Both the position numbers and the translations under genes were made by a program. Source: Hyphomicrobiales bacterium (lineage in GTDB: Bacteria > Pseudomonadota > Alphaproteobacteria > Rhizobiales > Rhizobiaceae). Taken from it: DNA of 64,000 bases. Location: assembly GCA_900468625.1 (NCBI GenBank), contig UBUL01000001.1, forward strand, positions 25,324 through 89,323, written 5' to 3'. The stretch's first letter is position 1, and each line of letters opens with the position of its first letter. The notes below the pieces were generated by a model that had not been told where the DNA came from, did not search any database, and worked only from the letters and a program-made list of their open reading frames with translations. This document shows positions 1 through 64,000 of the stretch, one piece after another.

Positions 1-692
1 TTTTGGAAGCCATCATCGCCGACATCTCCATCTTTCCGGACACGGACAGCGACCGCGTCGCACTCTATAAACTGTTCACGAAGCTGTTCGGTTCCGTGAC
101 ACTTCAGATTGCTGAACCGGCATCTCCTTTTGCTTGGGAACAGCGCGCCTCGGTGAACCTTTCGAAGGTCCCCCCGCTTGCCCGCCAGGCCTTCCTGCTG
201 GCATCGGTCGAAAGTTTCCGCATCGGCGAGATCGCCGATATCCTCGACATTTCAGAAAGCGACGCCATGCACCTGCTCGATACCGCGTCTCAGGAAATCT
301 CGCGGCAGGTGGCGACGGACATCATGATCATCGAGGATGAGCCGCTGATTGCGATGGACATCGAACAGATGGTGGAAAGCCTCGGTCATCGCGTTACCGG
401 CATCGCCCGCACGCATGCCGAAGCGGTCGCGCTCTACAATGCGACCAAACCGAGCATGGTGCTTGCCGACATTCAGCTCGCGGACGGCAGCTCGGGTATC
501 GACGCCGTCAACGACATCCTCAAGACCGCAAGCATACCGGTAATCTTCATCACCGCCTTCCCCGAGCGGCTGCTGACCGGCGAGCGGCCTGAACCGACCT
601 TCCTCGTGACCAAGCCGTTCAATCCGGACATGGTTAAGGCCCTCATCAGCCAGGCCCTCTTCTTTAACGAAACCACAAAGGTGGCCGCCTGA
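1..692 (+). CDS. phyR: PhyR-type general stress response regulator (5' end outside window)
   Basis: The protein has a sigma-like N-terminal half and a C-terminal receiver, which is the PhyR architecture. In this family, phosphorylation frees the sigma-like domain to bind the anti-sigma factor NepR and so release the sigma factor EcfG. The receiver begins at the IIEDEPLIAMD stretch. It carries the phospho-acceptor Asp in VLADIQLADG and the conserved Lys in VTKPF. About 229 codons are visible, whereas PhyR is usually about 260-270 residues, so roughly 35-40 N-terminal residues lie upstream. A TTG near base 3 is probably not the true start. nepR and ecfG are expected upstream but cannot be seen. 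The next gene encodes an HWE kinase behind an EcfG-like promoter, which fits a stress-signalling locus. Confidence 0.93.
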   Translation, partial: LEAIIADISIFPDTDSDRVALYKLFTKLFGSVTLQIAEPASPFAWEQRASVNLSKVPPLARQAFLLASVESFRIGEIADILDISESDAMHLLDTASQEISRQVATDIMIIEDEPLIAMDIEQMVESLGHRVTGIARTHAEAVALYNATKPSMVLADIQLADGSSGIDAVNDILKTASIPVIFITAFPERLLTGERPEPTFLVTKPFNPDMVKALISQALFFNETTKVAA

Positions 693-713
693 TCGAAGTA
701 AAATCCCTGTGTC

Positions 714-738
714 GGAACAAAGATTATGACCGGACGTT
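714..738 (+). promoter_or_regulatory. Candidate EcfG (general stress sigma factor) promoter
   Basis: GGAAC at 714-718 and CGTT at 735-738 are separated by exactly 16 bases. This matches the alphaproteobacterial EcfG consensus GGAAC-N16/17-CGTT. It lies just after phyR and about 120 bases before the HWE kinase start, so it should drive that kinase. Confidence 0.75.
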
Positions 739-860
739 GCTGTCGAGGGCGGCCGGTTTACCGACTGTTATATGGAGCGATTTTATAGGTCGGTTCAAGT
801 TGTTGCGAGTGAGAACGTCCTATCGGCGGGGTTCTCGGAATTCGAGTGAAAGGCAGGCCG

Positions 861-1871
861 GTGAATACCTCTGAACCATTACCCGGTGCGCCTTTGAGCT
901 TGGAAGGCAAAGCCGCTCTGATGGAGCGGGCGCTTGCGAGCGCCAGCGTGTCGATCCTGTTTCAGGATGTCAATCTTTCGATCCGCTATGCCGACAACCT
1001 GCCGGATCATCTGCAGCCGTCCGTCGTCATAGGCGGTAACGACTCGCATCTCTTCGGCGAGAAGGATGGAGAGCATCTTTCTCGGCTAAAGCGGGGCGTA
1101 CTTGAAAGCGGCAAGCCTGCAACCGCCGAGGTCGAAATCGCCAGTGGCGACGGCATACGCATCTATGAGCTGAAGATGGAGCGTATTGGCGGCCGCAAGC
1201 CGCAGGGCGTGCTCTCCGTCATCTCCGAGATCACCGAAAGCCGCCACCGCGAGAAAGTGCTGAAGTCGCTGTTGCGGGAACTGTCGCATCGCTCGAAGAA
1301 CCTGCTGGCTATCATCCAGGGCATCGCAACGCAGACCGCGCGCCACACGCTTTCCGTCGACAATTTCCTCATCAAGTTCCGCGGCCGCCTGCAATCCCTG
1401 TCGAATTCGCAGGATCTCATCACGGATTCCAGCTGGCGCGGCGCATATCTCTTCGAACTCGCGGAAAAGCAGTTTGCCCCCTATTGGCCGGATGCCGGCG
1501 TGCCGATGCCGATCTACGGCATCAATGCCCACCTCACACCCAATGCCGCGGTTCATCTGGGGCTCGCCCTGCACGAGCTGATCGTCAATTCCGCATCGCA
1601 TGGCGCCATCTCGACGGGCGCCACCAGTATCACGCTGAATTGCAAGGAGGCCGAACTCGACGGCAAGAAGGCCATAGAGGTCGCCTGGTCGGAGCGTTTT
1701 TATGCGCCCACCAGCCATGAATTCGAGGACAACAGTTTCAGCCGTACAGTGCTTGAGCGTGTCGTTCCGACCTCCATGAACGGCCGCGCCGACTTCGCCA
1801 TCGACGACGGCAGTATCGGCTACCGCCTGACCATTCCCGAAACCGAATACGAAATTCTGAGACGCCGCTGA
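861..1871 (+). CDS. HWE-family sensor histidine kinase (candidate PhyR kinase)
   Basis: A soluble histidine kinase of about 336 residues. The N-terminal part (residues about 10-125) looks like a PAS sensor. The phospho-acceptor His lies in LRELSHRSKNLLA (about residue 143). The ATPase part has the N-box HELIVNS, whose His is the H of HWE, and a WSE triplet about 38 residues later that supplies WxE. The glycine-rich G2 box usual in the family is poorly conserved. I chose GTG 861 because AAAGG lies 7 bases upstream; GTG 846 in the same frame is an alternative five codons longer. No membrane segment is seen. HWE kinases such as PhyK phosphorylate PhyR, and the EcfG-like promoter plus the adjacent phyR suggest a role in the general stress response. 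The partner is inferred. Confidence 0.85.
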   Translation: MNTSEPLPGAPLSLEGKAALMERALASASVSILFQDVNLSIRYADNLPDHLQPSVVIGGNDSHLFGEKDGEHLSRLKRGVLESGKPATAEVEIASGDGIRIYELKMERIGGRKPQGVLSVISEITESRHREKVLKSLLRELSHRSKNLLAIIQGIATQTARHTLSVDNFLIKFRGRLQSLSNSQDLITDSSWRGAYLFELAEKQFAPYWPDAGVPMPIYGINAHLTPNAAVHLGLALHELIVNSASHGAISTGATSITLNCKEAELDGKKAIEVAWSERFYAPTSHEFEDNSFSRTVLERVVPTSMNGRADFAIDDGSIGYRLTIPETEYEILRRR

Positions 1872-1894
1872 AGCGCGGCGAAGACAAAAGAAAA

Positions 1895-1923
1895 CAGTCA
1901 GTGCGAGGGCGGCGCACTGACTG
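1895..1923 (+). terminator. Perfect 11-bp stem-loop after the HWE kinase
   Basis: The arms CAGTCAGTGCG and CGCACTGACTG pair perfectly around a 7-base loop, 24 bases after the kinase stop codon. There is no T-run after it, so it could be a Rho-dependent or processing stem rather than a classical intrinsic terminator. Confidence 0.5.
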
Positions 1924-2350
1924 CTTACACTCATCGGGAGGGGACCGTGAGTAGAAGTCCTGAGATATATTGGGCGTGCATCAGGAGATGCGATCATCAT
2001 CAGGACAGTGACATAACGACGCTGCAAAGCCTTGGTTCCATGCACCTGTTAAAAAATTCATCTATTTTTCATATTTCCTCGCGGCCGTAAAAATGATGCC
2101 GGCCCCCGCTTGATGCACGCCCCTCTCCCTAACGGAGCCAGACTTCGGCAATCCGCTTCTTCTTCCACTGCAGAAAAATTGAGCTGAAACATAGGCTTGT
2201 CCAGATATGGGAGCCGGTTCGACATATGTTTTCGCTGCGGCGGAAATGCGTCTCCTGGCGGATTTCATGGTCAAAATTTTACCGTTTGATAAATTTTTTA
2301 AGCTGAGTTACCGTTCCCGTACTAGCCGTTTACTATAAGAGGGAACTTCA
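1924..2350. other. Intergenic region upstream of preT
   Basis: No convincing gene is seen in this stretch of over 400 bases; short open frames on either strand lack a ribosome-binding site and family features. The 3' part is AT-rich (about 2270-2330) and probably holds the preT promoter. It contains TGGTCAA at 2268-2274, a perfect RutR half-site. AGAGGGA just before base 2351 is the preT ribosome-binding site. Confidence 0.6.
2268..2274. promoter_or_regulatory. RutR-like operator half-site upstream of preT
   Basis: TGGTCAA is identical to the right half of the E. coli RutR consensus TTGACCA-NN-TGGTCAA, but the left half is not conserved. It lies about 80 bases before preT. It is weak alone and more credible because a near-complete operator lies at 5918-5933. 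Confidence 0.35.
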
Positions 2351-3709
2351 ATGGGACGACTGGAAACTGGGATTCATAAGGGCAGGCTGACGCCCGCCGA
2401 ATATGATGCAAACTTTTCCGATCTTCACCCGCGCCTCAACAAGCATGAGGCGCTGGTCGCATCCGACCGCTGTTATTTCTGTTACGACGCGCCGTGCATG
2501 ACGGCCTGTCCCACCTCCATCGACATTCCGATGTTCATTCGCCAGATCTCGACGGGCAATGCGCTCGGCTCGGCCAAGACGATCTTCGACCAGAACATCC
2601 TCGGCGGCATGTGCGCCCGCGTCTGTCCCACCGAACAGCTCTGCGAGCAGGCTTGCGTGCGCAATACCGCCGAAGAGCGCCCGGTCGAGATCGGCCGGCT
2701 GCAGCGCTATGCGACCGATGCGGCGATGGCCGAAAACAAGCAGTTCTATACGCGTGCCGAATCCACCGGCAAGAAGATCGCCGTCATCGGCGCCGGCCCG
2801 GCAGGCCTTGCCTGCGCCCACCGTCTCGCCGTCAACGGCCACGACGTCACCATCTTCGACGCCCGCGAAAAGGCCGGCGGCCTGAACGAATATGGCATCG
2901 CCACCTACAAGACGGTCGACGACTTCGCCCAGAAGGAAGTCGACTATGTGCTCGCCATCGGCGGCATCGAGGTGAAGAACGGCCAGACGCTCGGCCGCGA
3001 TTTCAGCCTCTCCGACCTCTCGCAGCAATATGACGCCGTCTTCCTCGGCCTCGGCCTTGCCGGCGTCAATGCGCTGCGTGCCGAAGGCGAGGATCTCGAT
3101 GGCGTCGCCGACGCCGTCGCCTATATCGCCGAGCTTCGTCAGGCCGGCAGCAAGGCCGACATCGCCATCGGCCGCCGCGTCGTCGTTCTCGGCGGCGGCA
3201 TGACCGCAATCGACGCCGCCGTACAGGCGAAACTGCTCGGCGCGGAAGAGGTGACGATCTGCTACCGCCGCGGCAAGGAGCACATGAATGCCTCGGAATT
3301 CGAGCAGGATCTGGCCGCCTCCAAGGGCGTCATCATCCGCCATTGGCTCGCACCGAAGCGCATCCTCGACAAGGACGGCAAAGTCGCCGGTATCGAGGTC
3401 GAATATACGGAGTTGCGTGACGGCAAGCTCGTAGGCACCGGCGATGTCGGCGTCATCGCCGCCGATCAGATCTTCAAGGCGATCGGCCAGACGTTCGAGG
3501 CTTCAGGCCTCGGCGCATTGCGCATGGAATCCGGCCGCATCGCCATTGATGGCGAAGGCCGGACCTCGATCGAAGGCGTATGGGCCGGCGGTGACTGCGT
3601 GCTTGGCGGCGATGACCTGACGGTCTCGGCCGTAGCACAAGGTCGTGACGCGGCCGAATCCATCAACCGTGCGCTTAGCTCGGCCACGCCGGCCGCTGCA
3701 GTCGCCTGA
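2351..3709 (+). CDS. preT: NAD-dependent dihydropyrimidine dehydrogenase, PreT subunit
   Basis: The flavin/iron-sulfur electron-input subunit of the enzyme that reduces uracil and thymine to their dihydro forms with NADH, the first step of reductive pyrimidine catabolism. The N-terminal region has two cysteine sets for [4Fe-4S] clusters (C41, C44, C49, C53 and C88, C92, C98, C102), as in GltD and mammalian DPD. An FAD-binding GAGPAG follows at about residue 147, and an NAD(P)-binding GGGMTAID at about 280. The length of 452 residues is near that expected. AGAGGGA precedes the ATG. preA follows after 13 bases, so the two subunits are co-transcribed. A RutR-like half-site upstream suggests pyrimidine-responsive repression. 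Confidence 0.95.
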   Translation: MGRLETGIHKGRLTPAEYDANFSDLHPRLNKHEALVASDRCYFCYDAPCMTACPTSIDIPMFIRQISTGNALGSAKTIFDQNILGGMCARVCPTEQLCEQACVRNTAEERPVEIGRLQRYATDAAMAENKQFYTRAESTGKKIAVIGAGPAGLACAHRLAVNGHDVTIFDAREKAGGLNEYGIATYKTVDDFAQKEVDYVLAIGGIEVKNGQTLGRDFSLSDLSQQYDAVFLGLGLAGVNALRAEGEDLDGVADAVAYIAELRQAGSKADIAIGRRVVVLGGGMTAIDAAVQAKLLGAEEVTICYRRGKEHMNASEFEQDLAASKGVIIRHWLAPKRILDKDGKVAGIEVEYTELRDGKLVGTGDVGVIAADQIFKAIGQTFEASGLGALRMESGRIAIDGEGRTSIEGVWAGGDCVLGGDDLTVSAVAQGRDAAESINRALSSATPAAAVA

Positions 3710-3722
3710 AGGGAGCACCGAC

Positions 3723-5036
3723 ATGGCTGATCTCCGCAATAATTTCGTTGGCATCAAGTCCCCGAACCCGTTCTGGCTGGCCTCCGCGCCGCCGACCGAC
3801 AAGGCCTACAACGTCGAGCGCGCCTTCAAGGCGGGCTGGGGCGGCGTGGTCTGGAAGACGCTCGGCGAAGAAGGCCCGCCGGTCGTCAACGTCAACGGCC
3901 CGCGCTACGGCGCGATCTGGGGCGCCGACCGCCGTCTCCTCGGCCTCAACAATATCGAGCTGATTACCGACCGCGACCTCTACACCAACCTGCGTGAGAT
4001 GAAGCAGGTGAAGAAGAACTGGCCGGATCGCGCGCTGATCGCCTCGATCATGGTGCCTTGTGAGGAACAGGCCTGGAAGGCGATCCTGCCGCTGGTCGAG
4101 GAAACGGAAGCGGACGGCATCGAGCTCAACTTCGGCTGTCCCCACGGCATGTCCGAGCGCGGCATGGGTTCCGCGGTGGGGCAGGTACCGGAATATATCG
4201 AAATGGTCGTGCGCTGGTGCAAGCAATATACGCGCATGCCCGTCATCACCAAGCTGACGCCCAACATCACCGATATCCGCAAGCCAGCCCGCGCCGCCAA
4301 GGCCGGCGGCACCGACGCGGTATCGCTCATCAATACGATCAACTCGATCGTATCGGTCGATCTCGACAACTTCGCTCCGAATCCGACGGTCGGCGGCAAA
4401 GGCAGCCATGGCGGCTATTGCGGCCCGGCGGTCAAGCCGATCGCGCTCAACATGGTGGCCGAGATCGCCCGCGATGCGGAAACCTATGGCCTGCCGATCT
4501 CGGGCATCGGCGGCATCACGACGTGGCGCGATGCCGCCGAGTTCCTGGCGCTCGGCGCCGGCAACGTGCAGGTCTGCACGGCGGCGATGACCTATGGCTT
4601 CAAGATCGTGGAGGAGATGATCACGGGCCTTTCCGACTGGATGGATGAGAAGGGGCACCGCACTCTGGACGATGTTATCGCCCGCGCCGTGCCGAATGTC
4701 TCCGACTGGCAGTATCTCAACCTCAACTACATCGCCAAGGCCAAGATCGACCAGGATGCTTGCATCAAGTGCGGCCGTTGTCACATTGCCTGCGAGGACA
4801 CCTCGCACCAGGCGATCACCAACATGGTCGATGGCGTCAGACGCTTCGAGGTGATGGAAGAGGAGTGCGTCGGCTGCAATCTCTGCGTCAACGTTTGCCC
4901 TGTCGAAAACTGCATCACCATGGAAGAACTGCCGGCAGGTTCGCTCGACAAGCGTACCGGCAAGATCGTCGACCCGAACTACGCCAACTGGACGACCCAT
5001 CCGAACAACCCGATGGCGCGTCAGGCGGCGGAGTAA
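3723..5036 (+). CDS. preA: NAD-dependent dihydropyrimidine dehydrogenase, PreA subunit
   Basis: The catalytic FMN subunit that partners PreT. Residues 1 to about 330 form a dihydroorotate-dehydrogenase-like barrel. The C-terminal region is a two-cluster ferredoxin domain with C347, C350, C353, C357 and C382, C385, C388, C392. The substrate loop reads FGCPHGMSERGMGSAVGQ. Mammalian DPD has a catalytic Cys near the end of the matching loop (LACGQ), where this protein has Val. The ATG at 3723 is preferred over upstream in-frame starts because GAAGGGAG lies just before it and the protein then begins MADLRNNFVG, typical of the family. The 437-residue length is normal. A long stem-loop follows the gene. 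Confidence 0.95.
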   Translation: MADLRNNFVGIKSPNPFWLASAPPTDKAYNVERAFKAGWGGVVWKTLGEEGPPVVNVNGPRYGAIWGADRRLLGLNNIELITDRDLYTNLREMKQVKKNWPDRALIASIMVPCEEQAWKAILPLVEETEADGIELNFGCPHGMSERGMGSAVGQVPEYIEMVVRWCKQYTRMPVITKLTPNITDIRKPARAAKAGGTDAVSLINTINSIVSVDLDNFAPNPTVGGKGSHGGYCGPAVKPIALNMVAEIARDAETYGLPISGIGGITTWRDAAEFLALGAGNVQVCTAAMTYGFKIVEEMITGLSDWMDEKGHRTLDDVIARAVPNVSDWQYLNLNYIAKAKIDQDACIKCGRCHIACEDTSHQAITNMVDGVRRFEVMEEECVGCNLCVNVCPVENCITMEELPAGSLDKRTGKIVDPNYANWTTHPNNPMARQAAE

Positions 5037-5055
5037 AGCAAACCGCTATCGAAAA

Positions 5056-5090
5056 CTTCCGCATCCATGTTCCATGCATGGGTGCGGAAG
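5056..5090 (-). terminator. Stem-loop between convergent preA and rutR-like genes
   Basis: The 14-base arms at 5056-5069 and 5077-5090 pair with one G-T wobble around a 7-base loop. On the minus strand the stem is followed by TTTTC, so it is best placed as the terminator of the rutR-like gene. It may also stop preA transcripts. Confidence 0.6.
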
Positions 5091-5127
5091 ATGGTGACTG
5101 TGGTGACGATGTGAGGAGGACACTGAG

Positions 5128-5772
5128 CTACAGGCGCCGAATCCGAAGGCCATCGACGAAAAGCTGTTCGAGATAACGGGCGGCATCCTCGAAACGACCC
5201 TCGCCCGAATGCTCCTCACCGAGCACGGCACGCACCTGCACGTCGAAGTCGGCATAATGCTGCGTGGTCGACCAGATCGAAAAGATCAGGTGATAGGGAT
5301 CGCATTTGGCGATCTTGCCGGCCTGCGCCCAGGCGCGGATGACCTCCACCTTCTCGTCGACGAGCGCCTTCAGCGGCCCGCGCAGCTCGTCCTCGACATG
5401 CGGCGCACCTTGCAGCATCTCATTGGCGAAAAGCCGGCTTTCACGGGGGAAATCCCGCGCCATCTCGAGCTTGCGGCGGATATAGGAGCGGATCTCGCTT
5501 TCAGGATTGCCATTGGCATCGAAGGCGCGCAGCGGCTCCAGCCATGTAAAAAGCACCCGGTCGATCAAGGCCCGGTGCATCGCCTCCTTGGTGCGGAAAT
5601 AATAGAGCAGATTGGGCTTCGACATGCCGGCGACGTCTGCGATCTGATCGATGGTCGAGCCACGGAAGCCGCTGACGGAAAACACATCCAGCGCGGCTTC
5701 CAGTATGATTTCCTCTTTCTCTTCCTGGATTCGTGTGCGGCGCTGTGTCCTGGCGGCTCTCGGGATGGCCAT
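5128..5772 (-). CDS. rutR: TetR-family regulator, RutR-like (pyrimidine catabolism repressor)
   Basis: A 214-residue TetR-family repressor. The N-terminal helix-turn-helix covers about residues 20-70, with STIDQIADVAGMSKPNLLYYF as recognition region. The C-terminal ligand domain carries the WSTTQHYADF stretch typical of RutR and related pyrimidine regulators. RutR proteins bind uracil and then leave a TTGACCA-NN-TGGTCAA operator. A near match lies at 5918-5933, between this gene and the divergent amidohydrolase. The gene is convergent with preA. Its place among preTA, an amidohydrolase and dihydropyrimidinase supports control of this pathway. The symbol rests on similarity and context rather than experiment. 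Confidence 0.85.
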   Translation of the reverse strand: MAIPRAARTQRRTRIQEEKEEIILEAALDVFSVSGFRGSTIDQIADVAGMSKPNLLYYFRTKEAMHRALIDRVLFTWLEPLRAFDANGNPESEIRSYIRRKLEMARDFPRESRLFANEMLQGAPHVEDELRGPLKALVDEKVEVIRAWAQAGKIAKCDPYHLIFSIWSTTQHYADFDVQVRAVLGEEHSGEGRFEDAARYLEQLFVDGLRIRRL

Positions 5773-5917
5773 GTCTGCTCTGTTTCTCCTTGAAATCCAA
5801 GCCTTTCGGCCATGCCCTCATTCACTCTGCCGATGCATCGGATTTGGGCAATCGCCTGAAATTTTATCGGAAATTTTCGTTCTTTTCGTCTTGAGCCGCG
5901 CCACGGAAGTTGTAATG

Positions 5918-5933
5918 TTTACCAATCGGTCAA
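5918..5933. promoter_or_regulatory. RutR-like operator
   Basis: The 16 bases TTTACCAATCGGTCAA match 12 of the 14 defined positions of the RutR consensus TTGACCA-NN-TGGTCAA. The site lies between the divergent rutR-like gene (start 5772) and the amidohydrolase gene (start 6082). It could serve both autoregulation and pathway control. A perfect short palindrome, ATCTG-T-CAGAT, follows at 5937-5947. Confidence 0.65.
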
Positions 5934-6081
5934 ATTATCTGTCAGATGTTTCTTAAACGCAACTGGCGATTTTCCGGGCGAGAAAAACAAGACGCGCGCT
6001 CGGGAATTTGAAATAAGACCAACGGGAACAATTTGGGCATGCGCCTTGCATGCCCCAGGACAAACAGGTGAGGATTGCATC

Positions 6082-7335
6082 ATGGTGGCAGCGCCAGGAG
6101 AAAACATGCGTATCAATGGCGATCGCCTTTGGGATACGCTGATGGACATGGCGAAAATCGGCCCCGGCATTGCCGGCGGCAACAATCGCCAGACGCTGAC
6201 CGATGCCGACGCCGAGGGACGCAGCCTTTTCAAGAGCTGGTGCGACAAAGCCGGCATGACCGTCGGCGTCGACAAGATGGGCACGATGTTCGCGACCCGT
6301 GCCGGCACCGACCCGAACGCGCTGCCCGTCTATGTCGGCTCGCATCTCGACACTCAGCCGACCGGCGGCAAGTATGACGGCGTGCTCGGCGTGCTCGCCG
6401 CGCTCGAAGTCGTCCGCACGATGGACGACCTCGGCATCAAGACCAAGCATCCGATCGTGGTCACCAATTGGGCGAATGAGGAAGGCGCGCGCTTCGCTCC
6501 CGCCATGCTGGCCTCGGGCGTCTTTGCCGGCGTACACACGCTTGACTATGCCTATGGCCGCAAAGATCCGGAGGGCAAGACCTACGGCGACGAGCTGAAG
6601 CGCATTGGCTGGCTCGGTGACGAAGAGGTCGGCGCGCGCAAGATGCACGCCTATTTCGAATACCATATCGAGCAGGGTCCGATCCTCGAGGCAGAGGACA
6701 AGACGATCGGCGTCGTCACGCACTGTCAGGGTCTGTGGTGGCTGGAATTCACGCTGACCGGCAAGGAAGCCCATACAGGTTCGACGCCGATGGCCATGCG
6801 CGTCAATGCCGGCCTTGCCATGTCGCGGATCGTCGAGATGGTGCAGAGCGTGGCGATGGAGAGCCAGCCGGGCGCCGTCGGCGGCGTCGGCCAGGTCTTC
6901 TTCTCGCCGAACTCGCGCAACGTCCTGCCGGGCAAGGTGGTATTTACGGTCGATATCCGCACACCCGACAAGGCAAAGCTCGATCGCATGCGTGCCAGGA
7001 TCGAAGCGGAAGCGAAAGAGATTTGCGATTCCCTCGGCGTCGGTTGCTCGGTGGAAGCCATCGGCCATTTCGAACCGGTGACCTTCGATCCGAAGCTCGT
7101 CGCATCCGTGCGCAATGCCGCCGAGAGGCTCGGCTACAGCCACATGAACATCATCTCCGGGGCAGGCCACGATGCCTGCTGGGCCGCCAAGGTCGCGCCC
7201 GCCACGATGGTCATGTGCCCCTGCGTCGGCGGCCTCTCGCACAACGAGGCCGAGGAAATCTCCAAGGAATGGGCGACCGCCGGCGCGGATGTGCTGTTCC
7301 ACGCAGTCGTAGAGACGGCGGAGATCGTGGCGTGA
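6082..7335 (+). CDS. hyuC: Zn-dependent amidohydrolase, N-carbamoyl-beta-alanine amidase (beta-ureidopropionase) type
   Basis: An M20-like hydantoinase/carbamoylase-family enzyme. In this context it should hydrolyse N-carbamoyl-beta-alanine (or the methylated analogue from thymine) to the beta-amino acid, CO2 and ammonia, the last step of reductive pyrimidine catabolism. Metal-binding motifs are present: GSHLDTQPTGGKYDG (H88, D99), NEEGARF (E133, E134), HIEQGP (H195) and a C-terminal SGAGHDAC plus LSHNEAE. The length is 417 residues with ATG 6082, preceded by AGGTGAGGA. ATG 6106, with AGGAG close before it, would shorten the protein by eight residues. The gene is divergent from the rutR-like gene with an operator between them, and dihydropyrimidinase lies downstream. 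Substrate preference among carbamoyl amino acids is inferred. Confidence 0.92.
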   Translation: MVAAPGENMRINGDRLWDTLMDMAKIGPGIAGGNNRQTLTDADAEGRSLFKSWCDKAGMTVGVDKMGTMFATRAGTDPNALPVYVGSHLDTQPTGGKYDGVLGVLAALEVVRTMDDLGIKTKHPIVVTNWANEEGARFAPAMLASGVFAGVHTLDYAYGRKDPEGKTYGDELKRIGWLGDEEVGARKMHAYFEYHIEQGPILEAEDKTIGVVTHCQGLWWLEFTLTGKEAHTGSTPMAMRVNAGLAMSRIVEMVQSVAMESQPGAVGGVGQVFFSPNSRNVLPGKVVFTVDIRTPDKAKLDRMRARIEAEAKEICDSLGVGCSVEAIGHFEPVTFDPKLVASVRNAAERLGYSHMNIISGAGHDACWAAKVAPATMVMCPCVGGLSHNEAEEISKEWATAGADVLFHAVVETAEIVA

Positions 7336-7355
7336 TCATGGCCTACGCCCAGCCA

Positions 7356-7544
7356 TCCCCCTCATCCGCCCCTGAGTTGATCGAAGGGCAGGCACCTTCT
7401 CCCCGAGGGGAGAAGGGGATTCCCGCCGCAGCGCCATCTTTCTTAGCAAGCCGCCGGCGCAGTCGGAAATTGCGCTGCACCAATGGCGCCACGCCTCACC
7501 TTCTCTCTTCGGGGAGAAGGTGGCCCAAAGGGCCGGATGAGGGA
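7356..7544. repeat. RIME-like palindromic intergenic repeat, copy 1
   Basis: An inverted arrangement starts with CCCCTCATCCG and CACCTTCTCCCCGAGGGGA and ends with CGGGGAGAAGGTGG and GGCCGGATGAGGG. The outer and inner arms pair over long distances. This resembles the rhizobial intergenic mosaic element (RIME) class. It fills the gap between the amidohydrolase and dihydropyrimidinase genes. A second copy lies at 27865-28004. Confidence 0.8.
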
Positions 7545-7585
7545 GCGCCGAGGATGCCAGAATCTCAAAACAGGGAACAGACGCC

Positions 7586-9040
7586 ATGAGCACAGTCATC
7601 AAGGGTGGAACCATCGTCACGGCCGACCTGACCTATAAGGCCGACGTCAAGGTCGAAGGCGGCAGGATCGTCGAGATCGGGCAGAACCTCTCGGGCAACG
7701 AAGTGCTTGACGCTTCCGGTTGTTACGTCATGCCCGGCGGCATCGATCCGCATACGCATCTCGAAATGCCATTCATGGGCACCTATTCCTCCGACGATTT
7801 TGAAAGCGGCACGCGCGCAGCCCTTGCCGGCGGCACGACCATGGTGGTGGATTTCGCGCTCCCCTCGCCCGGCCAGTCGCTGCTCGAAGCGCTCACCATG
7901 TGGGACAACAAGTCCACCCGGGCGAATTGCGACTATTCCTTCCACATGGCGATCACCTGGTGGGGCGAACAGGTCTTCAACGAGATGGAAGCCGTCGTCC
8001 GTGACAAGGGCATCAATACCTTCAAGCACTTCATGGCCTATAAAGGCGCGCTGATGGTGGACGACGACGAAATGTTCTCCTCCTTCCAGCGCTGTGCCGA
8101 ACTCGGCGCTTTGCCGCTCGTCCATGCCGAAAACGGCGATGTGGTCGCGCAGATGCAGGCAAAGCTGCTGGCCGAAGGCAATAACGGACCGGAAGCGCAC
8201 GCTTACTCCCGCCCGGCCGAAGTCGAGGGCGAGGCAACGAACCGCGCCATCATGATCGCCGACATGGCAGGCTCGCCCGTCTATATCGTCCATACCTCCT
8301 GTGAACAGGCGCATGAAGCCATCCGCCGCGCCCGCCAGAAGGGCATGCGCGTCTATGGCGAGCCGCTGATCCAGCACCTGACGCTCGACGAAAGCGAATA
8401 TGCCAATCCGGATTGGGATCACGCCGCCCGCCGCGTCATGTCGCCGCCCTTCCGCAACAAGCAGCATCAGGACAGCCTCTGGGCCGGCCTCGCCTCCGGC
8501 TCGCTGCAGGTGGTCGCGACCGACCATTGCGCCTTCACGACCGAGCAGAAGCGCTTCGGCCTCAACGACTTCACCAAGATCCCGAACGGCACCGGCGGTC
8601 TTGAGGATCGCATGCCGATGCTCTGGACCTACGGCGTCAATACCGGCCGCCTGACGATGAACGAATTCGTCGCCGTCACCTCGACCAACATCGCCAAGAT
8701 CCTCAACGTCTATCCGAAGAAAGGCGCGATCCTCGTCGGCGCCGATGCCGATATCGTCGTTTGGGACCCGAAGCGCTCGAAGACCATCGCCGCCAAGACT
8801 CAGCAGTCGGCGATCGACTACAACGTCTTCGAAGGCAAGGAAGTCACCGGCCTGCCGCGCTATACGCTGACGCGCGGCGTCGTCGCCATCGAGGAAGGCA
8901 CGATCAAAACGAAAGAAGGCCATGGCGAGTTCGTCAGGCGCGACCCGTTCACCGCTGCCAACCGCGCGCTTTCCACCTGGAAAGAAGTCACCGCGCCGCG
9001 CAAGGTGCAGCGCAGCGGCATCCCCGCAAGCGGGGTATGA
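7586..9040 (+). CDS. hydA: Dihydropyrimidinase (hydantoinase)
   Basis: Opens the ring of dihydrouracil and dihydrothymine to N-carbamoyl-beta-amino acids, the middle step of the reductive pathway. This cyclic amidohydrolase has the full binuclear metal site: H56 and H58 in DPHTH, the lysine to be carbamylated in MAYKG (K153), H181 in VHAENGD, H237 in VHTSCE and D314 in ATDHC. The length of 484 residues is normal. The ATG at 7586 follows GGGAACAG. It is separated from the amidohydrolase gene by a RIME-like repeat, so the two may share a transcript through a folded spacer. A second type of small repeat starts 35 bases after the stop codon. Confidence 0.95.
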   Translation: MSTVIKGGTIVTADLTYKADVKVEGGRIVEIGQNLSGNEVLDASGCYVMPGGIDPHTHLEMPFMGTYSSDDFESGTRAALAGGTTMVVDFALPSPGQSLLEALTMWDNKSTRANCDYSFHMAITWWGEQVFNEMEAVVRDKGINTFKHFMAYKGALMVDDDEMFSSFQRCAELGALPLVHAENGDVVAQMQAKLLAEGNNGPEAHAYSRPAEVEGEATNRAIMIADMAGSPVYIVHTSCEQAHEAIRRARQKGMRVYGEPLIQHLTLDESEYANPDWDHAARRVMSPPFRNKQHQDSLWAGLASGSLQVVATDHCAFTTEQKRFGLNDFTKIPNGTGGLEDRMPMLWTYGVNTGRLTMNEFVAVTSTNIAKILNVYPKKGAILVGADADIVVWDPKRSKTIAAKTQQSAIDYNVFEGKEVTGLPRYTLTRGVVAIEEGTIKTKEGHGEFVRRDPFTAANRALSTWKEVTAPRKVQRSGIPASGV

Positions 9041-9074
9041 CGCTTGGGCACGGCGCTTCGGCTCATCGGCCGCC

Positions 9075-9178
9075 TAGAGCAATTCCAGGAAAAATGCGTA
9101 GCGGTTTTCCGTCCGGAATTGCGAGAAAATAAAGAGATAGAGCATTTTCGCGATTCGAAGAAAAGCGAAACGGCGCTA
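9075..9178. repeat. Small dispersed repeat, family A, copy 1
   Basis: A roughly 100-base element made of two successive stem-loops. The first is framed by AATTCC and GGAATT. The second pairs TAGAGCATTTTCGC with a GCGAA-containing arm. Its left end is TAGAGCAATTCC. Its right end reads CTAG and contains the stop codon of the minus-strand cupin gene (9176-9178). Other copies are at 19612, 25038 and 56809, with a decayed one near 22060. Confidence 0.85.
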
Positions 9179-9589
9179 GCGCGGCACATACCGCTCCAGA
9201 TCCGGCAGCAGGACCACGCTTTCCTGCTCGTTCGGATCGGTGCGGGCGATGACCGCTGTCGCCGGCCGATCGCTGAGGTTGGCGGGAAGATGCGGAACGC
9301 CAGCCGGGATATAGAACATCTCGCCCTCGCGCACGATGACGTGCTCCTCCAGACGCTCGCCGAACCAGCAATGCGTCTCGCCGGAGATCGCGTAGATCGC
9401 CGTCTCATGCGAGGCGTGAAGATGCGCCTTGGCGCGGGCGCCCGGCGGAATGGTCAAAAGATGCATGCAGATCCCCGTCGAACCCACTGTCTCGGCGGCA
9501 ATCCCTTCGAAATAATTGAGGCCCTGTTTTCCGGCATAGGTGCTGCCGGGCCGCACGACACGGCAGGTGGGCTTCGATGAGACACTCAT
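9176..9589 (-). CDS. Small cupin-domain protein
   Basis: A single-domain cupin of 137 residues. The metal-binding cupin motifs are visible: AHLHASHETAIYAISGE (His, His, Glu) and later FYIPAGVPHLPAN (His). ATG 9589 is chosen because GGGGAG lies 8 bases upstream and the protein begins MSVSSKPTCRVV; an upstream extension of the frame has low-complexity, non-conserved content. The gene lies on the minus strand between dihydropyrimidinase and the importer genes, so it is not in their operon. The TAG stop falls in the right end of a dispersed repeat. The substrate is unknown. Small cupins of this kind are often sugar or organic-acid binding or isomerising proteins; I cannot assign one here. Confidence 0.8.
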   Translation of the reverse strand: MSVSSKPTCRVVRPGSTYAGKQGLNYFEGIAAETVGSTGICMHLLTIPPGARAKAHLHASHETAIYAISGETHCWFGERLEEHVIVREGEMFYIPAGVPHLPANLSDRPATAVIARTDPNEQESVVLLPDLERYVPR

Positions 9590-9713
9590 GGCATTGCTCC
9601 CCTCTGTCCAGCAGCCACAAGGCGTCCTCGCCTCTTCGGACTGCGGCAATGCCAAACAGAATAACACGCAATCCGCCCCAACCATGCGGCGAAAACAGGA
9701 CTGGTAGGTGTTA

Positions 9714-10505
9714 ATGACGTCATCCGCTTCCTCCGTCGTCTCCGCGCGGAATCTCTGTCTCACCTACAATACGAACGACGGGCCGGTGCATGCGCTGAGC
9801 AATGTCGATCTCGATGTGCGCAAGGGTGATTTCGTCTCCTTCATCGGCCCTTCTGGCTGCGGCAAGACCACTTTCCTGCGCGTCATCGCCGATCTCGAGC
9901 GCAAGACATCGGGCGACATCAGCGTCAACGGCATGTCGCCGGAAGACGCCCGCAAGGCTCGCGCCTATGGCTATGTCTTCCAGGCCGCAGCCCTTTATCC
10001 CTGGCGCACCATCGAGAAGAACATCGCGCTGCCGCTTGAGATCATGGGCTATGACAGGCAAGAGCAGGCCAAGCGCATCGCCCGGACTCTGGAGCTGGTC
10101 AATCTCAACGGCTTCGAACACAAGTTTCCCTGGCAGCTTTCCGGCGGCATGCAGCAGCGCGCCTCGATCGCCCGTGCTCTGGCCTTCGATGCCGATCTGC
10201 TGCTGATGGACGAGCCCTTCGGCGCGCTTGACGAAATCGTCCGCGACCACTTGAACGAGCAGCTTCTGAAGCTGTGGAAGCAGACGAACAAGACTATCTG
10301 CTTCGTCACCCACTCCATACCGGAGGCCGTCTATCTGTCGACCAAGATCGTGGTCATGTCGCCGCGGCCAGGCCGCGTCACCGATGTCATCGAATCGACG
10401 CTTCCGGCAGAGCGGCCGCTCGGCATTCGCGAAACGCCGGAGTTCCTGGAAATTGCCCACCGTGTCCGGGAAGGCTTGCGGGCCGGACATAGCTACGAGG
10501 AATAG
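9714..10505 (+). CDS. ABC importer ATPase of the nitrate/taurine/thiamine-precursor type
   Basis: The ATP-hydrolysing subunit of the importer formed with the two permeases and binding protein downstream. It has Walker A GPSGCGKTT (residues 45-53), signature LSGGMQQRAS, Walker B LLLMDEPFGALD and the switch His in THS. The sequence is closest to SsuB/TauB/ThiZ-class ATPases. ATG 9714 is chosen, with GGTAGG upstream; a GTG two codons earlier is possible. The following genes are closely spaced (10515, 10853, 11737, 12927), forming an operon. The pyrimidine-catabolic genes beside it suggest a pyrimidine-like substrate, but the sequence alone does not fix this. Confidence 0.92.
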   Translation: MTSSASSVVSARNLCLTYNTNDGPVHALSNVDLDVRKGDFVSFIGPSGCGKTTFLRVIADLERKTSGDISVNGMSPEDARKARAYGYVFQAAALYPWRTIEKNIALPLEIMGYDRQEQAKRIARTLELVNLNGFEHKFPWQLSGGMQQRASIARALAFDADLLLMDEPFGALDEIVRDHLNEQLLKLWKQTNKTICFVTHSIPEAVYLSTKIVVMSPRPGRVTDVIESTLPAERPLGIRETPEFLEIAHRVREGLRAGHSYEE

Positions 10506-10514
10506 GACCGAGCC

Positions 10515-10850
10515 ATGAACCCGCAATTCCTCCTTTGGCTTGTCGGCGCGATGGCGATCTTCATCGGCGGTGCCACAGCCTCGCGCGCCTATATCGCCAA
10601 CAACAACATGCTGGTGCTGATCCTGTCGCTGGCGCTCTATTGCGTCGGCAATCTCATGATGGTGCGGCTGATGCGCGAGGGCGGGCTTGGCCTGGCGATC
10701 TCCGCCTCCTCCATCGCCCAGCTCGTCGTCGTCAACGTCATCGCCTTCATCGTCTTTGGAGAACGGCTGAGCCTGCAGCAGCTTGCCGGCGTGGGCCTTG
10801 GCATCGTCGCCATGATCCTCATGCTGCTTCCCGCGCAAGGAAGGGCGTGA
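10515..10850 (+). CDS. Small four-helix membrane protein, SMR/EamA-like
   Basis: A 111-residue hydrophobic protein with four predicted transmembrane helices (about residues 5-24, 31-52, 60-82 and 88-107). It resembles small multidrug resistance or half-EamA transporters. A conserved membrane-embedded Glu lies in VFGERLSLQQLAGVGL, a motif typical of EamA/SMR proteins. It lies between the ATPase and first permease genes of an ABC importer, with spacings of 9 and 2 bases, so it is clearly part of that operon. Its job is unknown. It could export a by-product or help the importer. Such a gene is not a standard part of ABC importers of this type. Confidence 0.8.
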   Translation: MNPQFLLWLVGAMAIFIGGATASRAYIANNNMLVLILSLALYCVGNLMMVRLMREGGLGLAISASSIAQLVVVNVIAFIVFGERLSLQQLAGVGLGIVAMILMLLPAQGRA

Positions 10851-10852
10851 CC

Positions 10853-11740
10853 ATGGAAAAGGAACAGTTCTTCAAGCACAGGTTCCTGCCGGTCGCGACG
10901 ATCGTGCTGGCGATCATCCTGCTCTGGTATGTCTTCGCCGTCATCCTCAATGCGCCGTTCCAGCGCGATATGGACCGGCGCGGCAATGCCAGCCCGACAG
11001 CGATGGAATTCATCGGCAAGACGCTGTCGCAGCCGAAACCCACCCTGCCCGCACCGCATCAGGTTGCGCAGAATGTCTTCGAAAACACCTTCCTGCGGGT
11101 TCCGACAAGCAACCGCAGCCTTGTCTACAATGCGTGGGTGACGCTGGCGCCGACGGCGGTCGGCTTTGCCTTCGGCACAATCCTCGGCGTGCTCTTCGCG
11201 GTCGGCATCGTTCATCTCGTCGCGCTCGACCGCAGCCTCATGCCCTGGATCATCGCATCGCAGACGATCCCGATCCTTGCCATCGCCCCGACGATCATCG
11301 TCGTCTTCAGTGCCCTTGGCATCGATGGTCTGATCCCCAAGGCACTGATTTCCACCTATCTGTCGTTCTTCCCGGTCACCGTCGGCATGACGAAGGGCCT
11401 GCGTTCGCCGGAAATCATGCATCTCGACCTGATGCGCACCTATAATGCCAGCAGCTGGCAGACCTTCTGGAAACTGCGCGTGCCGGCCTCGATACCCTTC
11501 CTCTTCACGTCGATGAAAGTCGCGATTGCCGCAAGCCTCGTCGGTACGATCGTCGGCGAGCTACCGACTGGCGCCGTCGCCGGCATCGGCGCAAAGCTCT
11601 TGGCAGGCTCCTATTACAGCCAGACGATCGATATATGGGCGGCGCTGGTCGCAGGCTCCATCCTTGCGGCAATTCTCGTCGGCATCGTCAGCATCGCTGC
11701 CCGCATCGTCGAGCGCTCGATGGGAGGCAGAACGGCATGA
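10853..11740 (+). CDS. ABC transporter permease (first of two)
   Basis: A 295-residue inner-membrane permease of the BPD/SsuC class. It has an N-terminal membrane anchor, about six helices and the EAA loop, visible as DLMRTYNASSWQTFWKLRVPAS. The ATG at 10853 lies two bases after the stop of the small membrane protein gene. Upstream in-frame extension would overlap that gene and is rejected. The stop overlaps the start of the next permease gene by four bases (ATGA), indicating translational coupling. The two permeases would form the heterodimeric channel of the importer. Confidence 0.92.
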   Translation: MEKEQFFKHRFLPVATIVLAIILLWYVFAVILNAPFQRDMDRRGNASPTAMEFIGKTLSQPKPTLPAPHQVAQNVFENTFLRVPTSNRSLVYNAWVTLAPTAVGFAFGTILGVLFAVGIVHLVALDRSLMPWIIASQTIPILAIAPTIIVVFSALGIDGLIPKALISTYLSFFPVTVGMTKGLRSPEIMHLDLMRTYNASSWQTFWKLRVPASIPFLFTSMKVAIAASLVGTIVGELPTGAVAGIGAKLLAGSYYSQTIDIWAALVAGSILAAILVGIVSIAARIVERSMGGRTA

Positions 11741-12870
11741 GATCCTTTCATTTCTCCTGGCAGGGCATATTCGCCATTCTTCTCTGTCTTGCGGCGATCT
11801 CCGCCTTGCCGCTGGCTGCGGCAGATGCCGCCGCACCTTTCAGCAGCGGAACGACCTTCGTCATCTTCATTCTCATTGCCGCGGCCGCCGCCCTATCCTT
11901 CATGCACCTTTCCGAAGACCTGAACGCGGCGATCCTCTTCTTCGGCGCGCATGCGGCGGCATGGCTGCTGCTCGCGGGAATTTCCGGCAATGAAGGCAAG
12001 GCGCAAGCGTCCTTCTTCATTCTGATTGCCGCTGCCTGGCTGCTGGCCTGGCGCTGCGTTTCCGTCCTGTCGTCGATGCGCTCGCAGTCGGCCGCCGGCA
12101 GCTATACGCTGCGGCTGCTGATCCCGGCGATCTTCGGCATATGGATACTGATCATCTGGGAAGCCGTCACCCGCGGCGCCGGTGTTTCCCTGGTGCTGCT
12201 GCCGCCGCCAAGCACTATTGGCGCTCGGATCGCCAGCTCGCTTCCGACGCTCTGGATCGATGTGCGCCAGACGATCCTCACCTCCGTCCTGATCGGCTAT
12301 ATCATCGGCTGCGCCAGCGGTTTCGTCGTTGCCATTCTCGCAGACCGTTTCGCCTTCCTGCGTCGCGGTCTGCTGCCGATTGGCAACTTCGTCTCGGCTT
12401 TGCCGATCATCGGCGTCGCACCGATCATGGTCATGTGGTTCGGCTTCGACTGGCAGTCGAAGGCCGCCGTCGTCGTCATCATGACCTTCTTCCCGATGCT
12501 GGTGAACACGGTGACGGGCCTTACCGCAGCCGGCAACATGGAACGCGACCTGATGCGCACCTACGCATCGAGCTATTGGCAGACGCTGTTCAAGCTGCGC
12601 CTGCCGGCTGCCGCTCCTTTTATTTTCAATGCGCTGAAGATCAACTCGACCCTGGCGATGATTGGTGCCATCGTGGCGGAATTCTTCGGCACGCCCATGT
12701 CGGGCATGGGCTTCCGCATTTCAACCGAAAACGGCCGGTTGAATCTCGATATGGTCTGGGCCGAGATCGCGGTTGCCGCGATCGCCGGCTCGGTCTTTTA
12801 CGGTATCGTCGCCATCATCGAACGAATGGTGACGTTCTGGCATCCGTCTATCCGCGGTGGGCAGACGTAA
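11737..12870 (+). CDS. ABC transporter permease (second of two)
   Basis: A 377-residue permease. It is longer than its partner because of about 120 extra N-terminal residues that form several additional hydrophobic helices before the standard permease domain. The EAA loop is seen as DLMRTYASSYWQTLFKLRLPAA, close to that of the first permease, which suggests an old duplication. The ATG overlaps the preceding stop (ATGA), with GGGAGG upstream. The substrate-binding protein gene follows 56 bases later. The role of the N-terminal extension is not known. Confidence 0.92.
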   Translation: MRSFHFSWQGIFAILLCLAAISALPLAAADAAAPFSSGTTFVIFILIAAAAALSFMHLSEDLNAAILFFGAHAAAWLLLAGISGNEGKAQASFFILIAAAWLLAWRCVSVLSSMRSQSAAGSYTLRLLIPAIFGIWILIIWEAVTRGAGVSLVLLPPPSTIGARIASSLPTLWIDVRQTILTSVLIGYIIGCASGFVVAILADRFAFLRRGLLPIGNFVSALPIIGVAPIMVMWFGFDWQSKAAVVVIMTFFPMLVNTVTGLTAAGNMERDLMRTYASSYWQTLFKLRLPAAAPFIFNALKINSTLAMIGAIVAEFFGTPMSGMGFRISTENGRLNLDMVWAEIAVAAIAGSVFYGIVAIIERMVTFWHPSIRGGQT

Positions 12871-12926
12871 TCCAGGATCCCTTCCAAGGGATCAAGGCAT
12901 AACTCCAGAGGGAAAAGGGTGAAGAC

Positions 12927-13895
12927 ATGAAAAAAATAATGTTTGCATTGATGGCAAGTGCCATGACGCTTGCCGCCACCCAGGCCGCAATGGCGGCGGA
13001 CAAGGTGACCTTGCAGCTGAAATGGGTGGCTCAGGCGCAGTTCGGCGGCTACTTCGTTGCCAAGGACAAGGGCTTCTACAAGGACGAAGGTCTCGATGTC
13101 GATATCAAGGCGGGCGGCCCCGATATCGCTCCGGAGCAGGTGATCGCCGGCGGCGGCGCCGATGTCATCGTCGACTGGATGGGCGGTGCGCTGGTTGCCC
13201 GCGAAAAAGGCGTTCCGCTCATCAACATCGCCCAGCCCTTCGAAAAATCCGGCCTGGAACTGATCTGTCCGAAGGATGGCCCGGTCAAGACGGAGAAGGA
13301 TTTCAAGGGTCATACCCTCGGCGTCTGGTTCTATGGCAACGAATATCCCTTCTTCGCCTGGATGCACAAGCTTGGCCTGAAGACCGACGGCGGCAAGGAT
13401 GGCGTCAATGTTCTGAAGCAGAGCTTCGACGTGCAGCCGCTCGTCCAGAAGCAGGCCGACTGCATCTCCGTCATGACTTATAACGAGTACTGGCAGGCGA
13501 TCGATGCGGGCTTCAAGGCCGAAGACCTGACCGTCTTCAACTACACCAAGCTCGGCAACGACCTTCTGGAAGACGGCCTCTACGTCAAGGAAGACAAGCT
13601 GAAGGATGCGAAGTTCAAGGCCGACATGGTGAAGTTCGTCCGCGCTTCGATGAAGGGCTGGAAATATGCCGTCGAGCATCCGGACGAAGCCGCCGAAATC
13701 GTCATGGACAATGGCGGTCAAAATGAAAGCCACCAGAAACGCATGGCAGGCGAAGTCGCCAAGCTCATCGGCAACGGCAAGCTCGACATGAAGACCTATG
13801 ACCGTACGGTCGAAGCCTTGCTCGATCAGAAGATCATCAACAAGAAGCCGGCTGGCGCCTATACGCATGAAATCACGGACGCTGCTCTGAAATAG
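12927..13895 (+). CDS. ABC importer periplasmic binding protein, NMT1/THI5-like
   Basis: The substrate-binding subunit of the importer, 322 residues with a signal peptide (MKKIMFALMASAM up to AMAA, cleavage near residue 24). The mature part begins with VTLQLKWVAQAQFGGYFVAKDKGFY, the hallmark of the NMT1/THI5-like family. This family includes binding proteins for pyrimidine thiamine precursors (ThiY), riboflavin and related heterocycles. Together with the neighbouring pyrimidine catabolic genes this points to uptake of a pyrimidine-type base, though this is inference. A strong terminator follows the gene, closing the operon that starts at 9714. Confidence 0.9.
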   Translation: MKKIMFALMASAMTLAATQAAMAADKVTLQLKWVAQAQFGGYFVAKDKGFYKDEGLDVDIKAGGPDIAPEQVIAGGGADVIVDWMGGALVAREKGVPLINIAQPFEKSGLELICPKDGPVKTEKDFKGHTLGVWFYGNEYPFFAWMHKLGLKTDGGKDGVNVLKQSFDVQPLVQKQADCISVMTYNEYWQAIDAGFKAEDLTVFNYTKLGNDLLEDGLYVKEDKLKDAKFKADMVKFVRASMKGWKYAVEHPDEAAEIVMDNGGQNESHQKRMAGEVAKLIGNGKLDMKTYDRTVEALLDQKIINKKPAGAYTHEITDAALK

Positions 13896-13922
13896 TTTTA
13901 GATCATGGCGCACCATCGAAAC

Positions 13923-13953
13923 GCGCGGGGCTTCCGGTCCCGCGCTTTTTTTC
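13923..13953 (+). terminator. Intrinsic terminator of the importer operon
   Basis: GCGCGGG and CCCGCGC pair around a 9-base loop and are followed by a run of Ts from 13946. It lies 28 bases after the binding-protein stop codon. Confidence 0.92.
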
Positions 13954-14205
13954 ATTTTGTAACAGCAGCAACAAAAGGCTGGCTTTCTTGCAGCAATTGG
14001 CTGAAAAGCCTCGGCCATCAATTATTCGAATGCTGACATCACAATGCCGTGATTGCTTCGCATGGTTGCAAACGATAGGAATACCCGCGAAATCATTTTC
14101 TCGTGATCTTGCGAGAATTGAAAACCGCTCCCATTTACAGGGGCGATTTTAGGATGAGGGGCTGCAAGGCATGACAGACGGATATTACAACGCCGCGCAT
14201 CGCAT

Positions 14206-14290
14206 GCGACGCGCAAAAGTCGCCGTAACACTTTAAAGTTGATGCATAAGTTTACCCTTAAGTCGATTCCGATTTGAGGAATTGTGCGGT
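14206..14290. repeat. Small dispersed repeat, family B, copy 1
   Basis: About 85 bases: a GCGCAAAAGTCGCCGTAACACTTT stretch followed by an imperfect palindrome (CCTTAAGTCGATTCCGATTTGAGG). The same arrangement appears in reverse orientation at 26908-26990. It lies about 100 bases before the efflux adaptor gene. The rest of the 13954-14388 gap shows no gene. Confidence 0.75.
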
Positions 14291-14388
14291 AATCCCGCCG
14301 GGAAGCCGGCTCGCATGCAGTGATCTCCCGTGTTCGCGACGGAAAACCGCGAAATCCTTTGACCAAATGCCAAACTGGAACCGGACGC

Positions 14389-15579
14389 ATGGCCCTCACG
14401 CCGTTTAGACTTCTGAGCACGACCGCCATTCTGCTTTCCCTGCTGGCCGCATCGGCCGCCCGGGCAGAGCAGCCCGCCGTGACCACGCCGAAGCAGAACC
14501 TGCCCGCAATCGTCATCACCACAGCCGCAATGCGCCATCTGACCGACAAGGTCGTCGCGACCGGCACGGTGAAGGCCGTCGAGGAGGTCTACATCCAGCC
14601 GCAGGTGGATGGCCTCTCGATCCGCTCTCTTAATGCCGATGTCGGCGACAAGGTCACGGCGAACAGCACGCTTGCCACGCTGAACGACGATGCGCTGATC
14701 CTGCAGAAAAGCCAGATGCAGGCAACGCGGGCCAAGGGCGAGGCAAGCCTTGCACAATTGCACGCACAGCTCACCGAAGCCCGCGCCAATGCGGAAGAGG
14801 CCGAGTTGCAGCGCGTGCGCGCCGTCGCCATGGGCGCCAAGGGCACGATGTCGACCTCCTCTGTGGAACAGGCAAATGCTTCGGCCGCCGCCAACAAGGC
14901 GCGTGTGGTGTCCGCAGAACAGGCGATCGCCGTTGCCGAGGCCGACCTCAAGGTCACCGACAGCCAGATCGCCGACACCGACCTGAAGCTCGCCCGTACC
15001 GGCATCAAGACCCCGGTCTCAGGCACCGTCGCATCGCGCGATGCCCGCATCGGCGCCATCGCCAACGGCAATGGCGATCCGCTTTTCACCATCATCCGTG
15101 ACAGCCAGCTCGAACTGGTTGTCGATGTGTCCGAGAGTGACATCACCAGGATCTCGACCGGGCAGAAAGCCTTGATCGCGCTTTCCGGCAGCCGCGAAAA
15201 GCTTGCCGGAACCGTCCGCCTCGTCGCGCCGATCGTCGATTCCGTCACACGTCTCGGCGCGGTGCATATCACGATCGACGACGGCGAGAAGGCGCGCGCG
15301 GGCATGTATGGCAGCGCCGCGATCATCATTCGCCAGGAAGATGGTGTCGCTCTGCCGCTGACGGCAGTCAACAGCGAGGAAAACGGCTCTTCGGCCCGCA
15401 AGGTCGAAAACGGCGTGGTCAAGTTCGTCAATGTCGAGACCGGCATTCAGGACGGAGGCTATGTCGAGATCATCAAGGGTCTGAAGGCCGGAGACGTCGT
15501 CGTCGCCAAGGCCGGTGCCTATGTCCGCGACGGCGATCACATCACACCCGTGCGCGACACGTCGCAAGCCTCCAACTGA
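14389..15579 (+). CDS. RND efflux membrane-fusion (periplasmic adaptor) protein
   Basis: A 396-residue adaptor that should link the RND pump downstream to an outer-membrane channel. A signal peptide is seen (TAILLSLLAASAARAEQ). Then come the barrel-sandwich/lipoyl halves (VYIQPQVDGLSIRSLNADVGDKV and the matching ARTGIKTPVSGTVASRDARIG) flanking an alpha-helical hairpin rich in Ala, Glu and Gln. A beta-barrel and a membrane-proximal domain follow. ATG 14389 is chosen because it puts the signal peptide at the N-terminus; GTG 14320 would add 23 non-conserved residues. It is separated by 14 bases from the pump gene. No TolC-type gene or local regulator is visible. The substrate is unknown. Confidence 0.92.
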   Translation: MALTPFRLLSTTAILLSLLAASAARAEQPAVTTPKQNLPAIVITTAAMRHLTDKVVATGTVKAVEEVYIQPQVDGLSIRSLNADVGDKVTANSTLATLNDDALILQKSQMQATRAKGEASLAQLHAQLTEARANAEEAELQRVRAVAMGAKGTMSTSSVEQANASAAANKARVVSAEQAIAVAEADLKVTDSQIADTDLKLARTGIKTPVSGTVASRDARIGAIANGNGDPLFTIIRDSQLELVVDVSESDITRISTGQKALIALSGSREKLAGTVRLVAPIVDSVTRLGAVHITIDDGEKARAGMYGSAAIIIRQEDGVALPLTAVNSEENGSSARKVENGVVKFVNVETGIQDGGYVEIIKGLKAGDVVVAKAGAYVRDGDHITPVRDTSQASN

Positions 15580-15593
15580 GCGAGAACGGCAAG

Positions 15594-18500
15594 ATGAACT
15601 TCTCCGCCTGGTCCATCAGAAATCCGGTCGCCCCGCTCCTCGGCTTCTTCCTGCTGATGGTGGTGGGTGCGCACGCCTTCTTCAATCTGCCCATCACCCG
15701 CTTTCCGAACATCGATGTGCCTGTCGTCAACGTCACCGTGAAGCAGAGCGGCGCTTCGCCGGCCGAGCTCGAGATGCAGGTGACCAAGGAGATCGAAGAC
15801 GCCGTCGCCAGCATCAACGGCATCGACGAGATCCAGTCGACCGTGACGGACGGCCAATCGCAGACCGTCGTGATCTTCCGCCTGGAAGTGCCTACCCAGC
15901 AGGCCGTTCAGGATACCAAAGACGCGATCGACCGCATCCGTGGCAACCTTCCCTCAACGATCGACGAGCCGATCGTCTCCAAGGTCGACGTTGCGGGTCA
16001 GGCGATCCAGAGCTTTGCCGTTTCTTCGCCGAACATGACGCTCGAAGAGCTGTCCTGGTTCGTGGACGACACCGTCAAGCGCGCGCTGCAGGGCAAGGCG
16101 GGCATCGGCCGTGTCGACCGCTACGGCGGCGCCGACCGCGAAGTGCGCATCGAACTCGATCCCAACAAGCTAAACGCCTACGGCATCACGGCGCTTTCGG
16201 TGAGCCAGCAGCTTCGCAGCACCAATATCGATCTCGGCTCCGGCCGCGGCCAGGTTGCCGGCAGCGAGCAGGCGATCCGCGTGCTCGGCGACGCCCGCGA
16301 TGTCGCGCAGCTCGCCGACACGACGATCGCGCTCACCAACGGCCGCTTCGTCAAGCTCTCGGATCTCGGCGCGATCAAGGACACCTATCAGGAGCCGAAG
16401 TCGTTCTCGCGGTTCAACAGCACGCCGGTCGTCACCTTCGGGGTATTCCGCTCCAAGGGCGCGAGCGAGGTGACCGTGGCCAAGACGGTGGCCGACACGC
16501 TCGACAAGGTGCGCGCGGAGAATCCGAACGTCTCGATCGAGATGATCGACGACGCCGTCTACTACACCTATGGCAACTACGAATCCGCAATGCACACGCT
16601 GATCGAGGGCGCCATACTGGCCGTCATCGTCGTTTTCCTGTTCCTGCGGAACTGGCGCGCGACGCTGATATCTGCGGTCGCACTGCCTCTCTCCGCGATC
16701 CCGACATTCTGGATCATGAACCAGATCGGCTTCTCGCTGAACCTCGTCAGCTTCCTGGCATTGACGCTGGCGACCGGGATCCTGGTGGACGATGCCATCG
16801 TCGAGATCGAGAACATCGCGCGCCACATCAAGATGGGCAAGACGCCCTATCGCGCCGCCATCGATGCCGCGGACGAAATCGGCCTGGCGGTTATCGCGAC
16901 GACCTTCACCATCATTGCCGTCTTCGTGCCCGTCTCCTTCATGCCTGGTATCCCGGGCCAGTACTTCATCCAGTTCGGCCTCACCGTCGCCTTCTCGGTG
17001 TTCTTCTCGCTGCTGGTGGCACGTCTGATCACGCCGATGATGGCCGCCTATCTGATGCGCGCCGAAGACGGTGTCCACGATCATCACGACAATGACGGCC
17101 GCTTCATGCGCGGTTATACTTGGCTGGTACGGCAGACGACGAAGCGCTGGTATACGCGTTATCCGACGCTGCTTGCCGCCTTCGCCTTCTCTGTCGCTTC
17201 GGTCTTCGCCCTCATCATGTTTGTCCCCGGCAGCTTCATCCCGCCGGAAGACTCCTCGCGCATCGTGCTGTCGGCGGAACTGCCGCCGAACGCCCGGCTC
17301 GACGATACCGAACAGGCGACAAACGAGATCTATCGCCGCGTCAGGAACATCGACGGCGTTGACAGTGTCTTCGTGCTCGGCGGCGCCTCGCCGAAGGGCG
17401 ACCTGGAATTGCGCCGCGCTACGGTGACGCTGACGCTCGGCAAACTCGACCAGTCGCTGGCCAAAAAGCTGGTGAACGACGTCCTCGATTCGCTGCCCAT
17501 CATTGGTCCCCACCTGCCAAAGGTTACCGCCCATGGCCGCGTACGTCCGCAATGGGAGATCGAAAAGGAAGTCTTTGCCAAGCTGCGCTCGATTCCCGAC
17601 GTCCGCATTACCAAGCTGAACGATCGTGGCGATCGCGACCTGACCTATAACTTCCTCTCGCGCAGCGAAAAGGATCTGAACCAGGCCGTCGGCATCCTGG
17701 AAGCCAAGCTGCGTACAGATCCGGCGCTCGCCAACGTCAGCGCCGACGGCGCCCTGCCGCGGCCGGAACTGCAGATCTATCCGCGCAAGGACGAGGCTGC
17801 GCGCCTTGGCATCACGCCGCAGATGATTTCCGACACGATCCGCGTGGCGACCATCGGCGATATCGACGCTTCGCTCGCGAAGATCTCGCTCGACGATCGC
17901 CAGATCCCAATCCGCGTTCAGGCCTCCCTCGGCATGCGCCGCGATCTGGCGGCGATCCGTGCCTTGCGCATCAAGACGTCCATGGGCACCACCGGACAGG
18001 CGTCCGCCGGCCCCACCGTGCCACTGTCGAGCGTCGCCGACATCGACTATTCGGAGGGCCTATCCTCTATCAAGCGCAATAACCGCTTCCGCGTCGTCGC
18101 GATCGGCGCCGACCTGCCGCAAGGCGTGGCACTTGATACGGCGTCCGAACATTTCCTCGATATCGTCAACAACGCCAAGATCCCGGCAACGGTACATCTG
18201 GCGGAAAGCGGCGACACCAAGGTGCAGAAGGAAATGCAGCAGAGCTTCGGCAATGCCATGCTGCTCGGCCTCATGCTTGTTCTGACCGTGCTGATCCTGC
18301 TGTTCAAGGATGTGATCCAGCCTTTCACCATTCTGCTGTCGCTGCCCTTGGCGATCGGCGGCGTGGCATTGGCCTTGATCCTGACCGGCAATGCGCTTTC
18401 CATGCCTGTCATGATCGGCATTCTCATGCTGATGGGCATCGTGACGAAGAACGCAATCCTGCTGGTCGATTTCGCCATCGAGATGATGCATCGGGGCATG

Positions 18501-18938
18501 CCGAGGTTGGAAGCGGTCATCGAGGCCGGCCGCAAGCGTGCCCGTCCGATCATCATGACCTCGATCGCCATGTCGGCCGGCATGCTGCCATCCGCCCTCG
18601 GCGTCGGCGAAGGCGGCTCGTTCCGCGCCCCGATGGCCATTGCCGTGATCGGCGGCATCATCGTTTCGACCGTGCTCAGCCTGGTGGTCGTGCCGTCCTT
18701 CTTCCTGATCATGGACGACCTATCCCGCCTGCTCGGCTATCTCTTCGGCAGGCTTGTCGGCAGGAAGGATGTGGATGACGAGGTGGTCACCAAGGAAGGC
18801 CTGGCGGCCGCCGTCAACGAAAACCGTCAGTCGCTCACCAGTCTGGAGGAGCGGCTTGAGATCATCGAGAACAAGGATGGCAGAGGCAGGTCCGTGGGCA
18901 CGAATGTCCTGAAGCTGCCGCCCTTCGCGGCAGAATAG
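15594..18938 (+). CDS. RND-family efflux pump, HAE1/AcrB type
   Basis: An 1114-residue inner-membrane proton-driven exporter. The start MNFSAWSIRNPVAPLLGFF and the ASPAELEMQVTKEIEDAV stretch are typical. Twelve membrane helices are arranged as one N-terminal helix, a large periplasmic loop and five helices, then repeated. The proton-relay region is visible as LATGILVDDAIVEIENI (paired Asp), with its partner MGIVTKNAILLVDFA in the second half. After the last helix there is a Glu-rich tail of about 80 residues that looks helical and is longer than in AcrB. It is paired with the adaptor gene just upstream. It could export antimicrobials, flavonoids or lipids; nothing in the sequence decides. Confidence 0.95.
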   Translation: MNFSAWSIRNPVAPLLGFFLLMVVGAHAFFNLPITRFPNIDVPVVNVTVKQSGASPAELEMQVTKEIEDAVASINGIDEIQSTVTDGQSQTVVIFRLEVPTQQAVQDTKDAIDRIRGNLPSTIDEPIVSKVDVAGQAIQSFAVSSPNMTLEELSWFVDDTVKRALQGKAGIGRVDRYGGADREVRIELDPNKLNAYGITALSVSQQLRSTNIDLGSGRGQVAGSEQAIRVLGDARDVAQLADTTIALTNGRFVKLSDLGAIKDTYQEPKSFSRFNSTPVVTFGVFRSKGASEVTVAKTVADTLDKVRAENPNVSIEMIDDAVYYTYGNYESAMHTLIEGAILAVIVVFLFLRNWRATLISAVALPLSAIPTFWIMNQIGFSLNLVSFLALTLATGILVDDAIVEIENIARHIKMGKTPYRAAIDAADEIGLAVIATTFTIIAVFVPVSFMPGIPGQYFIQFGLTVAFSVFFSLLVARLITPMMAAYLMRAEDGVHDHHDNDGRFMRGYTWLVRQTTKRWYTRYPTLLAAFAFSVASVFALIMFVPGSFIPPEDSSRIVLSAELPPNARLDDTEQATNEIYRRVRNIDGVDSVFVLGGASPKGDLELRRATVTLTLGKLDQSLAKKLVNDVLDSLPIIGPHLPKVTAHGRVRPQWEIEKEVFAKLRSIPDVRITKLNDRGDRDLTYNFLSRSEKDLNQAVGILEAKLRTDPALANVSADGALPRPELQIYPRKDEAARLGITPQMISDTIRVATIGDIDASLAKISLDDRQIPIRVQASLGMRRDLAAIRALRIKTSMGTTGQASAGPTVPLSSVADIDYSEGLSSIKRNNRFRVVAIGADLPQGVALDTASEHFLDIVNNAKIPATVHLAESGDTKVQKEMQQSFGNAMLLGLMLVLTVLILLFKDVIQPFTILLSLPLAIGGVALALILTGNALSMPVMIGILMLMGIVTKNAILLVDFAIEMMHRGMPRLEAVIEAGRKRARPIIMTSIAMSAGMLPSALGVGEGGSFRAPMAIAVIGGIIVSTVLSLVVVPSFFLIMDDLSRLLGYLFGRLVGRKDVDDEVVTKEGLAAAVNENRQSLTSLEERLEIIENKDGRGRSVGTNVLKLPPFAAE

Positions 18939-18969
18939 GCCAGTTTCAGCAGATGAAATGATAGTGACG

Positions 18970-18989
18970 GGGCGGCTCAGAGGCCGCCC
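18970..18989. terminator. GC-rich stem-loop at the convergent RND/ureG junction
   Basis: GGGCGGC and GCCGCCC pair around TCAGAG. The loop contains the ureG stop codon (minus strand). No T-run follows on either strand, so the terminator role is uncertain. Confidence 0.35.
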
Positions 18990-19588
18990 TGTTCCTTCAG
19001 GAAATCGACGATCTTGCTGACGCCCTCGCCCCGCTTCATGTCGGAAAAGACGAAAGGACGCGTCTGGCGCATCCGGGTCGCATCGCGGTCCATTACGTCG
19101 AGATCGACGTCGACGAAGGGCGCCAGATCCTTTTTGTTGATGACGAGAAGATCGGATTTGGTGATGCCGGGACCGCCCTTGCGCGGAATTTCCTCCCCCT
19201 GGCACACCGAGATCACATAGATGGTGATATCGGCAAGATCGGGCGAGAAAGTCGCTGCCAGATTGTCGCCGCCGGACTCGATGAAGACGACGTCGAGATC
19301 GGGAAGCCGCTCGTTCAGACCGGCAATGGCCTGCAGATTGATCGTCGCATCCTCGCGGATCGCGGTGTGCGGGCATCCGCCGGTCTCGACGCCGACGATG
19401 CGGTCGGATGGCAGCGCCTGCATACGCACCAGCGCTTCGGCGTCCTCGGTCGTATAGATGTCGTTGGTAACAACAGCGACGGAATAATCGTCACGCATCG
19501 CCTTGCACAGCTTCTCCGTCAATGCCGTCTTGCCGGAACCGACCGGGCCGCCGATGCCGACGCGCAAGGGTCCATGTCTCGATTTCAT
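18977..19588 (-). CDS. ureG: Urease accessory GTPase UreG
   Basis: The GTPase that powers nickel insertion into apo-urease, acting with UreD, UreF and UreE in the cytoplasm. It has P-loop GGPVGSGKT (residues 13-21), the metal-binding CPH triplet at about 72-74, [15 protein letters not shown] and NKKDLAP (the guanine-specificity NKxD). The length is 203 residues from ATG 19588; the in-frame extension upstream runs into a repeat and is rejected. It is the last gene of the urease operon. About 200 bases separate it from ureF, and half of that is a dispersed repeat, so its expression may be set apart from the upstream genes. Confidence 0.97.
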
Positions 19589-19611
19589 GCTTGCAACTCC
19601 GATAAAGCAAC

Positions 19612-19714
19612 AGAGCAATTCCAGGAAAAGTGCGGAGCGGCTTTCCGTCCGGAATTGCGCAAAAACAAGGGGATAGAGCGCTTTCGCGATTCGAGGAAAA
19701 GCGGAATGGCTCTA
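19612..19714. repeat. Small dispersed repeat, family A, copy 2
   Basis: A full-length copy with AGAGCAATTCC at the left, GGAATTGCGC in the middle and GCGGAATGGCTCT at the right. It sits inside the urease operon between ureF and ureG, where its two stem-loops would be part of the mRNA. Confidence 0.9.
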
Positions 19715-19790
19715 TCATAGCGAAGCACCTGACCGCCGCACAGCGGCGAATGACGTAGGTGGTGCTTCGGTTGCGGTATTTTCGTATGCA

Positions 19791-20477
19791 TCATGAGCGG
19801 AAGAGCCGCGTACGCTGGATCTCATGGCGCAAGCTCGCAATATCCGCCTGCACCGTCGCAGCGCCGAGATCATCGAGGCTGGATCGGGCCGCCCGTCGCG
19901 CAACATCTGCAAAGAGATCTTCCAGCCGTGCCAGAATGGCAACGCCATCTTTCTGCCCGCTGACGCCAAGGCGAATGCCGGCAGATACCATCTGCGAGGC
20001 CAGCGCGTGCAGGAAGGCGGCAGCCGCCTTTTCCACTGAAATGCCATGTGCGCCGGCAATGGCGCCGACCGCAACCGGATAGGCCATTCTTGCCGGGAGC
20101 GTGGAAAAGATCTCATGTGGCCAGGCGGAAGCAGCCGAAAGAAAGGCATCTCCAAGCAGCATGGTCTCGTTATGCCGCTCTTTCGAGCCGGCCAGCGCCT
20201 CGGCAAGTTCTGCAACGGCCGCAAGCCGCTTTGTATCCGAACCCGCCCGATGCGCCTCCACCAGCAGGACTGCGTCATTCCACACCGCACCATTCTGGAT
20301 AAGCGCTGAGATCCAGTCTCTCAATCCTATGCTATCGCACACAAGATCGTCATGGACAGCACGCTCGAGACCGCCAGAATAGGCGAACGATCCCACCGGA
20401 AACGCCGGCGACAGCCAGGCCATCAGCCGCAGGAGCGCCTGCAGATCGCGATTATCCGTAACCGCCGTATCGGTCAT
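19791..20477 (-). CDS. ureF: Urease accessory protein UreF
   Basis: An all-helical urease maturation factor of 228 residues that works with UreD and UreG to coordinate GTP-driven nickel delivery. Family features are the MAWLSPAFPVGSFAYSGGLE start of the conserved core, DAFLSAASAWP and the AGAHGI motif in the middle, and HEIQRTRLFRS at the C-terminus. The start follows ureE by 6 bases, so the two genes are probably coupled. Downstream, the spacer to ureG holds a dispersed repeat. Confidence 0.96.
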   Translation of the reverse strand: MTDTAVTDNRDLQALLRLMAWLSPAFPVGSFAYSGGLERAVHDDLVCDSIGLRDWISALIQNGAVWNDAVLLVEAHRAGSDTKRLAAVAELAEALAGSKERHNETMLLGDAFLSAASAWPHEIFSTLPARMAYPVAVGAIAGAHGISVEKAAAAFLHALASQMVSAGIRLGVSGQKDGVAILARLEDLFADVARRAARSSLDDLGAATVQADIASLRHEIQRTRLFRS

Positions 20478-20483
20478 CGCGGT

Positions 20484-20987
20484 TCAATCATGCGAATGGT
20501 TGTGATGATCGTGCCCGTGATCATGATGGTGGTCGTGGCCATGCGAATGGCCGCCATGAGAATGATAGGCGCCGCGCGCAGACTGGAAAGGCTCGCTGAC
20601 TTCGGTCACCGTCGCACCCAGCCCTTCGAGCATCGAACGGATCACATGATCGCGCAGGATCAGGATACGCTCTTCCTCGATCTGAGCGGAAAGATGCCGA
20701 TTGCCCAGATGCCAGGCAAGCTCGATCAGATGTCGGCGGTCACGCGGGCGGATTTCGAAAAGCTTTTCGTCCGCCGCAACGATCTCGATCAGCTCGCCAT
20801 CCTCGCGCACCAGCAGATCGCCGCTGGCAAACAGCACCGGCTCCTTCAAATCGAGCATAACCATCTCGCCATTTTCGAGATGCAGCAGCTTGCGGCGCAG
20901 GTGGCGCAGATCATGCGGCAGGACGACGCGATCGATCGGATTGGAGGAAGGGGTGCCGGCCGGCAGATAGGAGGTGACGCGTAGCAT
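20484..20987 (-). CDS. ureE: Urease accessory nickel chaperone UreE
   Basis: A 167-residue nickel carrier. The N-terminal peptide-binding domain includes [21 protein letters not shown]. The C-terminal metal domain contains [14 protein letters not shown] and ends in a His-rich tail from about residue 140 with more than ten His and several Asp, which is a nickel store. ATG 20987 is chosen because the conserved sequence starts [11 protein letters not shown]; an upstream extension adds 21 unrelated residues. It is followed by ureF after 6 bases. Upstream is the GGDEF gene, about 80 bases away on the same strand. Confidence 0.96.
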
Positions 20988-21065
20988 GGCTGTTCCAGAT
21001 GAATACTTTGTCGGACCATGCAAAATAGTCTCCTTCCGCGCAAGCATCAATGACGCGCCGGAGCC

Positions 21066-21926
21066 TTACATCCGCTGTACATAGCGTTGCAGTTCCCTGA
21101 CATCCGCCGTCGCTTCCCGTTCCTGCTCCGTGGCGCAGCGATGCCAAACCTGCGAAAGCCGCTCGCACTCGTGCATGACGCGGTTGCGGCCAAGCGTCTT
21201 GGCGAGATAGAGCGCCTTGTCGGCTGCTGCATAGACGCCTTCCGCCTTGCGGTCGCTGCGTAGGTCGGCAACTCCGGCGGAGATGGTGATCTTCACTGAA
21301 CCGCCTTCGACGAGGACCGGACATTCGGCAATCCGCTCCTTGATTTCCTCGATACGAGCAATGCGTTCGGCCGTATCGCCGCCGTGAATGATGGCGCCGA
21401 ATTCCTCGCCGCCAAGCCGGGCGATCACGTCTTCTCCGGTGAAGGCGTTGGAAAACATCTGCGAGACGGCGACGATTACAGCGTCACCGGATGCGTGCCC
21501 AAAGCGATCGTTGATCGTCTTGAAGCGGTCGAGATCGAAGATTGCCAGCGACGCGCCCTCGCCCGCCCGATTCAGCGCTTCGGTGAAAGCACGACGATTG
21601 AGCAGGCCGGACAGCATATCGGTCCGGCTCAGCCGCTCGAACTCGGCGTGGGAGACGGCAAGCTTATGGATGGAAAAGCCCGTCAGTACCGCCAGCACAC
21701 CGGAAACCGTCCCCCCGATGATCCATGCCATCAGGACCCCGAAGCACATCGCCTCCAGAATCGGCACCGGCAGAAGATTGCACCAGTCCAGCACGAACAG
21801 CATCGTGATGATGATCGCAAGCGACATGATGACGGCGGCAAAACTCATCTTAAGCGCGAAAATAAAAATCGCACGCCGTTGCTGAAAGTTACCGAGCTCG
21901 GCCTGCAGCGAAATCCATTGTTTCAT
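21066..21926 (-). CDS. Membrane-bound GGDEF diguanylate cyclase within the urease operon
   Basis: A 286-residue protein with two hydrophobic helices near the N-terminus (about residues 20-45 and 55-80) followed by a GGDEF domain. The domain contains RTDMLSGLLNRRAF, the metal-binding FDLDRFKTINDRFGH and an active-site GGEEF. This motif is compatible with making cyclic-di-GMP. An RxxD-type inhibitory site is not obvious. ATG 21926 is preferred because AGGAAGG lies 8 bases upstream; GTG 21935 is an alternative. It lies between ureC and ureE on the same strand. The 285-base gap to ureC contains a decayed repeat, so it may have its own promoter. The link to urease is positional only. Confidence 0.9.
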   Translation of the reverse strand: MKQWISLQAELGNFQQRRAIFIFALKMSFAAVIMSLAIIITMLFVLDWCNLLPVPILEAMCFGVLMAWIIGGTVSGVLAVLTGFSIHKLAVSHAEFERLSRTDMLSGLLNRRAFTEALNRAGEGASLAIFDLDRFKTINDRFGHASGDAVIVAVSQMFSNAFTGEDVIARLGGEEFGAIIHGGDTAERIARIEEIKERIAECPVLVEGGSVKITISAGVADLRSDRKAEGVYAAADKALYLAKTLGRNRVMHECERLSQVWHRCATEQEREATADVRELQRYVQRM

Positions 21927-22062
21927 GCGATTCACCTTCCTCAGCCTACCGTTTCGATCATGTGAGATAGGGGTGAAGGAGCTTCCAGCACTTTAACGCA
22001 ATCATTAAAATGCGATGCGTTTCCCAAGTTGTGAACAGCCGGGACCCGCTATTTGCAAAATC

Positions 22063-22130
22063 TGCTTTCCATATGGAATCGCGTCGAAGCAAAAGGACAG
22101 AATCTTTTCGCGCTTCGAAGAAAAGCGAAG
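22063..22130. repeat. Decayed copy of dispersed repeat family A
   Basis: TTCCATATGGAATCGCG followed by CTTTTCGCGCTTCGAAGAAAAGCG matches the middle and right half of family A. The left half is not recognisable. It lies between ureC and the GGDEF gene. Confidence 0.6.
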
Positions 22131-22221
22131 GGTTTCGATGCTGCACCCAGTGCGCGATATGGGAAAAGCCCCGGACGGCCGAGGCTTTAAAGCCTGCTGG
22201 TGACTGACGGCAGAAATAAGC

Positions 22222-23934
22222 TCAGAAGAGGAAATAGCGCTGTGCCATAGGCAGCACCGTCGCCGGTTCGCAGGTCAGAAGCTCTCCATCGGCACGCACT
22301 TCGTAGGTTTCCGGGTCCACCTCGATGTGCGGCGTCAGGCTGTTGTGGATCATCGACGCCTTGGAGATGCCGCCGCGCGTGTTCCTGACGGGCAGCAGCG
22401 TCTTGGCGACCCCGAGTTTGCCGGCAAGTCCGGCATCGAATGCAGCCTGGGAAACGAACGTCACGGAGGAATTCGTCCGGTTCTTTCCGAAGGCGCCGAA
22501 CATCGGCCGGTAATGCATAGGCTGCGGCGTCGGGATCGACGCATTCGGGTCGCCCATGGGCGCTGCCGCGATGGAGCCGCCAAGCAGAACCATCTCCGGC
22601 TTCACGCCGAAAAATGCCGGATTCCAGAGAACCAGATCGGCGCGCTTGCCGACCTCGATCGAGCCGATCTGATGGCTGACGCCGTGCGCAATCGCCGGAT
22701 TGATCGTGTATTTGGCAATATAGCGCTTCACGCGGAAATTGTCGTTGTCGCCGATTTCCTGGGCCAGGCGGCCACGCTGGCGCTTCATTTTGTCGGCGGT
22801 CTGCCATGTACGGATCGCCACTTCGCCGACACGGCCCATGGCCTGGCTGTCGGATGAAATGATCGAGAAGGCGCCGATGTCGTGGAGAATATCCTCGGCA
22901 GCAATCGTTTCCTTGCGGATACGGCTTTCGGCGAAGGCGATATCCTCGGGAATCGAAGGCGATAGATGGTGGCAGACCATCAGCATGTCGAGATGTTCGG
23001 CGATCGTATTAACCGTATAGGGCCGCGTCGGATTGGTCGAAGACGGAATGACGTTCGACTGACCGCAGATCTTGATGATGTCGGGCGCGTGTCCACCGCC
23101 TGCGCCTTCCGTGTGAAACGCGTGGATCGTGCGACCCTTGATGGCACCGATCGTATCCTCCACGAAGCCGCTTTCATTCAACGTATCCGTGTGGATCATC
23201 ACCTGAACGTCGTATTCGTCGGCAACGCTGAGGCAGCAGTCGATCGCCGCCGGTGTGGTGCCCCAATCCTCATGCAGCTTGAGCGCACAGGCACCGCCGA
23301 GCACCATCTCTTCCAGAGCGGCCGGCAAGGACGCATTGCCCTTGCCGGAAAGGCCGATATTCATGGGAAAGGCATCGAAGGATTCGATCATGCGCGCCAG
23401 ATGCCAAGGTCCCGGCGTGCAGGTCGTTGCCAGCGTCCCATGCGCCGGCCCAGTGCCGCCGCCGAGCATGGTGGTGATACCGGACATCAGGGCTTCTTCG
23501 ATCTGCTGCGGGCAGATGAAATGGATGTGGCTGTCCATGCCGCCGGCGGTCACGATCTTGCCTTCGCCTGCGATCGCCTCCGTGCCAGGCCCGACGATGA
23601 TATTGATATTGGGCTGCATATCCGGATTGCCGGCCTTGCCGATGGCGACGATGCGGCCGTCCTTCAGCCCGATATCCGCTTTGACGATCCCCCAGTGATC
23701 GAGGATCAACGCATTGGTGATGACGGTATCGACCGCTCCGGCAGCCCGCGTCACCTGGCTTTGCCCCATGCCATCGCGAATGACCTTGCCCCCGCCGAAC
23801 TTCACTTCCTCGCCATAGGCGGTGAAATCCTTCTCCACTTCGATGAACAATTCGGTGTCGGCCAGACGGACCTTATCGCCAACGGTCGGTCCGAACATGT
23901 TGGCATAGGCGGCACGGGAAATCTTGTAGGGCAT
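22222..23934 (-). CDS. ureC: Urease alpha (catalytic) subunit
   Basis: The catalytic subunit of urease, which hydrolyses urea to ammonia and carbamate. All nickel and active-site residues are present: H136 and H138 in DSHIHF, the lysine to be carbamylated in [10 protein letters not shown] (K219) with H221, H248 in MIHTDT, H274 in [13 protein letters not shown], the flap Cys-His-His in VCHHLSPS (about 320-322) and the Asp in SSDSQAMGR. The length of 570 residues is standard. The start lies 3 bases after the stop of the GT29-like gene, so translation is probably coupled. The gene is intact and very likely active. Confidence 0.98.
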
Positions 23935-23937
23935 GAA

Positions 23938-24582
23938 TCAGTCTCCTTGGGAGGCAGAGATGAGGTTCGTGTCGGCAAGGCGCCTCAGACGGCCGAGGGA
24001 CACGTAGGCATCCACCAGCCGCTTCTCGGCGGCAAAGGGATGCTCGTCCCAGCCCGTATGGCTGAAGCCGGTAATGGCGATATCGTCGTCAGGATAGCGG
24101 AGCAGCGCATCGGCAATCACGATCATGCCGCTGCTCGGCACCACATAGGAGCCAGGATCGTAGTCCGCCAGCGCCGTATCGACGCTCTCATGCACGGATC
24201 GGTCTATCACCACATGCCGCTTGCCGGTCGCCTGGCAAAAAGCGGTGAACTGATCGGTATAGTCATCGCAGAAATCGTCGAGCTCCGGATGCGAGATTGC
24301 CAGCGCTGCGCGCATCTCGGCGAATTTGACCGGATCGCGCACGCTCCAGATTTCCGACGCGGCGGCGACGGCACGGCTCTTGCGCCACTCGGCCGAGCCG
24401 AGCATGGCCCGCGCCGGGCGGCCAGTATTGCAAACCGCGATGACATCGGTCCGGCTGCCGCCCGCGCCCACGGAACGGCAATCGTTGAAGCGGATCACCA
24501 GATCGGCGGCATCGATGACATCGGCTGCACCTGCCGCGATCTCGCCATTGCCGATAATCATTATGCTGCGCCTCAGGCTCAC
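23938..24582 (-). CDS. Urease-operon accessory protein with GT29 (sialyltransferase)-like motif
   Basis: A 214-residue protein. The start reads MIIGNGEIAAG, then VIDAADLVIRFNDCRS, which matches the L-sialylmotif pattern GNG...ID..D.VIRFN of GT29 glycosyltransferases. The C-terminal GFSHTGWDEHPFAAEKRLV resembles the conserved His/Glu region near the end of that family. GTG 24582 is chosen because it overlaps the preceding stop in GTGA, indicating coupling; the next ATG is 7 codons in. The stop lies 3 bases before ureC. Similar genes in rhizobial urease clusters are often labelled urease operon accessory protein. Whether it transfers sugars, and why it is with urease, is unknown. Confidence 0.75.
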   Translation of the reverse strand: MSLRRSIMIIGNGEIAAGAADVIDAADLVIRFNDCRSVGAGGSRTDVIAVCNTGRPARAMLGSAEWRKSRAVAAASEIWSVRDPVKFAEMRAALAISHPELDDFCDDYTDQFTAFCQATGKRHVVIDRSVHESVDTALADYDPGSYVVPSSGMIVIADALLRYPDDDIAITGFSHTGWDEHPFAAEKRLVDAYVSLGRLRRLADTNLISASQGD

Positions 24583-25016
24583 TGATTGTCCTCCGGCCCG
24601 TCTGCGAGATCCTTCAATTCCTTGGTCCGGTTCTTGGTCAGGCCCGCCTTGCAGGCGGAAACGAGCATGGGCTCCATGGAGCCGCCCCGCGCCTGGAACC
24701 CTTGGGCCTCGCATTCGCCGTCACGATAGTCCACCCAGGCGCGCTGCGCCTTGACGAGTGCCTTTTCGGCCCCCTTCATGTCGGCATCGAGATCCGCGTC
24801 GACGGCGACCATCGCGGCGCGTGTCTTCTTGTATTGCGCATTCAGCGCCTTGTCGGCCGTATCGAAATCGAGTGCGGCACAAATGTTCAAATCCGTCTGC
24901 GCCTCCGCCTTGGCACAATCGATCTTCGGCTCATCCGGATTGTTCTGCGCAAAAGCAGGAGCGCAGATCAGGACTGCGGCAAGAGCAGCAGCAGGCGCAA
25001 GCAATTTCATCGACAT
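24579..25016 (-). CDS. LprI-like (DUF1311) secreted protein
   Basis: A 145-residue exported protein with a signal peptide (LLAPAAALAAVLICAPAFAQ). The mature part has four cysteines in an LprI/DUF1311 pattern: IDCAKAEAQTDLNICAA, then W and YR in WVDYRDGEC, and a final SACKAGL. The family includes lysozyme-inhibitor-like lipoproteins, but this one has no lipobox and should be periplasmic. ATG 25016 follows GGGGGG; another ATG two codons later is possible. It overlaps the next gene by four bases. Its place inside a urease operon is not explained by known function. Confidence 0.8.
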   Translation of the reverse strand: MSMKLLAPAAALAAVLICAPAFAQNNPDEPKIDCAKAEAQTDLNICAALDFDTADKALNAQYKKTRAAMVAVDADLDADMKGAEKALVKAQRAWVDYRDGECEAQGFQARGGSMEPMLVSACKAGLTKNRTKELKDLADGPEDNQ

Positions 25017-25037
25017 CAAATCCCCCCGAGAAAACTG

Positions 25038-25141
25038 AGAGCAGTTCCAGCAAAGGTGCGAAGCGATTTTCGCGTCCGGAACTGCGTAAAAACAATAAGA
25101 TAGAGCGTTTCTGCAATTCGAAGAAAAGCGGAAATGCTCTA
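25038..25141. repeat. Small dispersed repeat, family A, copy 3
   Basis: The best preserved copy: AGAGCAGTTCC at the left, GGAACTGCGT in the middle, and TAGAGCGTTTCTGC pairing with GCGGAAATGCTCTA at the right. Its right end, read on the minus strand, begins with TAG, which is the stop codon of ureB (25139-25141). It separates ureB from the LprI-like gene. Confidence 0.9.
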
Positions 25142-25444
25142 GAGCTTGCCCATGACCTGCTGACGGAAACCATAGACTTCGCGCTTCCCAGACAGCGGGA
25201 TCAGCGTCACCGAACGCGTCTGCCCCGGCTCGAAGCGCACGGCGGTTCCAGCGGGAATGTCGAGCCGCATGCCCCTTGCCTTGTCGCGATCGAAGGAAAG
25301 CCCGGCATTGGTCTCGGCAAAATGATAGTGGCTTCCGACCTGCACCGGACGGTCGCCGGTATTGGAAACCTCGAGCGTCACGGTCGGCGCTCCGGCATTG
25401 AGTTCGATGTCGCCGCTCGCAGCGATGATTTCACCTGGGATCAT
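25139..25444 (-). CDS. ureB: Urease beta subunit
   Basis: A structural subunit of urease, 101 residues, with the family pattern [31 protein letters not shown], the [19 protein letters not shown] block and [13 protein letters not shown] at the end. The start at 25444 follows GGAGAG. It lies 10 bases after the DUF1272 gene. The TAG stop is provided by the end of a dispersed repeat, so the C-terminal residue(s) may have been altered when the element arrived, although the core is complete. Confidence 0.97.
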
Positions 25445-25454
25445 GGTTCTCTCC

Positions 25455-25709
25455 TTATGCAGCCCGGACGGGCGCACATCCCTCAGCTTTCAGAACACGC
25501 TTGGTCGAAGCAGGATATTTGGCAAGCAAGGCTGCCGGACGGATGGGACGCCGGACGAAATCGCCGCCGCAGTTAGGGCAGACGCCGCCCAATACAGTGT
25601 CGGCACAATCGGCGCAGAAGGTGCACTCGAACGTGCAGATCATCGCCTGCCTGCTTTCCGGCGGCAAATTCCTGTCGCAGCATTCGCAATTGGGTCTCAG
25701 TTCCAGCAT
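25455..25709 (-). CDS. DUF1272 small zinc-ribbon-like protein
   Basis: An 84-residue protein with seven cysteines in the pattern [17 protein letters not shown] and CPNCGG, typical of DUF1272 and likely to bind zinc. It begins [17 protein letters not shown], the usual start of this family, at ATG 25709; upstream extension is rejected. It sits between ureA (7 bases upstream) and ureB (10 bases downstream), with no room for its own promoter, so it is made with the urease structural subunits. Function is unknown. A metal-handling or regulatory role is possible but not shown. Confidence 0.85.
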
Positions 25710-25716
25710 GGCAGCC

Positions 25717-26019
25717 TCACCGGATCGGTTCATGGACGGTGACGAGCTTGGTGCCGTCAGGGAATGTCGCCTCGACCTGAACGTCATGGATCATCTCGGC
25801 AATGCCTTCCATCACCTGCTCGCGGGTGATGACATGGGCACCAGCCTCCATCAGCTCGGCGACCGGGCGGCCGTCGCGCGCGCCTTCGACCACGAAATCC
25901 GTGATCAGCGCGATGGCTTCAGGATGATTGAGCTTGACGCCCCGCTCCAGCCGCCGCCGCGCCACCATCGCCGCCATGGAAATCAGCAGCTTGTCTTTTT
26001 CTCTCGGAGTGAGGTTCAT
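25717..26019 (-). CDS. ureA: Urease gamma subunit
   Basis: A 100-residue structural subunit of urease with the standard start [27 protein letters not shown], the [19 protein letters not shown] block and the [21 protein letters not shown] end. It forms the (UreABC)3 complex with the beta and alpha subunits encoded downstream. It follows ureD by 31 bases and precedes the DUF1272 gene by 7 bases on the same strand. Confidence 0.98.
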
Positions 26020-26050
26020 CGCCTACCTATGTGATTGCTGTTTGCCCAAT

Positions 26051-26872
26051 TTACAGGTTCCAGACTTTCGGCACTGGCGCTCCATTGCGCAAGGCGGAAA
26101 TGATCGGGATTAGAATTTTTCTGAGCGCGAAGCCATCGGCAGCGGCGAGCCGTACGACGAGCTTCTCGCCCCAGTGGCTGGCGCCTCCTATATGCGTTTC
26201 GAGGAGAGGCCTGATCCGGCCGAGATAGGCCTCGGCCAATGGACCGACGTAGAGCAGGGTCGCGAAGGCAACCTGCCCGCTGAGGACAGCCGCTTTGCCC
26301 GTCAATGCGGCGACATCGCCATCCAGTCGCAGCTCCTCGGCATGAACAAGCCGCCCGCCGCGGCGGATGCGCCAGCGATCACGGAACAATCCCTGCGCCA
26401 TGGTTTCACCCATGGCTTTCCGCCCGAGCAGGATCGCCTCGACGGCAAGGAATTCGGCCGTATCGTCAATTTCCACATTCAACGCACGCGAAAGCGAGGC
26501 ACGATCGAAGAGGATGGTCTCCTGCGGCAGCCAATCGACCCGAGCGCCGCTCCCGACCTTGATCGAGGTTTCAACCTCGGCCGTGCCGGCCGAAGCCTTG
26601 TAGATTTTTTCACAGGCCTGCGTCGTCACATCGATGCGCGTGCCCGGCCCGGCCACGACGCTCCAATCCATCCGGTCGCCGCCCGTCAGGCCGCCTGCCG
26701 TGTTGATGATGACCGCTTCCATGGAATGATCGAAGGTTTCCGGCAGCCTGATCTTGGCCGCCCCCTCCTGAAAGAGCTCGGCAAGACGCGTGCGGCCGCC
26801 AAGCGCCTTGGCCGCAAGATGGCCGCGACCACGCGCCCTCTGCGGTCTTGTGCCTGCCGCCGTCATCGCCAT
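26051..26872 (-). CDS. ureD: Urease accessory protein UreD (UreH)
   Basis: A scaffold protein of about 273 residues that binds apo-urease and recruits UreF and UreG for nickel delivery. Family features: [29 protein letters not shown] near the start, [15 protein letters not shown], the QACEKIYKA region and the [13 protein letters not shown] block. ATG 26872 is chosen because GGAGAGG precedes it by about 5 bases; in-frame ATGs at 26896/26893 would add 8 or 7 residues. It is the first gene of the urease operon. A family B repeat lies about 36 bases upstream, in the presumed leader or promoter. Confidence 0.95.
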
Positions 26873-26907
26873 CTGCCTCTCCACACACCACATCATTCCG
26901 AAGCCTC

Positions 26908-26990
26908 CTGCATAACTCCTTAAATCGGCATCGATTTAAGGGTAAAGTTATCCAGCAGATTAAAAGTGCTACAGCGACCTTTGTGCGTCA
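26908..26990. repeat. Small dispersed repeat, family B, copy 2 (reverse orientation)
   Basis: The reverse complement aligns with 14206-14290. It includes a perfect palindrome, CCTTAAATCG-GCAT-CGATTTAAGG (26918-26941), then TTAAAAGTGCTACAGCGACCT. It lies just upstream of ureD, so it may sit in the ureD 5' leader. The rest of 26991-27140, between ureD and urtE, shows no gene. Confidence 0.75.
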
Positions 26991-27140
26991 CAAATGACGC
27001 GCGGCGCTGTAGCCATTGAAACCCGGCAAGGAATAAAGGCAAGCAATTTCTATGCCTTATGCAATGCAGCTCGATATTGGCCCATCGCCGACCGTATCAG
27101 CCGCATTTTCCGTCAAACGCCGAAAAGAAAGGCAACGACC

Positions 27141-27836
27141 TCAAACCGTCAGGTGCCTGCGGGCCTCCGGTGTGTCCAGTGTCTCTGCCAGCCCCTCGTG
27201 CACGATCTCGCCGCGATCCATGATGTAGACGTAGTCGGCAAGTTCGCGGCAGAAATCGAGATATTGCTCGACCAGCAGGATCGCCATGCCGGTGGAATCC
27301 CTGAGATAGCGGATTGCCCGGCCGATATCCTTGATGATCGACGGCTGGATGCCCTCGGTCGGCTCGTCCAGGACCAGTATCTTCGGCCTGGTTACCATCG
27401 CCCGCCCAATCGCCAGCTGCTGCTGCTGGCCGCCCGAGAGATCGCCGCCGCGGCGCGACAGCATCGATTTCAGCACCGGAAACAGACTGTAGATGTCATC
27501 AGGAATAGTGCGGTCGCGGCGCGAAAGCGGAGCGTAACCGGTTTCGAGATTCTCCTTCACGGTCAGGAGCGGAAAGATCTCGCGCCCCTGCGGCACGTAG
27601 CCGATGCCCTGTTTGGCGCGCGCGAACGGCGCCATGCCGTTCAGCATCACGCCGTTGAAGGCAATCGTACCCGCCGACAAGGCATGCTGTCCCGTGACAG
27701 CGCGCAGGAGCGAGCTTTTGCCGACGCCATTGCGCCCGAGGACACAGGTGATCTTGCCCATCTCCGCCTTGATGGAGATCCCCCGCAGCGCCTGGGCGGC
27801 GCCGTAATGCAGGTTTGCGTTTTCGACTGTCAGCAT
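27141..27836 (-). CDS. urtE: Urea ABC transporter ATPase UrtE
   Basis: One of two ATPases of the five-part urea importer, of the LivF type, 231 residues. It has Walker A GRNGVGKSS, signature LSGGQQQQLAIGRA and Walker B ILVLDEPTEGIQPS; the last stretch (EPTEGIQPSII) is typical of UrtE rather than amino-acid LivF. ATG 27836 is chosen for the start MLTVENANLHYG; an upstream extension of nine residues is possible. It is the last gene of urtABCDE. A RIME-like repeat fills the gap from urtD. Confidence 0.95.
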   Translation of the reverse strand: MLTVENANLHYGAAQALRGISIKAEMGKITCVLGRNGVGKSSLLRAVTGQHALSAGTIAFNGVMLNGMAPFARAKQGIGYVPQGREIFPLLTVKENLETGYAPLSRRDRTIPDDIYSLFPVLKSMLSRRGGDLSGGQQQQLAIGRAMVTRPKILVLDEPTEGIQPSIIKDIGRAIRYLRDSTGMAILLVEQYLDFCRELADYVYIMDRGEIVHEGLAETLDTPEARRHLTV

Positions 27837-27864
27837 GGCTTCATCTTCTTTCTGTTCCCTCAAG

Positions 27865-28004
27865 CCCCCTCACCCTAACCCTCTCCCCGAGGGGAGTGGG
27901 GATGACCTTTGTATCCTCGCCTGAGCAGCGACTGGAGGCTTGCTGGCACTCGTTTCTCCTTCTCCCCTCGGGGAGAAGGTGGCCGACAGGCCAGATGAGG
28001 GGGG
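27865..28004. repeat. RIME-like palindromic intergenic repeat, copy 2
   Basis: It starts CCCCCTCACCCTAACC with CTCTCCCCGAGGGG and ends CTTCTCCCCTCGGGGAGAAGG plus GGCCAGATGAGGGG, the same architecture as 7356-7544. It lies inside the urt operon between urtD and urtE. Confidence 0.85.
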
Positions 28005-28028
28005 ACTCTTCCCACCCACGAAGGCCCA

Positions 28029-28784
28029 CTACCGCCCCAGATAATTCTCGATCACCTTTGGATCGCTGCTGACGAAATCGATCGAGCCCTCCGCCAGAAC
28101 CGATCCCTCCGCCAGGCATGTCACCTTAACGCCGAGATCGCGGATGAAACCCATATCGTGCTCGACCACGACGACCGAACGCGTCTTCGCAATCTCCTTC
28201 AACAGCACCGCCGTTTCCGCCGTCTCCGCATCCGTCATGCCCGCCACCGGCTCATCGACCAAGAGTAGCTTCGGTTCCTGCGCGAGCAACATCCCGATCT
28301 CAAGCCACTGCTTCTGACCATGGGAAAGATTGGCCGCCAGTTCTTCCCGCCGATGCGACAACCGCACCGTCTCGAGGATTTCCTTGATGCGATCGCGATC
28401 GATTGGCGTCAGGCGATAGAAGAGCGTCGAAAAGACACCGCGGCTGCGGTTGAGCGCCAATTCGAGATTGTCCCAGACGGTGTGGCTTTCGAAGACGGTC
28501 GGCTTCTGGAATTTCCGGCCGATGCCGAGCTGGGCGATGTCAGCCTCGTCCTTCTTGGTCAGATCGATCTGGCCATTGAAGAATACCTCTCCCTCGTCGG
28601 GTCGGGTCTTGCCGGTGATGATGTCCATCATCGTCGTCTTGCCCGCGCCATTCGGGCCGATGATGGCGCGAAGCTCGCCCGGCTCGATAACGATCGACAG
28701 CGAATTCAAAGCCTTGAAGCCATCGAAGGATACCGAGACATTGTTGAGATAAAGCATGCTGTTGGGTTTGATGTCGGGGATCAT
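28029..28784 (-). CDS. urtD: Urea ABC transporter ATPase UrtD
   Basis: The second ATPase of the urea importer, LivG type, 251 residues. It has Walker [33 protein letters not shown] (the FQKP region is characteristic of UrtD), signature LSHGQKQWLEIG and Walker B LLLVDEPVAGMTDAET, where GMT-type wording is again typical of urea systems. Start MIPDIKPNSMLYL at 28784 is favoured; an ATG ten codons in is also possible. It lies 4 bases after the urtC stop, so it is coupled to it. The spacer to urtE holds a RIME-like repeat. Confidence 0.95.
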   Translation of the reverse strand: MIPDIKPNSMLYLNNVSVSFDGFKALNSLSIVIEPGELRAIIGPNGAGKTTMMDIITGKTRPDEGEVFFNGQIDLTKKDEADIAQLGIGRKFQKPTVFESHTVWDNLELALNRSRGVFSTLFYRLTPIDRDRIKEILETVRLSHRREELAANLSHGQKQWLEIGMLLAQEPKLLLVDEPVAGMTDAETAETAVLLKEIAKTRSVVVVEHDMGFIRDLGVKVTCLAEGSVLAEGSIDFVSSDPKVIENYLGR

Positions 28785-28788
28785 GGTC

Positions 28789-29949
28789 CTACTCCGCGGC
28801 CTGTACCGACTGCTGATCGTCATCCTTCGCAGCCTCCGCCGGCGGCTTTGCAGGCACGCGCTTTTTGCCAAAGTATTGTGCGATGGTGCCGACGATGCCC
28901 TTCGGCAGGAACAGCGTCACCGCAATAAACAGACCGCCAAGCGCAAACAGCCAGAAATCGGGAAACAGGCCGGTGAAGATGGTCTTGCCGCCATTGACCA
29001 GGATGGCGCCGATGATCGGCCCGATCAGGGTGGCGCGGCCGCCAACGGCTGTCCAGATGACGACTTCGATCGAATTGGCGGGCGCGAATTCTCCTGGATT
29101 GATGATGCCGATCTGCGGCACGTAGAGCGCGCCGGCAATGCCCGCCATCATGGCCGATACGACGAAGACGAACAGCTTCATATGCTCGACGCGATAGCCG
29201 AGAAAGCGCGTGCGGCTTTCGGCATCGCGCACGCCCACAAGCACCTTGCCGAACTTCGAACGGACAATGGCCGAGGATAGCATCAGCGCCAGCGCCAGGA
29301 ATACCGCCGTCGTGGCAAAGAGCACGGCACGCGTGCCATCGGCCTGGATGTTGAAGCCGAGAATGTCCTTGAAGTCCGTCAGGCCGTTATTGCCGCCGAA
29401 ACCCATGTCGTTGCGGAAGAAGGCAAGCAGCAACGCATAGGTCATGGCCTGCGTGATGATCGACAGATAGACGCCGTTGACGCGCGAGCGGAAGGCAAAC
29501 CAGCCGAAAACGAAGGCCAGCAGGCCGGGTGCCGCAAGCACCATGAGCATGGCGAACCAGAACTGATCGAAGCCGTACCAGAACCAAGGCAGCTCCTTCC
29601 AGTTCAGGAAGACCATGAAATCCGGCAGGATCGGATTGCCGTAGGTGCCGCGCGAGCCAATCTGCCGCATCAGATACATGCCCATGGCATAGCCACCGAG
29701 CGCGAAGAAGGCTCCGTGGCCGAGCGAAAGAATGCCGCAATAGCCCCAAACGAGATCGAGCGCCAGGGCGAGCAGGGCATAGGTCAGATACTTGCCGAAC
29801 AGCGACATGAGATAGGTGGGTACATGCAATGCGCTCGTTTCCGGCAAGGCCAGATTGGCGAGCGGCACCAGCACCGCGACGGCAAGAAGGAGCGCGATGG
29901 CGATGCTGATCCGGCGGTCGAGCGCGCGGAGGATAAAGGCCGTGATCAT
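28789..29949 (-). CDS. urtC: Urea ABC transporter permease UrtC
   Basis: A LivM-type inner-membrane permease of 386 residues with about ten hydrophobic helices. Conserved stretches include DLVWGYCGILSLGHGAFFALGGYAMGMYLMR and the PGEFAPANSIEVVIWTAVGGRATLIGPIIGA block. The C-terminal cytoplasmic tail is Lys- and Ala-rich. The start overlaps the urtB stop by four bases. It forms the membrane channel with UrtB. Confidence 0.96.
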   Translation of the reverse strand: MITAFILRALDRRISIAIALLLAVAVLVPLANLALPETSALHVPTYLMSLFGKYLTYALLALALDLVWGYCGILSLGHGAFFALGGYAMGMYLMRQIGSRGTYGNPILPDFMVFLNWKELPWFWYGFDQFWFAMLMVLAAPGLLAFVFGWFAFRSRVNGVYLSIITQAMTYALLLAFFRNDMGFGGNNGLTDFKDILGFNIQADGTRAVLFATTAVFLALALMLSSAIVRSKFGKVLVGVRDAESRTRFLGYRVEHMKLFVFVVSAMMAGIAGALYVPQIGIINPGEFAPANSIEVVIWTAVGGRATLIGPIIGAILVNGGKTIFTGLFPDFWLFALGGLFIAVTLFLPKGIVGTIAQYFGKKRVPAKPPAEAAKDDDQQSVQAAE

Positions 29950-31571
29950 GCTTCCACCGCCCTTCCCTTGAGCGCGAAGAGGCCGCGCGGACGTTTCTGG
30001 ATGAAGAGGATAATGAGGACGAGAACGAGGATCTTGCCGAGCACTGCCCCCGCATAGGGTTCGAGGAACTTGTTGAGAATGCCGAGCGAGAAGGCGCCGA
30101 CCAGCGTCCCCCAGAGATTGCCGACGCCGCCGAACACCACGACCATGAAGCTGTCGATGATGTAGCTCTGACCAAGGTTCGGCGAGACGTTATCGATCTG
30201 CGAGAGCGCGACGCCTGCCATCCCGGCGATGCCGGATCCGAGCGCGAAAGTAAAAGCATCGACCCAGGACGTGCGGATCCCCATCGAGGAGGCCATGCGC
30301 CGGTTCTGCGTCACCGCGCGCATCTGCAGGCCGAAGGCCGAGCGCTTCAAAAGAAGCAGGAGCGCGACAAACACGCCGAGCGCAAAGACGATGATCCAGA
30401 GGCGGTTCCAGGTGATCGAGAGATAGCCGAAATCGAAGGAACCCGACATCCATGAGGGATTGCCGACCTCCTGATTGGTCGGCCCGAAGATCGAACGCAC
30501 CGCCTGCTGCAAGATCAATGAGATGCCCCAGGTGGCGAGCAGCGTCTCCAGCGGCCTGCCATAAAGAAAGCGGATGACGCCGCGCTCGATAACGAGGCCG
30601 ACGGCCCCGGTGACGATGAAGGCGACCGGCAGGGCGATCGCCAGCGACCAGTCGAACAGTTCGGGATAGGATGTGCGGATGATGCTTTGAACGACGAAAG
30701 TAGAATAGGCGCCGAGCATCACCATCTCGCCATGCGCCATGTTGATGATGCCCATGACGCCGAAGGTAATCGCAAGGCCGATGGCGGCCAGCAGCAGTAC
30801 GGAGCCGAGCGACAGGCCGTACCACACGTTCTGCACCGCATCCCAGATCTTCAACTGCTCCTGTATGCCGGCGACGGCGGCAGCGACATCTGGCTTGAGG
30901 CTCTGGTCCACGGAAACCGAGGAGAGAATGCCGATCGCATCCCGACCGCCTTCGACCTTGATCGTTTCGATCGCTGCCTTCTTGTCTTCCATCGGGCGAT
31001 CCGAGCCAAGTATGGCAACGGCTCTCGCGCGCTCGAGCACGCCCCGGACCTCTCCGTCCTTCTCGCTCTGCAGCGCCGTCTCGACGGCTTCGAGCGAATC
31101 CGCACTCGGCGCCTTCAAAATGGATTGCGCCGCCGAAAGCCGCGTCGCGCGATCCGGGCTCATCAGCGTCAGACCGCCGAGAGCCGCGCGAACCGCACGG
31201 CGCAGATTGTTGTTGATCTTGATCTTGCCGAGATTGTCCTTGGCTTCCCGACCGGCCGCCTGCCCGGTCAAGGGGTCCACCAGATCCATCATGTCGCCGG
31301 AGGATTTGGCGATAAAGACCTGATTGTCGGATTTTCTTATGTAAAGATCGCCGTCGGAAAAGGCCTGCAATGCAGGCACCACCTTCGGATCGCCCGTCTT
31401 GGCAAGGGCTTGAACGATATCGCCGGCCTTCTGGAAATTGGCCTGGCCGAGGGAATTGATCAGGCCGTGGGCGTCCTCCTGGGCGCGCAGGCTCGTCGCG
31501 GTCAACGCCAGCACCAGACAGAAGCCGGCGACCAGCGCCAAGGCCATACGGTAAACGAATTTATCGAACAT
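29946..31571 (-). CDS. urtB: Urea ABC transporter permease UrtB
   Basis: A LivH-type permease of 541 residues, much longer than amino-acid LivH proteins. The extra N-terminal half has a signal-type hydrophobic segment (residues about 8-30) and a helical, probably periplasmic region of some 220 residues (for example GDPKVVPALQAF, VRAALGGLTLMSPD), as is normal for proteobacterial UrtB. The permease domain starts near residue 240 with YGLSLGSVLLLAAIGLAITFGVMGIINMAHGEMVMLGAY. It overlaps urtC by four bases. A perfect stem-loop separates it from urtA. Confidence 0.96.
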   Translation of the reverse strand: MFDKFVYRMALALVAGFCLVLALTATSLRAQEDAHGLINSLGQANFQKAGDIVQALAKTGDPKVVPALQAFSDGDLYIRKSDNQVFIAKSSGDMMDLVDPLTGQAAGREAKDNLGKIKINNNLRRAVRAALGGLTLMSPDRATRLSAAQSILKAPSADSLEAVETALQSEKDGEVRGVLERARAVAILGSDRPMEDKKAAIETIKVEGGRDAIGILSSVSVDQSLKPDVAAAVAGIQEQLKIWDAVQNVWYGLSLGSVLLLAAIGLAITFGVMGIINMAHGEMVMLGAYSTFVVQSIIRTSYPELFDWSLAIALPVAFIVTGAVGLVIERGVIRFLYGRPLETLLATWGISLILQQAVRSIFGPTNQEVGNPSWMSGSFDFGYLSITWNRLWIIVFALGVFVALLLLLKRSAFGLQMRAVTQNRRMASSMGIRTSWVDAFTFALGSGIAGMAGVALSQIDNVSPNLGQSYIIDSFMVVVFGGVGNLWGTLVGAFSLGILNKFLEPYAGAVLGKILVLVLIILFIQKRPRGLFALKGRAVEA

Positions 31572-31590
31572 TGCGTAGTCCCCTCGAGCT

Positions 31591-31618
31591 GCCGCGGGCA
31601 GACAAGCCTGCCCGCGGC
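31591..31618 (-). other. Intercistronic stem-loop between urtA and urtB
   Basis: GCCGCGGGCA and TGCCCGCGGC pair perfectly around an 8-base loop in the 66-base gap. No T-run follows. Such stems after binding-protein genes commonly protect the upstream message or partly stop transcription, giving more UrtA than permease. Confidence 0.65.
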
Positions 31619-31637
31619 GGTCTTGCGTCGGCAGATA

Positions 31638-32927
31638 TCAGGAACCCTTGCCGCCGCACTTGCCGGTGGTGACGTTGAAGTTGCCGCAGTTCATCGGCAT
31701 GCGCCAATCCGAGATCAGGTCCTTACTGTCGGGCAGGTAATCGGACCATTCCTTGCCGACCACGGCAGGGGTTTGCGAAACGACATCGAACTGGCCGTTT
31801 TCCTGCACTTCGCCGATGAGGACCGGCTTGGTGATGTAATGGTTCGGCATCATGGTAGCGGTGCCGCCGGTGAGGTTCGGAACGGAAACGCCGACGAGCG
31901 CGTCGATGACCTTGTCCGGATCGGTCGTGCCGGCCTTCTCGACGGCCTTCACCCACATGTTGAAGCCGATATAGGCGGCTTCCATCGGGTCGTTGGTGAC
32001 GCGCTTGTCGTTCTTGGTGTAGGCGTGCCATTCCTTGATGAAAGCAGCGTTGGCGGGCGTGTCGACGGACTGGAAGTAATTCCAGGCAGCGAGATGTCCG
32101 ACAAGCGGCTTGGTATCGACGCCGGCCAGCTCTTCTTCACCGACCGAGAAGGCGACGACCGGAATATCCTCGGCCTTGACGCCCTGGTTGCCCAGTTCCT
32201 TGTAGAAGGGAACATTGGCATCGCCATTGATTGTGGAGACGACCGCAGTCTTCTTGCCGGCCGCGCCGAAGGCCTTGATCTTGGAGACTTCCGTCTGCCA
32301 GTCGGAGAAGCCGAAGGGTGTGTAGTTGACGATGATGTCTTCGTCCTTGACACCCTTGGACTTCAGATAGGCCTCGAGGATCTTGTTGGTCGTGCGCGGA
32401 TAGACATAGTCCGTGCCTTCGAGCACCCAGCGCTGCACGCCTTCATTCTTCATCAGATAATCGACGGCCGGAATTGCCTGCTGGTTCGGAGCGGCTCCCG
32501 TATAGAAGACGTTGCGCTCCGACTCTTCGCCTTCGAACTGCACCGGATAGAACAGGATCGAATTCAGTTCCTTGAAGACGGGCAGCACCGACTTGCGCGA
32601 CACCGAGGTCCAGCAACCGAAGACGGCGGAGACCTTGTCCTTCTGGATCAGTTCGCGGGCCTTTTCGGCAAAGAGCGGCCAGTTGGAGGCCGGGTCGACG
32701 ACGACGGGCTCGAGCTTCTTGCCGAGGACGCCGCCCTTTTTGTTCTGCTCGTCGATGAGCATCAGCATGGCGTCCTTCAGCGTCGTTTCCGAGATCGCCA
32801 TGGTGCCGGAAAGCGAATGCAGGACGCCGACCTTGATGGTGTCGTCGGCGGCAAACGCGCCGTGGAATGCGGTGGTTGACATGATGGCGCCAAGCAGCGC
32901 GCCGGAGACGAAAGTCTTGAATTTCAT
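31638..32927 (-). CDS. urtA: Urea ABC transporter periplasmic binding protein UrtA
   Basis: The urea-binding subunit, 429 residues with a signal peptide (MKFKTFVSGALLG up to AFA). The mature part starts DDTIKVGVLHSLSGTMAISETTLKDA, the classic UrtA/AmiC-like pattern. FGCWTSVSRKSVLPVFKELNSILFYPVQFEGEE and the C-terminal GNF/CGG region also fit UrtA. It is the first gene of urtABCDE. The upstream gap (32928-33156) is shared with the divergent NCS1-kinase gene and holds a TACGT-N6-ACGTA inverted repeat. Confidence 0.96.
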   Translation of the reverse strand: MKFKTFVSGALLGAIMSTTAFHGAFAADDTIKVGVLHSLSGTMAISETTLKDAMLMLIDEQNKKGGVLGKKLEPVVVDPASNWPLFAEKARELIQKDKVSAVFGCWTSVSRKSVLPVFKELNSILFYPVQFEGEESERNVFYTGAAPNQQAIPAVDYLMKNEGVQRWVLEGTDYVYPRTTNKILEAYLKSKGVKDEDIIVNYTPFGFSDWQTEVSKIKAFGAAGKKTAVVSTINGDANVPFYKELGNQGVKAEDIPVVAFSVGEEELAGVDTKPLVGHLAAWNYFQSVDTPANAAFIKEWHAYTKNDKRVTNDPMEAAYIGFNMWVKAVEKAGTTDPDKVIDALVGVSVPNLTGGTATMMPNHYITKPVLIGEVQENGQFDVVSQTPAVVGKEWSDYLPDSKDLISDWRMPMNCGNFNVTTGKCGGKGS

Positions 32928-33021
32928 CCGTGGTTCCCCTCTTTTGTCTGCCGCAACGGCCGGTAAACAAGGATTAACCGTTGCCTTCGGCGACTATCTG
33001 GCAGCCCCTGGGGAAACCACA

Positions 33022-33037
33022 TACGTAAAACGACGTA
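33022..33037. promoter_or_regulatory. TACGT-N6-ACGTA inverted repeat between urtA and the sensor kinase
   Basis: A perfect 5-base inverted repeat spaced by 6 bases (AAAACG), centred about 100 bases from urtA and 125 from the kinase gene. LuxR/NarL-type regulators often bind short inverted repeats of this sort, so it is a candidate site for the regulator at 36533-37456. No sigma-54 (GG-N10-GC) promoter was recognised in this gap. Confidence 0.4.
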
Positions 33038-33156
33038 GGAGGCGGGGCGAAATGTGCAGCTTTGGGCACCCTCATGCCCTTAAGCACCGTACCGATCCGT
33101 GTTACGACATTTCCGGATCGCCGAAGTGACTGTGGCGGGACTGCTGAAGGGTAAGC

Positions 33157-36100
33157 ATGGCGGCGCGGCAACGCATCATTCCGGTAAGGCGCGAATATAA
33201 TCGCTGGGTCGCGAACCAGACGCTGGAAGACTACGCCCTGCGTTTCACCGCCAAGAGCGCCCGGCAATTTTCATCGCAACGCATCTCGCAGACCGCGATC
33301 GGCGCTATTTCCTTCCTGGCGCTGGAGGCGATCGGCGGCACGATCACGCTTTCCTACGGCACGACCAACGCATTCTACGCCATCATCGTCGCCAGCCTCG
33401 TCATGCTGGCCGTGGGCCTGCCGATCAGCCGATATGCCATCCGCCATGGCGTCGATATCGATCTGCTGACACGGGGCGCGAGCTTCGGCTATATCGGCTC
33501 GACCGTCACCTCGCTGATCTATGCCAGCTTCACCTTCATGCTCTTTGCGATCGAAGCCTCGATCATGTCCGGCGCGCTAGAGCTGACGCTCGGCATACCC
33601 GTTTGGATCGGCTACATCATCAGTGCCGTGATGGTGATCCCGCTCGTGACGCACGGTGTGCGCCTCATCAGCCGGTTCCAGTTGCTGACGCAACCCTTCT
33701 GGATCGTTCTCAACATCCTCCCTTTCGCCTTTATCGCCTTTGCAGATTGGGGAAAATTCGATCTCTGGCGGGCCTTCGCCGGTATCCATCATCCTGCAAG
33801 CGCGCCGGGCACAGCCGCCCCTTTCGATCTGGTAGAATTCGGCGCGGCTTCGGCCGTCATCCTGGCGCTGATGTCGCAGATCGGCGAACAGGCCGACTTC
33901 CTGCGCTTCCTGCCGCCGGACGGCCACCGCAAATGGCGCCATCGCCTGGCCATCTTCCTGGCCGGGCCGGGATGGGTCATCATCGGCGCGCCGAAGCTGC
34001 TCGCCGGCTCATTTCTCGTCGTTCTGACGCTGACCTCAGGCGTAGGTCGCGCCGCCGATCCCGCACAGATGTATCTGACCGCCTTCGGCTATATGATCCC
34101 CTGGCACAATGCCGCGCTGCTTTTGATGGCTGCCTTCGTGATGATCTCGCAACTGAAGATCAACGTCATGAACGCCTATGCCGGCTCGCTCGCCTGGTCG
34201 AACTTCTTTTCGCGGCTGACACACAGTCACCCGGGCCGCGTCATCTGGCTGGTCTTCAATGTCACCATCGCGCTTTTGTTGATGGAACTCGGCATCTATC
34301 GGCTGCTGGAGGAGACGCTCGGCATCTTCTCGATCATCGCCATGGCCTGGCTCTGCACCGTTTCCGCCGATCTTTTCATCAACAAGCCGCTGGGGCTTGC
34401 CCCTCCCGGCATCGAATTCAAGCGCGCGCATCTCTACGACATCAATCCGGTTGGCCTTGGTGCCATGGCGCTTTCGGCAACCATCGCTCTCATCGCGCAT
34501 TTCGGCGTCTTCGGCTCGATTGCCGCATCGCTTGCACCCTATGTCACCCTGATCGTGGCATTCATCGCCTCGCCCGCCATCGCCTGGGCCACAAAGGGCA
34601 AATATTATCTCGCCCGCAAGCCACGGCAGAGCTGGAAGAACCTGACGACCATTACCTGCTCCGTTTGCGAACATCCGTTCGAGCCGGAGGACATGGCCTG
34701 GTGCCCAGCCTATGCCGCGCCGATCTGCTCGCTCTGCTGTTCGCTCGACAGCCGCTGCCACGACATGTGCAAGCCGAAGGCTCGGCTCAATACGCAGGTC
34801 GCCACCGTCGCAAAGACCCTGCTTCCTGAAAGTATCGTTGCCAAACTTGCAACGCGCCTCGGCCGCTACGGCATTGCCGTTGCCTTGGCGCTGACCGCCA
34901 TGGGTGCGATCCTGGCGATGATCGCGCATCAGGTCGGCGCCGCCTCGCCCGAGACCGCATCGGTGGTCGACCGCACCATCCTGATCGTCTTCTTCGTCTT
35001 TGCCGTGATCGCCGGCGTCGCCTGCTGGTTCTATGTGCTTGCCCATGACAGCCGTGTGGTCGCCGAGGAGGAATCCTCGCGCCAGAACACGCTGCTCCTG
35101 AAGGAGATCGCCGCCCACAAGAAGACGGACGCCGCCCTGCAGGGTGCCAAGGAGGCGGCAGAGGCGGCAAACCGCGCCAAGAGCCGCTATGTCGTGGGCC
35201 TCAGCCACGAATTGCGCACGCCGCTCAATGCCGTGCTCGGCTATGCGCAGATATTGGAACGCGACGAGACCATTCCGGCACCCCGGCAATCCTCCCTGAA
35301 GGTGATCCGCCGCAGCGCCGAGCATCTTTCCGGCCTGATCGACGGGCTTCTCGATATTTCCAAGATCGAGGCCGGCCGCCTGCAGGTCTATTCCAACGAG
35401 ATCAACATCCAGGATTTCCTCGACCAGATCGTCGACATGTTCCACCCCCAGGCACAAGCCAAGGGCCTGACTTTCATCCATGAGCGTGCCGCCGCCCTAC
35501 CCGACTATGTCCGCACCGACGAGAAGCGGCTGCGTCAGATCCTCGTCAACCTGCTTTCCAACGCCATCAAGTTCACCGATGCGGGCACCGTTCGCTTCGA
35601 GGTGGGTTACAGAAACCAGGTCGCGACTTTCACCGTTGCAGACACCGGCCGCGGCATCGCGGCAAAGGACATCACCCGCATCTATGAGCCTTTCCAGCGC
35701 GGCGAAGCCGATAGCATCAGACCGATGCCGGGCCTCGGCCTCGGCCTCACCATCACGCAGCTGCTGACCAATACGCTCGGTGGCGAGATTTCGGTCACCA
35801 GCGAGAAAGACGTGGGCTCAACCTTCAAGGTACGCCTGATGCTGTCGGCCGTAATCCGGCCTATGAAACCGCCGGCGCAGGAACAGCGTATCGTCGGCTA
35901 CGAAGACCCACGCCGCACCATCGTCGTCGTCGACGACAATGAAGATCATCGCGAGCTGATGCGCGAAATCCTGTCGCCGCTCGATTTCATCGTCCTGACC
36001 GCCGCCGGCGGTCCCGATTGCCTGACGCTGATCGAAGGCATCAAGCCGGATCTTTTCCTGGTCGATATTTCCATGCCCGGCATGAATGGCTGGCAACTCG

Positions 36101-36531
36101 TCTCGCGGCTCAGGGAAAATGGCCAGACGGCGCCGATCGTCATGCTGTCCGCCAATATCGGCGACGCTGCGGCCGCGACCGACAGCGACGACAGCCACAG
36201 CGACGCCATCGCCAAGCCGGTCGACATCCGTCAGCTTCGCGACAAGCTCGCCCTGCATCTCGGGCTGAAATGGATTTACGCCGATGCGTCCGCGCCGGTT
36301 GCGCCAAAACCGCCCCCACCGTTGAAAAGCCCGGGGATAGAGCATATCCGCGAACTGATCCGGCTCGGCGAGATCGGCTATGTCAGGGGCATGGAGGCAA
36401 AGCTTGCCGATCTGGCCAAGCTCGACGAGAACAAGCCCTTCACCGACGCCTTGCGTACCCATGTGCAGGCATTCGATCTCGACGGCTTCCTGAACGTGCT
36501 GCACGCCTTCGATACTGAAAAGGTTGAATAG
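33157..36531 (+). CDS. NCS1 permease-hybrid histidine kinase fusion
   Basis: A 1124-residue fusion. Residues about 20-490 form a twelve-helix transporter-like region of the nucleobase:cation symporter-1 type (start NRWVANQTLEDYALRFTAK; SAVILALMSQIGEQADFLRFLP). A Cys-rich segment follows at about 499-540 with nine Cys (CSVCEHPF, CSLCCSLDSRCHDMC). Two further membrane helices lie around 570-635. Then come a histidine kinase with H684 in SHELRTPLNA, N-box NLLSNAIKF at about 798, DTGRGI and GLGLGLTI, and a receiver with D926/D927, acceptor D970 and K1020. The last 60 residues are an unclassified helical domain. The design recalls CbrA-type SLC5-kinase sensors. It is divergent from urtA and adjoins a LuxR-type regulator gene. 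The ligand is inferred to be urea, allantoin, hydantoin or a nucleobase. Confidence 0.9.
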   Translation: MAARQRIIPVRREYNRWVANQTLEDYALRFTAKSARQFSSQRISQTAIGAISFLALEAIGGTITLSYGTTNAFYAIIVASLVMLAVGLPISRYAIRHGVDIDLLTRGASFGYIGSTVTSLIYASFTFMLFAIEASIMSGALELTLGIPVWIGYIISAVMVIPLVTHGVRLISRFQLLTQPFWIVLNILPFAFIAFADWGKFDLWRAFAGIHHPASAPGTAAPFDLVEFGAASAVILALMSQIGEQADFLRFLPPDGHRKWRHRLAIFLAGPGWVIIGAPKLLAGSFLVVLTLTSGVGRAADPAQMYLTAFGYMIPWHNAALLLMAAFVMISQLKINVMNAYAGSLAWSNFFSRLTHSHPGRVIWLVFNVTIALLLMELGIYRLLEETLGIFSIIAMAWLCTVSADLFINKPLGLAPPGIEFKRAHLYDINPVGLGAMALSATIALIAHFGVFGSIAASLAPYVTLIVAFIASPAIAWATKGKYYLARKPRQSWKNLTTITCSVCEHPFEPEDMAWCPAYAAPICSLCCSLDSRCHDMCKPKARLNTQVATVAKTLLPESIVAKLATRLGRYGIAVALALTAMGAILAMIAHQVGAASPETASVVDRTILIVFFVFAVIAGVACWFYVLAHDSRVVAEEESSRQNTLLLKEIAAHKKTDAALQGAKEAAEAANRAKSRYVVGLSHELRTPLNAVLGYAQILERDETIPAPRQSSLKVIRRSAEHLSGLIDGLLDISKIEAGRLQVYSNEINIQDFLDQIVDMFHPQAQAKGLTFIHERAAALPDYVRTDEKRLRQILVNLLSNAIKFTDAGTVRFEVGYRNQVATFTVADTGRGIAAKDITRIYEPFQRGEADSIRPMPGLGLGLTITQLLTNTLGGEISVTSEKDVGSTFKVRLMLSAVIRPMKPPAQEQRIVGYEDPRRTIVVVDDNEDHRELMREILSPLDFIVLTAAGGPDCLTLIEGIKPDLFLVDISMPGMNGWQLVSRLRENGQTAPIVMLSANIGDAAAATDSDDSHSDAIAKPVDIRQLRDKLALHLGLKWIYADASAPVAPKPPPPLKSPGIEHIRELIRLGEIGYVRGMEAKLADLAKLDENKPFTDALRTHVQAFDLDGFLNVLHAFDTEKVE

Positions 36532-36532
36532 A

Positions 36533-37456
36533 TTGGCTGAGCTTACCCATCCCCGCGACATAGTCTTGCTGGTGGACGATTCGCCCGAGGCGCTCGGCTT
36601 CCTCACGGACGCGCTCGAACAGTCCGGCTTCTCGGTTCTGATCGCCACGTCCGGATCGGCGGCTTTGAACATCGTCGAGCGCATTACGCCGGATCTCATT
36701 CTGCTCGATGCCGTCATGCCGTCCATGGACGGGTTTGAGACCTGCCGCCGGCTGAAGGCCAATGCCGGCATCGCCCAGATTCCGGTCGTCTTCATGACCG
36801 GGCTTACCGAAACCGAGCATGTGGTGCATGCGCTTGAGTCCGGCGGCGTCGATTACCTCACCAAGCCGATCAATGTCGATGAACTGCGCGCCCGCATCCG
36901 CGTCCACTTGCGCAATGCCCGCTCCGCCCAGAGCGCGAGAGTGGCGCTCGATGCTGCGGGCCGTCATCTCCTGGCGGTCAAGGGCGATGGCGCCATCCAT
37001 TGGTCGACACCCCAGGCAACCCGTCTCATCAACGCCGCCACCGGCAGCGACGACGGCCTCGATCTCGCCTCGAAACACATTGCCGCCTTCATGCTGGAAC
37101 GTGAACGGCTCGGCCCCGCTCGCGACAATCTTCTTTCCATGAACAATGGCGGTCAGGCAGCGCTGCAGTTCACCTTTCTCGGCGCCATCGGAGCCGACGA
37201 ATATCTCTTTCGCCTGACAGCCACCAGTCGGCGCGCCGACGACGGCGTTCTGCGTCAGCATTTCTCTCTGACGCAGCGCGAATCCGAGGTGCTGCTATGG
37301 CTCGCCAAGGGCAAATCCAACCGCGACATCGGCGAGATCCTCGGCCTGTCCGCCCGCACCGTGAACAAGCACCTGGAGCAGATCTACGTGAAACTGGGCG
37401 TTGAAAATCGGGCTTCCGCCGCCGTCAAGGCAGCGCATGTTCTGCACGAGGTGTAG
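36533..37456 (+). CDS. LuxR/NarL-family response regulator, partner of the NCS1-kinase
   Basis: A response regulator of about 307 residues: an N-terminal receiver with acidic LVDDSPE, acceptor Asp in LILLDAVMPSMDG (about D59) and Lys in LTKPIN; a middle region of about 100 residues with no clear family; and a C-terminal LuxR-type helix-turn-helix (LTQRESEVLLWLAKGKSNRDIGEILGLSARTVNKHLEQIYVKL). It starts with TTG, either 36533 (AAGG 9 bases upstream) or 36524, which overlaps the kinase stop codon. The overlap or close spacing means it is coupled to the kinase gene and is its likely phosphorylation partner. Targets are inferred to include urt/ure and the TACGT repeat at 33022. Confidence 0.9.
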   Translation: MAELTHPRDIVLLVDDSPEALGFLTDALEQSGFSVLIATSGSAALNIVERITPDLILLDAVMPSMDGFETCRRLKANAGIAQIPVVFMTGLTETEHVVHALESGGVDYLTKPINVDELRARIRVHLRNARSAQSARVALDAAGRHLLAVKGDGAIHWSTPQATRLINAATGSDDGLDLASKHIAAFMLERERLGPARDNLLSMNNGGQAALQFTFLGAIGADEYLFRLTATSRRADDGVLRQHFSLTQRESEVLLWLAKGKSNRDIGEILGLSARTVNKHLEQIYVKLGVENRASAAVKAAHVLHEV

Positions 37457-37497
37457 TGGCGAGCCATTCTTCTCCCAGCGTTGCGGGTCGAAGAATT

Positions 37498-38469
37498 CTA
37501 GGCAACCCGATCCGGCGGCGCTTGTCCGGCAAAGAAGGCAATGACGTTGTCGGCCACTTTCATGCCCATGGCGGTGCGCGTCTCTTCCGTGGCGCTGCCG
37601 AGATGCGGCAGGAGCACGACATTGTCCATCGCCCGCAACCGCTCGGGAATATTGGGTTCCGCCTCATAGACGTCGAGGCCGGCGCCGCGGATCTTTCCCT
37701 GCTCCAGCGCCGAAATCAGCGCCGCCTCATCGACGACATCGCCCCTCGCCGTGTTGATCAGGAAGGCGCCGGGCTTCATGGCCGCGAAACGGGCTGCATT
37801 CATCAGATGGCGGTTCCCGGCGCCACCAGGGCAGTGCAAGGAGACGAAGTCAGAGATTTCGAGAACGTCCTCTATCCTCTGCAACTGCACGGCGCCATAG
37901 CGCGCGGCTTCCATCGGATCGATAGCCGAGCGATTGTGGAAAACGACGTCCATGCCGAAACCGAAATGACAGCGCTGCGCGAATGCGCGGCCGATACGGC
38001 CGAAGCCGATGATGCCGACGGTCTTGCCGGTGACTTTGGTGCCGACGAGATGCGTCGGCCGCCAGCCGCTCCACGCGCCGGCCCTTAGCTCGCGCTCCCC
38101 CTCGCCGCTGCGGCGCGCGGCGGAAAGAAGGAGCAGCATGGCGAGGTCGGCCGTGCAGTCGGTCAAAACGCCCGGCGTGTTGGTGACGACCACGCCCTTT
38201 TCCCTGGCAGCCGCGATGTCGATGTGATTGAAGCCGACGCCGAAATTGCCGAGAATCTTCGTTCGGATCGTTTGGCCCTCGAAAAGCGCGGCCGGAAGCT
38301 TGTCGGAGACGGTCGGCAGAACCGCGTCATAGATGTGCAGCGCCTCGCGCAGCTGAGCCGCGTCGAGGGCCGTGTCATCCTTGTTCAGCGTGGTGTCGAA
38401 ACGCTCCGAAAGCACTGTCTCGACCGCCGCCGGCCAGCGCCGGGTAACGAGAATACGGGGTTTGCTCAT
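37498..38469 (-). CDS. D-isomer 2-hydroxyacid dehydrogenase (glyoxylate/hydroxypyruvate reductase-like)
   Basis: A 323-residue NAD(P)-dependent enzyme reducing a 2-oxoacid such as glyoxylate or hydroxypyruvate. The Rossmann motif is GKTVGIIGFGRIGRAFA (GxGxxG). Catalytic residues are visible: Arg in INTARGDVVDE, Glu in LDVYEAEPNIPE and His in LLPHLGSATEETR. ATG 38469 is preceded by AGGAG at 8 bases; a frame extension upstream is rejected. The gene is convergent with the response regulator gene and lies downstream of the bra genes on the same strand, but a terminator at 38582-38605 separates them. The exact substrate is not decided by sequence. Confidence 0.92.
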   Translation of the reverse strand: MSKPRILVTRRWPAAVETVLSERFDTTLNKDDTALDAAQLREALHIYDAVLPTVSDKLPAALFEGQTIRTKILGNFGVGFNHIDIAAAREKGVVVTNTPGVLTDCTADLAMLLLLSAARRSGEGERELRAGAWSGWRPTHLVGTKVTGKTVGIIGFGRIGRAFAQRCHFGFGMDVVFHNRSAIDPMEAARYGAVQLQRIEDVLEISDFVSLHCPGGAGNRHLMNAARFAAMKPGAFLINTARGDVVDEAALISALEQGKIRGAGLDVYEAEPNIPERLRAMDNVVLLPHLGSATEETRTAMGMKVADNVIAFFAGQAPPDRVA

Positions 38470-38581
38470 GCTGTCATTCTCCTGCCGATACACTGCTGGC
38501 GATACAGGGGCAGACTTAAAGCAGCTCCGGCAGGAAAGAAATGGCGAACCGCTTTCGCGGACATGAAAATGGCCCGAACGG

Positions 38582-38605
38582 AAAAGCCCGGCCAACGGCC
38601 GGGCT
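38582..38605 (-). terminator. Intrinsic terminator of the bra operon
   Basis: On the minus strand, AGCCCGGCC and GGCCGGGCT pair around GTT and are followed by TTTTC. It lies about 45 bases after the braC stop codon. Confidence 0.85.
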
Positions 38606-38648
38606 CCTCAGATCGCATGCCTGCCGAAAAGTCGGCATCTCTCTCAGA

Positions 38649-39770
38649 TTACTTCGAGATTTCAGCGTAGTTGTACTTGCCGTCGGAACCCTTGGACCAC
38701 TTGTACATGACGTAGTCCGGACGGGTAATGTCGCCCTTGGCGTTGAAGCCGAGGTCGCCGATAGCGGTCTTGAACGGACCCTTTGCCTTGATTGCGTCGG
38801 CAACGGCCATCGGATCGTTGGAACCGGCAGCCTTGGCGGCGGCGGCGATGACCTGCAGAGCCGAGTAGGAGTAGAGCGTGTAGCCTTCCGGCTCGTAGCC
38901 GGCAGCGCGGAATTTGGCAACGAGATCGGCGGAAGCCGGGTTCTTGCGCGGGTCCGGAGCGAAGGTCATCAGCGTGCCGTCGACGGCGTCGCCGGCGATG
39001 GAGGCCAGCTCGTTCGAGACGATACCGTCACCCGACATGAAGTGAGCCTTCACACCCTGGTCGGCCATCTGGCGCATGATGAGGCCGGCTTCCGTATGCA
39101 GGCCGCCGTAATAGACGAAGTCGACGCCAGCCTGCTTCATCTTGGAGATCAGGGCCGAATAGTCCTTGTCGCCGGGGGTGATGCCTTCATAAAGAACTTC
39201 CTTCATGCCGTCGGCATTGAGGTTCTTCTTGGTTTCGTCAGCCAAGCCCTGACCATAAGGCGTCTTGTCGTGAACGATGGCAACCTTGGCGCCCTTGAAA
39301 TTGTCGGCGATATACTTGCCGGCAACCTCGCCCTGCTGGTCGTCACGGCCGCAGGTGCGGAAGGTGTTCCACAGGCCGCGTTCGGTGAACTTCGGGTTGG
39401 TCGAGGCGGGAGTGATCTGCAGGATGCCGTTTTCAGCGTAGACTTCCGAGGCCGGAATGGAAACGCCGGAGTTGAAGTGACCGACAACGAACTTCACGCC
39501 GTCGGCAACGAACTTGTTCGCGACCGAAACGCCCTGCTTGGCATCGGAGACGTCGTCGCCGAGTTCGATCTTGATCTTTTCCCCATTGATGCCGCCGGCC
39601 GCGTTGATGTCGGCAGCTGCCTGCTCTGCACCCTTCTGAAGCTGCGAGCCAAACGCAGCGTTCGGGCCGGTCAACGGACCGCCAACGCCAACAATGATGT
39701 CTGCCTTGGCAACGCCGCCGAAAGCGATCATCGCCGACAAAGCCACCGCCGACAGAAGATACTTCTTCAT
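38649..39770 (-). CDS. braC: Branched-chain/broad amino-acid ABC transporter binding protein
   Basis: A LivJ/BraC-type periplasmic protein of 373 residues. The signal peptide is [23 protein letters not shown]. The mature part starts [33 protein letters not shown], with conserved [19 protein letters not shown], the [14 protein letters not shown] block and [23 protein letters not shown] lies 7 bases before ATG 39770. It follows the ATPases and permeases encoded upstream on the same strand, the order braDEFG-orf-braC seen in rhizobia. The rhizobial Bra system takes up many amino acids. A terminator follows. Confidence 0.95.
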
Positions 39771-39954
39771 ATTATTACTCCCAATTTTTGAGCGGGTTCC
39801 GTTTGATCTGCCCTGCGCGATACCCACCAATCATCACGCCGGCAACGCTTGCATTCCGAATTCTGGAAGCATGACCCGGCCCGTTCCCGTCTGCTTTTTA
39901 TGGGCTGGGTGACGCTTGGTTGTACGAGAGACTGTGCCTAGTTTGGGCGCACTG

Positions 39955-40308
39955 TCAATTCTTCTTCTTCCAGGAAAAGGCTGAGGTCTTTTCATAGAGC
40001 CAGTAATAATTGTTCACCATTTGATCGGTACGCCGATACCGGTACCCAGCCGTCGCAAAGATCAGCAGAAGCGCGACGTCGATGATGTAGATGATGACGT
40101 CGAACACCGGGCCGTCGAACAGCGCATGGTGCAGAAACTGCAGGCCAAGGCCGATCAGAAAGCTGTATATGACGACAAGCGGATAGGTTTCCCAGCTGGA
40201 AGCGACAGCGCGGCCTGCGCGCCACGCGGTCCAGAAACCCAGGATGACGATAACGGCGCGGATGACCATGCGGCCGCCGGTATCGCTGTCGAAGAGAAGT
40301 CCCTGCAT
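39955..40308 (-). CDS. Small conserved membrane protein in the bra operon (DUF6867-like)
   Basis: A 117-residue protein with three likely membrane helices (about residues 15-33, 42-60 and 68-88) and a basic C-terminus ending KKKN. Family identity (DUF6867) is from memory of the start MQGLLFDSDTGGRMVIRAVIVI and is not certain. It lies 24 bases after braG and upstream of braC on the same strand, so it is co-transcribed with the amino-acid transporter. No function is known. An accessory or regulatory role in transport is possible. Confidence 0.75.
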   Translation of the reverse strand: MQGLLFDSDTGGRMVIRAVIVILGFWTAWRAGRAVASSWETYPLVVIYSFLIGLGLQFLHHALFDGPVFDVIIYIIDVALLLIFATAGYRYRRTDQMVNNYYWLYEKTSAFSWKKKN

Positions 40309-40332
40309 CTCAAATTCTCCGCGAAACGAAAC

Positions 40333-41061
40333 TCAATGATGTCCGCCTTCGAGATAGGCGGCGCGTACTTCCGGATTGGCGAGCAAGTCCTTGCCCGAAC
40401 CGCTCATCGTCACCCGGCCGTTGACCATCACATAGGCGCGGTCGGAAAGCTTCAGCGCCGCAAAGGCATTCTGTTCGACGAGGAACACGGTGAGCCCTTG
40501 GGTCTGGTTCAGAACCTTGATCGCTTCGAAGATGCCCTTGACGATCAGCGGTGCCAAGCCAAGCGAGGGCTCGTCCAGCAGCAGCAGTTTCGGGCGTGCC
40601 ATCAGTGCACGACCGATCGACAGCATCTGCTGCTCTCCGCCGGAAAGCGTTCCGCCGCGCTGCGACTGGCGCTCCTTCAGGCGCGGGAAGAGCGTGAAGA
40701 TCTTCTCGACATCCTCATTGAAGTATTTGAGCTTGTCGAGGCTCGCACCCATCTGCAGGTTTTCATAGACGGTCATACGCGGAAAGATGCGCCGCCCCTC
40801 CGGCGATTGCGCGATGCGAAGCCGCGCGATCTCGTGCGTCGGCATGCGCGTAATATCCTGACCGTCGAAAGTAACCGAGCCGTTGCGTGCCTGCGGGCTG
40901 CCGCAGATCGTCATCATCAGCGTCGACTTGCCGGCGCCGTTGGCGCCGATCAGGCTGACGATCTCGCCGCTGTTGACTTCGATGTCGACGCCGGCAAGGG
41001 CGCGGATATTGCCGTAATAGGTCTCGACACCCGCGACTTTCAGAAGTGCTTGCCCCGCCAT
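40333..41061 (-). CDS. braG: Amino-acid ABC transporter ATPase (LivF type)
   Basis: A 242-residue ATPase with Walker A GANGAGKST, signature LSGGEQQMLSIGRA and Walker B LLLLDEPSLGLAP. The EPSLGLAPLIVKGIFE stretch is typical of LivF/BraG. The ATG at 41061 overlaps the braF stop by one base (TGATG); a TTG one codon earlier is unlikely. With BraF it energises the BraDE channel. Confidence 0.95.
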   Translation of the reverse strand: MAGQALLKVAGVETYYGNIRALAGVDIEVNSGEIVSLIGANGAGKSTLMMTICGSPQARNGSVTFDGQDITRMPTHEIARLRIAQSPEGRRIFPRMTVYENLQMGASLDKLKYFNEDVEKIFTLFPRLKERQSQRGGTLSGGEQQMLSIGRALMARPKLLLLDEPSLGLAPLIVKGIFEAIKVLNQTQGLTVFLVEQNAFAALKLSDRAYVMVNGRVTMSGSGKDLLANPEVRAAYLEGGHH

Positions 41062-41933
41062 CAATTTTCACCCTCTTGGAGGTGTTCGACTTCGGCAATC
41101 ACCTCTTCCACTTCCTCATCTTCGACACCCAGATAGGCGGCGATCACGCGAGGGTCGTTCTTGACCTCATCCGGTGTGCCGTCGGCAATCTTCTGCCCAT
41201 ATTCGAGCACGATGACATGGTCGGAAATTTCCATGACCACGGACATGTCGTGTTCGATCAGAAGGATCGATGTGCCGGTGTCCTTGCGGATGCTGCGAAG
41301 GAATTCGTTCAGGACCAGAGATTCGCGAGGGTTCAGACCGGCGGCCGGCTCGTCCAGGCAAAGCAGTTCCGGACCCGTGCACATGGCGCGGGCAATTTCC
41401 AGGCGGCGTTGCGCTCCGTAAGGAAGGTCGCCGGCCGGATCGTCAGCCCGATCGATGAGATCGGCCTTTTCGAGCCAGAAGCGTGCAAGCTCGATCGCAT
41501 TCTTCGCCTCGGACCGGTAGGGGCCGATGCCGAGCAGGCCGAGGATCGTATAGCCGGAGGCACGCATCAGCTTGTTGTGCTGCGCGACCAGCAGATTTTC
41601 CAGCACGGTGAGACCCGAAAACAGCCGGATGTTCTGGAAGGTACGCGCCACCTTGGCTTCGCGCGTGATCCGAAAATCCGCAAGCCGCTCCAAGAGGTAT
41701 TCCTTGCCGTTATTCTGGTTGAGGCTGATCATGCCCATGGTTGGCTTGTAGAAGCCGGTGATGCAGTTGAACACCGTCGTCTTGCCGGCGCCGTTCGGCC
41801 CGATCAGCGCCGTGATGTCACCACGCTTCGCCTCGAAGGAGAGGTCGTTGATCGCCATCAGGCCGCCGAACTTCATCGACAGGTGATCGACCTTCAGCAG
41901 GATGTCGTTAGGGGTTGCGGTCACAGCATTCAT
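41061..41933 (-). CDS. braF: Amino-acid ABC transporter ATPase (LivG type)
   Basis: A 290-residue ATPase with Walker [35 protein letters not shown] (the LivG-type FQNIRLF region), a signature in the form [14 protein letters not shown] and Walker [17 protein letters not shown]. The C-terminal tail is Glu-rich ([22 protein letters not shown]), an acidic extension beyond the usual LivG end. It starts one base into the braE stop (TGATG), so the two are coupled. Confidence 0.95.
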
Positions 41934-43324
41934 CAGCCGTGGCCCTCCTTGGTAAAGCTGCCGGAGACCGCTTTTCGCTCCTTGAGGAAGGCGGTCGGTT
42001 CTCGAGTCCCAACAAAGCCGCGCGGCTTGATGATCATGACGACCACCATGGCAAGCCCAAAGATCAGCATGCGGTAGAGTTCCGGAGTGAAGTCTTCACC
42101 GAAGAACAATTTGAGGAAACTCATGTTGCGCAGCAATTCGGTACCGCCGACCATGGCGATCGCGGCAATCGCAATACCCTTCAGTGACCCCATGCCGCCG
42201 AGAACGACGATGGCGAGGATCACGGCGGATTCGAGGAACACGAAGGATTCCGGCGAGACGAAGCCCTGACGCGCGGCAAAGAAGGAGCCGGCGAAGCCGC
42301 CGAACATGGCTCCCGTGGCGAAAGCGGTCAGCTTCGTCGTCACGGTATTGATCCCAAGCGACCGGCAGGCGATTTCATCCTCGCGCAACGCTTCCCACGC
42401 ACGTCCGATCGGCATGCGCCGCAACCTGATCGTCACATAAGCGGTCAGCATGCACAGGGCCAGAATGACGTAGAACAGGAAGATCTTGTACCAGGCCGAC
42501 GAAATCGGCAGGCCAAGGGTCCGGACGATATTGTGCGGATCCTTCATATCGAAGGTATAGATGCCGAACAGCGATGCCTTGGTAATGTTGGAGATGCCGA
42601 AACTGCCGTTCGTCACATCAGTCCAGTTGGTCAGCACGATGCGGATGATTTCGCCGAAGGCCAGCGTCACGATCGCCAGATAGTCGCCGCGCAGGCGCAG
42701 AACCGGGAAACCGAGGATCATGCCCCAAAGACCGGCGAGAATGCCGGACAGCGGCAGAAGCAGCCAAAAGGACAGGCCGAAATGCAGCGACAACAGAGAA
42801 TAGGAATAGGCGCCGACCGCGTAGAAGGCGACATAACCCAAATCAAGCAGGCCGGCGAGGCCGACGACGATGTTCAGGCCCCATGCAAGCATCACGTAAA
42901 TGAGGATCTGGATGCCGAAATTGTCGACATAGGTCAGCGAACCCTGCGGCCCCAGGAACGCCACCGCCGCCAGCGGATAGATGAGCAGCAGCACGAGCGC
43001 GATCTTGCTGAAATGTTTGGCGGCGAAGCTTGGTTCACCCTCCACCATGACGACCTTGCCTCTGGCTGCCTTCCGCGCAGCCAGATACGGCTGAACGAAA
43101 ACCGTCATGACGAAGCGGCCAACAGCGGCAATCGCAACAATGGAGGCCAGCAAACCCCAGCGCTGGACGATGATCAGCTTGTTGTCGATGTTCTGGTCGG
43201 TCCTGAGACCGATGTAGAGGACGAACATGCCGAAGGCGATGAGCGCGGTCCAGAAGGCGTCCGTAATCCCTCTCTGGACAAGGCCGGGCGCGGTCTTGCC
43301 TGCAACGAAATTTGAATGTGCCAT
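41933..43324 (-). CDS. braE: Amino-acid ABC transporter permease (LivM type)
   Basis: A 463-residue permease, longer than most LivM proteins because of about 130 N-terminal residues with three or so extra membrane helices and a charged linker (AARKAARGKVVMVEGEPSFAAK). The conserved core begins near YVMLAWGLNIVVGLAGLLDLGYVAFYAVGAYSYSLL and includes MGSLKGIAIAAIAMVGGTELLRNMS. It is 4 bases downstream of braD and overlaps braF by one base. Confidence 0.95.
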   Translation of the reverse strand: MAHSNFVAGKTAPGLVQRGITDAFWTALIAFGMFVLYIGLRTDQNIDNKLIIVQRWGLLASIVAIAAVGRFVMTVFVQPYLAARKAARGKVVMVEGEPSFAAKHFSKIALVLLLIYPLAAVAFLGPQGSLTYVDNFGIQILIYVMLAWGLNIVVGLAGLLDLGYVAFYAVGAYSYSLLSLHFGLSFWLLLPLSGILAGLWGMILGFPVLRLRGDYLAIVTLAFGEIIRIVLTNWTDVTNGSFGISNITKASLFGIYTFDMKDPHNIVRTLGLPISSAWYKIFLFYVILALCMLTAYVTIRLRRMPIGRAWEALREDEIACRSLGINTVTTKLTAFATGAMFGGFAGSFFAARQGFVSPESFVFLESAVILAIVVLGGMGSLKGIAIAAIAMVGGTELLRNMSFLKLFFGEDFTPELYRMLIFGLAMVVVMIIKPRGFVGTREPTAFLKERKAVSGSFTKEGHG

Positions 43325-43328
43325 GGCG

Positions 43329-44231
43329 TTATACCTTTTCGACTTCCGGCCGGCCGAGAATACCCGTCGGCTTGAAGATCAACACGTAGGCCAGGATGCC
43401 GTATGTCGCGACATCCTTATACGCGATAGCGAAATTACCCGACCAGAACGACTCGATGAAGCCGATCATCAGACCGCCGAGAACGGCGCCGGGCAGCGAA
43501 CCGATGCCGCCGAGGACCGCCGCGGTGAAAGCCTTGACGCCCGGTACGAAACCGTCCGTAAAGTTGGCGACCCCATAATACATCAGATACATCGTACCCG
43601 CGACCGCAGCGAGTGCCGCACCCATGATGAAGGTGACGGAAATCGTGCGATCGACATTGATGCCGAGCAACGCCGCCATCTTGCGATCCTGCTCGGTGGC
43701 ACGCTGGGCGCGGCCGAGCGCCGTCTTGTTGACGAGATACCAGAACGCCGCAAGCAGCACCACCGTGACGATGAAGATGATGATCTGCTTCAGCGACACC
43801 GAGACGCCGCCGAAATTGAAGACATCGCCAATCAGTGTCGGGATCGGCTTGTTGCGCGGTCCCTGAGCGACCTGGATGAAGTTCGACAGCACGATCGACA
43901 TGCCGATCGCCGTGATCAGCGGCGCAAGGCGGAACGAACCGCGCAGCGGCCGATAAGCCACGCGCTCGATCACCCAGTTCCAAAGGCTCGTCATCAGCAT
44001 GGCGATGATGAGCATCACCAGCAGCATGATTGCCACCGGCAGACCGGCGAAGAGCGAGACGAGGACCAGATAGGTGATGAGAGCGGCAAAGCCGCCGAGC
44101 ATAAAAACATCACCGTGGGCAAAATTGATCATGCCGATGATGCCGTAAACCATGGTGTAGCCAATGGCGATCAGGCCGTAGATAGACCCGAGAGTCAGCC
44201 CATTTAAGAGCTGCTGGATAAAATAATCCAT
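43329..44231 (-). CDS. braD: Amino-acid ABC transporter permease (LivH type)
   Basis: A 300-residue LivH/BraD permease, first gene of the bra operon. The start MDYFIQQLLNGLTLGSIYGLIAIGYTMVYGIIGMINFAHGDVFMLGGF is close to the family consensus. The signature RATEQDRKMAALLGINVDRTI and GIGSLPGAVLGGLMIGFIESFW are also present. The gap to the next gene upstream (44232-44534) probably contains the operon promoter. Co-transcription with braE, F, G, the small membrane protein and braC is suggested by the tight spacing. Confidence 0.95.
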   Translation of the reverse strand: MDYFIQQLLNGLTLGSIYGLIAIGYTMVYGIIGMINFAHGDVFMLGGFAALITYLVLVSLFAGLPVAIMLLVMLIIAMLMTSLWNWVIERVAYRPLRGSFRLAPLITAIGMSIVLSNFIQVAQGPRNKPIPTLIGDVFNFGGVSVSLKQIIIFIVTVVLLAAFWYLVNKTALGRAQRATEQDRKMAALLGINVDRTISVTFIMGAALAAVAGTMYLMYYGVANFTDGFVPGVKAFTAAVLGGIGSLPGAVLGGLMIGFIESFWSGNFAIAYKDVATYGILAYVLIFKPTGILGRPEVEKV

Positions 44232-44534
44232 ATGTCATTTCCCCTGGATGCGGCGCAAGCGACCACATCTCTTATTACTTTTTTTGGTGCCTTCGAGAGG
44301 CCCGTGACCGCGATTCCATACTGCTTTCGAAGGAAATGTGAAGCCAAAAAGGCAAGAAATTGACAAATTCTTTTCAAATCGCCGTGCGCTGATGCGAATC
44401 AGACCAAAAATAATACAAAAGCGGCAGCTTATGGCTCAAATTTAGCCAAAACCGTTTGGCGACATGTCCGCTCTGAAAAGCTTTTGTCAGCCACGGGCTG
44501 GTCAAGCCCGCGGCCATCGACTGCAGCCCGGCGG
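44232..44534. other. Intergenic region upstream of braD
   Basis: No gene is seen. The region is AT-richer than its neighbours (about 44270-44440), consistent with the bra promoter and the end of the upstream oxidoreductase transcript. I could not identify a convincing operator or intrinsic terminator. Confidence 0.5.
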
Positions 44535-46961
44535 CTACGAGCGCATCCGCGCGCCATCCGCATCAAACAGCGGTTCGACCTGAAGCCTTGCCGGTAGAAG
44601 CTCGCCGAGCAATTCGATCGCCCAGCTCTGCGTCTCGCCGGCGATTTCCTTCGGCACATAGCCGATGGCGACCGAAAGGCCGGAAGCATGGGCATAACCG
44701 CCCGACGTTACCCAGCCGCAGACCGCGCCGTTGTGATAAATGGGCTCATCGCCGATGACGTCGGCGTCTTTGGCCGCAAGAACGAAGGTGCGCAGCCTAA
44801 ACGTCCCGCCCTCCGCCTTCTCCTTGGCAGCGCCGGCCTTGCCGATGAAATCGGCTTCCTTGGACAGCGCCACGAATCGGCCGAGGCCGGCTTCGAGCGG
44901 CCCGTAGAGCGGCCGGTATTCGCGCGCCCAGCTGCCATAGGACTTGTCGAGACGCAGCGCGTTCAGCGCCCTGAGACCAAAGAGCCGAATGCCGAACTCC
45001 GCGCCCTCCCGCATCAGAAGGTCGAAGATGTAGCGCTGATGCTCCGGCTTCATCCAGATCTCGTAGCCAAGATCGCCCGTATAGGAGACGCGGCCTACGA
45101 TGGCAGGCGCCATGCCGAGATCCATACGACGGATGGACATGAAGGGGAACGCTGCCGAGGAAAGGTCCTGATGGGTCAGCTTCTGCAAGAGCTTGCGGGC
45201 ATTCGGGCCGGCGATCGAAAGCCCGAGCAGCGAAAGGCCGAGTGCCTGGAGCTCGACCGAGCCATCCTTCGGCAACAGACTCTCGAACCAGCGCATGTGG
45301 TAGGCTTCGGCGATGCCGGAACCGATGAGAAGGAAATCCGACTCTCCAAGCTTCGCCAGCGTGAAATCGCCGATCAGCTTGCCGTCGTGCTTCAGCATCG
45401 GCGCCAGCGTCATGCGGCCGGTGGCCGGAATGCGGCAAGTCAGCAGCCTGTCGAGGAAAGCCTCCGCCCCCGGTCCCTTGACCGAATATTTGGCAAAGCC
45501 GGACGTCTCCATCAGGCCGACGCTCTCGCGCACCGCCTTGGCTTCGGCGCCGACGACGTCGAAGTCGTTGGAGCGGCGCCAGGAGAATTGATCGGCCTCA
45601 CCTTGTGGGGCAAACCACAGAGCCTGTTCGAGGCCGTAATAGGCGCCGAAGACGCCGCCGGCCTCCCTCAGTCTGTCGTAGATCGGCGTCGTCAGCAGCG
45701 GCCGCGCAGCCGGCAGCTCCTCGTTCGGATAGCGGATGGAGAAGCGGCGGGCATAGTTTTCGCGCACCTTGGTGTTCGTATAGGCGAGCGTCGCATAATC
45801 GCCGTAGCGGGAGACATCCATGGCGAAGACATCGAAGCCCGGATCGCCATAGATCATCCAGTTGGCGAGCGCGAGACCCACGCCGCCGCCCTGGCTGAAG
45901 CCGGCCATGACGGCGCAGGCCGACCAGTAATTGCGCAAGCCGCGCACCGGGCCGACAAGCGGATTGCCATCCGGCGAGAAGGTGAAGGGGCCGTTGATGA
46001 TCTTCTTGATGCCGGCATTGTTGAAGGCCGGGAAATGTCGGAAGCCCACTTCCAGCTCCGGCGTGATACGCTCGATATCCTCTGCCAGCAGCTCGTGGCC
46101 GAAATCCCAGGGCGTTGTCACCGGCGACCATGGGCGGCAGGCCTTCTCATAGGTGCCCATCAGCATGCCCTGGCGTTCCTGGCGCAGATAGATCTCGCCA
46201 TCGAAGTCGACGCAGTGCATCAGCTCCTTGCCCGTGGTCCTGTTGAAGTCGACGACCTCGGGCATGTCCTCGGTGATCAGGTACATATGTTCCATCGCGA
46301 GCACCGGCAGTTCCAGCCCCACCATGCGGCCGACTTCGCGCGCCCAGAGACCGGCGGCGTTGACGACATGCTCGGCGATGATCTCGCCCTGATTGGTGAT
46401 GACGCGCCAGGAACCATCCTCGCGCTGCACCAGCTCTTCCACCTTGGTATGCAGGTAGATCTCGGCACCGTTCTTCTTGGCGGAGCGGGCATAGGCATGC
46501 GTGGTGCCATAGGGGTCGAGATGACCTTCGACGGGATCGTAAAGAGCGCCGACGAACTGATCGGGATCGAGGAGCGGCATCATCTCATGCGCTTCCTTCG
46601 GCGTCAGCAGCGTCGCTTCAAGACCATTGTAGCGGCCCTTGGCGAGAATGGATTTCAGCCAGTCGAAGCGCTGCGGGGTGGCCGCCAGCATCAGGCCGGA
46701 AGTCAGGTGCAGGCCGATATCCTGGCCGGAATATTCCTCGATCTCCTTGTAGAGCTCGACCGTATATTTCTGCAGCTTGGCGACATTCGGATCTCCGTTG
46801 ATCGTATGCATGCCGCCGGCTGCATGCCAGGTCGAGCCGGATGTCAGCTCGGAGCGCTCCAGCAGCACCACATCCGTCCAGCCGAACTTGGTGAGGTGAT
46901 AGAGCACCGAACATCCGACGACACCGCCACCGATGACGACGACCTTGGCATGGCTTTTCAT
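44535..46961 (-). CDS. Dimethylglycine-dehydrogenase-like FAD oxidoreductase with GcvT domain
   Basis: An 808-residue enzyme with an N-terminal DAO-type FAD domain (VVVIGGGVVGCSVLYHL) and a C-terminal aminomethyltransferase (GcvT-like, folate-binding) domain from about residue 430. SGSTWHAAGGMH contains the His (H46) that carries covalent FAD in dimethylglycine dehydrogenases. This family demethylates N-methyl amino acids and passes the one-carbon unit to tetrahydrofolate. It lies about 220 bases after soxG on the same strand, and together they would take dimethylglycine to sarcosine to glycine. The exact substrate (dimethylglycine, sarcosine or another N-methyl compound) is inferred. Confidence 0.9.
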   Translation of the reverse strand: MKSHAKVVVIGGGVVGCSVLYHLTKFGWTDVVLLERSELTSGSTWHAAGGMHTINGDPNVAKLQKYTVELYKEIEEYSGQDIGLHLTSGLMLAATPQRFDWLKSILAKGRYNGLEATLLTPKEAHEMMPLLDPDQFVGALYDPVEGHLDPYGTTHAYARSAKKNGAEIYLHTKVEELVQREDGSWRVITNQGEIIAEHVVNAAGLWAREVGRMVGLELPVLAMEHMYLITEDMPEVVDFNRTTGKELMHCVDFDGEIYLRQERQGMLMGTYEKACRPWSPVTTPWDFGHELLAEDIERITPELEVGFRHFPAFNNAGIKKIINGPFTFSPDGNPLVGPVRGLRNYWSACAVMAGFSQGGGVGLALANWMIYGDPGFDVFAMDVSRYGDYATLAYTNTKVRENYARRFSIRYPNEELPAARPLLTTPIYDRLREAGGVFGAYYGLEQALWFAPQGEADQFSWRRSNDFDVVGAEAKAVRESVGLMETSGFAKYSVKGPGAEAFLDRLLTCRIPATGRMTLAPMLKHDGKLIGDFTLAKLGESDFLLIGSGIAEAYHMRWFESLLPKDGSVELQALGLSLLGLSIAGPNARKLLQKLTHQDLSSAAFPFMSIRRMDLGMAPAIVGRVSYTGDLGYEIWMKPEHQRYIFDLLMREGAEFGIRLFGLRALNALRLDKSYGSWAREYRPLYGPLEAGLGRFVALSKEADFIGKAGAAKEKAEGGTFRLRTFVLAAKDADVIGDEPIYHNGAVCGWVTSGGYAHASGLSVAIGYVPKEIAGETQSWAIELLGELLPARLQVEPLFDADGARMRS

Positions 46962-47179
46962 TGGGAATCCCCTGTTTTCGGCACGAAGCCGCCGGGTGTC
47001 TTCCCGCGCGACCGGCCGTATTTGAGAGGAAACCTAGAGACTATCCGAGAGGCCAAATAGCCCGAACTGCGAAACCGATATGTCTGTTTGCGCCATCGCA
47101 ATTGTTCGGATCGCGCCATCAGGCATCAGAACGGCAAGCCGTCCGGCAAGGCATCCAAGGTCCGACGGCGCTAGGCTTT

Positions 47180-47734
47180 TCAGTCGGCGAAACCGGCCGT
47201 AAGCGCGAACTCCCGTCCCATCTCCATGATCTCTTCGAACACGCTGCCGGCATAGGAGCGCGGCACGATGATTTCGAAACGATCGGGGCCGGTGCGGGCA
47301 ACATTGGCGCTGACATGGCAGCAGAGCATATTGGCCGATTGTCCCTCGGCAAAAACCTGCGGGTGCAGATCGACGGCCACGCATTTGGCGAGAATCCGGC
47401 GGACACTGGGGCCGGAAATGCGAAGCATGACGCGACCGTCGCTTTGCTCGAAAAACGAAACCTTGGCCGGATCGAGGGTGAAGAGATCTCGCGCCACGCT
47501 ATCGGCGCCGAGTGTCTCCGATATAACAAACCATTCTCTAGGCCCGACATCGCGAACCGATGCGTCCTTCAACGCCTTCAGGCTTGCCAGAACGCTGTCC
47601 TGATCCCCCGCTTTGCCGAGCACGGAGAAGATGGCCGGACGACGCACGACGGCGAGATGATTCGGATTGGCGGCAGCCTCGAAGCCGGAAATATGATCTT
47701 CCAGCACATGCCTGTTCTGAAACGCGACGCTCAT
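47180..47734 (-). CDS. soxG: Sarcosine oxidase gamma subunit
   Basis: A 184-residue SoxG, the smallest-but-one subunit of heterotetrameric sarcosine oxidase. It is related to the GcvT fold and contacts the alpha subunit. Recognisable stretches are LGPREWFVIS-like VGPREWFVISE, VSFFEQSDGRVMLRISGPSVRRILAKCVAVDLHPQVF and ARTGPDRFEIIVPRSYAGSVFEEI. It starts 8 bases after soxA. The 218-base gap to the next gene downstream shows no gene or clear terminator. Confidence 0.92.
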   Translation of the reverse strand: MSVAFQNRHVLEDHISGFEAAANPNHLAVVRRPAIFSVLGKAGDQDSVLASLKALKDASVRDVGPREWFVISETLGADSVARDLFTLDPAKVSFFEQSDGRVMLRISGPSVRRILAKCVAVDLHPQVFAEGQSANMLCCHVSANVARTGPDRFEIIVPRSYAGSVFEEIMEMGREFALTAGFAD

Positions 47735-47741
47735 CGATCCA

Positions 47742-50699
47742 TCACCCCAAAAGCTTCTTGTTGTCCGGATCGACGAAGACGGGGCTGCAGACCTCCGCCG
47801 CCACTTCCTCGCCCCGCAATCCGTCCCAGACGACTACACGCTCGCCGATACGCTCCCGGCCGGACTTCAGGAAAGCGAGCGCGATGGAATGGCCGAGCGT
47901 CGGCGAGAAGCAGGCCGAGGAGACATGCCCCTGATCGTTGACCGTCGAAGGTCTCGCACCCTCTTTCAAAATATGTGCGCCCGCCTGAATTTCCTTCGCC
48001 GTGTCGATCGGCTTCAAGCCGACAAGCTGGCCGCGGTCGGCAGCGGTCAGGCCGAAGCGGGTCGACAGTCTCTTGCCGATGAAATCCGGCTTCTGCGTCG
48101 ACATCATACGGCCGAGCCCGACATCATCAGGCGTCGTGCGGCCATCGAGTTCGTTATGGGTGACATGCCCCTTCTCGATGCGCAGCACGTTGAGCGCTTC
48201 GACGCCGTAAGGGCAGATGCCGTGCGCCTTGCCGGCCTCCATGATGGCATCGGCCACCGCCTCACCGTAGCCGGCGGGCACGGCGAGTTCAAAGGCCAGC
48301 TCGCCCGAGAAGGAGATGCGGAACAGGCGCGCCCTGAGCCCGCCCTTCAGCATGACTTCGGCAGCGGCGAGGAATGGGAAGAACGCGTCGGAAATATCGT
48401 CTTCGACGATCTGCTCCAGCACCAGCCGCGCCTTAGGGCCGGCAATCGCCATCTGCGCCCACTGATCGGACGAGGACACGAAACGAACGTCGAGCTGCGG
48501 CCAGAGCGTCTGCGCTGCGAATTCCATATGCGTCATCACCTCGCCGGCCATCGCCGTCGTGGTCGTCATGAAGAAATGATCAGGCGTCAGCCGGCTCGTT
48601 GTCCCGTCGTCGAAGATCATGCCGTCTTCGCGCAGCATCAATCCGTACCGCGCCTTGCCGATCGGCAGTTTCAGGAAAGCGTTGGAATAGAGGCGATTGA
48701 GAAACTCCGCCGCGTCCTTGCCGAAAATCTCGATCTTGCCGAGGGTCGACACATCGCACAGGCCGACATTGTTGCGCACGTTCACGACTTCGCGGTCGAC
48801 GCTGTCGCGCCAGCCCTTCTCGCCCGGCCGGGCAAACCAGGAGGAACGATACCAAAGGCCGGCCTCCACGAAGGCGGCACCGTTCTTCTTCGCCCAGCCA
48901 TGCAGCGGCGATTCTCTGACCGGCTGCGCGTGCTTGTCGCGCGCCGTGCCCGCCAGAGCGCCGAAGGAGACCGGCGTGTAGAACGGCCGAAACGTCGTCG
49001 TGCCGACGGCCGCCGGGCTGACGCCGCGCATGCCGGCAATGATGCCGGCAGCGTTGACATTGCCGAGCTTGCCCTGGTCCGTGGCCATTCCGCTCGTCGT
49101 GTAGCGCTTGGCGTGTTCCACATGGCCGAAGCCTTCGCGCAAGGCGAGGCCCAGATCCTTTGCATGGACATCGTTTTGGAAATCGACAAATGCCTTGTCC
49201 TTTGCGCCGGGCACGTGCCAGATCGCCGCAAAGGACGGATCATATTCGCCCTCGACCTCGGGCAGATCTTCCGCATGAGCCAGGCGGCCCAGGCTTTCGA
49301 TGACCAGCCGCGCCTTTTGCGCACCATCGGCGAGGCAGCCGGAAACGCTCTCGATACCGGCGGCCGAGCCGGCAATCTCCAATTCGCCGCCGACGAGCGG
49401 CGCCATGAAGGCCTGCTTCTCGTGCGACCAGACCGGCTTGGCGCCGCGCTGGCAGGCAAGATGGATGATCGGAGACCAGCCACCCGACATGGCAAGCGCA
49501 TCGCAGGCGATGAGCTCATCCAGGCCGCCGCGATCGGCGATGACGCCGCTGATGCGATACTTGCCCTTGGTCGCATGGACGGTTGCTCCATGCACCACCC
49601 GAACGCCCTGAGGAGCGGCATCGGCCGATGCGACGCGCGTGTCGAGGATCGCCGAAATCTCGACGCCTTCAGCGGCGAGATCAGCCGCAGTTCGGTAGCC
49701 GGAGCCGCCATTGGTAAAGACGGCGACCTTCTGCCCGGCAACGACACCATAGCGGTTGAGATAGCTGCGCATGGCGCCGGCCATCATCACGCCAGGGCGA
49801 TCATTGCCGCCAAACACCAGCGGCCGCTCTTCTGCGCCGGATGCGAGGATGGCGCGCTTCGCGGCGATGCGCCAGAGACGCTCGACCGGCAGATCGGGCG
49901 ATGGCATCGCAACATGCTTCTGCACCTTCTCGACCGCGCCGAAGACATTGTCGTCATACCAGCCGAACACGGTGGTACGCGGCATCAAGCTCACGTTCTC
50001 GAAACTCTGCAGTTCCTCCAATGTCGCCTGGACGAAAGCATCCGAGGAAGCACCGCCGATCGTCAGCCGTTCCGACAACAGCGAGCCGCCAAGTCGAAAA
50101 CCTTCATCTGCCAGCACGACGCGCAGACCGACACGGGCGGCGGTCAAAGCCGCCATCAATCCCGCCGGCCCCGAACCGATGACCAGCAGGTCGCAATGCG
50201 CCCAGGCCTTTTCGTAACGGTCCGGGTCGGCCTGCATCGCAGCCTTGCCGAGGCCGGCGGCACGTCGGATGATCGGCTCGTAGACCTTTTCCCAGAAAGC
50301 AGCCGGCCACATGAAGGTCTTGTAGTAGAAGCCCGCGCCGAGGAAGGGCGAGAACAAGCTGTTGACCGAGCCGATATCATACTTCAGCGACGGCCAGCGG
50401 TTCTGGCTCGCGGCCGTCATGCCCTGATAAAGCTCGGCAACGGTGGCGCGCGTATTCGGCTCGGTGCGCCCGTCCTTGCCGATGGTGACGAGTGCGTTGG
50501 GCTCGGCCGACCCCGCCGTCAGAATGCCGCGCGGGCGATGGTATTTGAAGCTGCGGCCGACCAGCAGCTGGTCATTGGCGAGCAGAGCGGCAGCGAGCGT
50601 ATCCCCCTCAAGACCCTTCATCCCCTTGCCGTCGAACTGGAAGGAAAGCGGGCGGCCGCGATTGACGAGACCGCCGCTCGACAGACGATAAGCAGTCAT
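47742..50699 (-). CDS. soxA: Sarcosine oxidase alpha subunit
   Basis: A 985-residue SoxA. An N-terminal 2Fe-2S-ferredoxin-like fold precedes an NAD-binding oxidoreductase domain (LLVIGSGPAGLMAALTAARVG) and a C-terminal GcvT-type tetrahydrofolate-binding domain. The YHRPRGILTAGSAEPNALV stretch near the start is typical. It forms the noncovalent NAD- and folate-binding part of the enzyme, which oxidises sarcosine to glycine and makes 5,10-methylene-tetrahydrofolate and hydrogen peroxide. It overlaps soxD by four bases (ATGA) and precedes soxG by 8 bases. Confidence 0.96.
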   Translation of the reverse strand: MTAYRLSSGGLVNRGRPLSFQFDGKGMKGLEGDTLAAALLANDQLLVGRSFKYHRPRGILTAGSAEPNALVTIGKDGRTEPNTRATVAELYQGMTAASQNRWPSLKYDIGSVNSLFSPFLGAGFYYKTFMWPAAFWEKVYEPIIRRAAGLGKAAMQADPDRYEKAWAHCDLLVIGSGPAGLMAALTAARVGLRVVLADEGFRLGGSLLSERLTIGGASSDAFVQATLEELQSFENVSLMPRTTVFGWYDDNVFGAVEKVQKHVAMPSPDLPVERLWRIAAKRAILASGAEERPLVFGGNDRPGVMMAGAMRSYLNRYGVVAGQKVAVFTNGGSGYRTAADLAAEGVEISAILDTRVASADAAPQGVRVVHGATVHATKGKYRISGVIADRGGLDELIACDALAMSGGWSPIIHLACQRGAKPVWSHEKQAFMAPLVGGELEIAGSAAGIESVSGCLADGAQKARLVIESLGRLAHAEDLPEVEGEYDPSFAAIWHVPGAKDKAFVDFQNDVHAKDLGLALREGFGHVEHAKRYTTSGMATDQGKLGNVNAAGIIAGMRGVSPAAVGTTTFRPFYTPVSFGALAGTARDKHAQPVRESPLHGWAKKNGAAFVEAGLWYRSSWFARPGEKGWRDSVDREVVNVRNNVGLCDVSTLGKIEIFGKDAAEFLNRLYSNAFLKLPIGKARYGLMLREDGMIFDDGTTSRLTPDHFFMTTTTAMAGEVMTHMEFAAQTLWPQLDVRFVSSSDQWAQMAIAGPKARLVLEQIVEDDISDAFFPFLAAAEVMLKGGLRARLFRISFSGELAFELAVPAGYGEAVADAIMEAGKAHGICPYGVEALNVLRIEKGHVTHNELDGRTTPDDVGLGRMMSTQKPDFIGKRLSTRFGLTAADRGQLVGLKPIDTAKEIQAGAHILKEGARPSTVNDQGHVSSACFSPTLGHSIALAFLKSGRERIGERVVVWDGLRGEEVAAEVCSPVFVDPDNKKLLG

Positions 50700-50971
50700 C
50701 TTCCCGCCTCCTTCGCCTTGTCCTCGGCATCTGTAACGGAAAAGACTTCATGGGTGACATTGCTGCGGTCGACGATCAGCCAGCGGCGGCAACCGGCGCT
50801 GTGGTGCCAATATTCCTGAATTCGGCCGCGCTCGTTGTCGCGGATGAAGACATAGCGGTTCCAGTCCTCATCCGGCGCGGCCGGCGCCGGGCGGACGACG
50901 GAAGCGCCGCGGATGGAGAATTCTTCCTTGGGTCGCACGCCGCAATGCGGGCAGTTGATCAAGCTTGCCAT
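50696..50971 (-). CDS. soxD: Sarcosine oxidase delta subunit
   Basis: A 91-residue SoxD, a small zinc-binding subunit. The ligands are seen as LINCPHCG near the start and HHSAGCRRW later (Cys, Cys, His, Cys). The conserved EFSIRG and DWNRYVFIRDNERGRIQEYWHHSAGC blocks fit the family. ATG 50971 gives the start MASLINCPHCG; the frame continues upstream over the soxB end and that extension is rejected. It lies 13 bases after soxB. Confidence 0.95.
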   Translation of the reverse strand: MASLINCPHCGVRPKEEFSIRGASVVRPAPAAPDEDWNRYVFIRDNERGRIQEYWHHSAGCRRWLIVDRSNVTHEVFSVTDAEDKAKEAGR

Positions 50972-50984
50972 TGGTATCGTGCCC

Positions 50985-52238
50985 TCAATGCAGGTTCGGC
51001 TGCGGACCCTTGCCGCCTTCGTCGATCGCGAAGCCGCGCTCGAAGCGGTCGAGACGCAGAAGGCGGCTGACATCGTGGCTCTCGTCCTTGGCGATCAAAT
51101 GCGCGAAGCAGAAGCCCGAGGCCGGCGTCGCTTTGAAGCCGCCATAGTTCCAGCCACAGTTCAGATAGAGATTTTCGATGGGCGTGCGGTCGATGATCGG
51201 CGAGCCGTCCATGCTCATGTCCATGACGCCGCCCCAGCTGCGCAGCACGCGCACGCGCGACAGGCCGGGGATGAGTGACACCCCCTCCTCCATCGTGTGC
51301 TCGACGGTGGCGAGATTGCCGCGCTGGGCGTAGGAGCTGTAGTAGTCGATATCGGCACCGAAGACCAAGCCACCCTTGTCCGACTGCGAGATATAGAAGT
51401 GTCCGGCGCCATAGGTAATGACGTTGTCGATGACGGGCTTCAACCCCTCGGAAACGAAGGCCTGCAGGACATGCGTTTCGATCGGCAATTCCAAATCGGC
51501 CATCTTGCCGAGGATCGAGGTATGGCCGGCAGCCGCAAGCGCCAGCTTGTTGCAGCCTATGAAGCCGCGATTGGTCTCGACGCCCGTTACAGCGCCGCCC
51601 TCATCGCGGCGAATGCCGATCACCTCGCATTGCTGGATGAGATCCACGCCGCGGCTGTCGGCGCCGCGCGCATAACCCCAGGCGACCGCATCGTGCCGTG
51701 CCGTGCCGCCGCGCCGCTGCAAGAGGCCGCCGAGGATCGGGAAGCGTGCATGGTCGAAGTTCAGGTAGGGCATCATGCGGCGAACCTGCTCGCGATTGAG
51801 CAGCTCCGCGTCGACCCCATGCATGCGCATCGCATTGCCGCGCCGGGCATAGGCATCGCGTTGGCCATCGGAATGGAAGAGGTTGAGCACCCCGCGCTGC
51901 GAAACCATGGCGTTATAATTGAAATCCTGCTCCAGCCCTTCCCAAAGCTTCATCGAGAATTCGTAGAAGGGCTCATTGCCGGGCAGCAGGTAGTTGGAAC
52001 GGATGATCGTGGTATTGCGGCCGACATTGCCGGAACCGATATAGCTCTTTTCCAGCACCGCGACATTAGTGATGCCGAACTCCTTGGCGAGATAGTAGGC
52101 CGTCGCCAGCCCATGCCCCCCACCGCCGACGATGATGATGTCATAATGCGGTTTGGGTTCCGGAGTCCGCCAAACCGGCTGCCAATGACGATTGCCCGAA
52201 AAAGCCTGTTTTAGAAGCTGATATGCCGAATATCGCAT
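50985..52238 (-). CDS. soxB: Sarcosine oxidase beta subunit
   Basis: A 417-residue catalytic SoxB. The FAD-binding motif is IIIVGGGGHGLATAYYLAK; GSGNVGRNTTIIRSNYL follows. RRGGTARHDAVAW contains a His (about residue 182) at the place where the family binds FMN covalently. It oxidises the N-methyl group of sarcosine at the FAD. The start at 52238 gives MRYSAYQLLKQAF, the usual SoxB beginning. It is the first gene of soxBDAG, and the promoter should lie in 52239-52500. The intact complex suggests use of sarcosine, for example from betaine or choline in the rhizosphere. Confidence 0.96.
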   Translation of the reverse strand: MRYSAYQLLKQAFSGNRHWQPVWRTPEPKPHYDIIIVGGGGHGLATAYYLAKEFGITNVAVLEKSYIGSGNVGRNTTIIRSNYLLPGNEPFYEFSMKLWEGLEQDFNYNAMVSQRGVLNLFHSDGQRDAYARRGNAMRMHGVDAELLNREQVRRMMPYLNFDHARFPILGGLLQRRGGTARHDAVAWGYARGADSRGVDLIQQCEVIGIRRDEGGAVTGVETNRGFIGCNKLALAAAGHTSILGKMADLELPIETHVLQAFVSEGLKPVIDNVITYGAGHFYISQSDKGGLVFGADIDYYSSYAQRGNLATVEHTMEEGVSLIPGLSRVRVLRSWGGVMDMSMDGSPIIDRTPIENLYLNCGWNYGGFKATPASGFCFAHLIAKDESHDVSRLLRLDRFERGFAIDEGGKGPQPNLH

Positions 52239-52564
52239 GCACTCATCCCGATACTGCCCGGCCGCACATTCGCACATGCAACAAAAACGACAAGTCCCGA
52301 AAGGACGAAAAAGCTTCGCAAACAGAACATGATCTTTTCCGAATGCGCAGCGACGGGCGGTGCTTGCCTCCCAGACATGCCGCCAGACCGCCGACCAGCC
52401 CGCCTCTTTGGAAAGTCGCGCAACGCTCTGTTGCTAAACCCCCGCTCACGCGCTAATCCGAAAGGAACCGGGGAATGGGAAATCTAAACTTCGCATTCGG
52501 AATTTCTTATCTATAATGTCCGGAGAGTTGAGGCGCGGATAGCGCGCGGAAGACGAAGAAGCAG
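52239..52564. other. Divergent promoter region between soxB and the cysQ-like gene
   Basis: No gene is seen. It must hold the sox promoter (minus strand). Toward cysQ there is a TATAAT at 52512-52517 with CTTCGC 17 bases upstream (52489-52494), a plausible housekeeping promoter whose -35 matches the rhizobial CTTGAC at 4 of 6 positions. Confidence 0.5.
52489..52517 (+). promoter_or_regulatory. Candidate housekeeping promoter of the cysQ-like gene
   Basis: CTTCGC, 17-base spacer, TATAAT. The -10 is perfect and the -35 weak. The start codon lies 47 bases after the -10 box. Confidence 0.5.
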
Positions 52565-53359
52565 ATGCTTGCAACATTCGAAAAGGCGGCGCTCGAGGCA
52601 GGAAAGGCCATATTGGAGGTCTACCGTGCCGGCTATTCGGTTGTCTTGAAGCGGGACATGAGCCCCGTCACCCTCGCCGACGAACGCGCCGAAGACATCA
52701 TTCTCCGGCATCTCCAGCGCGATTTCCCGCATATCCCGGCCATTGCCGAAGAGCAGGTTTCCGCCGGCAACATTCCGGAGGTTCGCGGACGCGCCTTCTT
52801 TCTGGTCGATCCGCTCGACGGTACCCGTGAGTTCATCGATCATCGCGACGAGTTTACCGTCAACATCGCCTACGTCGAGGATGGCATCCCGATACGCGGC
52901 ATCGTCTATGCACCGGCGCTCGGTGTAGCCTTCACCGGCGAGCCCGGCAGAGCCCGCAAGCTGATCGTCGACGAGCATTTTTCGATTGTCGACCGACTGA
53001 CGATAGGCGTACGCGAACGCCCGTCCAAGCTGACGGCGCTCGCCAGCCGCTGCAACAGCAATGCGAAAACAGAGACCTTTCTGACTGACAATGCAGTGTC
53101 CGGCTGCACGTCGATCGGTTCGTCGCTGAAATTTTGTCTGCTTGCCGAAGGCAAGGCTGATGTCTATCCGCGTTTCGGCCGTACCATGGAATGGGACACG
53201 GCAGCCGGCGACGCGGTATTGCGGGCGGCCGGCGGGACCACGGTGACGGTCGAGGGCGGTCCCCTGACCTACGGCAAGACCGGCCGCAGCGAGGATGCCG
53301 ACTTCGCCAATCCCCACTTCATCTGCTGGGGCGGGCAGAAGCACGGCGTGTCCGCGTAA
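52565..53359 (+). CDS. cysQ: 3'(2'),5'-bisphosphate nucleotidase, CysQ-like
   Basis: A 264-residue magnesium- or lithium-sensitive phosphatase of the inositol-monophosphatase superfamily. CysQ removes the 3' phosphate from PAP (the by-product of sulfation) and PAPS. Metal motifs are visible: AIAEEQ (Glu), LVDPLDGTREF (the DPxDGT signature) and MEWDTAAGDAVL (WDxxAGD). The order and KFCLLAEGKADVYPRFGRTMEWD wording fit CysQ rather than SuhB. It has its own likely promoter. It has no operon partner and is divergent from soxB. Confidence 0.9.
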   Translation: MLATFEKAALEAGKAILEVYRAGYSVVLKRDMSPVTLADERAEDIILRHLQRDFPHIPAIAEEQVSAGNIPEVRGRAFFLVDPLDGTREFIDHRDEFTVNIAYVEDGIPIRGIVYAPALGVAFTGEPGRARKLIVDEHFSIVDRLTIGVRERPSKLTALASRCNSNAKTETFLTDNAVSGCTSIGSSLKFCLLAEGKADVYPRFGRTMEWDTAAGDAVLRAAGGTTVTVEGGPLTYGKTGRSEDADFANPHFICWGGQKHGVSA

Positions 53360-53658
53360 GTCTATTTTTGCAAGCGGAAAACAATTCTTACACCTTGTCT
53401 TGCACCTGCGGACAATGCGGTTCCCGCAGCTTCGAACCGGAAGCGTAAGTTTTCACTGACGAAAAATCATAGGACGAAAACGATTTCCTCTGAAATAACA
53501 GGGTCTTTGAGCCGCATTGCTCAGGAAGAACACACGCAAATCAGCCTGCCGCCACATTGATTAAAATTATTAGCAAAGTCTTACCAGGGGCTTAGGCAAT
53601 TTTTAAATGTGGCAAGATAGAGTGCCTCTCGTGGTCTTGAGTGTGTGTAGAGAGTCCA

Positions 53659-53934
53659 ATGACCGAAATGATACGTCCCCGAGTGAAGTATGTCATCGGC
53701 CCCGATGGCAGCCCGCTGACGATAGCAGACCTTCCGCCGCCGAATACGCGCCGCTGGGTCATTCGTCGTAAAGCCGAGGTTGTCGCCGCCGTGCGTGGTG
53801 GTCTGCTCAGCTTGGAAGAAGCCTGCGAACGTTATACGTTGACCGTCGAAGAGTTCCTCTCCTGGCAGTCGTCCATCAATACCCATGGCCTCGCCGGCCT
53901 CCGGACGACCCGCATACAGCAGTATCGCCACTGA
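53659..53934 (+). CDS. sciP: SciP-type (DUF1153) CtrA inhibitor
   Basis: A 91-residue helix-turn-helix protein whose central part (RVKYVIGPDGSPLTIADLPPP, RRKAEVVAAVRGGLLSLEEACERY, LTVEEFLSWQ) is nearly invariant in alphaproteobacterial SciP. In Caulobacter, SciP binds CtrA and blocks activation of CtrA-dependent promoters early in the cycle. ATG 53659 is preferred over GTG 53641, as it gives the usual start. A GAGTC (GANTC methylation site) overlaps the ribosome-binding region at 53652-53656. A strong terminator follows. It lies about 2.1 kb before ctrA, linking repressor and target. Confidence 0.95.
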   Translation: MTEMIRPRVKYVIGPDGSPLTIADLPPPNTRRWVIRRKAEVVAAVRGGLLSLEEACERYTLTVEEFLSWQSSINTHGLAGLRTTRIQQYRH

Positions 53935-53969
53935 CAGCAGCGGCAGCACCACTTCAATTTGACTTTGTG

Positions 53970-54008
53970 TTCGGGCCTCTTCTTCCAAAAGAGGTCCGAA
54001 TTATTTTT
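53970..54008 (+). terminator. Intrinsic terminator of sciP
   Basis: A 12-bp stem with one G-T wobble (arms TTCGGGCCTCTT and AAGAGGTCCGAA) and a 7-base loop, followed by TTATTTTT. Confidence 0.9.
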
Positions 54009-54114
54009 CCACAGCCGAAATTACGCCGCTCATTGCCTCACGGACATGGAGCATCCCGCATTGATCGAATGTCTTTAAGCCAGCCCGCAAAACCTGCTAC
54101 AAAACAGGGCGCGA

Positions 54115-54699
54115 GTGGAGATTCGAGCTTTGCTACGTCACGCCCTGCCAGCCGTGATCACTCACAATTATCATCCCGATCGGGGTGCCTTTCGTAATGT
54201 CTGCAACCTGCCGAAAGACGAAGCGGAACAGATCATCGCCTCGATCCGGCTCACCGGCCACGCATATCTCAAGGAAAATTACCTGCAGCGACGGATGCTC
54301 GCCGAAGACTGGCTCATCGCGGAACGCCGGCAAAAGATCGGCGAAACGCCTCTGCCTCGTCCCATCTATTTTTTCCTTGGCAACATGGCAGATGGATTGG
54401 ACAAGTCCCGGCCAGACTCGATCGTTCTGCCTATTGCTGGCTTCAATCCCGACACGATCACATTCACGTTCCCGGATAGCATGACGAGCTGCCCATATCT
54501 GAGGCAGTCGGGTCTTTCGAGGGAACCATGGCATGGAAAGGTTTTCACTCGAGGCGAGATTGAAGACATCATTATCCGATACGGCTTCCCAGACCCGAGT
54601 TTGCCGCGGGAGCAACGAGGGCCTGACGCCTTTATCGAAGTGCAAGTATGGGACGATCGTCCGCTTGAAGACATTCGCCGGCAGATGGGTCAGTCATAG
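54115..54699 (+). CDS. Uncharacterised protein
   Basis: An open frame of 194 codons that I do not recognise. The protein is mixed alpha/beta with no signal peptide or membrane helix. Its most distinctive stretch is IYFFLGNMADGLDKSRPDSIVLPIAGF followed by ITFTFPDSM. It ends with a region of acidic and aromatic residues (FIEVQVWDDRPLEDIRRQM). The start is uncertain: GTG 54115 is the first in-frame codon, but no clear ribosome-binding site precedes it and TTG 54130 is possible. It lies between sciP and a GNAT-like gene, both widely conserved, and may be a lineage-specific insertion. Confidence 0.55.
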   Translation: MEIRALLRHALPAVITHNYHPDRGAFRNVCNLPKDEAEQIIASIRLTGHAYLKENYLQRRMLAEDWLIAERRQKIGETPLPRPIYFFLGNMADGLDKSRPDSIVLPIAGFNPDTITFTFPDSMTSCPYLRQSGLSREPWHGKVFTRGEIEDIIIRYGFPDPSLPREQRGPDAFIEVQVWDDRPLEDIRRQMGQS

Positions 54700-54771
54700 A
54701 TCATGCGAGAGTTGGCAGCGCGAAGCGCGTATGCAATCCTTGTTGCATCAGACGCAAGGAGGGAGAATTTC

Positions 54772-55053
54772 ATGGATATCCGCAACGAAAGCAACGCATC
54801 CGGCGGCCGTTATGTCGCGACCGTCGAAGGCCACGAGGCGGAAATGACCTTTTCCCGCACCTCTCCCAAGCTGATCATCCTCGATCATACCGGCGTGCCG
54901 GATGCCTTGCGCGGTAAGGGCGTCGGCCAGGCGCTGGCGCTTCACGCCGTCGAGGAGGCACGGCGCGGCGGCTGGAAGATCATCCCGCTCTGCCCCTTCT
55001 TCAAGGCGCAGGCACAACGTCACGATGACTGGCGTGATGTCGTCAATCTTTAA
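54772..55053 (+). CDS. Small GNAT-like N-acetyltransferase (YjdJ-type)
   Basis: A 93-residue single GNAT half-domain. The acetyl-CoA loop is visible as VPDALRGKGVGQALALHAVEEAR (RGKGVG), and PLCPFFKAQAQRHDDWRD resembles the end of the YjdJ/GNAT-small group. AGGAGGG precedes ATG 54772 with good spacing. Upstream in-frame extension to 54703 is not supported. Targets are unknown. It ends before a long bidirectional stem-loop. Confidence 0.85.
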   Translation: MDIRNESNASGGRYVATVEGHEAEMTFSRTSPKLIILDHTGVPDALRGKGVGQALALHAVEEARRGGWKIIPLCPFFKAQAQRHDDWRDVVNL

Positions 55054-55132
55054 GGCGTGCCGCGCATACGCAATGGCATGAACGAATCTGGCATCGATCC
55101 GTCCGATCGGCCGGATTAATTCCAAAAACGCA

Positions 55133-55179
55133 AAAGCTGCGCGTGACCGGCCCTGTCACGGCCAGTCACGCGCAGCTTT
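55133..55179. terminator. Bidirectional terminator between convergent genes
   Basis: A 20-bp stem with a single mismatch (arms 55133-55152 and 55160-55179) and a 7-base loop. It ends in AAA on one side and TTT on the other, so it can serve both the GNAT-like gene and the FliJ-like gene. Confidence 0.85.
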
Positions 55180-55244
55180 CATGCACCTTCCGTCTATCGG
55201 AACGCAATGATGCTTGATCCGAAAGAAGTGAGGGAATTGCGGTT

Positions 55245-55601
55245 TCAGGCGCGCGCCCGCGCCGGACCCGAACCATCGCGCTCTTCGAGCGCTGCGGCCT
55301 TGGCATATTCGGCCTGTATTTCCTCAAGCGAGCTTTCCAGCGCCTCTTCCTGAACCTGCAGCTCACGAATCGACACCTGCAGGTTGTCCGCGCGCTGGCG
55401 GGCGGCCTTGGCAAAGGTCGGGTAAGCAAAGTGGCTCGGATCCGAAATGCCGGACTTCTTCTCTTCGACGACGATCTGGCTTTCCAGCTCCTTCGTCATG
55501 CGGTCAAATTCCGCCATCATCATCTGCAGCTGCTGCAGCTGACGACGTTTTTCGTTCACCTGAAACTCCTTCAGGCGAACAAGGCTCTCACGTGACTTCA
55601 T
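55245..55601 (-). CDS. fliJ: FliJ-like coiled-coil protein
   Basis: A protein of about 118 residues, almost entirely helical with heptad-like Leu and Gln spacing (LVRLKEFQVNEKRRQLQQLQMMMAEFDRMTKELES), as in FliJ, the flagellar type III export chaperone. ATG 55601 is preferred because GGGAG lies 8 bases upstream; ATG 55607 is only 2-3 bases from it. It is divergent from ctrA and located near it, a neighbourhood conserved in related bacteria. FliJ is short and low in sequence signature, so assignment rests on length, coiled-coil pattern and context. Confidence 0.7.
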   Translation of the reverse strand: MKSRESLVRLKEFQVNEKRRQLQQLQMMMAEFDRMTKELESQIVVEEKKSGISDPSHFAYPTFAKAARQRADNLQVSIRELQVQEEALESSLEEIQAEYAKAAALEERDGSGPARARA

Positions 55602-56044
55602 ACGCATTACTCCCGTGATGCGAGACCCCGGCTCTCGATATTCCCGCCCGCGTCGAACCGCTTTGAGACGGCTTGGTTAAAAAAATTTCCAGCGATCTTA
55701 ATAAAAGCCTACCGCTGGTAACCTTTCGTTTACGGGCATCGTTAATGATAGGCGCAATGATTTAAGGCTCGGTAAATGTTGTGGTCGGATTTCGGCATAT
55801 CGGCATTGGTGAGTCGGATGAATCACTTGGCGTTGGTTCTTAAAGCGATACTTTAGGAGAAGATTTTACTGATTGTCTTTGGAAAACAGTGCAATGGAAA
55901 AATTATTTAATAAATTCGATACGACTTGCCAGAGTGAATCAGAATTTGTTAACCATTACATGGCAGCTTCCAAATCAAGCAGTGATTTGATCGGTATCGC
56001 GTAAGGGGGCTGACGACCTTTCGGCGGCGGTAAAGGGGACAATT
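55602..56044. other. ctrA upstream region with GANTC sites
   Basis: A 440-base AT-rich gap. It has three GANTC sites recognised by the CcrM methylase (55811-55815, 55820-55824, 55936-55940) and a TTAACCAT at 55949-55956, the half-site often bound by CtrA. No gene is present. These features suit a cell-cycle-controlled, autoregulated ctrA promoter. Confidence 0.65.
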
Positions 56045-56746
56045 ATGCGGGTTCTACTCATTGAAGACGACAGCGCGACAGCGCAGAGCATCGAGCTGAT
56101 GCTCAAATCCGAAAGTTTCAACGTCTATACCACCGATCTCGGTGAGGAAGGCGTCGATCTCGGAAAGCTCTACGACTACGACATTATCCTTCTCGATCTC
56201 AATCTTCCCGATATGTCCGGCTACGAAGTGCTGCGCACGCTGCGCCTTTCGAAGGTCAAGACGCCGATCCTCATCCTCTCCGGCATGGCTGGCATCGAGG
56301 ACAAGGTTCGCGGCCTCGGCTTCGGCGCCGACGACTACATGACCAAGCCTTTCCACAAGGATGAGCTGGTCGCCCGCATTCACGCCATCGTCCGCCGTTC
56401 CAAGGGCCATGCCCAGTCGGTGATCATGACCGGCGAGCTCATCGTCAACCTCGACGCCAAGACCGTCGAAGTCGGCGGCCAGCGCGTGCATCTGACCGGC
56501 AAGGAATATCAGATGCTGGAGCTGCTCTCGCTGCGTAAGGGCACGACGCTTACCAAGGAAATGTTCCTCAACCACCTCTATGGCGGCATGGACGAGCCGG
56601 AACTGAAGATCATCGACGTCTTCATCTGCAAGCTCCGCAAGAAGCTGGCCAACGCCGCGGGCGGCGCCAACTATATCGAAACCGTCTGGGGCCGCGGCTA
56701 TGTGCTGCGCGAGCCCGACAGCGGCGATTTCGCCGAAAGCGCCTGA
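56045..56746 (+). CDS. ctrA: Cell-cycle master regulator CtrA
   Basis: A 233-residue OmpR-family regulator with a receiver (E7, D8, D9; acceptor D51 in [24 protein letters not shown]) and a winged-helix DNA-binding domain ([55 protein letters not shown]). This wording is diagnostic of CtrA. It ends AESA, a hydrophobic tail compatible with ClpXP degradation. It controls cell division, DNA replication and envelope genes. Phosphate arrives from CckA through ChpT, encoded 0.8 kb downstream. A strong terminator follows. Confidence 0.98.
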
Positions 56747-56775
56747 TTAGCCTCCCCTAAACCGCCGAAATTCTC

Positions 56776-56804
56776 AAATCCCGCCTCTTCAGGCGGGATT
56801 TTTC
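56776..56804 (+). terminator. Intrinsic terminator of ctrA
   Basis: ATCCCGCCT and AGGCGGGAT pair around CTTC, extended by AA/TT, then TTTTTC. It is located 30 bases after the ctrA stop. Confidence 0.95.
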
Positions 56805-56808
56805 TTTA

Positions 56809-56910
56809 GGGCAGTTCCAGGAAAAGCGTGTTGCCCCCCTTTCCGTCCGGAATCCCGTAAGAAAATGATAGCGCGCTTTCGCACTTCGGAGAAAAAGGGG
56901 AAGGCTCAAA
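56809..56910. repeat. Small dispersed repeat, family A, diverged copy
   Basis: GGGCAGTTCCAGGAAAAGCG, TTTCCGTCCGGAATCCCG and GCTTTCGCACTTCGGAGAAAAAG follow the family A plan with many changes. It lies between ctrA and the receiver gene. Confidence 0.7.
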
Positions 56911-56990
56911 GCAGCCGGCCGATGAACCGCCCAGGATCGCAATAGCCGCCTCAAAGGCTGCCGTTGCTGCTGTGATATGTCTCGTCAAAA

Positions 56991-57353
56991 TCAGGCGGCT
57001 GCCGCGCGATTGCCGAATATGGCCGTCAGGATCTTGCGATCGAAGGGCTTCAGCAGAAAATCCGTGGCGCCTGCGCGCTTTCCGGCCATCAGCTTGCGAA
57101 GGTCGGCCTCGACAACGCAGTAGTAGATCTTCACGTCCTTGCCGTTGGGCATGGCTCGGATGCTGGCGATGAGATCGAGTGCCCCTTCCATGCCTGCATC
57201 GACGATCAGATAATCCGGGATTTCGGCCTGGCAGCGCGTCAGCGCTTCGCGGGCGTCACCGGCTTCGCTCACAAGAAAATCCAGTTCCGACAGGATTCGT
57301 TTGCCGACCTTACGTACGACATCCGACGTATCCGTTATCATGAACCGCTGCAT
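56991..57353 (-). CDS. Single-domain receiver protein with degenerate active site
   Basis: A 120-residue CheY-like protein. The acceptor Asp (D52 in YLIVDAGMEG) and Lys (K102 in FLLKPFDRK) are kept, but two conserved positions are changed. The acidic pair after the first strand reads TD (T7, D8) rather than DD, and the switch Thr/Ser aligns with V80 (YYCVVEAD). It lies between ctrA and chpT on the same strand as chpT, 190 bases downstream of it. It may act as a phosphate sink or a phosphorylation-independent binding protein in the CckA-ChpT-CtrA relay. This is an inference from position. Confidence 0.85.
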   Translation of the reverse strand: MQRFMITDTSDVVRKVGKRILSELDFLVSEAGDAREALTRCQAEIPDYLIVDAGMEGALDLIASIRAMPNGKDVKIYYCVVEADLRKLMAGKRAGATDFLLKPFDRKILTAIFGNRAAAA

Positions 57354-57505
57354 ATGTGAGCTCCCTGCTGTCGACCGCCATCATCCGAATGGCGGCGTCA
57401 AATTGAAACGATAGGAGCAGCAAGCTAAGGATTCGTTACCGCTACATTCTCAATTGAGCGGACAACCCAAAGATTGCACAGAATTTTCAATGCACGAAAT
57501 ACTAT

Positions 57506-57532
57506 GCCCGCGGCCGATGCCCGGCCGCGGGC
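57506..57532. terminator. Stem-loop downstream of chpT
   Basis: GCCCGCGGCC and GGCCGCGGGC pair perfectly around a 7-base loop, between the chpT stop and the receiver gene. On the minus strand the T-rich part precedes rather than follows the stem, so a classical terminator is not certain. Confidence 0.5.
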
Positions 57533-57543
57533 AAAAATGAGAA

Positions 57544-58203
57544 TCAGTCTTTCGGCTTATGAGCCGCCATGGTCGCCACGAAGGTCAACTCCTCCGGCGT
57601 CGCATTGTAGGAAAGCTCCATGCCGCTCTCGTCGGCAAGAAGCACCGTGTAGTAGGGCTGGATGGAATGAGCGTCGATGGCCTCCTCCAGCGTGCCGGAG
57701 CAGATTTCTGCGAACTTCGGCGGTATGCGCATCAGCCGCCCCTTGGCGCTGATCGTGAATTTGGCCTCGAACTCCGGATTTTCGAGCGTCACCTCGATAT
57801 TGCCGCCGCGCGGAATGGCACCATAGGCAACGAGAAAGAGATTGAGCAGCAGCTTCACTCGGTTCTTGGCGATGATCGCGCGCGGACCGACCCAGTTGAC
57901 CTCCGTCTTCTTCTCGGCGGCGGCGAAATCCTTGGCGGCCCGCTCCGCCTCGCCGGTGTCGATCGAGGCGCCGACCGAACCGGACGCGCCGAAGGCAAGG
58001 CGGGCGAATTTCAGACGGACGGACGCGTTGAGCGCGCTCGTGCGGATCAGATCCATCGCATCGGCATCCGCACCACCCTCGTCGAGCAGCTCCAGACCAT
58101 TGTTGATCGCCCCGACCGGCGAGATCACGTCATGGCAGACGCGGCTGCACAGCAGCGCGGCCAGATCTGGTCCGGTCAGAGTGAGATTGGGATTTTTCGA
58201 CAT
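57544..58203 (-). CDS. chpT: Histidine phosphotransferase ChpT
   Basis: A 219-residue phosphotransfer protein. The N-terminal helical hairpin carries the acceptor His in CSRVCHDVISPVGAINNGLELL (H24). The C-terminal domain is a degenerate ATPase-like fold with no ATP-binding boxes. ChpT passes phosphate from CckA to CtrA and CpdR. It is located within 1.5 kb of ctrA, which strengthens the call. An apparent CtrA-box lies just upstream of the next gene (58317-58331), inside the shared gap. Confidence 0.96.
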   Translation of the reverse strand: MSKNPNLTLTGPDLAALLCSRVCHDVISPVGAINNGLELLDEGGADADAMDLIRTSALNASVRLKFARLAFGASGSVGASIDTGEAERAAKDFAAAEKKTEVNWVGPRAIIAKNRVKLLLNLFLVAYGAIPRGGNIEVTLENPEFEAKFTISAKGRLMRIPPKFAEICSGTLEEAIDAHSIQPYYTVLLADESGMELSYNATPEELTFVATMAAHKPKD

Positions 58204-58504
58204 TCATTGTCTCCTGAATGCTGACAGGCAAGGCGAGTAGTTACACCTTGCCACGGCAAGGTTGCCCGAGGGTTTCGCAGCCAGTGTACCGCGCGCCATA
58301 ATGACACCATATTTGGTAAACCGATTGTTAAGACCATCGACGCAAAATGCATTCATCGCCATCAGACTCGTTCGCGCGCGAATCGTCCTGCGATGGATGG
58401 GCGGAAAGTCTGAGAAAGAGGGGGGCGTGCCGTGGCGGCGCGTTCAGCCGAACATGTCGCACATGCGCCCCTGAAGCACCGACCATGATGAACGGAAAAC
58501 TTCC
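58204..58504. other. Divergent promoter region of chpT and eipA
   Basis: No gene is seen in these 301 bases. It holds TAAA-N7-TTAA at 58317-58331, a near match to the CtrA-box TTAA-N7-TTAA. Confidence 0.5.
58317..58331 (+). promoter_or_regulatory. Candidate CtrA-box upstream of eipA
   Basis: TAAA-CCGATTG-TTAA differs from the CtrA consensus TTAA-N7-TTAA at one of eight positions. It lies about 175 bases before eipA. EipA of Brucella is reported to be CtrA-regulated, so the site is credible. Confidence 0.5.
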
Positions 58505-59113
58505 ATGCGCAATGAACTCCTGAAGAGACTGCCCAGCCCCGGCTCCGGAACGCTCGGCCTTGGCCTGCTCTTGGCCATCGTCGCATTCGTGAGTTTCGCG
58601 TTGCCGATCCGCCAGGCGGCCGCCGCAAACGGCCAGTATTCGGCGCAGGAAATCGTCGATGCCGGCCATTCCTTCTTCGGCTCCACCAGCGGCGGCCTCG
58701 CCAAGGTCGTCGAGCGGGCCTTCCAGCAATACGGCCTGCCGAACGGCTACATTCTCGGACAGGAAGGCTCCGGCGCCTTTCTTGCCGGTCTGACCTATGG
58801 AGAAGGCCAGCTCAACACCAAGAATGCCGGCGAGCATCCGCTCTATTGGCAAGGTCCGTCGCTGGGGCTCGACTACGGCGGCCAGGGTACCCGGGTCATG
58901 ATGCTGGTTTACGATCTGCCGAGCATCGACAGCGTCTATACCCGCTTCGGCGGCGTGAGCGGCCAGGCCTTCGTGGTCGCCGGCTTCGGCATGACCGTCC
59001 TGAAAAACAACAATATCGTGCTCGTTCCGATCCGCACCGGGCTCGGCGCGCGCCTCGGCATCAACATGGGCTATTTGAAGGTCACGCCGAACCCGACCTG
59101 GAATCCCTTCTGA
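58505..59113 (+). CDS. eipA: Envelope-integrity protein EipA (DUF1134)
   Basis: A 202-residue periplasmic protein. A signal sequence is visible (LGLGLLLAIVAFVSFALPIRQAAAA, cleavage near residue 41). The mature part starts YSAQEIVDAGHSFFGSTSGGLAKVVERAF, followed by YILGQEGSGAFLAGLTYGEG and the WQGPSLGLDYGGQGTRVMMLVYDL region, all typical of DUF1134. In Brucella abortus EipA supports envelope-stress resistance. It lies beside chpT and close to ctrA. A terminator follows at 59153. Confidence 0.92.
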   Translation: MRNELLKRLPSPGSGTLGLGLLLAIVAFVSFALPIRQAAAANGQYSAQEIVDAGHSFFGSTSGGLAKVVERAFQQYGLPNGYILGQEGSGAFLAGLTYGEGQLNTKNAGEHPLYWQGPSLGLDYGGQGTRVMMLVYDLPSIDSVYTRFGGVSGQAFVVAGFGMTVLKNNNIVLVPIRTGLGARLGINMGYLKVTPNPTWNPF

Positions 59114-59152
59114 GCCTTCTTCCGATACGATCTCCCAGGCAGCGCACGCCTT

Positions 59153-59177
59153 GGCCCGCTTGAGTTGCGGGCCTTTT
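59153..59177 (+). terminator. Intrinsic terminator of eipA
   Basis: GGCCCGC and GCGGGCC pair around TTGAGTT, then TTTTCTTT. Confidence 0.9.
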
Positions 59178-59260
59178 CTTTCCCGGAGTCTCGGGCTCTG
59201 AAATCAAAGAAGCAGCCCGCGCCGGTAAACCATATCCGCGTTAAACGCTTGCCCGCATGG

Positions 59261-59275
59261 CTAACCCATGATTAA
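59261..59275 (+). promoter_or_regulatory. Candidate CtrA-box upstream of the coiled-coil protein gene
   Basis: CTAA-CCCATGA-TTAA differs from TTAA-N7-TTAA at one of eight positions. It lies 46 bases before the start codon at 59321, a good distance for a regulated promoter. Confidence 0.45.
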
Positions 59276-59320
59276 TCATCCTATCGACATCGGACATAAC
59301 TCCAGGATACTGGTCGCGTC

Positions 59321-60532
59321 GTGATTCAATTTGCTCTCTTGTTCGGGTTGGGCTTTCTGACGGCCGCTCTTCTGGGCTTTCTCATCGCGCCGTCGATCCA
59401 TCGTCGTATCGTCTGGTTCACCGAAAAGCGCCTGAAGGCGACGATGCCGCTGAGTCCGCAGGAAGTGCGTGCGCAAAAGGACATGGCCCGCGCCCTCTTC
59501 GCCGCCGAAAACGCCAGGACCGAACATGCCCTGACGCAGGAGCGCGACAAGACCGTCGCGCTGCAGATCCATAACGGCAAGCTTCAGCAGGAAGCCGGCC
59601 GCCTCTCGGCCGGAAATACCGAGCTGCAGACGCGCATCGACGATCTGGAAGTGGAGGCGGGGGAACTGCGCTCACGCCTGCGCCGCGAGGAAAGCTATAT
59701 CAGCCAGCTCAAATCGAGCATCCATACCGCCGAGCAGGCCAGCGCCGAAAAGGAAGCCGATATTGACGGGCTGCGCAAGCGGATGACGAAGATGGCGGCC
59801 GACGCCGACAATTTCAGGATCGACCTTGCAGCCCGCGAGACCGAGATCGAGAGCCTGAAGCTGCGCATCAACACATTGCGGGATGAACGTGAGGCTCTGC
59901 GCCAGGAGTTGAGCGCGGCGAACCTGCGCGCAGCGAATGCGGAACAGTCGCTCCGCCAGGAAAGCGACAAGAACAAGCGGCTTGAAGAACGGCTCGACCG
60001 CGAAATTGCCGGCAGCGCCGATAAAGAAACCGCAATCGAACGGCACACTCAGGACGTCATCCGCCTGAGGGAGCGGCTGGAGGCCGCCGTCAAGGAATCG
60101 AAGGAAGCAGGCAAAGCGCTTCGTGCCGCAGGTCTGACACCGCCGAAGAAGACGGCAAGGACGCCGAAGCTCGCTGCGGCGTCCATGGTTTCAGCCATCG
60201 CCGACAGCCAGGCGGATACAGCCGAGCCCGCACAAGCGGCAGAACCGGAACGAACAGTGAAAGACGAAATCGCCCAAATGACGGAAGAGGTTCGCAATCG
60301 GGCCGCGGCCCTGTCGGACCGCCTGCTGAAAGCCCGCACGCCGGCGCATGACGACGCCATGCGCGAGGAGATTGCCAAGATTGCGGCCAATATGGTGGCT
60401 CTGACGGCACTCAAGGAAGGCGATGCCTCACCGATCCTCGATCTGCTGCCGAAGAATCGGGATGCCGCCGCGCCGGGCGCGCGCGTCAGCCTCGCCGACC
60501 GCGTTGCCGCCATATTGCCAAAGCATTCCTGA
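59321..60532 (+). CDS. Membrane-anchored coiled-coil protein, uncharacterised
   Basis: A 403-residue protein. The first 27 residues form a membrane helix (FALLFGLGFLTAALLGFLIAPSI). From about residue 55 to 265 it is a continuous, charged coiled coil (repeated E, L, R, Q pattern such as LRRRLRREES, AETEIESLKLRINTLRDEREALRQEL). The C-terminal third is Ala/Pro-rich, then a short helical part (DRLLKARTPAHDDAMREEIAKIAANMVALTALKEGD). It starts with GTG at 59321. I do not recognise a family. The shape suggests an envelope scaffold or division-related protein. The candidate CtrA-box upstream fits a cell-cycle role. Confidence 0.8.
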   Translation: MIQFALLFGLGFLTAALLGFLIAPSIHRRIVWFTEKRLKATMPLSPQEVRAQKDMARALFAAENARTEHALTQERDKTVALQIHNGKLQQEAGRLSAGNTELQTRIDDLEVEAGELRSRLRREESYISQLKSSIHTAEQASAEKEADIDGLRKRMTKMAADADNFRIDLAARETEIESLKLRINTLRDEREALRQELSAANLRAANAEQSLRQESDKNKRLEERLDREIAGSADKETAIERHTQDVIRLRERLEAAVKESKEAGKALRAAGLTPPKKTARTPKLAAASMVSAIADSQADTAEPAQAAEPERTVKDEIAQMTEEVRNRAAALSDRLLKARTPAHDDAMREEIAKIAANMVALTALKEGDASPILDLLPKNRDAAAPGARVSLADRVAAILPKHS

Positions 60533-60590
60533 CCTGAGGTGCCGTGCAAAGTTGCCGGCCGTTTTGCGGCAACGATATGCGCCAAATCAG

Positions 60591-61421
60591 CTAGATACGA
60601 CCGTTCTTCGCGGCCATCTCGAAAAGGGCGATACCGCTTGCCGTCCCGACATTGAGGCTATCCAAGCCGGGAGCCTGCGGGATTCGCACGCTGCCGAAGG
60701 CAGAAAGGATGTTCTCCGGCAGACCATCTCCCTCCGTGCCGACCACCAGCGCCATGCGGTCCGAAGCCGGCACATCCCGAATGTCCAAGCTCCCGCGCGG
60801 TGACAGGCTCCAGATGGCAAAGCCACGCCCGGCCAGCGCCGCAAGCAGCTCGACGCCGCTGGATTGCCGACGATAGGGAATTGTCAGGATCGAACCGACC
60901 GAAACCCTGAGTGCCTTTCGGTAAAGCGGATCGCAACAGCTCTCGTCCAGCAGCACCGCATCTGCGCCGAAGGCCGCGGCATTGCGAAACATGGAACCCA
61001 TATTGTCGTGATTGGAAATGCCGCAGCCGACAAGCACGAGCGCCTGCTTTGGAATATGGTCGAGAAAGGCACCCGTCCCCTCTCCCGTCGTCCTGCGCCC
61101 CAGCGCCAGAACGCCGCGATGCAGATGGAAACCAACAATGCCGTCGAGCACCTCGGCGGATGCGACATAAACCGGGACATCGGCCGGAAAGCTATCGATG
61201 ATGCCGCCGAGCCCGGCAACGCGGTTCTTGAGCAGCAGCACCTTTTCCGCGGCGAAATCGCCGGCCGCCGCATGTGCGCCGGCAAGCAGCCGCAGCACGA
61301 CCGTACCTTCCGCAATGAAACGGCTGTCGCGGCCCGTGAGATCGCGTTCGCGGATATCGCGGAATTCGGCGATGCGCGGATCGTCGGGATGCGTAATCTC
61401 GATGAGCCGCTCGTTCGTCAT
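60591..61421 (-). CDS. SpoU/TrmH-family RNA 2'-O-methyltransferase
   Basis: A 276-residue SPOUT methyltransferase. The three conserved motifs are visible: SNHDNMGSMFRNAAAFGADAVLLD, ALVVGTEGDGLP and VRIPQAPGLDSLNVGTASGIALFE. The N-terminal region (TVVLRLLAGAHAA and similar) resembles the substrate-binding part of rRNA/tRNA members. ATG 61421 gives the start MTNERLIEITHPDDPRI; the frame extends upstream but overlaps the next gene. It should methylate a ribose in rRNA or tRNA; which one cannot be told. The stop lies close after a convergent gene end. Confidence 0.92.
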   Translation of the reverse strand: MTNERLIEITHPDDPRIAEFRDIRERDLTGRDSRFIAEGTVVLRLLAGAHAAAGDFAAEKVLLLKNRVAGLGGIIDSFPADVPVYVASAEVLDGIVGFHLHRGVLALGRRTTGEGTGAFLDHIPKQALVLVGCGISNHDNMGSMFRNAAAFGADAVLLDESCCDPLYRKALRVSVGSILTIPYRRQSSGVELLAALAGRGFAIWSLSPRGSLDIRDVPASDRMALVVGTEGDGLPENILSAFGSVRIPQAPGLDSLNVGTASGIALFEMAAKNGRI

Positions 61422-61431
61422 CGTCAGACCG

Positions 61432-61809
61432 TCAGTTGGACAGCGATATGGTCGCCACGGTGCGGCCGATACCGTAGTCGAAGACGATGGCCTGGCGCTG
61501 ACCGCCGGCAAGCGTGCCATAGAACAGCACCTGATTGCCCGACAGCGCCGTGGACTGCACCGTAAAGCCCGCCGGCAGCAGAGCCGTCACCGCAACCGGA
61601 GCATCGGAGGGGATGCCGGAAGCAGCCTGCCCGGCAGGCTTTGCCGCCGGCTTCATCGTCTTGTAGACAACGGCGCCGAAGACGGCCATAAGGCTCACCA
61701 CCATGACGGCCGCAGAGACGATCTGCAGGCGGATCATCTTGCGTCGGACTTTCTCCAGGGCCGGATCGAGGGGCTTTTCCTCTTGATCGTCTGGCTCGAG
61801 ATTCGTCAT
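61432..61809 (-). CDS. Small single-pass membrane protein, uncharacterised
   Basis: A 125-residue protein: acidic N-terminus, one membrane helix at about residues 28-50 (LQIVSAAVMVVSLMAVFGAVVYKTM) and a periplasmic domain with beta-type pattern (VAVTALLPAGFTVQSTALSGNQVLFYGTL, QAIVFDYGIGRTVATISL). I do not know a family name. It is 10 bases upstream of the methyltransferase gene on the same strand, so they are probably co-transcribed. Confidence 0.75.
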   Translation of the reverse strand: MTNLEPDDQEEKPLDPALEKVRRKMIRLQIVSAAVMVVSLMAVFGAVVYKTMKPAAKPAGQAASGIPSDAPVAVTALLPAGFTVQSTALSGNQVLFYGTLAGGQRQAIVFDYGIGRTVATISLSN

Positions 61810-61859
61810 CGATGCGTCCTTGCTTCCTGAAGAGCGCCTTGTGCGCCGGAGAAATACGT

Positions 61860-62885
61860 TTGAGCGACCCCTTTAAAGAAGCCGCGAGCAATAGAAAAGT
61901 CCTTACCGCCGATGAAAATGCCGAAGGACGGCTCGATTCGTGGCTGACGGCCGAGATCGGCGAGGAATTTTCCCGCAGCCGCGTGCAGGCGCTGATCAAG
62001 GACGGCGCGGTTTTGCTCAATGGCGCACCGGTGACGGACGCCAAGCGCAAGGTGCGCCCCGGAGACGTCTATCAGGTCACATTGCCCGAGCCTGAGGATC
62101 CGACGCCGCAGGGTGAGGATATCCCGCTCGACGTGCTCTATGAGGACGACGACGTCATCGTCATCTCTAAGCCGGCCGGGCTTGTCGTGCATCCAGCCGC
62201 GGGCAACTGGACAGGGACATTGGTCAATGCTCTGATCCATCATTGCGGCAACAGCCTTTCCGGCATCGGCGGCGTCCGCCGTCCGGGCATCGTTCACCGG
62301 CTGGACAAGGATACGACGGGAGTGATGGTCGTCGCCAAGAACGATGTCGCTCACCGGCATCTGTCCCAGCAATTTGCCGATCATGGCCGGACGACATCGT
62401 TGGAGCGCGCCTATCAGGCAATCGTCTGGGGACGTCCCCGCCAGCTCGTCGGCACCATCGATGCGCCCCTCGGCCGCTCGAGCAGCGACCGCACGCGCCG
62501 CGCCGTCAAGCGTCCGGATTCTCAGGATGCCGACGAAGCGATCACGCATTACGAGGTGGTGGAGCGCTTCCACGAGACACCGGACGCGACTGCCCTCGCC
62601 TCGCTGATCGAGTGCCACCTGGAAACCGGCCGCACCCATCAGATCCGCGTGCATATGGCGCATATCGGCCACCCGCTGCTCGGTGACGCCGTTTACGGCG
62701 GCGGCTTCAAGACCAAGGCCAATCTCCTGCCGGAAGCCGCAAAGCAGGCCGTCCACCGCTTCACGCGCCAGGCGCTCCATGCCTACATGCTGCAATTCGA
62801 ACATCCCCGCACTGGCGAGGTCATGCATTTCGAGGCACCGCTGCCCGATGACATGGAGGAATTGGCGGCAGCACTCAGAGGATAG
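61860..62885 (+). CDS. rluD: RluD-type 23S rRNA pseudouridine synthase
   Basis: A 341-residue enzyme. An N-terminal S4 RNA-binding domain (RLDSWLTAEIGEEFSRSRVQALIKDGAVLLNG) is followed by the catalytic domain with HRLDKDTTG (catalytic D149). LETGRTHQIRVHMAHIGHPLLGD is also typical. TTG 61860 is chosen because GGAGA lies about 7-8 bases upstream; an earlier ATG at 61812 would add 16 non-conserved residues. It modifies helix 69 of 23S rRNA in E. coli. The gene is divergent from the small membrane protein and precedes rpoH by about 360 bases, an order seen in related bacteria. Confidence 0.92.
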   Translation: MSDPFKEAASNRKVLTADENAEGRLDSWLTAEIGEEFSRSRVQALIKDGAVLLNGAPVTDAKRKVRPGDVYQVTLPEPEDPTPQGEDIPLDVLYEDDDVIVISKPAGLVVHPAAGNWTGTLVNALIHHCGNSLSGIGGVRRPGIVHRLDKDTTGVMVVAKNDVAHRHLSQQFADHGRTTSLERAYQAIVWGRPRQLVGTIDAPLGRSSSDRTRRAVKRPDSQDADEAITHYEVVERFHETPDATALASLIECHLETGRTHQIRVHMAHIGHPLLGDAVYGGGFKTKANLLPEAAKQAVHRFTRQALHAYMLQFEHPRTGEVMHFEAPLPDDMEELAAALRG

Positions 62886-63248
62886 GCGCGAAACGTCACA
62901 ATGACTGGACGCCTGCCCTCTACCGCCCTATAATATCGCGTATGAAGGACCGAAGTCCGAGCGCCTGTGCTGACCGAAAACGCGACCGCGTTTGGGAGGT
63001 CGACATGGTTACGTCATATGGCGCCGGATTGATCGGGAGAATAGTCCCAAGGGCGATGTCACGGCGAGACCAGTGGTCACGCTGCTGTAACACTTGCGTG
63101 ACCACATCCTTGAATCACCGTTTCGCCGTACTTATCTTTACATTGGTTGAGTGCGGGGTCCGTGGACCCGTACGCCTTGGTCCGCTTCGCAGAAGGCGCA
63201 AATACGCCCCCAGAAGGAACCAGATCTTGAATAGGAGGGTGCAAAATC
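62886..63248. other. rpoH upstream region
   Basis: No convincing gene; a 105-codon open frame at 62942-63259 overlaps the rpoH start and has no family features. The region contains a plausible housekeeping promoter at 63110-63138. AGGAGG lies 9 bases before the rpoH ATG. Confidence 0.6.
63110..63138 (+). promoter_or_regulatory. Candidate housekeeping promoter of rpoH
   Basis: TTGAAT, a 17-base spacer and TATCTT. A GAATC (GANTC) site overlaps the -35. The start codon is about 110 bases downstream. A classical heat-shock promoter was not recognised. Confidence 0.45.
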
Positions 63249-64000
63249 ATGGCCCGTAATACCTTGCCATCCATTGCTGCCGGAGAAGCCGGCCTCAATC
63301 GTTATCTCGACGAAATCCGCAAGTTCCCGATGCTGGAGCCGCAGGAAGAGTACATGCTCGCCAAGCGTTATGCGGAACATGCCGACCGTCAGGCCGCACA
63401 CAAGCTCGTCACCAGCCATCTGCGCCTCGTGGCGAAGATCGCCATGGGCTATCGCGGCTATGGCCTGCCGATCGGCGAAGTCGTATCGGAAGGCAATGTC
63501 GGCCTGATGCAGGCCGTGAAAAAGTTCGATCCGGAACGCGGCTTCCGCCTGGCAACCTACGCCATGTGGTGGATCAAGGCTTCGATCCAGGAATATATCC
63601 TGCGCTCGTGGTCGCTCGTAAAGATGGGCACGACGGCCAACCAGAAGCGCCTGTTCTTCAACCTGCGCCGGCTCAAGGGCCGCATCCAGGCCATCGACGA
63701 CGGCGATCTGAAGCCCGAACATGTCACCGAGATCGCCAACAAGCTGAAGGTCTCGGAAGAGGAAGTCGTTTCGATGAACCGCCGCCTTTCCGGCGACGCT
63801 TCGCTGAATGCGCCAATCAAGGCCTCCGAGGGCGATTCCGGCCAGTGGCAGGATTGGCTTGTCGACGATCACGACAGCCAGGAAGCGGTGCTGATCGAGC
63901 AGGACGAACTCGATACGCGCCGCCGGATGCTGGCCCGCGCCATGAGCGTGCTGAACGATCGTGAGCGCCGCATCTTCGAGGCTCCCCCCCCCCCCCCCCC
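63249..64000 (+). CDS. rpoH: Heat-shock sigma factor RpoH (3' end outside window)
   Basis: The first about 245 codons of sigma-32. The start MARNTLPSIAAGEAGLNRYLDEIRKFPMLEPQEEYMLAKRY is typical of alphaproteobacterial RpoH. Region 2 is intact (HLRLVAKIAMGYRGYGLPIGEVVSEGNVGLMQAVKKFDPERGFRLATYAMWWIKASIQEYIL). The RpoH box appears as QKRLFFNLRRLK. The reading frame is open to the window end, but the last 17 bases are all C, giving a run of Pro after RRIFEA, where the family continues with RRLAED-type sequence. This tail is best seen as an assembly or contig-end artefact. Confidence 0.95.
   Translation, partial: MARNTLPSIAAGEAGLNRYLDEIRKFPMLEPQEEYMLAKRYAEHADRQAAHKLVTSHLRLVAKIAMGYRGYGLPIGEVVSEGNVGLMQAVKKFDPERGFRLATYAMWWIKASIQEYILRSWSLVKMGTTANQKRLFFNLRRLKGRIQAIDDGDLKPEHVTEIANKLKVSEEEVVSMNRRLSGDASLNAPIKASEGDSGQWQDWLVDDHDSQEAVLIEQDELDTRRRMLARAMSVLNDRERRIFEAPPPPP
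63984..64000. other. Poly-C run at the window end
   Basis: Seventeen consecutive C bases interrupt rpoH codons that are otherwise highly conserved. The likely cause is a sequencing or assembly artefact at a contig end, not biology. Confidence 0.75.

Follow-up and report, generated by a model that had tools for sequence, protein, structure and literature searches.

The window, a stretch of 64,000 nucleotides from a Hyphomicrobiales bacterium, carries on its plus strand a sensor gene (33157..36531) whose product of 1124 aa joins transport-like and signalling modules. An NCS1-related transporter domain (33184..34605; aa 10-483, about 12 TM helices) is followed by a Cys-rich linker (34657..34770; aa 501-538), two further TM helices (34855..35031; about aa 567-625), a HisKA plus HATPase_c kinase (35179..35844; HisKA 675-740 with His684, HATPase_c 787-896) and a receiver domain (35920..36249; aa 922-1031, with Asp970). 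The last 90 residues of the sensor matched no Pfam family. The 3' end of the gene overlaps by 8 bp with a plus-strand gene for a LuxR-type response regulator (36524..37456; REC 14-126 with Asp62, GerE 248-303), which is the natural partner of the sensor; the middle part of this regulator (i.e. 36902-37264 of the window, about aa 127-247) matched no Pfam family at E<=5. Divergent from the sensor, and all on the minus strand, are urtA for the urea ABC substrate-binding protein (31638..32927; TIGR03407), urtB (29946..31571; TIGR03409), urtC (28789..29949; TIGR03408), urtD (28029..28871; TIGR03411), urtE (27141..27863; TIGR03410), ureA for the urease gamma subunit (25717..26019; NF009712, TIGR00193) and ureC for the urease alpha subunit (22222..23934; TIGR01792), each of which passed its NCBIfam cut-off. 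The spacer of 229 bp between urtA and the sensor gene contains a palindrome, TACGTAAAACGACGTA (33022..33037; TACGY-N6-RCGTA), which is a predicted operator. UrtB of the window has about 245 extra N-terminal residues ahead of the part matched by TIGR03409. After the sensor-regulator pair, on the opposite strand, are genes for a 2-hydroxyacid dehydrogenase (37498-38595) and a branched-chain amino-acid-type binding protein (38649-39830), both of which recur near the sensor at many Rhizobium loci.

An initial annotation, made from the letters of the DNA, had described the protein as an NCS1-like transporter fused to a hybrid histidine kinase, and this was confirmed by domain profiles, the predicted model and profile comparison. 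The modelled membrane domain has a complete NCS1-type fold (i.e. the LeuT-type fold of Mhp1 and CodB). In hhalign the transporter domain gave 94.6% for NCS1 versus 0.2% for SSF, with a comparison set of 13 SSF sequences, and 0.1% for APC; a bridge protein also tied the domain to NCS1 by sequence. The PF02133 cut-off was not reached by the single sensor sequence and TIGR00800 was absent among the matches listed for the sensor (25 of 151 families), so the domain is named NCS1-related, a divergent branch as judged from sequence, and not an NCS1 transporter. Membership of the SLC5/STAC histidine kinases by way of an SSF domain was ruled out by the 0.2% probability. The same genome has one separate NCS1 gene that PF02133 does recognise (5e-76; G000:C24:123365-124648). 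For the signalling part, conservation was measured over 70 members of the family: His684 and N802 were each present in 70/70, D829 was invariant and Asp970 was found in 68/70, with a gap in the remaining two rows. The protein and its neighbour thus have the features of a hybrid histidine kinase within a two-component system, namely the HisKA His, the ATPase N and G boxes, the receiver Asp and a partner regulator.

The distribution of the sensor was examined at three scales. Counting the genome of the window each time, matches were obtained in 27 of 385 genomes of the class, where G138 qualified solely through a weak match (25%) to a shorter protein, and in 54 of 398 genomes of the phylum Proteobacteria, where a few matches were partial or weak. 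A contig search provided a rhizobial set, i.e. the best 80 loci, from Rhizobium, Agrobacterium and similar organisms, all of which matched over sensor residues 1 to 1118 or beyond. Urea uptake genes (urtA and urtB) and the regulator were near the sensor at 80/80 of these loci, upholding the link to a divergent urt importer drawn in the initial annotation; ure genes were seen at part of them, as the flanks end (ureC at 26/80, 'ureD' at 57/80). A further set comprised 64 fusion loci, each read with up to about 20 kb of context, all but 15 of the 60 phylum-search places being covered. NCBIfam models, scoring above cut-off, gave names to example neighbours (i.e. formamidase FmdA, FmdB, aliphatic amidase, urea carboxylase, allophanate hydrolase and the UrtA/UrtB-type importer), which then served as tblastn queries to assign the remaining loci. 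Urea genes (urt, ure or urea carboxylase) or short-amide genes (fmdDEF, fmdA or amiE) were in reach at 59/64 loci: 20 with urea genes only, 38 with amide genes only and one with both. No urea or amide reference gene was found within the context read (at most about 20 kb) at the other five (L122, L124, L125, L131 and L134), three of which (L122, L124 and L125) represent one genus and one of which (L134) is a partial hit. The adjoining LuxR-type regulator, also noted initially, was present at 62/64. The initial annotation had regarded conservation next to unrelated transport genes as a result that would count against it; the amide neighbourhood is chemically related, and its proposed ligand, 'urea or a related nitrogen compound', proved to have the right breadth, with formamide/acetamide genes at 39/64 loci, of which 38 had no urea genes in reach.

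Four genomes (G725, G605, G584 and G520) have two copies of the sensor each, one beside amide (fmd) genes and one beside ure/urt, forming natural specificity pairs. On a tree built quickly from 70 transporter domains, neighbour type required 4-5 changes as compared to shuffled means of 21.6-23.1, and the well-supported branches force 2-3 such changes; neighbour type therefore follows lineage, yet has switched more than once. A search of the own genome with FmdA detected no full-length FmdA-type formamidase, the single match covering 55 residues (E 2.9e-5), and as far as this search for FmdA goes urea is thus the likelier ligand in this organism.

The sensor and regulator probably constitute a CrbS/CrbR-like two-component system, in which the NCS1-type domain likely senses urea or a similar short amide and controls the neighbouring uptake operon through the LuxR-type regulator and the palindrome. 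Urea or a short amide would bind in the cavity of the NCS1-type domain and shift its helices, and this shift would be relayed by the Cys-rich linker and the two following helices to change kinase activity. The kinase would then hand its phosphate on to the LuxR-type regulator, and the phosphorylated regulator would occupy the palindrome and increase transcription of both the uptake genes and the sensor, acting as an activator and not a repressor. In its own organism the most likely target is urtABCDE, with the ure genes, downstream on that strand, as a possible additional target.

A different reading, to which we give a smaller though appreciable chance, is that the fusion is a working urea/amide permease (i.e. 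a transceptor) and that transport flux is sensed rather than mere occupancy. The completeness of the NCS1-type fold fits such an activity, as does the lysine aligned with the NCS1 sodium site (Lys334), since a Na2-site lysine is the mark of proton-coupled relatives, CbrA with its K196 among them (PMC13022988). Against transport, a urea/amide-type ABC importer is encoded near the sensor at most of the 64 loci and at all 80 rhizobial loci, and the kinase-fused ammonium transporter Ks-Amt5 is described as binding ammonium without translocating it (PMC5764959).

The region between transporter and kinase could support another alternative. All eight cysteines at 501-538 are invariant in 70/70 members, so the linker matters. 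When folded alone, this region gave a small piece of two strands and a helix, then two long helices, and structural matches to it were weak (best E 0.51, with RING/LIM/ZZ/PHD-like rows at E 1.4 and above); binding of zinc by the modelled linker would be a guess. The sensor might read some other signal, such as general nitrogen or energy state, the proton gradient, or redox or zinc via the linker, its control of urea and amide uptake being incidental, with the transporter domain serving as a coupling device and not as an amide receptor. The invariant Lys334 could read protons, and the ligand assignment of the sensor is itself a prediction. A chemical ligand better fits the association with four amide pathways (i.e. 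urease, urea carboxylase, formamidase and aliphatic amidase) and the four genomes in which one duplicate adjoins urea genes and the other amide genes, making this other-signal reading improbable.

Control of the uptake genes by the regulator is backed by the palindrome. Reading of divergent intergenic regions identified the common pattern TACGY-N6-RCGTA, which was then scored in 80 divergent pairs, 65 of 145 loci having been dropped as not divergent within 700 bp. An exact copy was present in 68/80 pairs, i.e. 42/44 with a true urtA, mostly one family and not independent, and 26/36 with an fmdD-type urtA, which are more diverse. Only 14 of 16,000 shuffled intergenic copies (0.09%) contained it. 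A spacing of 8 between TACG and CGTA was found in 70/80, and among spacings of 2-15 the sole other match was one at 4. Across 65 loci (1.23 Mb; the 64 sensor loci plus the sensor-less L215) there were 50 sites, none of them inside a reference-gene match. Sites preceded fmdA in L203, L209-L211, L213 and L214 and allophanate hydrolase in L128 and L129; L224 and L233 have one before a urtA that is not the divergent neighbour of the sensor. The exact palindrome was missing from 25/64 sensor loci (26/65 with L215), including 10 of 12 urea-linked loci outside the class of the window, and near matches with one or two changes were seen in some loci without it. In four genomes chosen for having no linkage, exact sites lay before the sensor itself (three genomes) and away from every urea or amide reference gene.

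No exact palindrome other than 33022-33037 was found in the window. The 6.3-Mb genome as a whole has four, of which only 33022-33037 is clearly in a promoter region; of the others, one lies inside an lgt-like ORF (L295), one overlaps a hydrolase-like ORF at its 3' end, near the end of the contig (L294), and one falls where a convergent ORF pair has its 3' ends (L296). As a control, urtA-type genes were taken from genomes in which no sensor was found, and 0/18 carried the palindrome upstream; 15 of these are close orthologues (64-86% identity) and for one of the other three (L312) only 85 bp upstream was read. The pattern did occur at one control locus (L300), elsewhere than upstream of urtA. 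This absence indicates that the site belongs with the sensor-regulator pair and not with urt as such, and backs at the sequence level the earlier suggestion that the sensor controls urt. From its position and symmetry, TACGY-N6-RCGTA is predicted to be bound by the LuxR-type regulator. The palindrome could instead be the site of another regulator (e.g. a nitrogen regulator), with the sensor-regulator pair acting elsewhere, as position and symmetry alone point to the regulator and the exact site is missing in 25/64 loci. We consider this still less probable than the other-signal reading, given the 18/18 sensor-less urtA-type genes without a site, the presence of the site before the sensor itself in L122, L124 and L125 where no urt was seen nearby, and the one clear promoter-region site in the own genome.

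Whether NCS1 substrate residues are kept, a question raised initially, has a partial answer: the residues found opposite the NCS1 substrate and sodium positions differ, yet Glu133 and Lys334 among them are invariant within the family. Mhp1 was aligned by hand on the printed letters, gap-free from the TM3 FG motif and around the first TM8 Asn. This placed Mhp1 W117 and Q121, which we take to be substrate residues, and S312 and T313, presumably sodium residues, opposite residues 129, 133, 334 and 335 of the window protein. At position 129, 54 of 70 members have Phe and the other 16, like the window protein, have Leu, and Glu occupies position 133 in 70/70, so the nucleobase/hydantoin site is not kept. 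Ten residues of the domain are invariant (E57, E133, Q241, E244, Q245, D247, Q332, K334, N336 and N339), with Lys at 334 and Asn at 336 and 339 again each found in 70/70. TM6 residues 229-238 of the window protein include no aromatic residue; Phe is present at 236 in 30/39 amide-linked members. Correlated residues at 129, 399 and 400 provided 2 to 4 independent pairs only, too few for a test. Opposite the NCS1 substrate positions the polar residues are invariant across urea-linked and amide-linked members, and a predicted cavity that is unlike the nucleobase site, polar and the same whichever genes adjoin fits one shared ligand group, its geometry being inferred. These changes make a nucleobase or hydantoin ligand less likely. 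A sensor of nucleobases, hydantoin or allantoin that merely neighbours urt, given that purine breakdown yields urea as an end product, would suit the NCS1 fold and the name 'purine-cytosine permease-like' given by some pipelines, but is very unlikely in view of the Phe/Leu and invariant Glu opposite W117 and Q121 and of identified neighbours that are amide and urea genes, with no purine gene recognised among recurrent neighbour clusters (most of which are without annotation).

Transporter-fused histidine kinases are of a known kind; the palindrome between uptake operon and sensor is new here. CrbS/CrbR, CbrA/CbrB and RpuS/RpuR (i.e. SLC5/STAC systems) likewise have a transporter-fold domain fused to a histidine kinase, and the LeuT-type fold is common to both groups. 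They differ in that the transporter part here is NCS1-related, the linker consists of an eight-Cys segment plus two TM helices and the predicted ligand is urea or an amide as compared to acetate, histidine or pyruvate. CrbS is reported to be a hybrid kinase with an SLC5 domain and a LuxR-type partner, CrbR, that serves acetate use (PMC5715377, PMC9100948), and CrbR is described as requiring an imperfect palindrome at target promoters (PMC5715377). Ks-Amt5 is similarly a nitrogen-compound transporter recruited as a kinase-fused sensor, differing in its Amt domain and in its ligand, ammonium. Compared to Mhp1 (hydantoin) and CodB (cytosine), the domain here is kinase-fused, with F/L, E and K as counterparts of Mhp1 W117, Q121 and S312. 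Amide-linked loci carry a gene set of the fmdCABDEF kind, which in Methylophilus methylotrophus encodes formamidase and an ABC importer for short amides/urea and is induced by formamide and urea (PMC10781810); such induction is what our model predicts for amide-linked loci, if a sensor of this type is present there. The main text of that review contains no histidine kinase or two-component term (PMC10781810).

Within the literature searched, no NCS1-fused kinase, no urea/amide sensor kinase of such a kind and no receptor kinase for external urea or short amides was described. UreR (AraC-type), AmiC/AmiR and the chemoreceptor TlpB respond to urea or short amides; these are receptors of the cytoplasm or of chemotaxis and lack the transporter-kinase fusion. 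Databases already reveal the domain pairing, since some annotation pipelines join 'histidine kinase' with 'purine-cytosine permease-like'. On balance we lean slightly towards an undescribed and widespread receptor-kinase class, in which an NCS1-type transporter, with an invariant Lys filling the sodium site and the base-stacking residue replaced, would now be a dedicated sensor of H2N-C=O compounds (urea, formamide, acetamide) with a private TACGTCA-NN-TGACGTA regulon and duplicates that split urea from amides. Urea is a major soil nitrogen source. If the proposal is correct, one more transporter family, beside SLC5 and Amt, would have been recruited as kinase input. Natural urea/amide paralogue pairs within one genome and a compact operator would make the transporter-to-receptor change and the discrimination of urea from formamide directly testable, with one target operon pair predicted in the own genome, and would supply parts for urea biosensors.

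Three loci depart from the usual arrangement. At L215 (G553:C40, about 8999-10333) the sensor domain has a stand-alone NCS1-type relative, with RINVMN replacing KINVMN, which lies directly before a gene that by eye resembles a nitrilase-type hydrolase; proteins of this type perhaps represent the transporter stock ancestral to the sensor. L206 (G460:C3) and L238 (G557:C2) encode short, non-hybrid members (open frames of 894 and 899 aa) that lack the C-terminal receiver, and neither locus has the LuxR partner. Both adjoin fmdA and other response-regulator-like genes, and represent a second way of wiring the same type of sensor.
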